Origin: Polyodon spathula
Taxonomy: Eukaryota > Chordata > Actinopteri > Acipenseriformes > Polyodontidae
Assembly (NCBI RefSeq): GCF_017654505.1
Contig: NC_054547.1
Span: 23,937,975-24,001,974 of the forward strand
Direction of reading: 5' to 3'
Length of the DNA stretch: 64,000 nucleotides
Part shown: in pieces, positions 1 through 64,000 of the stretch
Numbering within the stretch: the first letter of the stretch is position 1
Layout: each line of letters starts with the position of its first letter
The notes under the pieces: model-generated
What the model was told of the DNA's origin: nothing
The model's input: only the letters and a program-made list of their open reading frames with translations
Databases searched by the model: none
Translations under genes and position numbers: made by a program

Positions 1-929
1 AATGACAAGTGATCCTGATATGAAATTAACAACACAGGAAATAAACCAATCAGGTCTAGATAGTAGTAATGAGTGCGAGATTTAAATAAAGACAACATGC
101 GCTTAAATGCAATGTTAGAAGTTATCTGAATATGAAAATGGGTATTTTGGCAGCGTTAAGCCACCCACACGATTTTAGCTATGTCACTGTAGTAACATTC
201 GTCAGTACCACATGAATATCAAACTAGATTTAACATTATTTATTTTTATGCCTGTTGCCCTACCTAATCAAAACTTTTAATACCCACGGTCCCTTATAAT
301 TTAATAAGCAGTGCACACAATTCCAATAGATTAAAAACTCTATGTTTTACTATTATCTGTTATCGACTATTACTTACTCCTAAGTACTTTATCCTCCAAT
401 CCCTGCGAACACAGCACTGTAGTTGAATCAGTACGTGGTTCAGTCAGACTGAGTATTTCAGTTCCTCCTACTAGCTTGTGTTTTTTTTCACCAGTCCATC
501 CCTCCTCCTTTCCGCCATCTTCGCTCTTCCTGCATCTTTGCGGGGTCCTGAAAGCCAGATTGTCGCGGACAAAATGCATCCCAGGTGCCTGAATTTCCTT
601 AAAAGACAATCACATTAAAAGCTGATTTTTTCACTCGTTTACTTGGACATGTTTCGCCTTCAGTACAGGATAAATGTTTTCGATTAAATAAAATAATAAT
701 TAGAATAATAAAGAAGGTATTAAAGACCGGCACTTAAGAAGTAACGTTCAGCATATATGTTGCCCACTGCCAGTCAGGGACAGGCATGTTTCTTCTGAGC
801 TACAAGTACAATAGTTTACGGTAGGAGTGGGAACCAGATTTCCAGATTCTCTTCAATTCATGGAAGCTGTAGAAACACTGTAGCCGTTCAAATAAGTATA
901 TAACACAATCGTAATTTTTATATATATAT
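1..929. other. No recognised gene
   Basis: I find no supported gene or repeat here. The stretch around 370-600 is more GC-rich than its surroundings and has an open minus-strand frame of 79 codons, but it matches no family I recognise and lacks clear splice sites. Confidence 0.4.
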
Positions 930-1420
930 TGTAGCGACCCGGGCACCATTGTGTGTCTGCTGGACTGGTATGTTCTCTTGCCTGTCTTGGGCTGTGTACA
1001 TATTACCTGTATTGTTCAAGGTGACACCTGGTCACATGGAATAGGGAAAGGAGCAGGAATAGATCCGGTTGGTTAGTCGGTAGAGTAGGCGGGAGCAGCA
1101 GGGGGAGATATAAGTACTGAGAGTCTGGAGGAGTTTGAGAGAGAGTTGCAGGAATGGGAGTGGTAGATGGATGTGGGTCCAGGCTCAGAGAGGAGGCTAG
1201 CCGCAGGACCAGAGATAGAGAGGGGGGTGGGGTTCAGGTGTGGAGGGGGTCTAGCCATGGAATCCTGCTGCGGTGTGACCGCGGGGCCCAGGTGAGAGAC
1301 GGCCTGTGAGATGGGGCCTGTGTGAGTCAGGGTGAGAGAACGGAGCCGGGGAGTAGAGTAGCGAGAGAGCAGAGGAGTTGAGTGAGGAAGGGGGGGGTTT
1401 ATTGTTTTGGTTGTTAACGA
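930..1420 (+). mobile_element. Possible LTR fragment
   Basis: The segment opens with TGTAGCGACCCGGGCACC, an LTR-like TG start directly after a short (TA) run. It continues through a purine-rich, promoter-like stretch (agatataagtactgag near 1108). I see no matching second LTR, primer site or coding remnant on this strand, so it could be a solo or truncated LTR or an unrelated repeat. Confidence 0.3.
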
Positions 1421-1618
1421 TGACGTGACAAAACTGCTCCCACCCCCATCTTTCCTTTGAGCCTGCAGCTTCTCGGCAGCGTCTTGGCTCTGTTGTCTTC
1501 CCGCCCTCTGTGACGTCTCGTGAGAAGCTTGTCCCTCACTCCTTTTTCATAGTGGTGTCTCCTCTAGCCCTCTCCATATTCATTCTCTGAGCGTCTCAAG
1601 TTCATCACGCTCCATAAT

Positions 1619-2058
1619 ATCCCACAGTTAACACCAGTATAACAAAAATAATAATGACTTCAGTCTATTTCAGGTCCAAACTCGATCTTTATTTGTTACA
1701 ATGATAAATGATCAAAGACAATAATAAATGATCAAAGACAATTTAACAAGGGTAACTAACAATTTGACAGGTCGCTGTGGGCCACGACCTACCTAAAACA
1801 AAACAATAACAAAAATAATTATCAGGGGTAGAACTATTCTGTTTATTACTTGTGTCTCTCTCTGCTTCCAACAACAACAAACACTCCCCCTGTCACTGGT
1901 CTGCAGCAACAGCCAGTCCCACCCCATCCAACTCCACAACCAATCACCAGCAGTTTCTGCGGTCCGTGCCCATCGCCAATAGGCTGCTGGACCGATGCGA
2001 AACACAGCCCCTCCCATCCTAAGATCTCCTGTACTTCACAGACCCCACATATGTTACA
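1619..2058 (-). mobile_element. LTR and primer-binding site of a gypsy-type element
   Basis: Read on the minus strand, the segment starts TGTAACATATGTGGGGTCTG at 2058, carries an AATAAA signal (near 1690) and ends just before TGGTGTTAACTGTGGGAT (1636-1619). That last motif is nearly the same as the primer-site-like motif after the 5' LTR of the element at 47269 (TGGTGTCAACAGTGGGAT). This supports a 5' LTR plus leader of a related retrotransposon, with the body lost. A 20-bp unit (aaatgatcaaagacaat) is duplicated near 1704-1742. Confidence 0.5.
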
Positions 2059-2639
2059 ATATATATGAAATCAGTTATAAAAATTGCTGTGATAATGAAA
2101 GCATAATAGGGACTAACTTAAAGCATAACTTGGCTGGTGGCACTTCCAAGATTTAAAAACAAAACAACCAAAAAAAATGCTACAGGAAGTTAAACAGAAT
2201 ATTATTTATTAAACACATAATCAGAATTCTTAAACAACAAATCCATTTGTTTATTTTAGTTTTGTATACTAAATTACTGTGTTGACAAATTTTTAGTTTT
2301 TAATTTGTGCTTTAAAAAATGTGAACACAAAATAACAAAACAATTTAATTATTTCTGACTGGTACAAGAAATGTAAGGCTGAAAACTGGGACGTCTGGTA
2401 ACACTGATGCTAGCATCCTAGCACCACTCTCCTCCATCCCCCACCCAACCCAGCCCTGTTTACTTACCTTATCCACCCATTCCTTTTCATTGATGTTAAC
2501 TTCTTCCATCACTTCTTTTTTGAGGTCCCCATATAGCATATAATGGCTGCCAATCCCTCTGAATTCCAAGTTGAGTCTTAAAGGTTTCAGCATCTACATG
2601 ACCTGGTAACCCATTCTATACCCTCACTACTCTGAAGTG

Positions 2640-2935
2640 TCTTTAAAGCTCACTCCTTCAAGCCGAGATTAGTCGTATCTCTTCAGTGGACTTTGTATCC
2701 TTTTGGTACTACAGTGACTATATGGTAAACTATATGATAATATGGAATCACCAGTACTATACAACCTCATGTTAACATCCTTTGATTTGTACTCTACACT
2801 GTTGCCTATATACCAAAGCATTTTGTTAGCCTTTGTGATTGCTTCCTCACACTGGTCTGGTTGCTGAGCCACTTTGGCACTACAACATTTAATGAGTTGT
2901 ATAATATTATACAACCCTTCATTTTAGTCCACCTG
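2640..2935 (-). mobile_element. CR1 LINE fragment (reverse transcriptase C-terminal part)
   Basis: A minus-strand open frame includes QCEEAITKANKMLWYIGNSV, closely matching the QCGEAIKKANKMLGYIVKSV segment of the CR1 reverse transcriptase at 7242-8306. Downstream residues diverge and no catalytic motif is present. It is a short, truncated relic of the same LINE family. Confidence 0.65.
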
Positions 2936-6068
<3,133 letters not shown>

Positions 6069-6336
6069 ATGATATGTCAAGATGGCAACTTTCCACCACG
6101 GTGTTCTGTGTAGCTGGGCCCCTACAATTTCATTCAGCTCAATACACTCAGTTCACTTTTGTAAGAATATTTTTTTTTTACTTTGGCCACCGGTAATGTG
6201 AGATATCACTAGGATTACCGTGAAGGAGGTTACGACCTGTGTGTCTCGCAGGTAACCTTGCGGTCTCTGCTGTCATTAAAAGATGATTGATGTTATACAG
6301 AGTGGCCAACAGAAATTCAGTATTTGCTACTTATTT

Positions 6337-6387
<51 letters not shown>

Positions 6388-6689
6388 AAAAAGCCAATTA
6401 TTTGTGCACATTGATTTAAAAAATAGTCTCAAAGAAGCATTCCACATACTTTTTATTATTATTTTATTTTGGCTAATAATTATCCTCGCCACCACACTCG
6501 TTTATATTTTTCCACGACCATTCGTCACCATATGACTCCATATTTACTGGGACAGTTCCGGCTTTTTGAGTCACATTGCATACTGAGTCAGGTAAAAGGC
6601 ACCAAAATGCAATTAAAGTTAAAAAACCTTCCAAACTGTCCCTACATAGTCCCCCTATTCGCCATTTTACCAGTCAGTCTGTTAGTGCA
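6069..6689. other. No recognised gene; (AC)n microsatellite
   Basis: Contains a (TA)/(AC)n run at about 6338-6383 and AT-rich sequence. No exon or element ends are recognised. Confidence 0.5.
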
Positions 6690-6756
6690 CTCATAAGAAC
6701 ATAAGAAAGTTTACAAACGAGAGGAGGCCATTCGGCCCATCTTGCTCGTTTGGTTG

Positions 6757-7086
6757 TTAGTAGCTTATTGATCCCAAAATCTCATCAAGCAGCTTCTTGA
6801 AGGATCCCAGGGTGTCAGCTTCAACAACATTATTGGAGAGTTGATTCCAGATCCTCACAATTCTCTGTGTGAAAAAGTGCCTCCTATTTTCTGTTCTGAA
6901 TGCCCCTTTGTCTAATCTCCATTTGTGACCCCTGGTCCTTGTTTCTTTTTTCAGGCTGAAAAAGTCCCTTGGGTCGACACTGTCAATACCTTTTAGAATT
7001 TTGAATGCTTGAATTAGGTCGCCACGTAGTCTTCTTTGTTCAAGACTGAACAGATTCAATTCTTTTAGCCTGTCTGCATATGACAT
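6757..7086 (-). pseudogene. CR1 ORF2 C-terminal segment
   Basis: 109 codons including DRLKELNLFSLEQRRLRGDL, AFKILKGID and FFTQRIVRIWNQLSN. This arrangement is typical of the region after the reverse transcriptase in CR1 ORF2. It is separated from the polymerase at 7242-8306 by about 155 bases where the frame is lost. Confidence 0.85.
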
Positions 7087-7241
7087 GCCTTTTAAGCCCG
7101 GAATAATTCTGGTCGCTTTTGCACTCTTTCTAGAGCAGCAATATCTTTTTTATAGCGAGGTGACCAGAACTGAACACAATATTCAAGATGAGGTCTTACT
7201 AGTGCATTGTACAGTTTTAACATTACTTCCCTTGATTTAAA

Positions 7242-8306
7242 TTAAACACTTTTCACAATGTATCCAAGCATCTTGTTAGCCTTTTTTATAGCTTCCCCAC
7301 ATTGTCTAGATGAAGACATTTCTGAGTCAACAAAAACTCCTAGGTCTTTTTCATAGATTCCTTCTCCAATTTCAGTATCTCCCATATGATATTTATAATG
7401 TACATTTTTATTTCCTGAGTGCAGTACCTTACACTTTTCTCTATTAAATGTCATTTGCCATGTGTCTGCCCAGTTCTGAATCTTGTCTAGATAATTTTGA
7501 ATGACCTTTGCTGCTGCAACAGTGTTTGCCACTCCTCCTACTTTTGTGTCGTCTGCAAATTTAACAAGTTTGCTTACTATACCAGAATCTAAATCATTAA
7601 TGTAGATTAGGAATAGCAGAGGACCTAATACTGATCCCTGTGGTACACCGCTGGTTACCACACTCCATTCTGAGGTTTTTCCTCTAATCAGTACTTTCTG
7701 TTTTCTACATGTTAACCACTCCCTAATCCATGTACATGTGTTTCCTTGAATCCCAACTGCATTCAGTTTGAGAATTAATCTTTTGTGCGGGACTTTGTCA
7801 AAAGCTTTCTGGAAATCTAAATAAACCATGTCATATGCTTTGCAATTATCCATTATCGATGTTGCATCCTCAAAAAAATCAAGCAAGATAGTTAGACACG
7901 ATCTCCCTTTCCTAAAACCATGTTGACTGTCTCCCAGGACCCTGTTACCATAAAGGTAATTTTCCATTTTGGATCTTATTATAGTTTCCATAAGTTTGCA
8001 TATAATAGAAGTCAGGCTTACTGGTCTGTAGTTACCTGGTTCAGTTTTGTTTCCCTTTTTGTGGATCGGTATTACATTTGCAATTTTCCAGTCTGTCGGT
8101 ACCACCCCTGTGTCAAGAGACTGCTGCATGATCTTGGTTAGCAGTTTGTAAATTACTTCTTTCATTTCTTTGAGTACTACTGGGAGGATCTCATCCGGCC
8201 CAGGGGATTTGTTTATTTTAAGAGCTCCTAGTCCCTTTAACACTTCTGCCTCAGTTATGCTAAAGTTATTTAAAACTGGATAGGAACTGGATGACATGTG
8301 GGGCAT
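7242..8306 (-). pseudogene. CR1 reverse transcriptase domain
   Basis: 354 uninterrupted codons. Motifs in order: SPGPDEILPVVLK, NYRPVSLTSIICKLMETII, QHGFRKGRSCLTILL, VYLDFQKAFDKVPHKRL (first catalytic Asp), GVPQGSVLGPLLFLIYINDL and KFADDTKVGG (FADD active site), then the thumb with FNREKCKVLHSG. This is the polymerase that copies LINE RNA at the nicked target. The catalytic residues are intact, but it is split from the endonuclease by frame breaks near 8306-8570, so the element cannot make one full protein. Confidence 0.92.
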
Positions 8307-8362
8307 GTTGTCAGTATCTTCCTTTGTAAAAACTTGTGAAAAGTAATCATTTAATATATTTG

Positions 8363-8554
8363 CTATTTTTTTTCTTCATCTATGATTTTGCCATTTGTAT
8401 CTCTTAAACATTTAATCTCCTCTTTGAATGTTCTCTTGCTGTTGTAATATTGGAAAAACATTTTGGAATTGGTTTTAGCTCCCTTAGCAATGTTCATTTC
8501 TATTTCTCTCTTTGCCTTTCTAACTTCCTTTTTGACTTGCGTTTGCAGTTCCAT
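8363..8554 (-). pseudogene. CR1 ORF2 linker segment between endonuclease and polymerase
   Basis: 63 codons, including LQTQVKKEVRKAKREIEMNI and FFQYYNSKRTFKEEIKCL. This is the lysine-rich linker normally found between the CR1 endonuclease and polymerase. It is separated from both neighbours by frame breaks. Confidence 0.75.
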
Positions 8555-8572
8555 GTACTCTTTCTGTGTACT

Positions 8573-9613
8573 TTATTTTTGGTCCTTTTTTAATGCTCTG
8601 TAAAATGTCTTTTTTCGCTGAATATTTTTTTTAATTGATCTATTAAACCATTTTGGCAATTTAGTTTTACATTTAGATTTGTCTACTTTAGGGATGTAAT
8701 TGTTTTGCGCCTGTAGTACTACATTTTTGAAGAACAGCCATCCTTCTTCTGTGGGTGTTTTCTCTATTTTACTCCAATCTACTTCTGTTAGTCTCTGTTT
8801 CATACCTTCATAGTTTGCTTTTCTAAAATTGTAAACCTTAGCTTTAGTATTTACTTTTGGGGTTTTAAAAAACACTTCAAATGAGACCATGTTGTGGTCT
8901 GAGTTTACCAGTGGTTCTCTGACCTCTGTTTTAGTTATTCTGTATTTGTTATTTGAAAAGACTAAATCAAGGCATGCCTCCCCTCTAGTCGGTGCCTTGA
9001 TAAATTGTGTTAGGAAGCAGTCATTTGTCATTTCCACCATTTCTATTTCATCCTTTGTGCTACCCACCGGGTTTTCCCATTTTATATGGGGGAAGTTGAA
9101 ATCCCCCATTAGTATGGCTTCTCCTTTGCTACACGCATTTCTAATGTTATTGTATAACAGATTATTTTGCTCACCGTCTGAATCTGGCAGTCTATAGCAT
9201 GCTCCTATTATTATGCCCTTTGAATTTTTGTCCGTTATTGTGACCCATATTGATTCAGCTTTATTTTCTTTGTCCAGGTTTAACACCTGGGCTTCAAGAC
9301 TGTTTCTTATGTATAGCGCTACCCCTCCTCCTCTTCTGTCCTGCCTGTCTTTCCTATACAGTGTATACCCACAAATATTATATTCGTCCCCATCACTCTC
9401 AGACAACCAAGTTTCTGTAACACCTATCACATCATAGTTACTTGTTGGTGAAGTAGCTTCAAGTTCTAGAATTTTGTTTCTGATACTTCTAGCATTTAGA
9501 TAAATACATTTAATGGTTGTCTTACCTGAGTTGTTGTTCTTGTTTTGATGTGGTCTCCATTCTGTTTTTTTGTTGATTTCTCTCCCCTTCCTTTCTAGTT
9601 TAAATCCAAGCAA
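8573..9613 (-). pseudogene. CR1 endonuclease domain (APE-like)
   Basis: 346 codons with apurinic-endonuclease-type motifs: IKCIYLNARSIRNKILELEA (conserved Asn), YDVIGVTETWLSES (catalytic Glu), GGGVALYIRNSL, AILMGDFNFPHIKW (GDFN) and NSDHNMVSFEV (SDH). This domain nicks target DNA to prime reverse transcription. The open frame begins near the 5' limit of recognisable element sequence, so it may lack the usual N-terminus and ORF1. Confidence 0.9.
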
Positions 9614-9650
9614 AGTGACAAAGGAGAGAGGAAAGCTGTGGAGCTACAAT

Positions 9651-11723
9651 ACTTGACATACCTATTTCAAGTTTCTGTGGTTCCTCAAAACAGCAAAGAA
9701 AAAACAGCGATATAGACTTCAAAAATACAACGTAACTCAATGCCTTATCCAAACTGATCTAAGCAATTTAAAACATTTGTCTTGGCTAACTGAAATATTT
9801 ACAGGTGCTAAATAAATCACTCGGTGCTGGGTTGAAACTATATTTTGTCTCATGAAGCCACAAATTACATCATAAAATATCCTCCGTAAAAAAGTAGTCA
9901 AACAGATCAGCACTGGATGATGAATCAAACCTTTAAAAAGCAACCTTCTACAAAACAGAAGGTGGCAGAACATTCTAATGTCACAGAACTCTAACTCTGT
10001 GTTGTGCAGACAGATCCACAAATTTACATCACAATATGGCCATTTTTTTTCCCTATAACACCAACTGCAAACATTTTGAATAGCTAAAAATAACGTGCAT
10101 TTGTATTTCATACAGTATAATGCATTAATTAGATTTTTCATATTAGTGGCTCAGTATTTTCAACTTGCTAGCTGCTAAGAATACTTTTGATTTAAGTCTG
10201 GGTGGCCCAGCAGATTCAATGACATTAATATAAACAGGCTTATTCATACATCCAATATCATATGGAAAGAACTGGTCAACACTGATTTATGACCAAGATT
10301 TTGTTAATAAAAATACAAAAATAATTGGGATTAGGTTGAAAAAGGTATTATAGCGATACGTCAAACATGGACAGGAAGTAATGTGTTTGATTTTAAACTC
10401 CCCAGCATGTTCAGTAACACTTATCTGTTCTAAAATGTCAGTAACCCAGAGCTTACCCCTTGCAGAATCTTTACTCCCAGCAAGGATTATTTTTTTACCG
10501 TCAATGATGACCAGGTGCAAGTAATTATCTTAAATAATATAAATTAATTTGTTTTCTATTAGATTTATGTTTGTCTATATTATATGTAAATAAAAACATA
10601 ATATACATATTTCAGTATATTCAATATACTATAGCTGTACATCCAATGGAAGAACAGTAAATATCAACCTTTTGTAAATCACCAGCTTACTAGTTGTTTT
10701 TAGATAGCTCTCTGTGCAGCATTCTGGCCTGAAACACTAGCAGTCAGGATACAGTATATTAAACTTTTATCAAACTGAATAGAAAACATAAGATACTGTA
10801 TTAAAGGAGGGAAACATAGTCATTGGTGCATGTTACCCTGGTAAAGAAGCATGTCCTCTTTCTTGGTAAAGTGAAGGTTATCCACTGTAGATAATAGGAA
10901 ACATGTTTCTAGCATTGGGAATGTGCAGGTTGGGGATGGGTTTCCCTGGATAATTTTTGGTGGCAGATAATATTTCAGGAAACGTATAATATTTTTTGTT
11001 ACTATGTAATAGCTGTTTATGCTACATGGTGGTAACAATATTTACAAAATGTCATCATTGAATTTTAGTTTTTTACATTTAAGGGGGCAAATTCCCCACC
11101 TTGTAGGCAGCCATCCAAGCAAGAAACTAGAATGATTGAACTACTCGTTACCTGATCATTCTTTACAGTTTTATTCCATTACAACTATTTTATTCCTCTC
11201 AACATAACTGCCTTTGCAATGGCTTCTAAACAGTGTAAGGAAAGGAAATTAATTTGATGTCTGTAAATGAGTGTGCACAACACCAATTGCTATGTTAGTA
11301 AGTCTCCATTTATTGACTCCAGTATTCAAAAGTTACACACAAACAGCTCAAACATCATCATTAGACACAACAATGTAGCACCTAGCTATAAACAGAAATC
11401 TGGTATTGATCAATTACCTAATGTTCTGGGAGAAGTGGTCTGTCAAGTGCCTGTGTTATATATCTTACTGTACCTAACTGTGAAGCTGAACTTTGTTTAC
11501 ATTCTGACTTCCTAACATTATCTAAACACTATTAATTTAATGGTGTGAGTTACATTGTTGTTCCAGACAAAGAACATACAGTACATCTCTTCTACACAAG
11601 GACAAACGTACCGCACTTTATCAATTCCTTAACCTTCGGTGACCTTACAACAGGACCCTAAGTTCAGAAAGGATGCAGACTGTTCACGCACACCTCGGAG
11701 AGATACACACAGGAAACACTTAC
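9651..11723. other. No recognised gene (probable INPP5D intron or 3' region)
   Basis: AT-rich DNA. I looked for distal INPP5D proline-rich exons, including a second NPxY motif, and found none. A 40-codon minus-strand segment near 10440-10520 ends at a GTAAGC donor-like site, but its product is not one I recognise. Confidence 0.45.
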
Positions 11724-11963
11724 AGGTGCTCTCCAGGTTTGCCTGTTTGACCGTGGCTCAGCAGCGTCTGACCAGTCTTCTTGGGAGACAGCGGGGATTG
11801 GGGGGGTGGGTCGCTGTTCCCTCCTATGCCTGGGGGGCTCTGTTTGGGTGGCTGGTCGTAGTTCCAGGAACAGGGGGGCAGCAGATCCGGAGAACCACCT
11901 GCTTTCAGACCAACCCCCATGTAATTGGGGTTGCTGATGTCTGTCAGAGACAAGTGAGGTAAC
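11724..11963 (-). pseudogene. inpp5d: INPP5D exon with NPNYMG (NPxY) motif
   Basis: 240 bases, open throughout, beginning after CCCACAG (acceptor at 11965-11964) and ending before GTAAGTG. It encodes LTDISNPNYMGVG, then CSWNYDQPPKQSPPG and PPQSPLSPKK, matching the SHIP1 C-terminal tail. NPNY is the first tyrosine-phosphorylated PTB-binding site of the family, and PxxP stretches for SH3 binding follow. This exon looks undamaged. The exon expected just upstream (FVKTERDES region) was not found between it and 14774; that interval holds the minisatellite and a dispersed repeat. Confidence 0.9.
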
Positions 11964-12479
11964 CTGTGGGAAAGGGGTATAGCTTCATCAAACCCACACA
12001 ATTCAAATCTGTTACTGATTATGGGCATTTTCAAGCGCGATGCAAATAGACATTTAAATTGAACTGCAGGAAGCAAACATTGAGAATGCAACATTTTAAA
12101 TAACGTTAAGAATTCAAGTTAAAAAACAGACTTGCATTAAAAGAGTCCTAACTATGTTACCTAAGGGAATTTAAGGTAAGTTAGTCAAAGCTTGATGCTA
12201 ATTGGCGTTTGAGAAAGCAGACATCAGAGGTCAGAATTAAGGTCACCTGTCTGAGGTGCTTGCTTACAGTAATATTACAAATACAGTAAGAAGTCTAAAC
12301 CTCAACAGATTTCTGAGATATGTCAGGAGATTCAACAAATGTTGTTGATACTGCTGAGAAAAACACCCAATTTTACAAAAACTGGTACCAAACAACTAAA
12401 CAATATACATACAATTTATCTTACACACTCGTGTAAGTTGTTTCTTTTTTAACATTTTTTTTTTATATAAATTTAGTCG

Positions 12480-12775
12480 TTGCCAATTAGTTTTTGTTTG
12501 TTATTTTCTCCCAATTTGAAATGCCCAATTATAATTTAGACTCAGCTCACCTCTACCACCCCTGCGCTGACTCAGGAGCAGCGAAGATGAACATACGCTG
12601 TCCATCAAAGCGTGTGCTGTCTGCTGACCGCTTCTTTACACAATGTGGAGTCACCATGCAGCTACCCAGGAGGTACAGCGTCGGAGGACAATGCAACCCC
12701 ACAAGCGCCCGGCCAGACTACAGGGGTCACTGGTCAGCCTCCGATGAGCCGAGGACACCCTGCCGGACTTAAACC
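12480..12775 (+). repeat. Dispersed repeat, partial
   Basis: A GC-rich island in AT-rich intron, starting with 'ttctcccaatttgaaatgc' and ending 'gccggacttaaaccctg'. I recognise this sequence type as a high-copy interspersed repeat of basal ray-finned fish, but that is from memory and cannot be confirmed here. No coding potential is supported. Confidence 0.4.
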
Positions 12776-13224
12776 CTGTTTTTCATGTCTACTTATTTCC
12801 TTCGTGTGACTTTACAAAGTTGGCCAAACATATAGCATTGAAGTATCAGCAAGTATCTGGAATAAATATTCTTCTCAAAAACAGCTTAAAAGTAAAAAAG
12901 TAAATCTCCTTTATCCATAATGTGTGCGTTTTTCATATAGGAAAATCTAAAACCTATAGAAAATTATAGCAGTATATATTAGATAAGGTTTACTGGGGTA
13001 AGTTTGTTAGCACCATATACTATAACCTTCTCATGCATGAATTTATAAAAGTAAAACAAGATGTTTTTATTGGTTAAATGTAATAATAAGAGTCAAAGAT
13101 ACCACCCACATTTTAATAGAATTTGTTTATTTTGCATAGTTTATGCATGACGGCGAATAATTTTGCCTTTGACTGTATATAACCCATCATTCCTCTACTC
13201 AGCCAGGATTGGGTTCAGCTGCAG

Positions 13225-14773
13225 TTTATCTCTCTGCTCTTACCGTATAGTTTCTCCCTCTGCCTCGTGCCCTTACTGTACAGTTTCTCTCTCTGTCTCG
13301 GTGCCCTTACTGTACAGTTTCTCTCTCTGTCTCGCTGCCCTTACTGTACAGTTTCTCTCTCTGCTCTTACTGTACAGTTTCTCTCTCTGCTGCTCTTACT
13401 GTACAGTTTCTCTCTCTGCCTCACTGCTCTTACTGTACAGTTTCTCTCTCTGCCTCGCTGCTCTTACTGTACAGTTTCTCTCTCTGCCTCACTGCTCTTA
13501 CTGTACAGTTTCTCTCTCTGCCTCGCTGCTCTTACTGTACAGTTTCTCTCTCTGTCTCGGTGCTACTGTACAGTTTCTCTCTCTCTCGCTGCTCTTACTG
13601 TACAGTTTCTCTCTCTGCCTCACTGCTCTTACTGTACAGTTTCTCTCTCTGCTCTTACTGTACAGTTTCTCTCTCTGCCTCACTGCTCTTACTGTACAGT
13701 TTCTCTCTCTGCTCTTACTGTACAGTTTCTCTCTCTGTCTCGCTGCTCTTACTGTACAGTTTCTCTCTCTGCCTCACTGCTCTTACTGTACAGTTTCTCT
13801 CTCTCTGCTGCTCTTACTGTACAGTTTCTCTCTCTGCCTCGCTGCTCTTACTGTACAGTTTCTCTCTCTGCTCTTACTGTACAGTTTCTCTCTCTGCCTC
13901 ACTGCTCTTACTGTACAGTTTCTCTCTCTGCTCTTACTGTACAGTTTCTCTCTCTGCCTCACTGCTCTTACTGTACAGTTTCTCTCTCTGCTCTTACTGT
14001 ACAGTTTCTCTCTCTGCCTCGCTGCTCTTACTGTACAGTTTCTCTCTCTGCCTCGCTGCTCTTACTGTACAGTTTCTCTCTCTGCCTCACTGCTCTTACT
14101 GTACAGTTTCTCTCTCTGCTGCTGCTCTTACCGTACAGTTTCTCTCTCTGCCTCGCTGCCCTTACTGTACAGTTTCTCTCTCTGCCTCGCTGCTCTTACT
14201 GTACAGTTTCTCTCTCTGCCTCGCTGCTCTTACTGTACAGTTTCTCTCTCTGCCTCGCTGCTCTTACTGTACAGTTTCTCTCTCTGCCTCGCTGCTCTTA
14301 CTGTACAGTTTCTCTCTCTGCCTCGCTGCTCTTACTGTACAGTTTCTCTCTCTGCCTCGCTGCTCTTACTGTACAGTTTCTCTCTCTGCCTCGCTGCTCT
14401 TACTGTACAGTTTCTCTCTCTGCCTCGCTGCTCTTACTTTACAGTTTCTCTCTCTGCCTCGCTGCTCTTACTGTACAGTTTCTCTCTCTGCCTCGCTGCT
14501 CTTACTGTACAGTTTCTCTCTCTCTGCTGCTCTTACTGTACAGTTTCTCTCTCTGCCTCGCTGCTCTTACTGTACAGTTTCTCTCTCTGCCTCGCTGCCC
14601 TTACTGTACAGTTTCTCTCTCTGCCTCGCTGCTCTTACTGTACAGTTTCTCTCTCTGCTTTCTGCTCTTACTGTACAGTTTCTCTTTCTGCCTTGCTGCT
14701 CTTACTGTACAATTTCTCTCTCTGCCTCGCTGCTCTTGCTGTAAGGTTTCTTCTCCTTCCCTGCTGCTCTTAC
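13225..14773. repeat. 34-bp minisatellite derived from an INPP5D exon end and splice donor
   Basis: About 46 tandem units. The commonest is 34 bp (ctcttactgtacag... ctctgcctcgctg), with shorter variants lacking the 8-bp cctcgctg part. On the minus strand each unit reads GCAGAGAGAGAAACTGTACA, then GTAAGAGCAGC. The adjacent true exon end at 14774 reads GCAGAGAGAGAAGCTCTACG, then GTAAGAGCAGC. The array is therefore an amplification of about 20 exon bases plus about 11 intron bases, including the GT donor. The long plus-strand open frames across it (over 500 codons) are artefacts of a unit without stops. Confidence 0.95.
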
Positions 14774-14920
14774 CGTAGAGCTTCTCTCTCTGCTTACCCT
14801 CCGAGGTGCGCAGCTGGATGGTCCCGTTGAAGTCCCCCGTGTGTTCCCCATGGTGGGTCAGGGGGGTGGAGAAATCAGTGGTGCAGAATTCAGCACACCT
14901 GAGAGCCACACAGCCTTTGC
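14774..14920 (-). pseudogene. inpp5d: INPP5D exon (THHGEHTG region)
   Basis: 147 bases: 2 + 48 codons + 1. It begins after CCCTCTACAG and ends TACG before GTAAGAGC. It encodes KGCVALRCAEFC, STPLTHHGEHTGDFNG and TSEGKQREKLY, matching the SHIP1 segment downstream of the phosphatase domain (C2-like region). The exon itself is open, with good splice sites. Its donor is followed at once by about 46 donor copies in the minisatellite. The preceding exon (LLDQHILISIKSS region) was not found between 14921 and 16515. Confidence 0.92.
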
Positions 14921-15417
14921 CTGTAGAGGGCAGTAGAGGGAAGAGTCAGCTCATCCTGAAAGCTGAATGTCTTACGGGATGGTGGTTGACCACTAGGGGT
15001 GTGCAGTTGTAATTTCTGTCCATTTTGTACAGAAATGTACAGTTCAGTTGCAGAGGAGGCCGAAACTATATAACCCTTGTGGTCATTTCTGACACCACCA
15101 CGCTTCAGAAATGTAGCTTCTAGGAGATTTTTTCAGCTGAATGTGGTAATTAATGATACAGCAGAAACAGCAATACAGAACTGTAAAATACCAGCTCCCA
15201 AAGCCCTAATAATCTTTTGATGAGCTGAGAAGATTAATTTACCAAAGTCTGCTTTAGGTACTTCACACCAGCAGTAACAGAAATAATGGTGCTATATACA
15301 GTGTGATATGTACCATTGCAGTGGTGGAAGAACTTTAAAATCTGTTGGCTATTTTTGAATATGGGATGATTACATATTCAGCAATACCAGGATATTTAGT
15401 AAGCATGGAGAGTGGGG
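14921..15417. other. Intron, no recognised element
   Basis: I searched for the missing INPP5D exon and did not find it. A short inverted motif (ttgtacagaaatgtacag near 15025) is not otherwise explained. Confidence 0.5.
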
Positions 15418-15997
15418 TGCTGTGGCAAAGTGCCCACCCCTGTGTGTATTTTGTGTTGTAGGTTGTGTGTTAATGTTGGTGTATAGTCATTGGTACACAG
15501 GATATAAATGGCTCTGTGTAACACAAGTGTTCAAAATGTATATTTGTATTTAGGCACGAGGATTGCACATCACTTCACGTGCAAGTAAAAAGTAATATGT
15601 GAGCACGGGAATTGCACTTTATTAATTCATGTGCAGTTGTACCGTGACTCCAGTTGAATGATTGATTAGCAATCGAGTCTCGGTACAGCTGCATAAAAGC
15701 AGCATGTTTTTACCTACTCGGGGTTGTGTGTTCGGTGAGTGGAGAACGGGATTGGAGATGGAGGTAATAATAATTGTAATAATAATAATAATAATAGTAA
15801 TAGTTCAAATAGAAGCTCACCATGTTTGTTTAGTGTTAGTCCGTTTTGTTTCATCTCTTTGTTTTGGCTACCAGTGCCGTGTCCTGTGTTTTGTTTGTCT
15901 TGTAACCTTTTATTTTCTGTGCACTATTAAATGCTGAACGAGACCATTCGCTCAGCTCCACCAAACTCCACCTCTCTTTGTTTATTTCCTGGTCCAA
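15418..15997 (+). mobile_element. LTR-like repeat family A, copy 1
   Basis: Begins TGTGGCAAAGTGCCCACCCC, has a TATA-like box (gcataaaagcagc near 15691) and a polyadenylation-like attaaatgctgaac near 15925, and ends inside the U5-like part. Other copies: 23185-23787, 36331-36850, 37310-37670, 44155-44710 and 55345-55650. Full copies run from TGTGGCAAAG to a TTTGTGACA end, the TG...CA form of an LTR. No internal coding region belongs clearly to this copy. An (ATA)n run lies at 15769-15800. Confidence 0.75.
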
Positions 15998-16159
15998 GGC
16001 TGTACATTGTATGCACTAGTTTGAACAAAAGTGTAAGGCAGCTATCATTTATGGATGTTTTTTTTTACTTCTACAATTCAACTTTTAAATCGCGGACCTA
16101 AAAAATGGAAAGTAACAGCGCTTGATTTTTTATTTCAACTTTTTAATATTTTGAAATTA

Positions 16160-16192
16160 AAATATATATAATTGTTGAAATCATATATATTG

Positions 16193-16279
<87 letters not shown>

Positions 16280-16320
16280 GATATATATAGATAATATATA
16301 TTAGAATATCATTATATATT
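16160..16320. repeat. (TA)n microsatellite
   Basis: An interrupted TA repeat with a gtgtgt break near 16249. It lies within an INPP5D intron. Confidence 0.95.
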
Positions 16321-16515
16321 ACAGCTGGAGTATGGTGAAGAATGTGTTGAGTGAAAAAAACTGCAATGATTTTGTTGGATTCTTTTTTCATAATGAAAGC
16401 AATGAGTTACTTCACTCTGCACTTGTAATGCATGCATTCTAGATGCAGGGATAATGCTAATTCATGCCTATCTTTCACATCTAGATACAGGTAGCTAGTC
16501 TAGTCAGGTGATTAC

Positions 16516-16594
16516 CTCTGAGGGCGCTCCAAATCGCACCTTCAGTGACCCCTCCTGATGTTCCTTGTTCTTCCCCTCGGTACTCTTTACAAAT
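16516..16594 (-). pseudogene. inpp5d: INPP5D exon with frame break at its start
   Basis: 79 bases following TTTCAG and preceding GTAATC. It encodes FVKSTEGKNKEHQEG and SLKVRFGAPSE, matching the SHIP1 segment after HSSCLES. The upstream exon (17114-17227) leaves one base of the Ser codon, so two bases should precede TTTGTAAAG. Only one (A) is present. Splicing the two exons shifts the frame and meets a stop within three codons. This is either a real 1-bp loss or a sequence error. Confidence 0.88.
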
Positions 16595-17113
16595 CTGAAA
16601 GACAAATTCAACAGTCACGTTGCTAAGGAGATGCTGTGCTTGATCTCTGTAATGCTCTGAATTCAGCTGTTAAATATAGGGTTAAACATACTGAAAACAA
16701 GGCAATTGTTGGAAGTCATGTTTATATGATACAGCAAAGTACAATGAAGTAATTATTGAAGTTCGCATCTTGGCAGTGCAAAGCTGCCAGTCTTTGCTGT
16801 GGATACACACAGGTAGTAAACATTGGCTCTGGTGCTCCCGTGGAATAGGGAGGGATTGATTCACTTCATCATGCTACAGCGGACCCTACTGACCAGGCGC
16901 TTGGTGAGTTCAAACGACACCTGCAGGGCTGGCCTTTGTCCTCCAGCTGACATCCGCTCTCAAGTTCCTGGGTGTAAAAGACGCTCGGCGGACGACCATT
17001 GACCTTCATTTCTTCTGAACAGTTGTGGGTAATTGTTGTGCTCAGGGTGAAAAATTGGATGTGTCAAATCTGGGACAAAATCATGGCTAAAAATCATGGC
17101 AACATAGTCTTAC

Positions 17114-17227
17114 TCTCCAAACAGCTAGAGTGGAACTCAGTGAAGAATTTGGTCTTGGACTTAGTCTTAAGAATTGCCACACAGTTCATAAACTTGATCC
17201 CACCTGGACCGTCTGTGTTGTCGGGAT
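17114..17227 (-). pseudogene. inpp5d: INPP5D exon (FHSSCLES region)
   Basis: 114 bases, from after CTTTCAG to before GTAAGAC. It encodes DPDNTDGPGGIKFMNCVAIL then KTKSKTKFFTEFHSSCLE, a strong match to the SHIP1 stretch containing LKTKSQTKFYLEFHSSCLES. Splice sites and frame are good. It joins the preceding exon (17522-17611) in matching phase: G plus AT gives Asp. Confidence 0.93.
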
Positions 17228-17521
17228 CTGAAAGACAGAATCGGACAGTGAAACACGAAACTGTACTGTTTACTGACACAGCTACTGGCTGTTATTCCAT
17301 TCTGCTACTGCTGGTTTTGTTCTTACTGTTGAACACATTTGGAGGACCTGCTATTTGTTAAGTTTCCCCTGTAGATGGGGATCTGGTCAGTTTCATGCCA
17401 CAGATAATTAATTTGGCAGAAGTAAATTAACAATACACCAAACAATCAAGCCATCACAGAATATGTCAATAACAAATAAGCAAATGAATAAATATCACAT
17501 TTGTAAAAAAATAACGCTGAC

Positions 17522-17611
17522 CATTTTTGGAGACAAACTGTGATGTAACTCCAACCTCAAATGTAGCAAAGACTGGGCAGTGATCGCTGGTCATGATGTC
17601 AGAGGTACATC
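17522..17611 (-). pseudogene. inpp5d: INPP5D exon with SDH catalytic motif; acceptor lost
   Basis: 90 bases: 2 + 29 codons + 1. It encodes CTSDIMTSDHCPVFATFEVG and VTSQFVSKN, matching the end of the SHIP1 phosphatase domain. TSDH carries the conserved Asp-His pair; the family's following Ser is Cys here. The expected boundary before GA-TGT-ACC is preceded by ttttctgctg, so TG replaces the required AG, and there is no other AG in the preceding pyrimidine-rich stretch. The donor is GTCAGC, a weak site. Confidence 0.9.
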
Positions 17612-17879
17612 CAGCAGAAAAAATACATTAATAAACCAGAGAACAGCTTTCGTCTTTTTACATTTCGCTTACTATGTGATGGTGTTTTAAATCAGTGATT
17701 TTGCACCGTTGCTCATTATTTGGATAGATGTTGTGCTTGTCTGGAGGACCCCTAAGTGCTGGGACCAGTGTTGGGCAGTTAGACATTAACACATTACTGA
17801 AATCTGATTAACATTTTCAGTAACTTGTACAGCTAACGCATAATATGGAAACCACAAAGCGCTTCAATAGTGCAATTCA

Positions 17880-18050
17880 AACCTTACACTCAGACTTAGG
17901 ACTCGGGACTCAGACTCAAGTCGCATTTCTCGTGAGTCGCACTTGGACTCAAGTCACGCCTGCAAAAGACTCAGACTCAACCCTGTGTGACTCGGATTCG
18001 AACATTCGGGCTCCGTGACTCAGTGACATTAACTACGAGTCCTTTTTTAT
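17880..18050. repeat. MITE-like repeat rich in gactc/gagtc motifs
   Basis: Dense inverted and direct 'actcaagtc', 'gactcag' and 'gtgactcgg' motifs, a pattern seen in a common fish hAT-type miniature element. Clean ends and a target duplication were not identified. Confidence 0.4.
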
Positions 18051-18099
18051 TTTCATTTACAGAAGTAGTATTATAGGCAATCTGTGCACCTACCCAAAC

Positions 18100-18989
18100 A
18101 TACTCAAAAAACATTATCCAATCACTGGTTCGCCCTGTTGCCTTTGCTCCCAATCATAGTAAGAATAAGAAATTGGAAGTGAGGTAGGTTGCAGCCTACA
18201 CACCCCCCCACTAAAATCCATCTGGCTGTAAAACACACCCCCTCACAAAACCTAGCTGCAGCTATTGCATTGTGCATTAAGTTATGTAAGGTATAAATGA
18301 TGTCAGCATGGTAAACAAGTAAGTACTTATTTCTCTTTACTACTTTAAACAGTATTCTAAGTTTTTTAAGCACTGTAGAAATACATTTCTAAAACTGCAT
18401 TCTTGAAAAATACGTAATTTAATTTTGAGTTTACTGAAAACAAAAACAAATGAAAAATAATAAAATGTTGCTGTGTGATTACATTTTCTGTGCTTTGCTT
18501 CTAATCTCCACTCGTTACCAGCGCACGCCATCACTGTTTCTAAGGAATGTCAATTAATTCATCTGGCAAATTCAGTCGAAAATTGCCTACCGTCAAAAGG
18601 CAGATATATCAGACTGTTTGGTACTGGATTGATAGGACAGGTCTCATACCAAAAAAAGAATGACAGAATATCTTAATACCACTTAATTTACCAAAATGAA
18701 AATGATTTATTATGGATGCAGGAACAACACATTAACAATATGCTGTGCAGCGTCAATCTAGAAATCTGGCTGCGTGAACTTCATGTTTTTGTTCCAACCT
18801 ACACAAAATAAAATACAAAATACAAAGGGTGGTCGGTTATCAGTGTTCGCTTGCTCACTGAACCCCCAGTTCCTTTTTAATGAATTATGCTTCCCTTCTT
18901 CTGGATGATGTGCGTTTCAATCCCCCTCTCACATGACACTGGCACATCAACAATGTAGAGGTCTTCACGGTTCCAAATTAATCAAACCG
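18100..18989. other. Intron, no recognised element
   Basis: AT-rich sequence. I see no INPP5D exon or element ends. Confidence 0.45.
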
Positions 18990-19257
18990 ACCCGACCCGA
19001 TGTAAAAATCCAGAGCATAAACCGGCAGACACAGGGTGCAAGGCAGGACTACACCCTGGATGGGACCCCAGTCCATCGCAGGACACCACACACACACACA
19101 CACAAACAAAGAGTGCAGTTTAGAAGGATCAATCCAATCAACCTGAACAGCATATCTTTGGACTATGGGAGGAAACCGGAGTACCTGGAGAAAACCCATG
19201 CAGACACAGGGAGAACATGCAAACTCCACACAGACAGACCCCTAGGCTGGAATCGAT
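18990..19257. repeat. Interspersed repeat with (AC)n
   Basis: Contains 'ggactatgggaggaaaccgg' and 'agggagaacatgcaaactcc', hallmark strings of a widespread fish retroposon tail, around an (AC)n run at 19085-19105. It leads into the SINE-like sequence that follows. Confidence 0.5.
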
Positions 19258-19258
19258 C

Positions 19259-19292
<34 letters not shown>

Positions 19293-19500
19293 CTTTATAT
19301 AGCACCTTTCATACTAGACCACCATCACAAAGCACTTTCCACGATACAAGACTAGGGTGTGTGAACTATGCATCAGCTGCAGAGTCACTTACAAGAACGT
19401 CTGACCTGAAAGACTGAACACAAGGAGGTTAAGTGACTTGTTCAGGGTCACACGAGTCAGTGGATGAGCTGGGATTTGAACCGGGTATCACCTGGTTGTA
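19258..19500 (-). mobile_element. tRNA-derived SINE-like element
   Basis: The minus strand contains cccGGTTCAAATCCCagc (about 19486-19468), an excellent pol III B box. It is followed by sequence resembling a conserved vertebrate SINE (ttaagtgacttgttcaggg on the plus strand) and an (ATA)n end at 19259-19293. I infer a tRNA-derived SINE. The A box and exact ends are not resolved. Confidence 0.55.
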
Positions 19501-19689
19501 ATACATGTAACATTTCGCAATATACAAATTATTGCTGTTTTCATATATTTTAGTTTAGAAAAATATAAGGCAATATATACTTTAGATATAGAAAACGATA
19601 TTGATAAATATGTTGTTAAATATATTCAGGTGTATAGTATAGATACACTTACAATATACTGCAAAATATATTGTTAAACATATATATTG

Positions 19690-19938
19690 TAATAGATCCT
19701 CCAACTCTCAAGGTTCGTTGCCCCTTTAATTCAGGACCCAGGGCACAGAAATTGATTTTTTTAGCGCTTACACTCACTTTTAATAAACACAAACAGAAAT
19801 AAACAAAACAAACGCCTAGCTCTTTCTTGAGCACTAACTACAACACACAGGAACCTAACTAACATAGGACAGCTAAGCTGTTTACCTGTAACACACATTG
19901 ACAAAACAGTACACACAAAAAGGCTTTCTCACACTACC
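19690..19938 (-). mobile_element. LTR fragment inserted at an INPP5D exon
   Basis: On the minus strand, aaacagcttagctgtcct (about 19885-19868) matches the LTR of the gypsy element at 47269 (aaacagcttagctgtcctg). A TTTATTAAAAG signal and an end near GGATCTATTACA (19697) follow. It joins the poly(T) tract that cuts exon 19964-20024, so an LTR-type insertion probably disrupted that exon. Confidence 0.6.
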
Positions 19939-19963
19939 TTTTTTTTTTTTTTTTTTTTTTTTT
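19939..19963. repeat. Poly(T) tract inside a coding exon
   Basis: Twenty-five T residues on the plus strand. They sit exactly where INPP5D coding homology stops on the minus strand. Confidence 0.95.
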
Positions 19964-20024
19964 GCAGCATGGGATAGGACTTCCACAGCACCCGGTCACA
20001 CCAAGAAGGAAGGTTGTACTTCAT
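19964..20024 (-). pseudogene. inpp5d: INPP5D exon with PSWCDRVLW motif, interrupted
   Basis: Starts after TTCCCTGCAG and encodes MKYNLPSWCDRVLWKSYPML, the SHIP1 phosphatase segment containing the family motif PSWCDRV(L/I)W. After the equivalent of the Pro-Leu/Met-Leu position, the coding sequence stops at an A25 tract (minus strand) and an LTR-like sequence. The remaining residues (VHVVCQSYG region) and the donor are missing. The phase matches the upstream exon ending KATG. Confidence 0.92.
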
Positions 20025-20039
20025 CTGCAGGGAAACAAT

Positions 20040-21010
20040 TAAAACAATTTGTTTTTGTGTTTGCCATGTTCCTCACTATCCAGGGTATCTCTAGCACACA
20101 TTGGAATGCACGTGGTACAATGCATTACACATCTGTTCAATTTCATGATTTCCCTCTCCGCCGTGCCTACAGATTTGTCATATTTATTTTTTGGTCATAT
20201 ACATGATATTTCTATCTGTATAAAATGGCAAGTGTGCTGTACTGCTTTCTTACCACAGTCCCAGTACCTTGGTCTGTCTTTGAGATCCAGTTTTCTTTAT
20301 TTTTAAGAAGTGTTTCAAACCGTTCCTTTTCACTCACTGACTTCTACTCTCCATAAATAGTTATACATGACAGTTGCACTGCGGTGTTCATTTCAGTCCC
20401 AGCTTTTAAATGATTGGGGTAAATCAATGAGGGAAGAAGAGGGGCTGCCATCTCTAGAACAGCAGCAAGCCTTTAATAACATAAACTGAAAGTAAATATT
20501 TCCTAGTTCCTCTTGTAGCATGCTGCACATGAAAACAATATCCACAAAGCTACCCTCTCACAGCTGTGATCACCTATTTATAAAGAAAACCAAAATCAAA
20601 AGCAAGTTCTGTATAATAATTAAGCTGTATAACATGTAAACGATTGAAAAGTGGTGTTTGTATGTGCTTAGTGTTATACAGGCACGTTATGGATTGTGAC
20701 CTCTGTGAAGTTCAAAGCTCCTTAACTGTTGGTTCTTTTACCAGTGCTTACGATGATTGTGTTCAGGGTTGGCTCAATTCCTATTTTTCAATTTCAGTTC
20801 CATTTCCTGTTCCTTTTCAAAATCAACTCCCAATTTCATTTCCAAATCTATTTCCCTTTTAATCAATTCCAACACATTGTTTACAATTGCAGTCAGCAGT
20901 ATTCTGTTAAAATGAGCTTCTCACAGTGGCAACATATTACTTCAATTGATGTCATTGTTAGCCAGTTGTCTTCAAACGAAAACAGTTGAACAATCACAAC
21001 AATTATTATG
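20040..21010. other. Intron, no recognised element
   Basis: AT-rich. A stretch at 20770-20870 and again at 21230-21320 is rich in 'caattcc/ggaattg' motifs, suggesting a low-complexity repeat split by the MITE at 21019. Confidence 0.45.
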
Positions 21011-21018
21011 CCTCTAAT

Positions 21019-21220
21019 CAGGGGTCTCCAACCCTGGTCCTGGAGAGCCCCTACCTAACAGGTTTTATTGGTGTCTACATCATCAGTGGATAAAGATCTG
21101 GAAGACCTGTTAATCTTGACTAATTAAGCCAATAATTGGTTCAATTAAGTAACTCAGAGATTGGTTGAAACAAAAACCAGCAGCCACAGTAGCTCTCCAG
21201 GACCAGGGTTGGAGACCCCT
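21019..21220. mobile_element. hAT-like MITE with 8-bp target duplication
   Basis: Terminal inverted repeats of nearly 30 bp: the left end reads CAGGGGTCTCCAACCCTGGT and the right end is its inverse. They are flanked by cctctaat (21011-21018) and cctctaaa (21221-21228), 7 of 8 matching, the length expected of hAT transposase. The 202-bp element has no coding capacity. Confidence 0.85.
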
Positions 21221-21815
21221 CCTCTAAAATATAAAATCCAATTCCAATTTCTTCAAAGGGAATTGATTTTAAAAAGGAATTGGAATTGAAAAACATGAAT
21301 TAACCCCAACCCTGCTTTTGTACTTGTATTTTATTAATGACCTGTATGGCATGGTCTTGCTCCTGGCAATAGGTCAGAGCTTCTCATTCCATGTCCCTAG
21401 TCATGCACTCCAGTCTCAAGATCTTGGTTTATTGGTGGAGCATTAGAGAACGCATGAGAATGCATGCTTTTCAATCTAGGCACTTAAATTCTGATATTCC
21501 AAAAACGTATTTGGTCTCAAATTCTGTTCAATCCCTTAGAATAAACTTGATTTATTTGATAGGTTTTGCCTTTTGTTTAGGGCTGTGTATGTTAATGTTA
21601 TTGTGTTGGATTATTCTGATTTGGCCTTTGCAGTTGTTTGGGCCTGTGCTTTAAAACAGTAGTTTTGTGCTTTTTATGTATATCGCTTTGAGGTGTCTCG
21701 AGTCAAAAAGGGCTTTAAAAGCTGCTGTTGTTGTTGTTTCTGCTGCTTGGGGAGTGCGTGGAGCTGGTAAGAGCCCAGCTTCTTCATTTATTCATTTACA
21801 ATGTTAGGGACTCAC

Positions 21816-21902
21816 CCCAGTGGCCTTGGCTTTGGTATAGACATATCTTTCATGAGTGTGTCGCTCATAGCGATAGGTGGGAGCAAATGTGATGTCTTCT
21901 TC
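21816..21902 (-). pseudogene. inpp5d: INPP5D exon (EEDITFAPTYRYER)
   Basis: 87 bases, 29 codons. It starts after ATTTAAAG and ends before GTGAGT. It encodes EEDITFAPTYRYERHTHERY and VYTKAKATG, matching the SHIP1 phosphatase segment EEEEITFAPTYRFER...KATG. Frame and splice sites are intact, and FAPTYR is a hallmark of inositol 5-phosphatases. The exons that should precede it (FWFGDLNYR and EQKVFLHF regions) are not recognisable upstream, where a Tc1 element and two LTR copies sit. Confidence 0.93.
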
Positions 21903-22027
21903 CTTTAAATGAGACCAGAAATAAGAGAAAATCAGTTTTACACAGAATATATACATCATATTGCTTTTGTGGATGAGGAAAACAAGTTTCAGAAACAGAT
22001 GTCTACAATTATTTATTTCAGCATTTT

Positions 22028-23180
22028 TTTTTGAAAACCCCCCAAAATGTAAATTCATAAGTATTCATAACCTTTGATGCTATGATAGTATTGTCTATAA
22101 GGTGCAAGCAAGATCAATATCATAATGCAGAACCTAATTCTAGAGCTGTCTAGAAAATGTTGGATTGTAGGGGAACATTCTTAATAAGTATAAAAGGCTT
22201 AGCAATAGGATGATTGCTGTCATTGCCAATATGTCAATATGGTAAAGAGATATCTGAAGACCTTAGGCAGAAAATAACTTATTGTCATAAAGCTGGAGAA
22301 GGATACAAGAAGATTTCCAAACATTTGAGTATCCCAATTTCAACTATTGTTTCTATTATCAAGAAGTACAAAACTCATGGTTCTGTCACAACGCTTCCTC
22401 GGTCTGGAAGAAAGGTTCTTTCACCAAGTAGAAAAATTCTGAAGAAGGTTAATAACCAACCAAGATTGACTTCCAAAAGATATTCAAAGTGAATTGTCTG
22501 CAAGTGGGACTGGGGTTTCTATTTCAACCACAGGTCATTATGGTCAAATATTGCATGGTGAAGGTCTCAATGGTCGCAGGTCAAGGACAAAGCCACTCTT
22601 AAGAAAACGTTACACAAGGACAATCACTCAAAGTTTGCAAAACGGCATTCGAATGTGGATATGAGTTCTGGTCAAAGGTTTTGTGGAGTGATGAAACAAA
22701 AACCAAGCTATTGGGCCACACTGATTGTCGATATATTTGGAGAAAGTCTGCTGAAGCGTACAAATAAATGAACACCATACTAACTGACAAGCATGGACAT
22801 GGTAATATCCTTCTATGGGCCTGTTTATCCTCTAATGGCACAGGAAATTTAGTTCCAATACATGGTAAAATGGATTCCACAGCATACCAAAAGATATTGG
22901 CAAATCATTTGAAACCCTCCACTACAAAATATATTCTAAAGTGCAACTGGATGTTCCAACAAGACAACAATCCAAAGCATGCAACAAAAGCTACTTCAGA
23001 ATGGTTAAAGAAGAATAAAATCAAGGTTCTGGAATGGCCTAGTCCTGCTCTAAAGTCCTTGGAATTTGAATGAACTGGGACAATTTTGCATTGAAGAATG
23101 GTCAAATGGTCAAAATCACTAAAGAATCCAAAAGCTCATTGACAAATATCCTAATCATTTAAAAGAGGTTATTATTGTTA
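22028..23180 (+). mobile_element. Tc1-like DNA transposon, truncated at right
   Basis: A left terminal region (from about 22030) includes 'tagtattgtctataaggtgc' and 'ctagagctgtctagaaaatg'. Close matches to both strings, in inverse orientation, occur at 55800-55910. The interior encodes a broken transposase on the plus strand. At 23185 it runs directly into LTR family A. Confidence 0.8.
22214..23073 (+). pseudogene. Tc1 transposase pseudogene
   Basis: Helix-turn-helix part: GKEISEDLRQKITYCHKAGE, GYKKISKHLSIPISTIVSII, KKYKTHGSVTTLPRSGRK (22214-22492). Catalytic part: NILLWACLSSNGTGNLVPIH, MFQQDNNPKHATKATSEWLK (second Asp), then KIKVLEWPSP (22768-23073). The region between is shifted and stopped, and the final Glu region (SPDLNPIE in relatives) is lost after WPSP. 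It is inactive. Confidence 0.88.
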
Positions 23181-23184
23181 AAGG

Positions 23185-23787
23185 TGCCTGTCACAAAGAC
23201 GGCCGGAGTAGGGGGCGTTAGACCAGAAACAGGAACCAGGAAATAAACAGAGAGGTGGAGTTTTGTGCTCAGCATTTAATGAATTAACAGAACAGTAAAT
23301 TAAAAGGTTGTAACAAACAAAAACACAGGACACGGCACTGGTAGCCAAAATAACAGACAAACAAAACAGACAAACACTAAACAACACGGTGAGCTGATAT
23401 TTTACTTTATGTTATTATTTTATTATTATTACCTCAGTCTCCACAGCCATTCTCCACTCACCGAACACACAACAACCGCGAGTGAGTGAAAACATGTTGC
23501 TTTTATACAGCTGTACCGAGACTCGATTGCTAATCAGTCATTCAATTGGAGTCGCGGTACAACTGCACGTGAATTAATAAAGTGCAATTTCCCGTGTGCA
23601 CATATTATTACTTTTAACTTGCACGTGAAGTGCTGTGCAATCCTTTTGCCTAAATACAAATATACATTTTAAACACAAGTGTTACACAGACCCGTTTATA
23701 TCCCATGTACCAATGACTATACACCAACATTAACACACAACATACAACACAAAATACACACAGGGGCGGGCACTTTGCCACAATCTG
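23185..23787 (-). mobile_element. LTR-like repeat family A, copy 2
   Basis: The most complete copy. The minus strand runs from TGTGGCAAAGTGCCCGCCCC (23787) to ...CCGGCCGTCTTTGTGACA (23190), about 600 bp, with TG/CA ends and a TATA-like box upstream of 'aagcaacatgttttcactc'. The flanks do not show an obvious target duplication because the left side is a truncated Tc1. Confidence 0.75.
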
Positions 23788-23864
23788 ACAGAAAATTAAA
23801 CTGCAGGGGATGTGCTAAATCCATTTCAAAATAAAACTGGAAAAAAACTGAAGCCTATGTTAAA

Positions 23865-24480
23865 GGGTTGTGCCGAAGTGACTGAGTGGGAGCAGGTGCA
23901 GGAGTGATGCACTGCATGAAAGAAGCAGAGAGAGATAATAGTTTCCGGTTTGGAAATGTTTTTATTTGGAAATTTTAAACACGTGTGTACAGCACGGGGT
24001 CTATAACAAGAACAGCCAATCCCAAATAATAAACGATATCCGTTCCATAATAACACAAACACGGTCACCAGTCCTGGGTGCGGGCTGTAGTGCTCGTGGT
24101 GGGTGATACAAGTTTATATTTGTGACAATGGTGAAGTGTTGTTCGGGCTTAGTGCTGGCCCTTGGATCTGCGTTGGTTGTCTAGTAATGTACAAGACAAG
24201 GAGAGACAATTACAAACAAACAATCACAAACACAACACTCACAATTTTAGTTTATGTTTACTTTCACTGTCCTTCTCGGTTCTACTTACATTAAATCAAA
24301 GCGAAGGAACAGATTACGATTCTCCGTTCCTTTTTATGCTGTCACACATGACCACTTGGTAAACAAGTGCAACCACCTCTCCAATCTACGGCTGCCACAT
24401 CGTTTCCCTTCCAGGTCAACGTGTTATTGCAATGGAAGTCAAGTTTTTCGGCTCAGAAGAGATGCTCCAGAATAGTGATT
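23865..24480 (-). mobile_element. LTR-like repeat family B, copy 1
   Basis: The minus strand contains 'ccaccacgagcactacagc' and 'ggactggtgaccgtgtttg', shared with 40574-41115. Around 24395-24425 it matches 54885-54910 (ttgacctggaagggaaac type). The end nearest 24480 is degenerate. Confidence 0.65.
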
Positions 24481-25438
24481 TTGGAAATTGACAGTGTGAC
24501 ATGCAAATGTTTGGACACATATGGATTATTATACAATGACCAAATACATTTGGAACAGCAAGGTGGGATAGTTTGTTTTATTTTTCATGTAGTCCTGATG
24601 TACCCTTTAAATCCTGCAGCACAGCTTGACAATGACATTTCCTGATTTACTAAATAAAAGGCAACAATTCAAATAAATAAGGAACACCATATGAAGTTGA
24701 AAAAAGATAATATATAGAAGGGTGCTCAAGCTTTTGTTCACTAACAGTAGCTCCACAATAGTCCACGAAAATAAAAACATCTTAAAAACATCCCTGTACA
24801 TTGATGTATACTCAAATATGTTACAGTCTACTGCATGCAAAATTGCCAATAATGTTTCCTTGTTTATTTGTTTATATTGGGTGGGTTTTGACTCGCTTCA
24901 TTAAAGAAAATGACCTTTTCTCCAGAGCAAAGAAATAACCAATGTTCTGGCATACAAGTAAGTAGAGGTGTTAAATATGGTAGATTTCTGCACTCTATAG
25001 AATTCTGTACCCTTGATGATTCCACACTGACACAGCTTGATGTTCCTGAACAGTACTTACATGTAGTAAAATGAAAATGTGTTTTAAAAAAACTAAACAA
25101 TTATAAGGTTATTTTAATCAAAGGTTTTGTGTATTGAACAATGCAGGAGGCTGAACGTACTGTATAGCTAGAAAATTTGCTATTTTATCTTGCCACAGAA
25201 TTAGTTTTGTCTTGTTTACAATATGTGTTGCAAGCTGCAGCAGAACTCAATAGCAGTGCTTGAGAACACAGTGGGGCTCCGGCACAGAAATACTGCATGT
25301 GCACGTCCAGCGATCATTGAAAAACTACATCTGCACAGTCATGGAATCATGTGGGGATACAGAATTCTATGGAGTACAGAAATCTGTGTAACACCTGGCA
25401 TTTTGATTTTGAGATACATGCCTTGGCTCGAATGTCAG
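24481..25438. other. Intron, possible exon relic near 24560-24625
   Basis: AT-rich. At about 24612-24585 the minus strand reads AAAG, then a short CATCAGGACTACATG run whose phase would fit the start of the missing NQNYMN exon of INPP5D. Only about 6 codons agree, so I do not call an exon. Confidence 0.3.
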
Positions 25439-25960
25439 TGTGATAGAGAAAGAATCGATGCTGTAAATCTCCCTCCCGATCGGAAAGGGCGCTGGGTAAG
25501 ATTGGTAGTGCACTTCCCCATAGATGGGTCGACTCGACGGTGGGCAGAAACCAGAAGTTGTCCGTCTTGAGGAAGTGCGTAACTGCAGGTACTCTAAACA
25601 GCTCCATTGCGATCAGATACGGGTCAGGCAGCGATTGGATTAACAATGGCAATGGGCTGATTGCAGGGAGGAGTTTGATGGTACACACGGGATGCAGTTG
25701 CATGAGTACAACCCCTTGTGCTAAAACGTAACATACGGCCGGAGCTTTTGCTTGTGTTTTTGTTTTTGTTACGACCACGACCTCACTGTTTGAAGAGCAC
25801 AATTTTACACACGGGGACGTGGATAACATCGTTGGTAGAGGGGCGACCCTTTTTGTTATTATTTCATAAACACAGACATTTTGGGAGTACAATACTTGTT
25901 TGGACATTCATTCTGTTACCACACCACAAGTTTGGTCCCTAGGCATATGCCTTGTTTGCC
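25439..25960 (+). mobile_element. LTR-like repeat, divergent family B relative
   Basis: Starts TGTGATAGAGAAAG, then 'gtaaatctccctcccgatc', closely matching 54755-54805 (TGTGACAG...gtaaatctccctcctgac). The remainder is diverged. It is treated as a related LTR with low certainty about its right end. A poly(T) run follows at 25978-26003. Confidence 0.5.
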
Positions 25961-26038
25961 TTTGCATTCATTCGGCCCTTTTTTTTTTTTTTTTTTTTTT
26001 TTTAAAGACTGACTGCGTCCCTTGTATTTATTATTTAC

Positions 26039-26135
26039 CTGACCTTCTTCTCACTGCCAGAGGTCAGGTGACTGTTAACAAATGCAAACGAGGTCCCATT
26101 GAACATGAATGACACACCCACTGCCCCTTTGGTAC
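26039..26135 (-). pseudogene. inpp5d: INPP5D exon (KGAVGVSFMFNGTS); acceptor lost
   Basis: 97 bases. It encodes TKGAVGVSFMFNGTSFAFVN then SHLTSGSEKKV, matching the SHIP1 phosphatase core NKGAVGVSFMFNGTSLGFVNSHLTSGSEKKLR. NSHL carries a conserved catalytic-site Asn/His pair. It ends AG before GTAAAT, in the phase expected of this exon. The boundary before GT-ACC-AAA is preceded by caaagctgg, with no AG at the junction and no pyrimidine tract, so the acceptor appears destroyed. Confidence 0.9.
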
Positions 26136-26812
26136 CCAGCTTTGTATTTTGGTTGTCATATTATCGAAATGTTTAGCTTGGTACCCTGCTGGTCAGCTGA
26201 AACCTTGCAATGTACTTCTTATTGCTTGTTTTGGTATAATGCATGATGGGGTGTATGACAATTTGGTAATGTGCATCAGATTAGCATTACAACATTCAGG
26301 AGATTGCCGTAACAGGAGTGTCGTCAGAACTGTGTTTGGTAACACTCTTCCTCTTCTGGCACCATTCAGCTAGTGCAGTGAATATTAACACAGGGATAAC
26401 TCCTTCATTTCTGGACTGCCTAGGATATAGTGATGAACTATCTCAATTTGAATCAAAGTTGTTAATGAAAAGTTGGTCCAAAAATGACCACAAAATGATA
26501 TGTGATTGAGACCTGCTATAGTGTGTGCTGTGTTTTCTGATGACTCGCTCCAACACAGTCACAGGTTGTTAACTAGTCACAGTAGCAAGTTACTTGTAAT
26601 CATTACAGTAAAGTACAAAAAATGTCATATTGATAAGTAATCAGATTACTTTTCAGGACCAAAAGTAATGGAGATTATTTTTAGTTACTTCGGTTTGAAA
26701 TCATGAAGCATTTGCACATGGCAGAAGCCCCCATGTGCAAGTAAATTTTCATAAGAATCAGAATTTTTTTCTGTTATTAAAATCAAAGTAAAACTCTAGT
26801 TTCATGCTGTTT

Positions 26813-26814
<2 letters not shown>

Positions 26815-26856
<42 letters not shown>
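26815..26856. repeat. (ATT)n microsatellite
   Basis: About 14 ATT trinucleotides next to the truncated exon at 26888. Confidence 0.95.
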
Positions 26857-26857
<1 letters not shown>

Positions 26858-26887
26858 AACAGCACATTGTAGTGGATCCTGACTTAC

Positions 26888-26942
26888 CGAGTGCATTGGC
26901 GATGCCCGTCTTCACACTGCTCTGGCACACATGGCTGATCCG
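26888..26942 (-). pseudogene. inpp5d: INPP5D exon, 5' half missing
   Basis: The last 18 codons of the exon are clear: RISHVCQSSVKTGIANALG ending at a GTAAGT donor, matching SHIP1 NRISHICTDNIKTGIANTLG. Upstream of the Arg codon (26943 onward) the sequence has no similarity to the expected VAIHTLWNIRIVVLAKPEHE and no acceptor. About 20 codons of the phosphatase domain are therefore gone, with an abrupt breakpoint into unrelated, repeat-like sequence. Confidence 0.88.
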
Positions 26943-28207
26943 GTATGACATCATCAAAAAGACGTCAAGCACGTCTCTAGTCATTTTTTCTCCGGAGAAA
27001 GCCAAGAAAACGTTTCAATGGCGATAGCTGCTTCCGCATCCAGCGCTCAAAGAATATCACAGACATTTGCAGAGCTTTTTGAGATATCAGTAATAAAATA
27101 ATGACTTGGATCGTATTATTGAGGAGTTTGGTCAGGAGAGGATTTATCAGTATGCACGACTATAAAGAGGTATGTGAAAAATACAGCGAACAAGGGGTGG
27201 GGCTTAGCTGGAGATGCAATACTAATGCCCTTTTGCTATGCAGGGCCTTTTAAACCTGTTTTAGTCTGAAAAAAAATGTAAACAGCGTATGAGAAAATAA
27301 ATTGGACCTGACATGCCTGACAAGTACTGCATAAATGGACTGCTAAGGGTTAAAGAGCGAGTACCTATGACAATTTTATCGTTTGTTTTAACCTCCTTTA
27401 CAATTTTATAATATTTACAACCGTTCTGAGTTGTTCTGTTGCTCGTATATTGAGTTGTCCAAGTTGCTGGACCTTCTGTTTTCTGCTGACTTCCTCATTC
27501 TGATTATGGCTACCAGTAGCGTCCCTTTAGTTTGACCTCTCCCTGAGCTAATTTTGTTTTTTTTTAATCAGCGCTTCTGCAATTTGTACCGCAGGTTTAT
27601 ATTTAAAAGCGTGCATCATTTTACATTATCATAACACTATGTCTATGCAAGCATATTTACTGTACAATCCAAATCTGAATGGTTTGAGTCTTTAGAGCGA
27701 CATCATTGAGGGGGTCACAGGATGCTACAGTCAGCCCTGGAAACTCATTACCCCGAATGGGAGAGAAAAGTGGGAATTTCACAGATGGCTGGGATCAAAA
27801 CAGTTCAAAGTGCTTTCCTGGGTCATTCAACTATTTACTCATAACAGCAGCTACCAAGAACTAGGGGTGCCATAATACGTATCACAATATACAGGTCACA
27901 AGACAATATGTATCAATATGTATCACATAATATTAAACAAACTAGATAGGGAGAGTATGTATTTATACAAAACACGCTTATTCTTCTTTCAAGAACCATT
28001 TGGTGAACTACAATAAGCTATCTTGTGCTTTTGATTTTGTATCACGATACAAACAATACATATTACAATATGTTATGTTAGGCCAGCATCACGATTCATC
28101 GATGCACAGTGAAAAGTTACACACCTACAAAGAACAAAGTTTAAAAAGTTAAAGGGAAGTACTAATAAAAATGGCATTTGGAGCTCTCTGAGGTGCAGGT
28201 CTCTCAC
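26943..28207. other. Intron; repeat-like sequence at the exon breakpoint
   Basis: 26943-27360 has the character of an interspersed repeat (no intron-like pyrimidine tract, moderately GC-rich, ends near 'ggactgctaagggttaaag'), but its family is not identified. 27866-28105 carries the 'aggggtgccataatacg' and 'tgcatcgatgaatcgtgatg' type ends of a hAT-like miniature element. Confidence 0.4.
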
Positions 28208-28398
28208 TGGTTTGAAGGCGATGTTGGTGATATTCATTAGAGTGTTTTTTAAAATCCACTCCTTCTCTCCCTGCTGGTCCTCCTGTGTTCCAATCACGTA
28301 GATGTCGTGTGGGATGTAGTCGGCAGTGTCTTCGCGGGTCTTCCCTTGTCCCTTCGACAGGAACCATGAATTAATTTGAGAAGGAGGGTTGGCGTTTC
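28208..28398 (-). pseudogene. inpp5d: INPP5D exon (SWFLSKGQGKTR)
   Basis: 191 bases: 2 + 63 codons, ending before GTGAGA. It encodes NANPPSQINSWFLSKGQGKT, REDTADYIPHDIYVIGTQED and GEKEWILKNTLMNI. This is a very strong match to the SHIP1 phosphatase N-terminal region DYIPHDIYVIGTQED; the catalytic Glu of GTQE is present. Compared with the human protein, two codons (Leu-Glu of EWLEIL) are missing, an in-frame 6-bp deletion. Acceptor CTCAGCAG and donor are normal. Confidence 0.95.
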
Positions 28399-28955
28399 CT
28401 GCTGAGGAGCACAAGTCAAATCAGACCAGTTTGCTGGATTGCCTGGTACTCCTAATTAATTAATAAATAGCAATCATACAAAATCTATACGTACAGGTGA
28501 TCTTTCGTGTCATACTGAGTTGGTGCAGATCTAAATGTGGGATAACACTGTAACTGTACAAGAGTATATCCACATCTACTCTTACTGGGCTTTGAAAACT
28601 AAGGATTGGACTGGAGGATAAAGATTGAGCATTAACCTTGCATATAACACACCTGTGTGACAATGACATCCTTGAATTACTTAACTTGAGAGATAGACAG
28701 CATTTTACTGCGTGTGACTACTGACAATAATATTTTCCTCAGTTCACTCAATAGCTCTTTGAAGTAATAAAATACCCTAAAACAAATTTGTCTGATTAGA
28801 AATGACCTTGTTCTCTGTCTTTAAAAGATAGCTAACAAGGTCCCTCTGGATTCTAGTTCAAAGGGTCTCTTGTGTATAACATGGGAGCAATAGCCTCTGT
28901 GTATTTGAAACCCTGCTTTCCTTAGTGGCAGTGCGAGCAGGTTAGAGATGCTCAC

Positions 28956-29059
28956 CCAACTTCCAGGTGCCTATGAAGATGGTGATCATGTCAGGCACCG
29001 ATTTGTCTGAATGCTTGTTCTTCATCTGCTGAAAAGAGTTGGCAGAACCCTTCCCGCTT
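28956..29059 (-). pseudogene. inpp5d: INPP5D exon with +1 frameshift and altered TWNMG motif
   Basis: 104 bases between a TATTTCAG acceptor and a GTGAGC donor; 103 are expected. It begins KREGFCQL in frame, then has four T residues where three would keep the frame (29023-29026), and continues in the shifted frame as QQMKNKHS and VPDMITIFIGTWKLG. The family motif is TWNMG, where Asn contributes to the metal and substrate site; here it is Lys (AAG). Use of the internal ttttcag as an acceptor could bypass the frameshift only by dropping about nine codons and still changes the phase. Confidence 0.9.
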
Positions 29060-29774
29060 CTGAAATACCAGACATGTGCCTCACAATGTAACATACAGTA
29101 CAGTGATTTAAGCAATTACAAGTGCAACCCTTCCACAGCAAACAACAGTAAGCCATTCTAACAAGTTGTCGTCTGATTAGCTTAAAAAAATTACTAAGAC
29201 GACCTTGGATCAATTGAGTACACCTCACCTCCGTAAGACAAGCCACAAACAACATATCCAGCTTTTATATAGGCTTTTAAAAGGTTCCCCTATTTAAACT
29301 GATTGTATCGAACAAAATGTGCAGTTCTGAAAGAAGCACATGCTATAGCAAACATGTATTTTCATTCATTTTAAAAAATATCTGGTACTACTAAGGTTAA
29401 AGGAAGTTTCTATGTTCTCTGAAATACGTTGCACTTCACAGGCCATTTCACCCCAGCAGTGTCTTCTGAGTCATAACATGTTACTGGCTGAAAGCATAGC
29501 AATCAATGTTTATGACAGGAAAGAAGCCACTGAAGAGGTGGGCGGTGCACCCTCCAGGTGAAATAACTAAGCAAGTGCAGCTCTATCTGAAAGCGCTGAT
29601 ATGAACACATGTTTATTTAACCATGTGTAGTGCCAGATACCATATTTTAAAATAAAAACCTTGTTTACAGTAACTCCAACTGTAAATGAATGGAAGTGCA
29701 CGACTGGAAACGTTAATGGAATTATTAGCTACAATCTATTTAAGTGCATATTTCTGCTGGGAAGATCTGATTTT

Positions 29775-30092
29775 GGTAATTACTTTGTATTTACATAGTA
29801 GTTGGTAAATACATGGGTACTTACACATAATTCCAGTGCTATTATGCATAGTTACAATGTACTTAATGTGTTAATCTTTTTGTGCAACATATGTAAGTAC
29901 ACAATTATATTGGAAAAGGGCTAGGGTTACGGTTAGGCTTAGGGATATATGGTGAAAAAAGTCCACATGATTAAGTTCATTGTAACTATGCATAATAAAA
30001 TTATAAATATGGGTAAGTACATATGTATTTACTAAGTTACTACTATGTAAATACACAGTAGTTAGAGACACTTAATGTAAAGTGTTACCTTC
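29775..30092. mobile_element. Palindromic MITE
   Basis: Inverted arms: 'attatgcatagttacaatg' (29851-29869) pairs with 'cattgtaactatgcataat' (29980-29998), and 'tatttacatagtagttgg' pairs with matching sequence at about 30020-30065. The right end is 'taatgtaaagtgttacc'. No coding capacity. It lies in an INPP5D intron. Confidence 0.7.
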
Positions 30093-30181
30093 TTTAATAT
30101 CCACAGCGGCTATAGATATTAACCACATTGTTAATTGTGCTTATTTAATTTTAGCAGTTGAATTAGAGTATGAGAATTCAC

Positions 30182-30288
30182 CTTGGAATCTGCAAAGATA
30201 TATTCCTTTTTCTGTGTTTTCTCCTTTTCTGTTTCCACTGTAATCATCAGCTTATTGGGGACCTTCTGGGACTTAATCAGCTGCAAGA
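30182..30288 (-). pseudogene. inpp5d: INPP5D exon (LQLIKSQKVPNKL)
   Basis: 107 bases between a TGCTCAG acceptor and a GTGAAT donor. It encodes LQLIKSQKVPNKLMITVETE and KEKTQKKEYIFADSK, matching SHIP1 just before the phosphatase domain. It joins the upstream exon in phase: A plus TC gives Ile. No damage is seen. Confidence 0.95.
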
Positions 30289-30743
30289 CTGAGCATACCA
30301 GCAAAACAGAGTAAGAAAGACTTCAACAAACTGATCCAAGATATTTTTTATCTCCTAAGGTACCAATGATGATGAGTTCTCGACATGCATACGTTGTTTA
30401 AAAAAAAGTTTGAAAAGTGTGTAACAAAGAAATAAATGTGTTATCTTTTACAATACACTGTGTGGCTGGCTACATTCTAGTTCCCTTTGACTGTTAATTA
30501 AGTGCATTAGTATTTTAGTGTAAAACCTGTAAGTTTTACTAGAAAAGGAAATAAAATTCATATTTGTTCCTTATACAACACACACAATATGTTTGAATAA
30601 CAAAAGAAAACAATTTTAAATTGTAAAGGCGTCATTTCATAATCATTTTACGTCATTTTATAAAGTCAAACCACACAGTGCCTTGCAGCTTGAATTTCTT
30701 TCAGGGCAGCAATTGAAGAGACGTAGTATTTACTACTACATAC

Positions 30744-30867
30744 TTTTATTGTGCGTGTAGAATTTGTCCTCCGGCCCATCTTTGGATTTTTTGACAATGA
30801 CTTTCCCAGCCTCCACGTCAACCTTCAGCTGTAATTTTCCTGCAAGCCCCAGCGAATCCACTTTTAC
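30744..30867 (-). pseudogene. inpp5d: INPP5D exon (KLQLKVDVEAGK)
   Basis: 124 bases (41 codons + 1) between TTTTTGCAG and GTATGT. It encodes VKVDSLGLAGKLQLKVDVEA and GKVIVKKSKDGPEDKFYTHN, matching SHIP1 (KMQLKVDVESGKLIIKKSKDG). This is the PH-like region ahead of the phosphatase. It looks intact. The short exon expected between it and 43686 was not recognised. Confidence 0.95.
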
Positions 30868-31044
30868 CTGCAAAAACAGAACAGAGGGTTCTATTTCATA
30901 GGCCTGCTACTAGAGCAGCTCTGCTGAGTCACCACTAGGAGGCTCCACTGGGAGGGATGTACAAAAGTTGCAACCACCTCTCTCAGACCCACAGTGCCCC
31001 CTGCTGGTGGACCTTCTAAAACACTACAGGGCATAATAATCACC

Positions 31045-31051
31045 TATTTAA

Positions 31052-31111
<60 letters not shown>

Positions 31112-31146
31112 TAATTAAAGCAGAATTTTTTTTTTTTTTTTTTTTA
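31045..31146. repeat. (AAT)n microsatellite and poly(T)
   Basis: About 20 AAT units (31051-31112) followed by a run of about 20 T (31126-31145), ending ten bases before the Tc1-like element at 31155. Confidence 0.95.
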
Positions 31147-31154
31147 CAAAACTA

Positions 31155-32587
31155 TACTGAACAAAAATATAAACGCAACATGTAAAGTGTTGGTCCCATG
31201 TTTCATGAGCTGAAATAAGATCCCAGAAATTTTCCATATGCACAAAAAGCTTATTTATCTCAAATTTTGCGCACAAATTTGTTTACATCCCTGTTAGTGA
31301 GCATTTCTCCTTTACGAAGATAAGCCATCCACCTGACAGGTGTGGCATATCAAGAAGCTGATTAAACAGCATGATCATTACACAGGTGCACCTTGCGCTG
31401 GGGACAATAAAAAGCCACTCTAAAATATGTAGTTTTGTCCACCAGAGCTGTTGCCAGAGAATTGAATGTTCATTTCTCTACCATAAGCCGCCTCCAACAT
31501 CGTTTTAGAGAATTTGGCAATACATTCAACTAGCCTCACAACCGCAGACCACTGTAACCACGCCAGCCCAGGACCTCCACATCCGGCTTCTTCACCTGCG
31601 AGATCGTCTGAGACCAGCCACTCAGACAGCTGATGAAACTGTGGGTTTGCACAACCAAAGAATTTCTGCACAAACTGTCAGAAACAGTCTCAGGGAAGCT
31701 CATCTGCATGCTCGTCGTCCTCACCAGGGTCTTGACCTGACTGCAGTTTGGCATCGTAACCGAATTCAGTGGGCAAATGCTCACCTTTGATGGCCACTGG
31801 CACGCTGGAGAAGTGTGCTCTTCACGGATGAATCCCGGTTTCAACTGTACTGGGCAGATGGCAGACAGCATGTACGGTGTCGTGTGGGCGAGCAGTTTGC
31901 TGATGTCAGTGTTGTGAACAGAGTGCCCCATGGCAGCGGTGGGGTTATGGTATGCGCAGGCATAAGCTACGGACAACGAACACAATTGCATTTTATCGAT
32001 GGCAATTTGAAAGCACAGAGATACTGTGACGAGATCCTGAGGCCCATTGTCGTGCCATTCATCCGCCACCATCACCTCATGTTTCAGCACGATAATGCAC
32101 GGCCCCATGTCGCAAGGATCTGTACACAATTCCTGGAAGCTGAAAATGTCCCAGTTCTTCCATGGCCTGCATACTCACCAGACATGTCACCCACTGAGCA
32201 TGTTTGGGATGCTCTGGATCAACGTGCACTACAGCGTGTTCCAGTTCCCACCAATATCCAGCAACTTCGCACAGCCATTGAAGAGGAGTGTGACAACATT
32301 CCACAGGCCACAATTAACAGCCTGATCAACTCTATGCGAAGATGTGTTGCGCTGCATGAGGCAAATGGTGGTCACACCAGATACTGACTGGTTTTCTGAT
32401 CCACGCCCCTACATTTTTTTTTAAAGGTATCTGTGACCAATAGATGCATATCTGTATGCCCAGTCATGTGAAATCCATAGATTAGGGCCTAATGAATTTA
32501 TTTAAATTGACTGATTTCCTTATATGAACTGTAACTCAGTAAAATCTTTGAAATGGGTGCATGTTGCGTTTATATTTTTGTTCAGTG
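31155..32587 (+). mobile_element. Tc1-like transposon with short inverted repeats, nearly complete
   Basis: 1433 bp. The left end TACTGAACAAAAATATAAAC is inverted at the right end (..TATATTTTTGTTCAGTG); the inverted repeats extend about 28 bp, and TA flanks both sides (31153-31154, 32588-32589). The internal transposase is nearly complete. This TIR differs from the other Tc1 families in the window. Confidence 0.95.
31527..32387 (+). pseudogene. DD34E transposase, almost intact
   Basis: The catalytic half from 31815 is uninterrupted for 190 codons. It has LFTDESRFQLYW (first Asp), FQHDNARPHVARICTQFLEA (second Asp) and WPAYSPDMSPTEHVWDALDQ (Glu). Exactly 34 residues lie between the second Asp and the Glu. 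The upstream frame (ISAQTVRN, RRPHQG, WANAHL) is the same frame, interrupted by one TGA at 31788-31790. A further frame break lies near 31525, before the N-terminal helix-turn-helix relic (RAVARELNVHFSTISRLQHR). The transposase would bind the terminal repeats and cut at TA. Confidence 0.92.
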
Positions 32588-32849
32588 TAGAACTAAATTA
32601 GAACTAAGTTATATAATTTTCTAAAGATTCAAAAGTGGTTTGTTTCTCATTTTATAATACTTATAATACTAATAATATAGATGTCCCCTGCTGGGATGAC
32701 ATTGGAATGACCAAACTGCCAAATACAATACACTTGATTCTATCCCTTTGGTTCACAATTTTTGTAATTTAATTTAATGTTTAGAACAATTTTTTTGAAC
32801 TCTGGGGTACAAAAACATACCAAAAAAAAAACATGTGCATGATCTAGAA

Positions 32850-33777
32850 CAGTGGTTTTCAACCGTTTCATCTCAAGTACCAGTGTTTCCAACAGGGACC
32901 ACCAGATGCACCACTAATTATGTGCAATCTTAAACCCCATTACAACCACGTTTGTTGTGTCTGTACTCTCTTGTTTGTTGTCTCATTCTGTTGAATAGTT
33001 AATCTATGCAGCCAATGACTGCAATGAACTCAGCATGTTTATATTTTTAATATTTTGCAAGTGTTGTGTATGGAGTTGGTGACCTCACCTTTAATTGTGT
33101 ACAGTTGTAATATGGAGACAGCATGCTGCAGCTCCTATGCTCAGTGTCAGTGAAATCTTGGTCCGAGAGCATGTAACACAGACTGCTCTTATGATTTACA
33201 TATTGTTTATTATTCAGTAAAAACAAGTTCAAATTGCAGTGAGTTCGTTCTGCTATAATTACAACACTGAATACTGCATTCAAGATGCAGTACATAGTAC
33301 ACTTCCTAATTACAGTCGCAAGTATTTATGTGTGTTCTGCTTTCACATTTTTTAAATGGTCAGTTTGAGAAATAAACTTTGTTTTCCCTGCAACAACTGA
33401 CCCTGCTTTAGTACAAAACTCAAGCTACATACTCTTTTACATAATGGTAACGGTGCTCTTAAATTACTGCTTATTTGGCTGAAGAGGTATTATCAGTTCA
33501 TTATCTAACTATTGAATATTGTGCAATTAAATCATACTTAAACTCCTGACGGTAAACAATGTAACTAAATCTACTTTATCGGGGATACAGACGCAACAGA
33601 CGAAAAAAAAAATCGTGTTGACTCAAAACTTTCTGCTGGTGTTAATGTACCTCTACAGATTGATACATTTCGATGGTGTGATTGAGGGAGCATTGTGTTT
33701 TGACGAATCATATGGTCATAAAGTCTGTGTCTGTGCTTGCCAGTAAAGGTTCGGGTGCAACAGGTTGAAAACAACTG
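32850..33777. mobile_element. Non-autonomous hAT-like element with 8-bp target duplication
   Basis: The left end CAGTGGTTTTCAACC and the right end GGTTGAAAACAACTG are near-perfect inverted repeats. The flanks are atctagaa (32842-32849) and atctagag (33778-33785), 7 of 8 matching. About 928 bp with no supported transposase frame. A second hAT-style end (CAGTGCTTCCCAA) starts at 33786, directly after the duplication. Confidence 0.85.
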
Positions 33778-33785
33778 ATCTAGAG

Positions 33786-34920
33786 CAGTGCTTCCCAATC
33801 TGCGGTCCGCGTGCAAACAACTCCCAAAATTCGCAATTCTTGCAAAAGCAAACTTCTACACGCTCACACGTTGTGCTACTAATATTACTATGTAACACAA
33901 CAAATAGCTTTAACCACGTGATATTTAATGATATGTATGCAGGGGTGGAAAGAAGTATTCAAACGTGTTACATGAGTGAAAGTACAAATGTATCATATCT
34001 TAAAAGTACTCGAGTATCAGAAGTAAAATGTGGCCGCCCTTAAATTCTACCCATGGAAATACGTCTCAATAGCAGATAGCAAATCATTTAATTTTTTTTT
34101 TAAACTCAGTCAAAGATAGTGTTAATCAGCGGCTACAGCAACTTCTCTGTGGTTTTATTCACAAATGTTTTTTTTGTTTTGTTTTGTTTTTTTGCAGTTA
34201 TTTTCAGTAAATAGACCAAATCTGGCTGCCCCAGCCTTTTCGCTCGGCATAGAAGTAACGCTCTGCATTGCATATTCCTAAATCGCTTTGAATAATTAAA
34301 TAAAAAAAAAAAAAAAATCATTTGTTTTTTTTTTTTAAACCCATTAAAACAGTTTTAGTACTTTTCATTGTCAATATATGTGCTAGTCTTGTCAAGGGTA
34401 TAGGAATACAACATACCATTATTATTGAACTGTACCGTAGTGCCAGTGATCGATTTCAGTTCCATGTTATTATATGGTTTATTCAGCTAGGTTTAATATC
34501 TCACAAGACTATGCCAAAAGGATATTCTATTAACACTACTTCTGGAATTAACGTGTACAGCCTGTCCTTGACGCTGTCATATTGAACCAAAATTCTATAA
34601 ATCCTATTGGCTGTGTGCCACCAGCCCACCAGCAGTATCCTGTACACCAGAGCTCTTCAACTAGTCTTTTTTTTTTTAAAGGGGTCAGATTGGAAAAAAC
34701 TTAGCAGTAGGCAGGCCAGAAGTATTTTACTCTGCACACGTTTAAGCAATATAATCAGAGGTGAAAGTAACTTTAATTACTTTAGTCCGGTCCTCCACCT
34801 CCACCCCCCACCCTGATTTAAATATAGATCAGCATAAAATTGTATGCCCTTGTCTTAATGTATGTAGGTATTCACTTCAATTCAGACCACTAAGATTTGC
34901 AAGAGTTTTTACACTTGCAA
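33786..34920. other. No gene; probable miniature element fragments
   Basis: 33786 on begins with a hAT-like terminus. 33940-34040 contains 'ggggtggaaagaagtattc' and 'aaagtactcgagtatcag', typical of another fish miniature element. Several poly(A)/poly(T) runs occur at 34160-34340 and 34665-34680. Confidence 0.45.
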
Positions 34921-34921
34921 G

Positions 34922-36240
<1,319 letters not shown>

Positions 36241-36330
36241 AGTTCCTTAAGTCTGAGATGTACTTAAAAAAGTAGAATGTTAAAGCAGATTTCATTTTGT
36301 TTGATTTTATTTATAAGAATCTTTAGGGGT

Positions 36331-36850
36331 GTGTGGCGGAGTGTCCCACCCCTTTATGTTTATTAGTGTTTTATGTTTATGTAGTGTGTTAATGTAGGTG
36401 TTTATGTATAAAATACACGGGATATAAATATGGGTTACAAGCACAAGTGTTTTAAATGTATATTTGTATTTAGGCACAAGGATTGTACAGCACTTCACGT
36501 GCAAGTAAAAAGTAATAATATGTGAGCACGGGGAATTGCACTTTTATTAATTCATTTGCAGTTGAACCGAGACTCCAAATGAATGATTGATTAGCAATCG
36601 AGTCTCGGTACAGCTGCATAAAAGCAACATGTTTTCACTCACTTGGGTTGTGTGTTCGGTGAGTGGAGAATAGGTGGGGAAAGTAGAAAACAAAAAGAGA
36701 AGTAAAACTAAATAATTAATTTAACTCACCGTGTTTGTCTGTTTGTCCGCTGTTTGTTTACTGTTTTGTCGTTTTGTTCATCTGTTTTATTTGGTGTCAA
36801 GTGCCTTGTGCTGTTTTGTTTAAACCTTTTTATTTTATTAAAACACTGAG
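36331..36850 (+). mobile_element. LTR-like repeat family A, copy 3
   Basis: Starts TGTGGCGGAGTGTCCCACCC and shares 'cacttcacgtgcaagtaaaa', 'gattagcaatcgagtctcgg' and 'gtacagctgcataaaagcaa' with the other copies. It ends with a 'tattttattaaaacactgag' polyadenylation-like region, also seen at 44200-44290 (copy 5). It is in inverse orientation to the copy at 37310-37670. Confidence 0.75.
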
Positions 36851-36859
36851 TACCTGCCA

Positions 36860-37309
36860 TTGCCTCTATGGCCAGGGGCTCCCCTCCCAAGTTTGCCTCC
36901 CGAGGGTCTGCTGCTGCTGCGGTCGCCTCCCGAGGGTCCACTACTGCTACCGTCACCTGGGGTCGCCGGAACTACTCTGCCTGGGGTTACTGTCAGCCCT
37001 GCTTTTCTGCAGGAAATACTATGGCTGGAGCCCAACAAGGGGGAGCTACCGGCTATGAAGAAGGGGGGATGGGTCAAGAGACCACCTCCCCCCGCAACAC
37101 TTTCGCTGCAGGGAATTTGGTGGCCAGAGCCCCACAAGGGGGAGCTGCCGGCTACAGAGAAGGGGGAGAAGGTCAGGAGACCACCCCCACAGACAGCCGG
37201 GCAGCGGCCAGGATTGTCTGGGCTGGAGGAGCCAGCCTGTGTACAGTTGGCCTGGCCGCTACAGCTGTTGTGGTGGGATGAGGACCTCCCACCGTGGCTG
37301 CCACATTTG
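36860..37309 (+). other. GC-rich open segment between inverted LTR copies
   Basis: Two overlapping plus-strand frames stay open for 137 and 200 codons. The 200-codon frame (36860-37462) is Pro/Leu-rich with repeated LEPNKGELPA and PEPHKGELPATEKGE blocks, and runs into the LTR copy. The other is Gly/Ala-rich with GAQQGGATGY and RAPQGGAAGYREGG. The duplicated block spacing suggests an internal repeat. It may be a fragment of the retroelement's own coding region, but no known domain is visible. Confidence 0.4.
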
Positions 37310-37670
37310 GCTCATTACTGCCCTTTCTCCACACCCGTTCTCCACTCACCGAACACACAACCCCGAGTAAGTGAAAACATGCTGCTTTTATGCTGCTGTA
37401 CCGAGACTCGATTGCTAATCAATCATTCAGTTGGAGTCTCGGTGCAACTGCAAATGAATTAATTAAAGTGCAATTCCCTGTGCTCACATATTACATTTTA
37501 CCTGCACGTGAAGTGCTATGCAATCCTCGTGCCTAAATACAAACATACATTTTAAACACTCGTGTTACACAGACCCATTTATATCCTGTGTACCAATGAC
37601 TATACACCAACATTAACACACAACATGTAACATACAACACAATTAACATTAACACTTTGCCACACCTATG
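37310..37670 (-). mobile_element. LTR-like repeat family A, copy 4
   Basis: Inverse of copy 3: 'gttctccactcaccgaacac' at the left, ending 'acactttgccacac' at 37670. Together with 36331-36850 it forms an inverted repeat of about 340 bp arms. Confidence 0.75.
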
Positions 37671-38375
37671 TGTTAATCATAAGCTTGCTTTCAGTTAAAA
37701 AAAATAATTGGGCTATTTTTAGGCTATTTTTGAAGTCATTTTGGGCTATAAACCTTGCAGAAATCTGTCAATCCTGGAGCTAACCCCCACCCACAATTAC
37801 ATTATTCTTTTAACACAGAGGTGTTTAGAATGCGGGAAACAGCAACTTGTTAATGTTCACAGGTATAAATATTTATTTTATTAATGGATACTTCACTCAG
37901 ATTGCAAATGACTATCAGAATGTACACAATGACTCACATTCACAAGACAAACTCACGACTGACCACCTAATTGTACTACTGCTCCCTCCTAAGGAAAGAC
38001 ACGGCATTAATTCATGTTAAATACAACATTACACATGTTTCTTCTCATTTATACATATTTTTTAAACCTGCATGAATGTCATATTTGTTTTGTTTATAAA
38101 GTCTTCTATTCTTTACTCGTTACTATCATTGTCATTATTATTCTCTAGTCCCTAACCATTACAAGTAAAGACTGAACACCAGCATTACCCCGTCTCTTTC
38201 AAGATTACCGAACATATGGCTATAGAATAACATTAACAATAATAATCACAATAACAGGCATTGAAATATAATAAATATTACAGTGAAAATACAATTTTTT
38301 ACACTTTCAAATTTTAAGCAAGTTACAAGCTTACCAGTGCCATTGATCTATCCTACTATCTATCTATCTATCTAT
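37671..38375. other. No gene; shares a short repeat with 41755-41800
   Basis: The string 'caatgactcacattcacaag' followed by 'acaaactcacgactgaccac' (about 37925-37965) recurs at 41757-41797. A (TATC)n run lies at 38358-38375. No exon is recognised. Confidence 0.5.
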
Positions 38376-39899
38376 ACAGTGCCTATATAGAAAGTCTACA
38401 CCCCCTTGAACTTTTTTCACATTTTGTTATGTCAGTGCCTCAGAGTTTCATACCTTTAAATGAGGATTTTTTTCCACTTATCTACACACCATACTCCACA
38501 CTGTTAAGGGGAAAAAAATTATATATTAAAAATACAAAACTGAAAGATCATAATTGGATAAGTCTCCACCAACCCCCCCCCCCCCCCCCCCCCCCGGTGC
38601 CAGAGTTAATACTTGATGGAAGCACCTTTGGCAGCAAATACAGCTGTGAGTATGTTGGGATAGGTCTCCAACTTTGTACACCTCTGTCAAGTTCTTTGGG
38701 AAGCGTTGATGGACAGCAAGTCATGCAACAAATTTTCTATTGGATTTAGGTCGGGGCTCTGACTGGGCCACTCAAGGACATTTACTTTTTTGTTCCTTAG
38801 CCACTCCTGTGTAGCTTTGGCTGTGTGCTTTGGGTCGTTGTCATGCTGAAAGGTGAACTTCCGTCCCAGTTTTAGCTTTCTTACTTTGCTCCATTCATTT
38901 TCCCGTCTATCCTGATAAGTTCCCCAGTCCCTGCAGATGAGAAACATCCCCATAACATGATGCTGCCACCACCATGCTTCACAGTAGGGATGGTGTTCTT
39001 TGGGTGATGTGCTGTGGTCGGTTTGCGCCAAACATAACGCTTTGCATTTAGGCCAAAAATTCCATTGTAGTTTCGTCAGACCACAAAACATTTTGTCACA
39101 TGGCCACAGAATCTCCTGAGTGTTTTTTTGCATACTTCAAACAATATTCAAGGTGGGCTTTCTTGAGTAATGGCTTCCTTCTTGCTACCCTACCATACAG
39201 GCCAGATTTGTGGAGTGCTTGGTATATTGTTGTCACATGCACACTTTGACCAGTCTTGGCCATAAATGACTGTAGCTCTTGTAAAGTTGCCAATGGCCTC
39301 TTGGTAGCCTCTCTGATCAGTCTCCTTCTTGCTCGGTCATCCAGTTTGGAGGGATGACCTGATCTAGGCAGGGTCTTGGTGGTGCCATACACCTTCAATT
39401 TCTTAATAATCGTCTTGACCATGCTCCAAGGAATATTCAAGGCCTTTGATATTTTTTTTATACCCACCCCCTATCTGTGCCTTTCAATAACTTTGTACCA
39501 GAGTTCTTTTGAAAGCGCCTTGGTTCTTATGGTTGAGTCTTTGCTTTGAAATGCACTACCTACAGGAACTGCTGATTTTATCCTGAAATCATGTGAATCA
39601 CTATTAACACCGGTGGAGGCCACTTAACTTGGTGTGTGATTTGGACTGCGATTGGTTACACTTGAGCTAATTGAGGATTGCTATTATAAGGGGGGTGGAC
39701 ATTTATCCAACCAAGCTATTTCAGTTTTTATTTTTAATTAATTTTCTATTATTTTTCTAGAATATTTTTTTCACTTTGTAGTTGTGGGGTGGAATGTGTA
39801 GATAAATGAAAAAAAAAAGCTATTTTAATGCATTTTAATTCCAGGCTATAAGGCAACAAAAAATTAAAATTTTAAAATGGGTAGTAGACTTTCTATAGG

Positions 39900-39904
<5 letters not shown>
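38376..39904 (-). mobile_element. Tc1-like DNA transposon
   Basis: The left end ACAGTGCCTATATAGAAAGT matches the inverse of the right end (tactttctataggcact type, 39887-39904). It is flanked by a (TATC)n run on the left and a (TA)n run on the right. A 23-base poly(C) tract (38573-38595) lies in the left arm. The transposase is on the minus strand. Confidence 0.9.
38687..39467 (-). pseudogene. Tc1 transposase pseudogene
   Basis: From 39467: MGIKKISKALNIPWSMVKTI, KKLKVYGTTKTLPRSGHPSK, RRRLIREATKRPLATLQELQ, GLYGRVARRKPLLKKAHLEY. From 39133: [15 protein letters not shown] in a decayed stretch, then [20 protein letters not shown] (second Asp) and [18 protein letters not shown] (Glu). The frame breaks near 39100 and 38940, and the first Asp region is damaged. 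It is one of the better-preserved Tc1 relics here. Confidence 0.9.

Positions 39905-39981
<77 letters not shown>
39903..39981. repeat. (TA)n microsatellite
   Basis: About 39 TA units starting at the right end of the Tc1 element 38376-39904. Confidence 0.97.
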
Positions 39982-39984
<3 letters not shown>

Positions 39985-40094
39985 ATTGATCAATTGCAAT
40001 GGTAAGCTTGTAACTTGCTTAAAATTTGAGAAACTGTTTACTTTGCTCACACTAATTCTGTTTTTTTCTGTCCCCACGCTTCCATGCTGAGATA

Positions 40095-40298
40095 CAGTGG
40101 CTCTCAAAAGTATTCACCCCCCTTGGACCTTTCCACATTTTATTGTGCTACAACGTGGAATCAAAATGGATTTAATTAGGAGTTTTTGCCACTGATCAAT
40201 ACAAAAAAAGTCCATAATGTCAAAGTGAAAAATAAAATCTACAAATTGTTCTAAATTAATTACAAATACAAAACAGAAAATACTTTTGAGAGCCACTG
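40095..40298. mobile_element. Internally deleted Tc1 derivative (MITE)
   Basis: 204 bp with ends CAGTGGCTCTCAAAAGTATT and the exact inverse, flanked by TA (40093-40094, 40299-40300). Its left ~190 bases match 4453-4640 almost base for base, then it jumps to the right terminal repeat. It is a deletion derivative of the same family as 4453-6068. Confidence 0.95.
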
Positions 40299-40300
40299 TA

Positions 40301-40573
40301 TCTGGCCTCCAGACCCTAATCCTCACTTCAGGACCTGCAGTTTCTAACTGCACTGAATCCGGCAGTCTCCAGGACCTGCTGTTTCTAAATGCGCAGAACC
40401 CGGCAGTCTCCAGGTCATGGTTTCTGCAAGACTCCAGAAAGGTGGCTTTTCTTTCTTGAACTATTCTTAACATTCCTTCAGGATTGGAGCTGCAACCACA
40501 GCTACTCACCGAAATATTCCTGTTCATGTCATAAAAAATCTTGATCGGTGGTTTTCTGAGGCTTATGAGATCT
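40301..40573. other. No gene; short tandem duplication
   Basis: A unit of about 46 bp (caggacctgcagtttctaac ... ccggcagtctc) occurs twice at 40340-40425. A minus-strand open frame spans the area, ending at a GTGAGT site near 40510, but matches no protein I recognise. Confidence 0.4.
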
Positions 40574-41115
40574 TGTGACAGAGACAGAATGATTCTTCCT
40601 CCTAACCTGTGAGGACACTGTGTTAAGGGAACTGGATGGCCAGACAATTCATTCCCAGGGTTGGGTGGAGTCTGCCATCTAGAAAGGGGGCAGAGCTACG
40701 GTACACTAAATCAGGGACCCGGAAGGGAAATGATGTAGCAGCCACGGATTGGAGGAGCCGTTGCAATGTTAACAGCGGTATAGAAGGAGACGTAGCAAGG
40801 TGATCTGTTCCTTTGTTATAGTTAACGCTGAAACGGAAGGAGAACCGCATTGTCTGTCGTGAATGTTTTGTTTGTTTTGTTGTGTTTAATTATACTTGTT
40901 TGTTGTTATTAGATGGCTAACACGATCCATAGTTGTTGCTACAGGCCAGCACAAAACACCGCACTTGTTTCATGATAAATTGTATTTCCACCACGAGCAC
41001 TACAGCACTCACTTTGGACTGGTGACCGTGTTTTATTGTGTGTGTGTCTTAAATACTGTGTTTATTATTTCAGGACTGAAACCTGTGGGTTTTTACTGAG
41101 CAATACGCATTGCAA
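40574..41115 (+). mobile_element. LTR-like repeat family B, copy 2
   Basis: Begins TGTGACAGAGACAG, then 'cctaacctgtgaggacac'. It includes 'ccaccacgagcactacagca' and 'ggactggtgaccgtgtttta', shared with 23865-24480 (inverse). It resembles the LTR at 54755, which ends a gypsy remnant. This copy appears solo. Confidence 0.65.
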
Positions 41116-41895
41116 GAAGGACCTTATTCCAGGATACAACCCTACCATATCCTTTGTAATATTGAAAGAAAAACTAAGCAAACTGCATTCTGCTATATGT
41201 ATACCTATTGTGAATAACTATGCTATTTTTCTAAGCCTGGAGGGGAGGCAGCTGAAGCTCTAGGGCCCCTGGAGATTTTGACCTTTTTAGTTTTTTTTTC
41301 TTCCCTGCACAAGCATGTTGGTAGGAAGAGATCAGCGCCTCTACTTTTGAGCTTCTAACTACTGAGCCCTCTATATACGCATTTCCAAAAGCTCCGTGCT
41401 TGGTTTCAAAAAGCCTTTTCACATTGTATTCCTTAATTACTGACACACATTCATTGCATAATAAACACACTGGCTTTGCACTTGGTACAGTTGGTAAAAT
41501 AACTAAGTATTTATTGGTCCACTCATTGTTTTTTTTTTTTTTAATAGCGACACAAGTAAAAAACTAAACTCACCCTGAGTATGCAAAGTGGAGATGGAAG
41601 TGACTTGCGTGAGTGGTGCTGAGTGGTGCTGAATGGCTAGTGACTGGAAAGGGGTGGTATGATGCACGCGTTTCTTTGCCCCTGCTTTAAAACACGTCCA
41701 TTGATTTTTTCTTTTCCGTATTTATTTACATAAATTTTTGTTTTGTCAGAATAAACACAATGACTCACATTCACAAGACAAACTCACGACTGACCACCAT
41801 TTTTGCTTACTGTCGGCAGGCCACTTGGTTGAAAAAAACCTTTGCAACTTTTCATACGTTCGGTACAACGTTGTAAGTCGGCACGCCAGTTGGTT
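41116..41895. other. No recognised gene
   Basis: AT-rich. 41757-41797 repeats a 40-bp string also found at 37925-37965. Confidence 0.5.
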
Positions 41896-42165
41896 ACTTT
41901 CTATGTGTACTTATACATTCCGAATACAAATACATATATTGAAAAAATGGATGGCAAGTGGTTGGTGGGAAAAATCCAAACACCAAGGTGGTCCCTACAT
42001 TGAAAAAGGTTGGGATTCACTGATAAAGAGTATAGCACCGACAGGAAACTTAACATTGCAGAACATATACAGTGACCAACAGAGGTCTAACTCCTTATAC
42101 ACTCTATTACACAGTGATGCTGGTCGTAATATTAATGTCATATTGTTAATCGTGAAACTTCAAAG
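41896..42165. repeat. Local direct duplication, copy 1
   Basis: From 'tttctatgtgtacttataca' to 'gttaatcgtga', nearly identical to 42346-42620. It contains 'aaaaaggttgggattcactg', the inverse of a hAT-style terminus. Confidence 0.9.
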
Positions 42166-42345
42166 GCTGTAAAACTGGAGAATGCTGAATTTATGCATCC
42201 ATAATACAAAGCATTCAGACTCCTGTATAAAGAAAAAAAGAAACGGCAACTTTCATGCACAAAATGACAACATTCGTTGCTGACCGTAGCGAAGATTCAA
42301 GCCCAGGAATCTCATGAAGTTAGGCATGTTGTATAAATACTTTAC

Positions 42346-42620
42346 TTTCTATGTGTACTTATACATATACAGTGCTGGAGTCAGAGGCATATATTGAAAA
42401 AGTGTGTGCTGGCAATTGGCAGGGTGGGAAAAATCCAAACACCAAGGTGGTCCCTACATTGAAAAAGGTTGGGATTCACTGATAAAGAGTATAGCACCGA
42501 CAGGAAACTTAACATTGCAGAACATATACAGTGACCAACAGAGGTCTAACTCCTTATACACTCTATTACACAGTGATGCTGGTCGTAATATTAATGTCAT
42601 ATTGTTAATCGTGATACTTC
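42346..42620. repeat. Local direct duplication, copy 2
   Basis: As copy 1, but carrying an extra 'cagtgctggagtcagaggca' near 42371-42390, the core of the minisatellite unit at 42735-43395. About 200 bases (from 'aaaaatccaaacaccaaggt') are almost unchanged between copies. Confidence 0.9.
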
Positions 42621-42734
42621 AGTTAAGGCTGATACATTACCTCGAAGGTGACTGGAGGAATCATTGAATTTCAATGGCATCCATAATAGCCAACAGACTA
42701 AAATACAACACTCCTCGTCTATAAAGCAAAGAGC

Positions 42735-43395
42735 AGAGTTGTGAGAAAGGCATGGAGTAGTAGGGTGGAGAGCAGCTTTCTATCAGAGACAGTGTCAGTG
42801 CTGGAGTCAGAGGCATTGAGCAGGGTGGAGAGCAACCTTCTATCAGAGACAGTGTCAGTGCTGGAGTCAGAGGCATTGAGCAGGGTGGAGAGTAGCCTTC
42901 TATCAGAGACAGTGTCAGTGCTGGAGTCAGGGGCATTGAGCAGGGTGGAGAGCAGCCTTCTATCAGAGACAGTGTCAGTGCTGGAGTCAGGGGCATTGAG
43001 CAGGGTGGAGAGCACTTCTATCAGAGACAGTGTCAGTGCTGGAGTCAGGGGCATTGAGCAGAGTGGAGAGTAGCACTTCTATCAGAGACAGTGTCAGTGC
43101 TGGAGTCAGGGGCATTGAGCAGGGTGGAGAGCACTTCTATCAGAGACAGTGTCAGTGCTGGAGTCAGGGGCATTGAGCAGGGTGGAGAGCAACCTTCTGT
43201 CAGAGACAGTGTCAGTGCTGGAGTCAGAGGCATTGAGCAAAGTGGAGAGCACTTCTATCAGAGACAGTGTCAGTGCTGGAGTCAGGGGCATTGAGCAGGG
43301 TGGAGAGCACTTCTATCAGAGACAGTGTCAGCGCTGGAGTCAGGGGCATTGAGCAGGGTGGAGAGCACTTATATCAGAGAAGGTGTCAGTGTAAC
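42735..43395. repeat. 57-60 bp minisatellite
   Basis: Eleven units of the type 'cagagacagtgtcagtgctg' 'gagtcaggggcattgagcag' 'ggtggagagca(acc)ttctat'. The first four units are 60 bp (with agc(a/c)accttc) and later ones mostly 57-60 bp. Because the unit length is a multiple of three, several frames stay open on both strands; none is a real gene. Confidence 0.97.
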
Positions 43396-43685
43396 ACATT
43401 ATGCAGGATTATACACCATGCTGGTTTAAAGATATACTCTTTAATGTTATACTTAAAAAATAACAGTATAAATCACTATTAGAACAGTTTTAAAAAATCA
43501 GTGCTGGACTGTACAGTCAGATTTTTATGGATTTTAAGTCATGATGAGTTCCAGAATAGTCAGGTTCAGATACAGAGGGAATCACACCATTACTTTCAAT
43601 AGGGATTTGGTCAGAACCCAAAAATTTGAGGGGACCAGTCCCTTGTGTGCATTATTTAAAATCCTGAAGATGTTTTGATAATTAC

Positions 43686-43766
43686 CTTGTCTTCTATAGC
43701 TTGTAACAAGCTGTTCAGCTCCCCCACCTTGGAACAGATGGAACCCAGATTTGCATCAGTAGAAAT
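43686..43766 (-). pseudogene. inpp5d: INPP5D exon (LNSLLQAIEDK)
   Basis: 81 bases, 27 codons, between a TTGGTTGCAG acceptor and a GTAATT donor. It encodes ISTDANLGSICSKVGELNSL then LQAIEDK, matching the SHIP1 segment NMVSKLSQLTSLLSSIEDK between the SH2 domain and the phosphatase. This is the most 5' exon I can place. It is 12.8 kb from the next recognised exon; that interval is filled with Tc1, hAT and LTR insertions. Confidence 0.85.
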
Positions 43767-44154
43767 CTGCAACCAACAGCAAAACACAACAGTGTCAAAC
43801 TACTGTTTGTTGATTGAAAAGGCAGGGACATTTCAACTTCGTATATAATACCCTGCCTCATTTTATCAGAACGATTTCTTCATAACCTACCTATGTTACA
43901 TTACAGTAGTGCTGGACAACACTATAGCACCCAAATGTTATTTAGTGAGGGACAGAACACTGTAGCATAATACAAACAGTCCTTGGTTATATATCTGTTA
44001 ATGAGTCTGGGAGCTCCAGCTGTAGACCCCTGTTTCAAAATGCATTGATTGAAATTGGCAAGGTATGGGACATTAAAATAACCAACCTTTTGAAAACATA
44101 TTTAATCCAGTTGTAATTAGCTATTTTTTTCAAAAGATTTTTCTTTTTTTTAGG
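43767..44154. other. Intron, no recognised element
   Basis: I searched for upstream INPP5D exons and saw none. Confidence 0.5.
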
Positions 44155-44710
44155 CCAGAAAGAACAACACAAGCAGGCAGTACTGGAGTTGAAACTGAAA
44201 CGCATTAACTGCGCTCAGTGTTTTAATGAAACAAAAAGGTTTAAACAAAAACAGAATATGGCACTTGACGCCAAATAAAATAAATGAACAAAACAGTAAA
44301 CAAACAGTGGACGAACAGACAAACGCGGTGAGTTAAATTAATTATTTAGTTTTACTTCTCTTTTTGTTTTCTCCTTTTCTGTTCTCCACTCACCGAACAC
44401 ACAACCCAGAGTGAGTGAAAACATGCTGCTTTTATGCAGCTGTACCGAGACTCGATTGCTAATCAATCATTCAATTGGAGTTTCGGTACAAACTGCACAT
44501 GAATTAATAAAGTGCAATTCCCCATGCTCACATATTATTACATTTTACCTGCACGTGATGTGCTGTGCAATCCTCGTACCTAAATACACATTTTAAATGC
44601 TCGTGTTACATAGATCTGTTTATATCCTGTGTACTAATGACTATACACCAACATTAACACACAGCAGATAACACAAAATACACACAGGGGCAGGCACTTT
44701 GTCACAGTGT
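44155..44710 (-). mobile_element. LTR-like repeat family A, copy 5
   Basis: The minus strand begins at 44705 with TGTGACAAAGTGCCTGCCCC and carries the shared 'gcataaaagcagcatgtttt' TATA-like region. It ends with the same 'ttaaaacactgag' region as copy 3. It is followed directly by an L2-like LINE. Confidence 0.75.
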
Positions 44711-44714
44711 GTCA

Positions 44715-46165
44715 TATAGAATCATATGAAAGATGGAGTGAAAAACCTGAAATAGCAATTTAGACAACAGCTAATAACAGCTATCAGAGTATTGAAAGCA
44801 AGAGAGAACAAATGGGTCTTGAGAGTTGATTTGAAGTGAGGGACTGTGGGAGCCACACACACTAAAGCTAGGAGGGTGTTCCAGAGAGTCAGGGCTAAAA
44901 GAGCGCTCTCTGAGTGTGGTGCACTTTTGCTTGGGTATAACAAGCAAGCCAGAGTCAGAAGACCTCAGCTTGCTTGTAGGGACATAGTGGGTCAGCAAGT
45001 TGGAGAGATACTCTGGACCTGTGTGATGAAGGGTCTTGTAGGCAACCAGGAGAATTTTGAAAGTAATCCTGAACTTTACAGGTAGCCAGTGCAGCTGGGC
45101 AAAACAGGGGGTAATGTGATCATGCTTTTTGTATCTGGTAAGGATCCTAGCAGCAGCATTTTGACAGCTGCAGTCCGTTTATGGCGCGTGACGGGAGACC
45201 ACCATAGAGAGAGTTGCATTAGTAGAGTCGAGAGGAGATGAATGCATGACAAAGTATCTCTGCATCCAGGAGGGAAAGTAAGGATGGACCTTTGAGATGT
45301 TTTGGAGGAGGTAGAAGGAATATTTGACTACAGGAGATTTGGGCATCACAGGAGAGGTTAATATCTAGAAGTACACCAAGGCTTCTTACAGTGGGGGAAG
45401 GCAGCAGCAGACAATTTCCAAGTTTCAAGTAAGCAATACTGAGATTCTTGAGTTTTCAGTCCTACTAGAAGTTCAGATTTGTTAGTGTTGAGCAGAAGAA
45501 AGTTGGCAGACATCCAGGCTTCGATGTCTTGGATGCAAGCTGAGAGCTGGACCATGGAAGAGGGACATCCAGGGTCTAATTTTAGGTAGAGCTGGGTGTC
45601 ATCTGCATAGGAGTGAAACATTAGGCTGTGTTGGTGGGTGAGGTGACCATAGGGAAACCTGTAGATGTTGAAGAGAAGAGGCCCAAGAACAGACCCTTGA
45701 AGGACACTGCAAGTGACCGGGTTTGCGTCAGCACTGCTTCCATCATAGAAAACAAACTGCATGCGTCCAGATAGATAAGCCAGGAGAGACAGGTTCCAGA
45801 GATCCCAGCATACTTCTGAAGGCGGTCAAGAAGAATGCTATGCTCTATGGTATCAAAAGCAGCAGTTATTTCAAGGAGGACAAGGACAGAGGGAGCAGCA
45901 GCATCAGAATTAATCAGAAAATAATTTACAGCAGAGAGGAGCAGTTTCGGTACTGTGATAGGACTGCAAGCCAGACTGCAGAGATTCAAGAAGATTGTTA
46001 TCTGTGAGATGTTTATTCAGCTGGCTGACTACAGCCCTTTCAATAATTTTGGAGAGAAAAGGAAGATTGGATATAGGATGGAAGTTAGATAAGACAGCAG
46101 GGTCAATGGAGGGTTTTTTGAGCACTGGCATTACTCAGGTTTGAGGGAAGCAGGAACCAGGCCTG
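44715..46165 (-). mobile_element. L2-like LINE, 5'-truncated
   Basis: The minus strand carries a reverse transcriptase relic (46131-45219), then a C-terminal region with HFKSTLKTHLFSLAFNTL (about 44850-44790), a signature of fish L2-type ORF2 ends. The 5' part, including the endonuclease, is absent. Confidence 0.8.
45219..46131 (-). pseudogene. L2-like reverse transcriptase pseudogene
   Basis: Pieces in order: NFHPISNLPFLSKIIERAVV and GLQSYHSTETA (46131-45910); SVLVLLEITAAFDTIEHSIL with the first catalytic Asp (45989-45621); GSVLGPLLFNIYRFPYGHLT and HSYADDTQLYLKLDPG with YADD (45762-45358); then SLGVLLDINLSCDAQI (45428-45219). Three frame changes are needed to follow the domain. It begins abruptly at MPVLKKPSID, indicating 5' truncation at insertion or later loss. 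Confidence 0.85.
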
Positions 46166-47268
46166 AAACCATTTTAATATTATTCCTATTATATAATAGT
46201 TATCCCTGAAGGTATGGCTATACGATTGTAGGTTTACATTTATACATGTATGAATGTTAAAGTTATATATGTGAGAATATGTTTGTAATATATGATCACA
46301 TATATGTTAAAAATGGAATAGAAATATTGTTCCTATGTCTTGCAAGGACTTGGATCCATTGTTAGGCCTTCCAGCACATTGTCAAAAGGCCTGGGGATGA
46401 ATTAGGAGTAGTTGCTAATAAAGTGTCTGCGTCTCCTGCACTATAAATGTAGCTTTCTGTGCTTGTGATAGGTACTATAAGCTCTGTTAACAGAAGTCTT
46501 GTTGATTCAAAGGTAGGTACAGTGCAACAAATGTTACATTTTCAGTTACAGCACAGTACAAATACACAGTACAAGTACTTAATAATTTGATCGGGTATTC
46601 TATAAAACACCAACAAATGAAAAACAATGAAGATCAATATGCAGCAGCATGGGCCATTTCCACAAGGCTTTCACTACATGTTTATTCAAAGTCTGCTATT
46701 ATGAAGACATTTAATATTTATGAACCTGCTCAAGACAGTTTGATAGCCGAGGATACACATTGCGAGAAGCGAAGCAGGGCGGCACACGGTAATACCGCTT
46801 TGTTTGATAGACACACATCAACACTGTGAAGCAGTGATAAAAAAAAAAGACCACCCACCACTTCCCAGCACTGTCAAACAACCCAAAAAATGTATATCGT
46901 GCTTGAACTTTTAGTGCTTGAACCCAGAGTGAACGACCATGTCCATCTCCAGAAATTTTTTATCAGGATCAAACATTATAAGTTCCCATATCAGAACACC
47001 ACTCAGAAATATTTGCCTTTTATTTACCTAAGGAAGTGTATGTAAAATATGATATTTATTCTGGGATACAACGTGAAAGCATTTTTCTTCAAAGAAACCG
47101 CTATTATATATCCAGCGCTGCACTTAACAAGACTGAACTGTGGTACTGTATCTGTAGTTATGCATTGTATAGCTGCTAATAAGGAAAAAAAGGATCACAT
47201 TCTTTGCAATTGTATACACAATAATCAGTCAGCTAGCAACTGGTTAATTACTTGACATGTATATCTGA
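46166..47268. other. No recognised gene
   Basis: AT-rich, with no open frame or repeat end that I can support. Confidence 0.5.
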
Positions 47269-47552
47269 TGTGGGGCAATGAGATCTAATAAGTATGTCAG
47301 GAAAACAGCTTAGCTGTCCTGTGTGAGTTAGGGACTTCAATACAGTGAAGTTAGTATCTTCAAGTGAAGATAGGATTTTGGTTTGTTCTGTTTGTAAAAG
47401 GGTGTATAGTATTTTGGTTCAGCTATTTACTTTGTTCCTGTCTTTTGTTTTGTTTTGTTTTGTGAGAATAAAAGTGCGCCAAGGTGCTGAACGATAATTC
47501 TGTCTTTGGGTGTTTGCTGTCTCTGCCGCTAGTCAGTCTTGGCTACCCCACA
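47269..47552 (+). repeat. 5' LTR, internally deleted
   Basis: Starts TGTGGGGCAATGAGA and ends GGCTACCCCACA. Compared with the 3' LTR it lacks about 308 bp between 'aagtatgtcag' and 'gaaaacagcttag'. The missing part includes the TATA-like box of the 3' LTR (52208), so this LTR has probably lost its promoter. Confidence 0.93.
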
Positions 47553-47554
47553 TA

Positions 47555-47572
47555 TGGTGTCAACAGTGGGAT
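47555..47572 (+). other. Candidate primer-binding site
   Basis: TGGTGTCAACAGTGGGAT, two bases after the 5' LTR, is where a tRNA 3' end would prime minus-strand synthesis. I do not assign the tRNA. A near-identical motif follows the LTR at 1619-2058. Confidence 0.7.
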
Positions 47573-47599
47573 GGTTAGCACCCCTATAAAAAAAAAAAA

Positions 47600-48397
47600 A
47601 AAACACATTCATTAAGGAAGATGTTCTCAGAGCCTTGTTGCAAGCCACGGCTACTCAGCAAGAAGCAAACCAGCGTCAAAGAGAGCAGACAGAGGCACAA
47701 CAAGAAATTAACCAGCTGCAAAGGGAGCAAGCAGACACACAGCAGGAGACAACTCGGCTTCTGTTGACCCAGATCGCAAGAGGCAAACCGAAAGGCAGGA
47801 ACTGGCGAATCGGCTTGCCACGGTGGAAACAACGCACTGGTCGGGAGGCCCATGATGAGGCCGAGCCACGTTCTGCAAAAGATGACAACTGGTGACGATG
47901 TAGAGGCTTACCTGCTTGCTTTTGAACAAGCTGCTGCTCGAGAGTCCTGGCCCAGGGGACAGTGGGCTGGGATAGTAGCACCGTTCCTGATTGGGGATGT
48001 CCAGAAGGCGTATCATGATCTGGAGGCAACAGCAGCTGAGAACTACGACAGCTTGGAAGCAGAGATCCTGGCCTGAGTTGGCATAACCCCAGCAGTTCGT
48101 GCACAACGCTTTCACAACTGGAAGTTTCAGGAGAAACTTGCCCCAAGGTCTCAAATGTTTGACCTCATACATCTGGCTAGGAGGTGGCTAAACCCAAAGG
48201 GCAACACGGCGACCAGAGTTGTGGAGATTCTGGTTATGGATCATTATTTGAGAGCCATGCCTGCCTCTCTCAGGAGATATATTGGTCAAGGGGACCCAGG
48301 CACAGTGGATGAGTTTGTAGCCTTAGTTGAGCGTCACTTGGCTGCGGTAGAACTGTCTCGGTTACCCAACGAGACCCTGTCCAGGAGCACCGAGTGA
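47600..48397 (+). pseudogene. Gag with SCAN-like capsid region
   Basis: A Gln/Glu-rich, coiled-coil-like start (QTEAQQEINQLQREQADTQQ) is followed by the capsid-like region from 47852: GDDVEAYLLAFEQAAARESW, PRGQWAGIVAPFLIGDVQKA, then, in the same frame after a TGA at 48074-48076, QMFDLIHLARRWLNPKG and GTVDEFVALVERHLAAVELS. The pattern (helical, L-W-L-P, ending in a 'VALVERHL' helix) resembles vertebrate SCAN domains, which are known to descend from gag of this retrotransposon group. The reading frame changes between the two parts. The product would form the particle core. Confidence 0.82.
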
Positions 48398-48480
48398 CCC
48401 GCTACCCTGAAGGACTGGTCTCGCAATGGAGCCGGTAAGAGTGAATGGGGAAAAGGGCCTCTGAAGAGCAGCCATAGGCT

Positions 48481-51342
48481 GTGAAGGGACTGGGGAGTAA
48501 CAGGCATATAAAAGTAGAGCGGTATAAAAATTTTAAATGCTTCCGTTGCCAAGAGTATGGGCATATAAGTGTGCAGCGCCCAAATGAACATGAGCCCATG
48601 CAGTGTAACGTGGGTCTCAATGAGTATGATTGTGGGGTCATAAATGTGGTGAACATGGCACTAGGAGTACATAAGTTTCTAATGCCTTTAAAAATTAACG
48701 GGAAGGAAGCTCTGGCACTCGCAGATTCAGGTAATGCAATTACTTTGGTCTCCATGAATTTTGTGGAATCAAACCAATTGGACCATAATCTTAAAACTGG
48801 AATTACTTGCGTGCATGGGGATGTAAATTTTTATGCAACCAGTATGGTTAATCTTGAATGTCAAGATTCAAAGTGCAAAATGAGAGTTGGGGTTGTGCCT
48901 AAATTGCCGCACGCAGTAATTCTAGGAAGAGATTATCCAGGGTTTGATGCACTGGTTGAAGTTGAAGGGGAATTGGCTCCCCCTGTTGGAAATTTAGTGG
49001 CAGGCGAAACTGGCCCAGAGGAGTGCCTTGAACAGATCTTCCCGTTTCCAGACCCGACGTTGTTTGTAAAACCCCAAAGAATTCGAAAAACAAGAAGGGT
49101 TAAAAGAGAAGAAAGATGCAAGGGCCCCATAGGGGAAAGAGTACCAGAAATGTTACTTGGGGAGAGGGCACCTGGTACAGAACCAGTAGAAATTCGAGAC
49201 CAGGAATTAATGGAGCAATGGTCTCTGCCAAATTTACAGTTTGGAAGGGAGCAGTTAAATGATCTCTCATTGGTGAATATAAGGAAATCTGTGGTGGAAA
49301 TAAATGGGGTGCCGGTGGAAGGTAAAACCAAAAATCCTGTAGAACATTACATTCTCAAGAATGATTTGCTGTATAGGGTTGTACAACAAGAGGGAAATTA
49401 GGTCATACAGTTACTGGTGCCACAACCGTATAGAAATATAGTAATGAAGTTAGCTCATAGCCATTTGTTTGGAGCACATATGGGGGTCAAGAAAACTACA
49501 CAATGGGTTTTAAAGAGGTTCTTTTGGTTGGGCATATATAAAGAAATAGAGCAGTATTGTTTGGGGTGTCCAGAGTGCCAGTTAGCGAGTCCTCGGTCCC
49601 ATTTTAGAGTGCCTTTAGTTCCCCTTCCAGTGCCGTTTGACCATGTAGCAATGGATTTGGTAGGACCCTTACCTAAGTCAGCCAGGGGCCACGAATATAT
49701 TTTAGTGATTCTGGACTATGCCACACAGTATCCAGAGGCTATTCCTTTGCAAAACACCGCCTCAAAAACAATAGCAAAAGAGCTAGTCCAGGTTTTTTCG
49801 AGGGTGGGAGTACCAAGGGAAATTTTGACGGACCAGGGTACTCCCTTTGTATCGAAACTTATGTGAGACCTATGTAACCTATTAAGGATTAAACCCATCC
49901 GTACATCAGTGAACCACCCACAAACGGATGGCCTGGTTGAGGGGTTTAATCGTACCGTAAAGCACATGCTCAAGAAAGTAATCAGTAAGGATGGGAAGAA
50001 CTGGGACACCCTGTTGCCGTATTTAATGTTTGTGGTACGAGAAGTTCCTCAATCTTCTACTGGGTTTTCCCTATTTGAGTTACTTTATGGGAGACAGCCC
50101 AGGGGGATACTAGACATGGAAAGGGAAACTTGGGAGAGCCAAGTAGACACAGGTAAGAATGTGGTAGATCATGTAATGGAGATGGGGGAGAGAATTAGGA
50201 AAGTGACCCCCATAGTAAGAGAGCACATGGAGAAGGCTCAGTTAGAACAGGTGGGAAACTATAAGAAAGCACAAGTTAGAGGGTTCCAACTTGGGGATCG
50301 CGTGCTGGTTTTAGTTTCAACACCTGAAAGTAAACTGTTTGCCAGGTGGCAGGGGCCCTATGAAATAAATGAGGTTGTGGGTCCTGTAAACTGTAAAGTG
50401 CACCGGCCAGACCGCAGGAAAAAAGAGCAGATCTACCACATTAATTTGTTGAAGCCGTGGAAAGATCGTGAAACCGTCTTAATCGCAGAAGAGCCAATAG
50501 CTGAGGGTGATAGAGCACCAGCAGATATAGTTCACATAGGCCCCAATTTAGATGGGACACAAACTAGAGAGGTACGAGATTTAGTGAATAGAAATCAGGA
50601 CTTTTTCACCACATTACCAGGAAAGACAACGTTAGTGCACCACGATATAGTCACTGAACCAGGGGTAAAGGTAAAGCTCAGACCCTACAGAGTACCAGAA
50701 GCCAATAGGGAAGCAGTAAAAAGTGACGTTAAAAAAATGTTACGCTTGGTTGTAATCGAGGAATCCAATAGTGAGTGGACCAGCCCCATAGTCTTGGTTC
50801 CAAAGCCGGATGGGTCCTGGAGATTTTGTAATGGTTTTCGCAAGGTAAATGAGGTATCTAAATTTGACGCTTACCCAATGCCCCGGGTTGATGAGCTGAT
50901 TGAGAAATTGGGCAAAGCCAAATTCTTGTCTAAGCTGGACCTTACCAAAGGTTACTGGCAGATCCCGTTAACAGTTCAGGCTAAGGAAAAGACAGCTTTT
51001 GTGACCCTGGAAGGTCTATTTCAATACACGGTCATGCCCTTCGGATTACACTGTGCTCCTGCGACATTTCAGAGGCTTATAGATAAAGTTTTGAGGCCTC
51101 ATATTCAGTATGCCTCGGCATATCTTGATGATATCGTGGTGCATAGTGAGGACTGGGAGACTCACTTAGCTAAGGTGGAAAACATCTTAGACAGCTTACG
51201 TCAGGCAAGGCTTACAGCTAACCCCGAAAAGTGCCATCTGGGTTTAACAGAGGCAAAATACTTGGGCTACATTGTCGGAGGTGGGTTAATTAGGCCACAA
51301 GTGAGCAAAGTGGAAGCCATAAAAACTGGCCGAGGCCCATAA
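48481..51342 (+). pseudogene. Pol: zinc knuckle, protease, integrase, reverse transcriptase
   Basis: One frame, with stops only at 49399-49401 (TAG) and 49864-49866 (TGA). The knuckle CFRCQEYGHISVQRP lacks the last Cys (Arg instead). Protease: EALALADSGNAITLVS (DSG). Integrase: zinc-binding HSHLFGAHMG...CLGCPECQLA, core Asp in AMDLVGPLP, Asp in ILTDQGTPF, Glu in TDGLVEGFNRTVK, and a C-terminal GDRVLVL-SKLFARWQGPYEI chromatin/DNA-binding type module. Reverse transcriptase: SKLDLTKGYWQIPL, VMPFGLHCAPATFQ and AYLDDIVVHS (YLDD). It ends at a frameshift in an A run near 51320. Confidence 0.92.
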
Positions 51343-51974
51343 ATAAGAAGCATGTTTGGGCCTTCCTGGGTATTGTAGAATATTATAGGAGGTTTATTCC
51401 AGACTTTGCTACAATTGCGGCGCCATTAACCGAAATGACTAAGGGTAAAACTCCAAATATGGTTAAGTGGACAGGAGAGGCTGAAAAAGCCTTTAACCAG
51501 TTGGGAAACGTATTGTGTAGTGGCCCAGTATTAATAGTCCCTGATTTTAAAAAGCCATTTGTGGTACAGACGGATGCCTCTGAAGTGGGTCTCTGGGCAG
51601 TGTTGTCACAAATGATAAATGGTGAGGAACATCCGGTCATCTACCTAAGTAGAAAATTGTTACCAAGGGAGCAGCGATATGCCATAGTAGAAAAATAATG
51701 TTTGGCAGTAAAATGGGCTGTAGAAACCCTAAAATATTATCTACTGGGTAGAGAGTTTTCTGTGGTGACAGATCACACCCCACTCAAGTGGATGAGTCTG
51801 AACAGAGAGAAGAATGCCAGCGTGACAAGGTGGTTTTTAGCCTTGCAGCCATACCGCTTTACCATTAAACATAGAGCTGGTTCAGTAAATGGAAACGCAG
51901 GTGGTCTATCCCGAGCACATTGCCTCTCGACGGAGGCCGCTCTAACCAGAGGGTTTGAGCTGAGAGGGAGGATA
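51343..51974 (+). pseudogene. Pol continued: RT connection and RNase H
   Basis: After the frameshift the next frame gives WAFLGIVEYYRRFIPDFATI (connection), then DFKKPFVVQTDASEVGLWAV (RNase H first Asp), HPVIYLSRKLLPREQRYAIV, a TAA at about 51696, CLAVKWAVETLKYYLLGREF and VVTDHTPLKWM (DHxxL). The open frame runs into the 3' LTR without its own stop. Confidence 0.9.
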
Positions 51975-52566
51975 TGTGGGGCAATGAGAGCTAATAAGTA
52001 TGTCAGTCTGAGGCTGACAAGATCTATGTTCCCCTGTTAAGGTGAAAAACTTGTAGTTCCTTATAGGCATCATGGCCGAAGTGGCTGGGGAAACTACATT
52101 TCCCAGAAGCCTTTAGGGCTGGTGGTATTTAGCCGAAAAATGTAAACACACCTGTCTAATTGGATAGATAGGGTGTTAACTGATTGAGTGTTTGCAATTA
52201 TCTGTCCTATATAAACTGTCCTTTTGTTCTTAGGGATGAAAAAAGGGATGTGGCAGGAGTGTTGAATGTGGAGACTGTAAGTACAGAGGGATTAAATTGA
52301 TAAACTGGATTTGAAACACGAAAACAGCTTAGCTGTCCTGTGTGAGTTAAGGACTTCAGTACAGTGAAGTTAGTATCTTCAAGTGAAGATAGGATTTTGG
52401 TTTGTTCTGTTTGTAAAAGGGTGTATAGTATTTTGGTTCAACTATTTACTTTATTCCTGTCTTTTGTTTTGTTTTGTGAGAATAAAAGTGAACCAAGGCG
52501 CTGAATGATAACTCTGTCTGTGGGTGTTTGCTGTCTCTGCCGCTAGTCAGTCTTGGCTACCCCACA
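51975..52566 (+). repeat. 3' LTR, full length
   Basis: 592 bp, from TGTGGGGCAATGAGA to GGCTACCCCACA, with a TATA-like 'cctatataaactgtcc' at 52207-52222 and an 'agaataaaag' polyadenylation signal near 52480. The regions shared with the 5' LTR differ at a handful of positions. Confidence 0.93.
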
Positions 52567-53030
52567 CTGACAAATGATTCAGGATGTCAAGTAATTGGAT
52601 TAATGCGGGGTGTAGGCAGTTAGTATTCTTTTGGATCATCCAATAGACCCATAACCAACATTCTAGAAATTCTTATTTTTATAATCAAATAGTTCAGGAT
52701 GCTGAGAAACTTCAGTAGCTCCTCCATGTTGATGGATATTCGAGTTCATTTAGACATGACTTATCCAACACCAGGGACCTGATTGGCTAGACTCAATCAG
52801 ATTGCCGCTGAGAGAAAATGCTTGAGCAGCAAAATATCACTGACCAAGTGATATTCTGCCGTTCTAAAATTCTGCCACTGCGATATTTTTCCACAACATC
52901 ATTTTTTTGTCAATGTGTGTTCACTCTAATTGAAATAAAAGGTGAGCGATATGTGCAGCGTTTTGCAGCTCCCCGCTAGTGGTGCCATGCCGCTTATGTG
53001 TGTCCTAGGCTTTAAAGAGTAAGTAAACCA
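52567..53030. other. No recognised gene
   Basis: The sequence between two retroelements; contents unknown. Confidence 0.5.
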
Positions 53031-54754
53031 ATGTTCCCTCCTTCTCCCCTATCTGTTTTAGATGTAACCAACAGGGGCGTCAGGCCAGGTCATGCCCATT
53101 GGATATGGAGTGTGATGTGTCAGCGTGCAATTGGGCATCTGGAGTGGGTAAGCATGGGAAAAATGGTCGGGAGGGGCCTTCTATTGTGAATGCAGTTTTA
53201 GGCAAGCTGATAACCCACACATTAATGGACACCCACTGGGTGTGAGCAGACCTTGATTAAAGCAGCTCTCTTGGGCGGGGTGTCGTGGCAGCCACAAGGC
53301 CTGGTGGTGATCTCCTGCGTCCATGGAGATACGGAGATGTACCCCATCCTAAATGTATATTTATTGGTAGGAGCGATAAAACTCCACCTAGTAGTTGGAG
53401 TGGCGGAAAGGCTACCACACCCAATAATTCTGGGTCGAGACTGGACAAATTATAAAGAATTGGTTAAATTAATGGCAGTCTCGACTGCACACGTAAACGT
53501 GACAGAAAAAAAAGAAAAGGAATGAATTGGTGAAGTGTTTCCTTTTCAACCCATTTTCCGTCATAGAAAAATGAATAAAGATAGACGGACTCCAAAATGA
53601 GAGGGAGCATCATTAAGACAAGGCTGGGGTCTGGTGGGAGAACGCTCAAGTGGTAACAAACGCCAGTCAAAAGGAGTTGGAATGCAGTGTGATGAAAGAG
53701 GGTGAGGTTACTGGGCCATCTAGGGCAGATGCTACTCCTGCCCCTCTTAATATACCGGACATGTGGTATTCAAGCGCGGACATAGTGTGGGGCCAACATA
53801 ATGACCCGTCACTAGTGCATGCTTGGGGACGTCTGGTCTATTGAAGGTAAGGATGTTGATGGTGCTGGGGCGCTAGCATATCCACATTTCAGTATCAAGG
53901 GGCAATTACAGTACAGGGTAAACCTAGCCATGGGCACAGGATAGCCTGTAACACAATTATTGGTTTCCCTGTCTTGTCAGAACGAGATCATGAGGCTGGC
54001 GCATGATATCCCTTTTGCGGGGGCACCTCAGAGCTGACAAGACAAGGGACCGGATATGGGCTCAATTCTATTGAGTAGGTCTTCATACTGATGTGTCGAG
54101 ATATGTAGCCACATGCCCAGACTGCCGATTATTTCCACTCCTTTTGAAAACATTGCAATGGACATAGTGCACCAAGACGGCACCAATCGCTTCTGTGTAG
54201 ACTTCTGGAAGGTAAACGCTATTGCCAAGTTTGATGCATCCCCTATGCTTTAGGTCAACAAACTTTTAGAAAGACAGGGAAAGGGGATACTGGCAGAGAA
54301 AACCGCATTTTCAAAACCAGAAGGTCTGTTTCATTTCAAAACCATGCTACATGGTGCACCCACTGCCTTTCAGAGACTGATGGACCAGGTTTTATGCCCA
54401 CATCATGAATATGCAGCAGCGTATATTGATAATGTGGTGATTTACAGCTCCACCTGGTGCGAGCATTTGGCTAGGATTATAGCCATCCTTAGTCTCTTGA
54501 TACGATACTACCTGCTGGGACACTCATTTTATCTTGTTACAGACCACACCCCACTCAAGTGGTTTAGCACAGTGAAGGACAGCAATGCCCAGATAACTCG
54601 ATGGTACCTGGCATTGCAACCCCTCATGTACCACATGGTACCCCATGCTGGGAAAGACCGTCAAAATGCAGATTATTTTTCCCGGGAGGGGGGAGTAATG
54701 GGAAAGATAGATTGATCCGAGTTTTCCTTCGGCTCAACTCTGAGCGGTGGGATA
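53031..54754 (+). pseudogene. Decayed gypsy pol related to the Gmr1-type element
   Basis: A degenerate knuckle-like stretch at 53060-53090 is followed by VVISCVHGDTEMYPILNVYL and GVAERLPHPIILGRDWTNYK (53253-53525), matching the same segment of the 47269 element (CVHGDVNFYATSMVNL...LPHAVILGRDYPGF). From 54344: GAPTAFQRLMDQVL and AAYIDNVVIYSS (YIDN in place of YLDD). Within 25 codons this jumps to RYYLLGHSFYLVTDHTPLKW of RNase H, so a large internal deletion joins the two domains. It ends at a purine tract before the LTR at 54755. Confidence 0.82.
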
Positions 54755-55330
54755 TGTGACAGTAATTCAATGAACCTTGGTTGTAAATCTCCCTCCTGAC
54801 CTGTGAGGGTAATAAATGAGGACAGAGTTTTTTTTGAAGGGTCAGGAAGTCGGTCAGTCTGAAAAAGGCGAGACTCCGTTGCAAGAACGTATTGACCTGG
54901 AAGGGAAACAATGAAGCAGAGAGTCATGTGTGACAGGATATAAGGGGGACGGATAATTGTAATCTGTTCCTTCATTTGGTTATTAGTAAGTGACCTGGAA
55001 GGACCTGTATTTGTGTGGTGAATAATCGTGAGTGTTTGTTTTGTTCTGTCTGTTGTTGCTTGCAATTACTAGACAGCTAACATGTTCCGGAGCTGTCACC
55101 AGATGCCAGCACAAACTTAGGACAGCACTTCACTTGTACCACTGTATTGTACCACAATTACTAATTTACACACTAAACTGACTTGCGTACGTGTTTTGTG
55201 TTTAATGTGGGAATACAATAACGGGACTACTATTTTGAAACCAGTCCAGGGATTATAAATGTAAGTAACACACGCTGCTGTATTACTTACCAGCGTTATT
55301 ATTTGCTGTTTGTTTCTCCGACATACAATG
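54755..55330 (+). repeat. 3' LTR of the decayed gypsy (family B)
   Basis: Starts TGTGACAGTAATTC directly after 'ctgagcggtgggata', a purine-rich tract in the expected place. It shares segments with 40574-41115, 23865-24480 and 25439-25960, which links those solo copies to this retroelement family. Confidence 0.7.
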
Positions 55331-55344
55331 GACATAAGGAAATA

Positions 55345-55655
55345 TGAAACCCTGAGTGAGTGAAAACATGCTGCTTTTATGCAGCTGTATCGAGACTCGA
55401 TTGCTAATCAATCATTCAATTGGAGTCGAGGTACAGCTGCATGTGAATTAATAAAGTGCAATTCCCCGTGCTCACATATTATTACTTTTTACTTGCACGT
55501 GAAGTGCTGTACAATCCTCGTGCCAAAATAAATATATATTTGAAACATTCATGTTACACAGACCCGTTTATATCCCATGTACCAATGACTACACACCAAC
55601 ATTAACACACAACATACAACACAAAATACACACAGGAGCGGGCACTTTGCCACAA
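55345..55655 (-). mobile_element. LTR-like repeat family A, copy 6 (partial)
   Basis: Left end inside the element ('ctgagtgagtgaaaacatgc'), right end 'gggcactttgccacaa'. It matches copies 2 and 4. Confidence 0.75.
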
Positions 55656-55799
55656 TTGCATTTATTTTTGTTATTTAAATAAACGGTGCATGCCACGTTT
55701 TTTTTGCAACTGCAGTACTGCCTCTGTTTCTTCCTGCTTTCTTTCCTGACGTCACCACCCGGCAACCCTGTCACATCTATACACCCAGAATATTCACCT

Positions 55800-56095
55800 A
55801 CTTCCAACATTTTCTAGACAGTTCTAGAATTAGGTTCATATTGAAATTTCTAGCACCTTGTAGACAATACTACCATACAATCAAAGGGTACGAATACTTT
55901 TGAATTAGCATTTTTTGAGTTTTTCAAATATACGAATTTGAGGTTTATTAACATCTATGGATAAATACATGAAAAATGATGGAGGTGTTTCCTTTTTTTC
56001 AAACATGTTCTCAAAGGATCTAAGATACAAAAGTTTCTTTAAAAGATCTAGAACCTATAAAGGTAACCAAATACATTTGAACACTTATATATGAT
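55800..56095 (-). mobile_element. Tc1 terminal fragment
   Basis: The inverse of this segment matches the left end of the Tc1 at 22028: 'aacattttctagacagttct' and 'caccttgtagacaatactac' correspond to 22090-22165. No transposase sequence is attached. Confidence 0.7.
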
Positions 56096-57204
<1,109 letters not shown>

Positions 57205-57364
57205 GACGGTCGGTTTCAGGTACTCGAGAAAGTGAATCAAATTCTTTCAACAGGTACAATCACCTGTTGAAGTCCGTGATCCTTTAGTACCTTGCCTTGA
57301 TCGATCATCTTTTGAGTTTATGACTAGGCAAGTCCCGTGGACACTCACATGCGCTTTGAATCAA

Positions 57365-57605
57365 ATTAGTAGAAACAATTCAGGCAACCTTGACCCCCAA
57401 CGCTTTCACTGTTATGCCTATTTGCTTTGTGCTGGGCAAGGATGACCCAATTGTTTCTTCTAACTTAGCTTGTGTTTTTGATACAAGTTAGAAGAAACAA
57501 TTGGGGCAACCTTGAGCCCCATTGGTTTTACAGTTATGCATATTTGCTTTGTGCTAGGCAAGGTTGCTGCAATGGTTTCTTGAAACTTGGCTTGTGTTTT
57601 TGATA
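57365..57605. repeat. Tandem duplication of about 120 bp
   Basis: Two diverged copies: 'agaaacaattcaggcaacct' ... 'gctgggcaaggatg' and 'agaaacaattggggcaacct' ... 'gctaggcaaggttg', each ending with 'cttgtgtttttgata'. Confidence 0.85.
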
Positions 57606-57774
57606 TCTCCACTTTAAATTGATGGGCATTGTGATGTTCCTTCACTCTAAATATATATTAATATATAATGGACTGGCTGTAATAAAACACATGGAGGCCG
57701 GCTTGTTGGTATCATAACAATGAACTCTCTTTATTTTATTTCCTCCTTTGACCCCACTTCCCTCCATGCATTAC

Positions 57775-58222
57775 TGTGGCAGGGCAAAGTTTTCCTGCCC
57801 CTTTAAGGGATGGGGTCACGTGATTGGTGACCATTCTGCCTCTGGAGTGGAGCTACAGCCAAGAGTCGGAATGGCTGCCAATTAAACACATGACCCCAAT
57901 CACTAAATTGGGGGATTATATAATTAATGATTTAATTGGCCCAGCTGGTCAATATAATGCTGGCCGTGCTACAGCACGAAAGAGAGAACAAATGAGAAGC
58001 ACTGAAGGGGGGGGTGCTGCCTTCCTGACTGAGTTTTGTATGTTTTGTTTAAGATATTTCTGTTGTGTTTCAATCTTTGTTTTGGCCACCGTGCCCTTTA
58101 TTTTGCCGTGTGGCATTTCTTTATATTTAGATGTTTTGATTTATTAAAATAAACCCCCCATTTGCTAAAATACCCTGTCTCTGAGTCTTGAGAATGCCAG
58201 TATCCTCTGCCATCCTGTCACA
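57775..58222 (+). mobile_element. Solo LTR with 5-bp target duplication
   Basis: 448 bp from TGTGGCAGGGCAAAG to CCATCCTGTCACA, flanked by attac on both sides (57770-57774, 58223-58227). It has a TATA-like 'gattatataattaatg' region and a 'ttattaaaataaac' polyadenylation-like signal near 58141. No internal region is present, so recombination between two LTRs is likely. Confidence 0.92.
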
Positions 58223-58742
58223 ATTACGTTTTGTCTTAAAGGGACAGTACTGGAATATGAACATTACATCCCTCCTTAACTTTATTTATTTAATTTACTT
58301 TAGTTCTTTCAGTCTATTTCCTATCAAACAGTATTGCTCATCAATCTTAATGATGTACAAAGTCTTTCAATTGTTCAGATGGTTTTGTCGCTCTCCTTTT
58401 TGGATAGCACGTTGCACCGTTCCCTTCTGCATTCTGAGGTTCTTCCACCTGGGTGTTCTCTTGTTCGATTGGTTCCATGGAGGGAACGAGAACATCATCA
58501 TCATCGTCTTGCTCTTCGGGATGAGCAGAGGATGTGTGGGTTGTTCCATGAATTAGCTTGAAGTGAGACACATTTCTGGTTACCACATGGGCGCCTCTTT
58601 AGCAGTAGTCATTGTGTCATTGATGACGGTTACCCAATATGGTTGAGGGAGATATGGTGGTGATAGTTTGTTCAGTGGCTTCAGGTTCTTTACCAGTACA
58701 CAGTCTCCTGGTGTGAGAAAGGAGAGTGTAGCTCTCTTTCAT

Positions 58743-59387
58743 TTATCTGCCTGCTCCTTCATTTTCTCTTTGGCAATTCTGTCTTTCAGGGACATTTTGA
58801 AGGACTTGCTTGGAGAAAGATGGAATTTTGATGCGTGGAGGGCTTTTGAACAATGCAGCCGCTGGTGAGATTCCAGTGGAGCTATGTGGAGTTGCTCTGT
58901 AGTTTCTGAGGAACTTGTACAGTTCTTGGGTTGGTGTTTTTCTTTCAATGATGGCAGTGCGAAGCGTTTTCTTTATGGTTCTCATAAACCTCTCTACTTC
59001 GCCATTGGCTTGTGGCCAATGAGGCATTACCTTCCTGTGATTAAACCCAAGACACTCTGCAAATAAAGCAAATTCAACACTGTTGAAGGGCAGGCCATTA
59101 TCACTTATAACAACCATAGGACTGCCAAATGCTGAGAAGATTTTGTCAAGCTTTGGTATGACTGCTTTAGCTGACGATGTAGTCACTGACTCAACCTCTG
59201 GGAATCTGGAGTAATCATCCATGACTGCTAATAGGTGACCACCACTTGGAAGATCACAGAAGTCAATACTGACATGTGTCCATTGGCTTGAAGGAGGTTC
59301 AGTCATTTTAAGTGGGGCAACCTGATTGGTTGCTGTTGTCTCTTGGCATGGTAAGCAGTTTTTGAGGTAGGCTTCTACATTTGTCAA
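58743..59387 (-). pseudogene. Gypsy integrase fragment
   Basis: 214 open codons: NCLPCQETTATNQ (end of the zinc-binding module, CxxC), WTHVSIDFCDLPSGGHLLAV (first Asp), VVISDNGLPFNSVEFALFAE (second Asp) and PQANGEVERFMRTIKKTLRT (Glu). The catalytic triad is retained. It is followed by a lysine/serine-rich tail and no stop until the frame ends at 58743. The N-terminal His residues are lost. Confidence 0.88.
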
Positions 59388-59618
59388 TTCCTGGGAACCA
59401 GACTTTTTCCCAAAAAAGCTGTTTGGTTTTAACTATGCCAAGGAGACCTTCATGTGTCAGGGCAATGGTGCGGTTCCAAAGCTTCTATGTAATCACTAGT
59501 CTGTTGCTGCATAGCAGGGTGTTCGTCTTGTTAGTTTAGACTTCATGTGGGCATATGAGAGCAAGCATGCGTTTTCTTCTGGAGGTAGCTTTTGTGCTGC
59601 TTTTATCAACTCAGTCCA

Positions 59619-60122
59619 TCATCCATTGTGCACTGTTTCAATGACAAGCTGTAGACAGGCGCGAGAGTTTGTTTCAGTTTGTATTTCAGGCAGTGTCATC
59701 GCCTTTGGAAGTGCATGAGAAAGGACAAAGTGAACGTGTTCTTCAACAAGTTCAGTTCCTGTACAGTTGTGTAATGTGGACAGCTTTGTGGGGTGCCGTG
59801 AGAAGTAGTCAGCTGGGTTTTCTGCACCTGGGTGATAACTAACATTGTAGTCATATGCTTGTAGTTTCAGCAGCCAGCATTCAATACGGGCTGGTAGCTT
59901 TGAAGTGGGGTTGTTGAAGAGTGGCTCCAAAGGCTTAAGGTCTGTAACAATGATGAAGTTGTGGCCATAGAAATAGAGATTGAAGTGGACACACCCCAAA
60001 CAATGGCAAGGGCCTCTTGTTCTCTCTGAGTATCTGAGTATGAGTATCAATGTTTGACTGGTGACAGTGTCTTGCTGGCATAGGCGATTGTGTGAACTTG
60101 TCCTTGCACATCTCTTTGACAT
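59619..60122 (-). pseudogene. Gypsy RNase H fragment
   Basis: Recognised by HNFIIVTDLKPLEPLFNNPT, ARIECWLLKLQAYDYNVSYH and PGAENPADYFSRHPTKLS, the C-terminal RNase H part (xxxTDxxPL, PGxxNxADxxSR). The N-terminal part is shifted to another frame near 60000. Confidence 0.85.
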
Positions 60123-60260
60123 AAAACTGCTCCCAGAATGACAGGGCTGGCATCCACAACTAGCTCAGTTGTTTTCATAGGGTGGAAGTAGGCTATTATG
60201 GTGTCACTTGTCAAGTTCTTCTTCACTGTTAAGAGTTGTTTGGTGTTCTTGTGTCCATTG

Positions 60261-60829
60261 CCAAGGTTGATTCTTTTTTGTCAGTTCCCTGAGTGGTTGT
60301 GCAATTGTGGCTAGGTTGCGTTGCGTTTTTTGGTTATATATAAGGAGTCGCCATAATCAATTTAACCACGTTAGAAAAAAAGAATGGAGACTAACTATAC
60401 AGGACCAATCCATTTTTTTTCATCATCAGTCCATTTTCCTTTTTGAACAGACACAACATATTGTAAATGAAGACAGATCTTGAAACACGGCCTATTTGTG
60501 GCAATGAAATTTGCTTGGACTCTGTAGCAAGCTTGGCCCCCACTTTTGTTAGTCACTTTGCTATTACTTTCCACTGCAATACAAACAGGGTTAACAACTT
60601 ACATTTCTACATGTTGTATAACTTGATTCCTGGTGTACATATCACATTTGTAAGTAGCTGAACCCTTATTATTGGACAGATTCACATGATCTTGTAGTAA
60701 AGACAGTCTTTAACTAGTTTTCTCACTTAGATAAGTGGTTCTCTAGATATATGCATGTGTGGGTGATGTGTGACATAGAAATGTGTTATTTTCCAAGACA
60801 ATATTTTACACTATGAGTTTCTGGATCAG
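60261..60829. other. No recognised gene
   Basis: No supported feature was seen here. Confidence 0.5.
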
Positions 60830-61126
60830 CACACCTTGTTCATCTGGTAGAGTTAACAGTGCCATGGGAAGATACTGTGGATGAGGCATATGAGAGGAAA
60901 AAACCGGTATGCTCAACTAGCTGCTGAAGCGGAACAGCTGGGATGGAGAGTCCGAGTTTATCCAGTGGTGGTGGGTTGTCAAGGATTTGTCGCACACTCT
61001 ATAACCCGGTTTCTCAGAGATGTCGGGTTCAGTGGCCAAGAGTTGCGTCACACAGTGAAGAACTTATCTGAAGCAGCAGAAAGGAGGAGCACCTGGCTGT
61101 GGTTGAGACGGAAAGATTCTGGATGA
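60830..61126 (+). pseudogene. C-terminal fragment of a LINE ORF (R2/NeSL-like type)
   Basis: TVPWEDTVDEAYERK just before 60900 runs, after a small frame break, into RYAQLAAEAEQLGWRVRVYP, VVVGCQGFVAHSITRFLRDV and KNLSEAAERRSTWLWLRRKD, then a stop at 61124-61126. This combination is a recurrent C-terminal end of fish LINE proteins with a restriction-like endonuclease; it is assigned from memory of the family. Only the last ~95 codons are present, as expected of a 5'-truncated insertion. Confidence 0.65.
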
Positions 61127-63339
61127 GGATCTCAAGCACAATAGAAAGAAAGCAACGCTGATGTATAGGTAAGTAAGCTGGGCTGAGCTGAGTGGAGGAT
61201 GGAGGGGGGTGATGCTGTGACGCCAGATTTACTGTTGAGCCCTCTTGAGGTGTCGTGGGCTAGTCAACGAAACACCAAGGATGGAAGGTGCCCACTTGAA
61301 GAGCCAGAGATGTACCATACTTAGCTCAATCCAGACGGTTGTGATGTTGATTCGCTGAGGAGACCGCACTGGGTTGATCCCTGTAGCCAGCACTGCAGCC
61401 ATTGTGTTTGCTGATGCGCTGGGGAGGCAAAATGAGCTGATCCCTGGAGCCAGCATTACACTTCAGCAATCAACACTAGACATAATGGTATCTACATCAT
61501 CAGATGGAAAACAACACAAATTAATGGAGATGCAGATGGATCACACTAGCTTACTGCAAAGCTATGTCTTAGTTGGTGTTTATCTTGGCGAGAGCCGAGT
61601 TCAAATCAGCATGAAGTTCAACATCTACTCTCATGTAATGGAAACCTAAATAGTTCTCTTGCCATTCTTCTACTTCATACAGTGTAAAATACAATTGGGC
61701 TACAGAATTACAAGTTCATCGTTCCATCCTGTGGCTTGCATCGACCATGGCCACAGAACCTCATTCATAGGTTATATTAGTGCATAGTTATATTAATATT
61801 TTAGTCCAGTGGTTTCCAAACCTCAAGTACCCTCTATTGTCCAGGTTTTTGTTTTTGAACACAGACTCTATATGCTGTAGCTCAATGCTGTTAAAGTGTT
61901 TTTTTTTTGTAGACAATGCAGTTTTTGACTCAGACTTTGGTTCACCGTATTATATTTCATCAGAAAGAAAACATCTGTAGCTTTCCGGTTAGTTTCCATA
62001 CATTAAGGGGTAGTTTGAGCTGCAAGTACACACATTCGGTCTCCTAAAGCTTGTTATTTTCCGCTTGCAACTTGTGATTTTAAATGATAAATGCTACTGT
62101 TTTCATTCATGTTGATATTTGTTGTAGTTGTTATAGCTTTTGTTTTAATGAGTTATCAGCAAAAACAATGTAGTGTTCAGGGTCATATGTTGTTCCACAC
62201 TGTTTAAAGTATTCGCTTTTATGCACTTGAAAACAATGCATGTTTAAATCACATTTTTTTTGTTCCGGGTTGAAACAAAAACAGAGACACTTTAAGGAAC
62301 TAGAGCAGAGTTGAAAAGGGAATCCCTTTACGCCCACCAAAGCGACTGAGTTAAACTGTCTTCAGCAGAGAACAGGTCAGACAGAGCTCCACATTAAAAT
62401 GGACCGACATCAAAAATAAAACGTCCGGGCTTTCTGTTAGTTTACTAACATTAAAGGGTAGTTTCAACTGCATATTCCTGTCTTCTAAAGTTTGTTGCTG
62501 TCCTCTGCAAGCTTAGCTGTGTCTTACTGTAAAAATCTAAATAAATGCTACTCTATTGTCATTTTCATAGCTTTTGTTTTAATGATTTCTCATATTACAC
62601 ATTTAAACCGGATAGTTGTCGATTTTAAAGGCATGTACTTGTGTTAAATTAGGAGTGAAATGGAAAGTGAAAGACTGTCGTATGTTGCAGAACTTTTGGT
62701 TACTGGCTCATAGCATAGTGCCCGATGTGTAATTTTTTTTTAAAAAAATTAAAGACTAGGGGGCTATTTGAACCAAAATAAACTTAAATTGTCAAAAACA
62801 CTACATCCCCCACAAAGCCTTACAAATGTAAACGTAATTGGGCGGGCGTAGCAAACAGTGACCAATTGAGTTCCTGTTTTACAACTGTTACCGAGGCGAC
62901 CGGTGACCTATTCAATAGTGTAACCGAGAAGGAACAAAGCTGGTGGCTGTTTTCAGGCGGAAGAAAGACACCCATGACACAGCAGTCAGAAAACATTCAC
63001 TAAACAGGTCGCCCTTTCATTTTATTAAAAGAAAGTAAGGATTATATTATCTTTATATACATTCCATAGGACAATCCAACTTGCCACATATGTCATTCAG
63101 TTTCCCAGGAGTTCAATGTTATCCTTTCCTAATGCACAACATGTTCTGTGTAAATAAACACAAGTTTAACACATTTAATAAACTAAAGGAAAACTTAGCT
63201 TGTTGTGATTTCTAACGGCTTAGTCAACTCAACATGTATGTTTGGCTTCGCCAGCCAAAAAGTCTATGTTGTGCAACCGCAGGTTCCTGGCGTGTCACAT
63301 TACTACTTTGTCTCGGGGCGGGCATTCAACAGGTCGGTG
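61127..63339. other. No recognised gene
   Basis: 61813 contains 'cagtggtttccaaacctcaa', a hAT-like end without a visible partner. 62840-62850 has a gggcggg box. No INPP5D SH2-domain exon was found. Confidence 0.45.
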
Positions 63340-63483
63340 AGCCGCAATGTGATTGGTTCTTTCAGAATGCGATCTTTTGCTGGTTGAATTGTGCATTGGC
63401 CTTGTACAAACTGTCCCTGAAATACTATTTTTGATTGGTGGTTGCGTTGTTGTCTCGCAAGTGATTGGTTTAACTGAGCTGCG
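63340..63483 (+). promoter_or_regulatory. Cluster of inverted CCAAT boxes
   Basis: Three tgattgg motifs (63350, 63431, 63462) lie within 135 bases upstream of an ATG. This spacing and repetition is typical of TATA-less housekeeping promoters bound by NF-Y. A further attggg/gggcggg pair lies at about 62836. The transcription start is not determined. Confidence 0.45.
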
Positions 63484-63552
63484 ATGGCCGACTCCTCCTC
63501 TTCCGGACTGACGCTAGGTGGTTTCAGAGACGGCTGTAGAAAGCTGACCGCG
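63484..63552 (+). CDS. Possible first coding exon of an unidentified gene
   Basis: ATG in gcgATGG context followed by 22 codons (MADSSSSGLTLGGFRDGCRK, LTA) and then GTAATA, a possible donor; 69 bases, ending in phase 0. Codon composition (GCC, TCC, GGA) is GC-richer than the surrounding DNA, as in first exons. I do not recognise the peptide. It would be transcribed away from INPP5D. If no donor is used, the frame stops about 20 codons later. Confidence 0.35.
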
Positions 63553-64000
63553 GTAATAGTATTAGACGAGTTGATATATTTTTCTAAATCGAAAAAGCTA
63601 TTTAAATAAATGCTTAAAATTGCATTCGTTCAAAATATACCGTGTAGCATCTTGTTTGCATTTTGATTAAATATAATTTTGATGTGACGAAAACCTAAAT
63701 CTCTTGAGTAAGGTAAGGAACGTGTTACTGTTTTATTCTATCAGCATACAGTACATAAATATATATTTAAAACAATAGCCTTTCCGTTCCAAAAATAGAA
63801 TGTGTTATTGACTGGAAAACAAGGTTGCAAACACATCTTCTCGTAAGCAGTGGGGGTTGCTTGGTGTACTCTAGATGTTTACATTTTATTTTTATTTTCT
63901 TTACCGTATTACATTGTCAATAATTGTTTACCTCAAAATACTTCATGATGTATAACTAATAATATGTTTGCAATGATTAATTTAGATACCATTCCATTTA
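63553..64000 (+). other. Intron-like AT-rich DNA
   Basis: AT-rich sequence up to the window edge, without recognised exons. Confidence 0.4.

Follow-up and report, generated by a model that had tools for sequence, protein, structure and literature searches.

An earlier note on this locus had described, next to an INPP5D exon, a minisatellite built from the end of that exon and its splice donor. Such an array raises two questions: whether the repeat unit was derived from the exon/donor junction, and whether dozens of similar 5' splice sites affect the splicing of the gene or reflect its loss. Here, we addressed both in a window of 64,000 nucleotides from the paddlefish Polyodon spathula (the whole stretch of DNA analyzed, which contains no N).

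Anatomy of the array beside the exon

The exon (14774-14920, minus strand; 147 nt) encodes KGCVALR...TSEGKQREKLY and ends in ...CTCTACG. Its tail matches the SHIP1 PDB chains 6dlg and 5rw2 as well as the SHIP1 protein P0122, and by the match to the PDB chains the exon codes for the end of the second C2 region of SHIP1. The authentic 5' splice site, a GT at 14772-14773 on the minus strand (ACG/GTAAGA; slash, exon/intron boundary), doubles as the first core of the array, so that the array does start at the exon's donor, as had been claimed. The predicted protein P0121 is consistent with exit from the exon at this site. The main tandem array was placed by TRF at 13230-14793 (period 34; 48.0 copies; 88% matches). 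To count units, we scanned the minus strand of 13150-14930 for the core TAC[AG]GTAAGAGC with ≤3 mismatches, which returned 49 sites; one of these, at 13173, has 3 mismatches, lies outside the array, and was left out. The 48 cores kept comprise the authentic donor (GT at 14773) and 47 intronic copies, and 40 of the 48 match the core exactly. GT is kept in 46 of the 47 intronic cores (GC in the other) and GTAAG in 45 (46 counting the authentic donor). With its 47 donor-like cores, the minisatellite occupies 13230-14772 on the minus strand, with a unit of GCAGAGAGAGAAACTGTACA/GTAAGAGCAGCGAG in a 34-bp form plus 26-bp and other length variants. The array of about 46 units proposed earlier is real, although the count is 47 intronic copies, and the span given for it, 13225-14920, contains the array but takes in the exon as well.

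Most units measured 34 bp (33 of 47), the others being 26 bp (6 units), 31 bp (3 units), 33 bp (2 units), 32 bp (2 units), or 29 bp (1 unit). The commonest types were A (16 units), B (8 units; one transition from A), and C (6 units; an 8-nt deletion). The unit map contains a run of eight identical 34-bp type A units (units 11 to 18; 14166-14437, minus strand) and, within 13599-13997 on the same strand, alternation of 26-bp C with 34-bp B units in two runs, CBCBC (13852-13997) and CBCB (13599-13718), forming a 60-bp higher-order unit. Diverged units sit at the two ends (1 to 4 and 45 to 47 of 47) and at the isolated positions 19 and 38; the remainder are near identical. This pattern is the usual mark of turnover inside a tandem array. 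Among the intronic cores, those at 14131 and, at the far end, 13243 retain the exon-like G as last exonic base (ACG/GTAAGA).

The sense strand of the array is 76.6% purine. An 8-bp palindrome, CTGTACAG, which the exon end lacks, arises from the exon-to-unit substitutions within 13230-14772, and ACTGTACAG was counted 42 times within the array. On the plus strand, where the unit contains no stop, each of the three frames stays open through the array (13151-14830; 559, 531, and 497 codons); we rejected these frames as genes and regard them as a by-product of the stop-free unit. A 200-residue plus-strand translation of part of the array retrieved no related protein at E 0.001 among 6832 candidates. 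A 24-base unit pattern had no match in viral contigs, where none was expected and from which records near the genome of the window may be excluded. Searches of the window with Rfam (gathering thresholds) and a tRNA scan returned nothing.

Origin of the repeat unit

When the exon plus 14 intron bases was aligned with the unit, the score was 48 (three mismatches; one gap), a value reached by none of 2000 dinucleotide shuffles (shuffle maximum 27; a shorter 54-nt piece had a maximum of 37, again 0/2000). The exon bases alone scored 28 (shuffle maximum 26; 0/2000). Ten other exon-end pieces of the INPP5D copy scored 8 to 16 against the unit, these controls having been placed by hand from tblastn ends, with one (11777) inside its exon. 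The exonic GAGAGAGA run is of low complexity; the remainder of the match, CTnTACnGTAAGAGCAGC, is not. The alignment confirms a minisatellite built from the INPP5D exon end and donor, and the exon end fits the unit consensus clearly better than shuffled sequence does, which is the comparison the earlier note had proposed. The three consistent substitutions it listed (G to A, C to G, and last exon base G to A) can all be read off this alignment. Its estimate of about 20 exonic bases per unit held, but the intronic part is 14 bases and not about 11.

The exon-end peptide GKQREKLY is common to P0122, P0123 (Chinese sturgeon, Acipenser sinensis), and P0124 (bichir), the bowfin protein P0125 has GKQTEKLY at this position, and the human peptide is GKTREKLY. 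Given the conservation of this peptide in the SHIP1 of other fishes, the exon appears older than the array in this comparison of proteins. These data support derivation of the unit from the exon/donor junction, with the exon as the probable older partner. An alternative is that a satellite family from elsewhere landed beside the exon and resembles it by chance or through gene conversion. We consider this extremely improbable, given that the match is in register with the donor, that not one of the 2000 shuffles reached its score, and that the unit is absent elsewhere in the 64 kb: 15- and 18-base unit probes at ≤2 mismatches had no match outside the array within the window, and a 12-base probe had ten scattered matches there.

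A candidate seed for slippage lies within the exon, where a second GT (14796-14797, minus strand; AGG/GTAAGC) precedes the authentic donor by 24 nt. This GTAAG site reads GGTAAGCAG and codes for Gly-Lys-Gln. It is comparable to the authentic donor both in position-weight score (4.62 versus 4.64) and in U1 pairing (-8.9 versus -8.2 kcal/mol), in calculations based on human donor frequencies and on the U1 end. The exon-end 24-mer GTAAGCAGAGAGAGAAGCTCTACG resembles the 26-bp array unit. Two GTAAG motifs 24 nt apart at the exon end would be a plausible natural starting point for strand misalignment. In the mechanism that we favor, such misalignment would have duplicated in tandem a stretch of about 34 bp, made up of the final 20 bases of the exon and the 14 that open the intron, the copies would have gained the three substitutions, and slippage or unequal exchange would then have spread and homogenized them, leaving both array ends diverged.

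State of the host gene and a second minisatellite

Further INPP5D exons lie on the minus strand from 43769 to 11723, with introns kept. The exon at 42641-42718 (minus strand) carries two in-frame stops, TAG and TGA, relative to P0122, and the exon at 28956-29059 (minus strand) carries a +1 frameshift at a run of four T that turns TWNMG into TWKLG; we take the Asn of TWNMG to be a catalytic residue. P0122 segments 481-501, 553-634 (which includes LFWLGDLNYR), 787-813, and 866-895 gave ≤15.4 bits in their expected intervals, compared to 41.2 to 55.1 bits for four retained exons used as positive controls. Across the whole window, five query pieces covering the missing segments gave ≤21.2 bits, at wrong places. 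P0122 residues 684-693 had no match, although ten residues are too short to weigh, and residues 1-249 and 978-1156 were not found in the window and may be outside it or too diverged. The human SHIP1 sequence gave the same picture of missing segments; this query was a human reference checked against 5rw2 over 461 residues and matching mammalian records (gorilla 100%).

The coding segment expected after the array (FVKIERDD...) left no trace in 11940-13230 (best 11.5 bits), and the next recognizable INPP5D coding stretch (...LPHLSLTDISNPNYMG...) is at 11723-11963 on the minus strand, 11723 being the end of a tblastn match. Splicing of the 14773 donor to the CCCACAG acceptor of this stretch would yield an early stop (KLYGYLTCL-stop), and joining it to an internal acceptor would yield KLYDISNPNYMG, as read in P0121.

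P0121, a LOW QUALITY SHIP1-like protein of Polyodon spathula, was the best match to the exon translations of the window (88% identity; 95% coverage), with three exon pieces matching at 100%, and it is without the same segments as the gene copy in the window. It is probably the gene model of this very locus. Since it would then come from the same assembly, it provides no independent confirmation of the lesions. The next matches were P0122 and, from Acipenser sinensis, P0123 (77% each, with about half of the query covered), the only two fuller proteins encountered. In P0121, Pfam found the phosphatase domain in reduced form and the second C2 domain as a fragment; in P0122 it matched both at full length, plus SH2.

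Retained introns together with disabling mutations (two stops, a frameshift, and missing segments) are what defines an unprocessed pseudogene, and on its sequence the host gene reads as a decayed INPP5D duplicate, which may be the remnant of an earlier duplication. The retained exons are well conserved, one of them at 19/19 residues, suggesting that the decay may be recent and that the array may predate it. An array that arose in the still intact gene might conceivably have contributed to its breakdown, for instance by loss of the following segment. Minisatellites are prone to rearrangement, and FVKIERDD... is untraceable directly behind the array. However, the other three of the four longer segments, all distant from the array, are missing too, and the stops and the frameshift lie elsewhere, so the decay needs no array; the order of events is moreover unreadable from one genome. 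We therefore judge a causal part of the array in the decay unlikely. Of the two possibilities raised in the earlier note, the state of the gene appears to fit better with an array that reflects, rather than affects, loss of splicing.

A second minisatellite (42762-43391, minus strand; 58 bp, 10.6 copies) occupies another INPP5D intron and stops 43 bp short of the exon at 42718, the one with the two in-frame stop codons. Residues 1-89 of P0121, which form its N terminus, are a translation of part of this minisatellite (89/89). As an acceptor-side counterpart of the donor-seeded array, it was not significant by free local alignment (535/2000 shuffles, strict; 117/2000, loose). A phase-locked flank-to-unit alignment was reached by 179/5000 shuffles and scored 6.5 versus a best of 1.5 among 13 control regions; this version was picked after the free alignment, and several control regions do not end at AG, which lowers their scores. 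Derivation of the 58-bp unit from the acceptor of the 42718 exon is suggestive only. A wider hypothesis would have vertebrate 5' splice junctions seed minisatellites in general: a purine-rich, donor-containing nascent transcript would form R-loops or cause U1-linked pausing that leads to tandem duplication, arrays would grow in duplicate genes released from selection, and the second array would be the acceptor-side counterpart. We regard this as speculative, with a low probability of being correct.

Several mobile elements are also found in the window. An LTR-type retroelement at 47298-52566 has direct repeats about 5.0 kb apart (97% and 92%) and contains protease, integrase C-terminal, and reverse transcriptase domains, the integrase part preceding the reverse transcriptase in one frame, an order that we assume to be that of Gmr1-like elements. 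A LINE-like remnant (7242-9643, minus strand) carries an endonuclease and a reverse transcriptase domain, spread over two neighboring open frames. A DDE_3 transposase domain, presumably Tc1/mariner-like, lies at 31791-32387 on the plus strand (open for 198 codons, with an overlapping antisense open frame), and 58743-60164 on the minus strand holds remains of another retroelement, namely fragments of its integrase core and RNase H domains.

Array donors and comparison with known systems

On the same position-weight scale, the common array donor ACA/GTAAGA (37 copies) scored 1.30, the 94.6th percentile of non-array GT dinucleotides on the minus strand, versus the 99.0th percentile for the authentic donor. 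The predicted U1 duplex was likewise weaker (-4.5 versus -8.2 kcal/mol). Eleven other donors of the INPP5D copy, chosen by hand, scored 0.91 to 5.21. Two inferred donors of the gene fell below the array value (1.19 at 17113 and 0.91 at 17521), and for this reason the array donors cannot be called unusable. By these scores, the array donors are weak sites but not dead ones. Having A instead of G as the last exonic base would weaken most of these decoys, so that any transcript of the locus would still be expected to favor the authentic donor.

These numbers bear on the idea that transcripts splice from several units of the array, giving alternative or truncated products. The minisatellite of human IFI6 (6-16, G1P3), with units of about 12 nt, offers a precedent. 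It supplies multiple splice donors (Turri et al. 1995, via PMC4526556), and two of its downstream units have been reported to serve as donors in this working, interferon-induced gene (PMC4526556). As in IFI6, units of the paddlefish array carry splice donor sites at an exon end, and their use in the INPP5D copy would be by analogy. Nearly all intronic cores keep GT (46/47) and GTAAG (45/47), those at 14131 and 13243 have the stronger ACG/GTAAGA, and the reading from the exon into the array is open for 170 nt past the donor. Nevertheless, most array donors score under the authentic one, the extension shifts the frame and reaches a stop at window position 14603, no normal product is expected given the stops and frameshift upstream, and P0121, itself a prediction, fits the authentic donor. 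We consider use of the array donors improbable. Whereas the IFI6 donors are reported as used in a working gene, any use of the array donors in the broken INPP5D copy would be hypothetical.

A closer parallel is provided by amphioxus, in which minisatellite-like duplications of exon-intron boundaries, termed mirages, were described in Adh3 and in the globins BflGb6 and BflGb9 (PMC3087553); PGBD5 and troponin C mirages are mentioned as well (PMC3902484). In the accessible passages of these papers, Adh3 units measure 10 to 72 bp (PMC3087553), the data suggest that regular splicing is undisturbed, array lengths vary, and cluster boundaries escape homogenization (PMC3087553, PMC3902484). The paddlefish array agrees with a mirage in the anatomical features that could be tested: its unit runs from exon sequence (20 bases) across the splice signal into the intron (14 bases), it lies beside the authentic boundary, with donor 14773 as its first core, and it has evolved in concert inside with excluded edges, units 19 and 38 being exceptions. 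It differs in that the amphioxus mirages sit in cephalochordate genes whose splicing is reported undisturbed, while the paddlefish array sits in a decayed vertebrate gene copy, and in that the BflGb6 mirage has 6 and 3 units in two haplotypes, compared to 47 in the one haplotype analyzed here. In human segmental duplications, internal tandem repeats with units of about 30 bp vary in recently duplicated genes, sometimes at exon-intron boundaries (PMC2812944). According to the available passages, these repeats have 4 units on average and are linked to transcript evidence, and none in those passages is donor-seeded with tens of units, unlike the paddlefish array. Among the publications listed, none reported an INPP5D array, which carries little weight because subscription papers are thinly covered there.

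In our assessment, the array is most likely a junction-seeded, mirage-type minisatellite that grew by slippage or unequal exchange in a decayed INPP5D duplicate and probably has no function. To call it uncommon, as the earlier note did, is fair, but its kind was already known from amphioxus mirages and human IFI6; the paddlefish array is a striking new, large vertebrate example of a known phenomenon. Because its founding sequence (exon end plus donor) can be named nearly to the base, both its origin and its homogenization are traceable. The array offers a natural experiment on the number of weak, competing donors that a spliceosome can tolerate, and it shows what relaxed selection permits in a duplicate gene. 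Should any species use its array donors, such structures would also bear on intron gain via duplicated splice signals.
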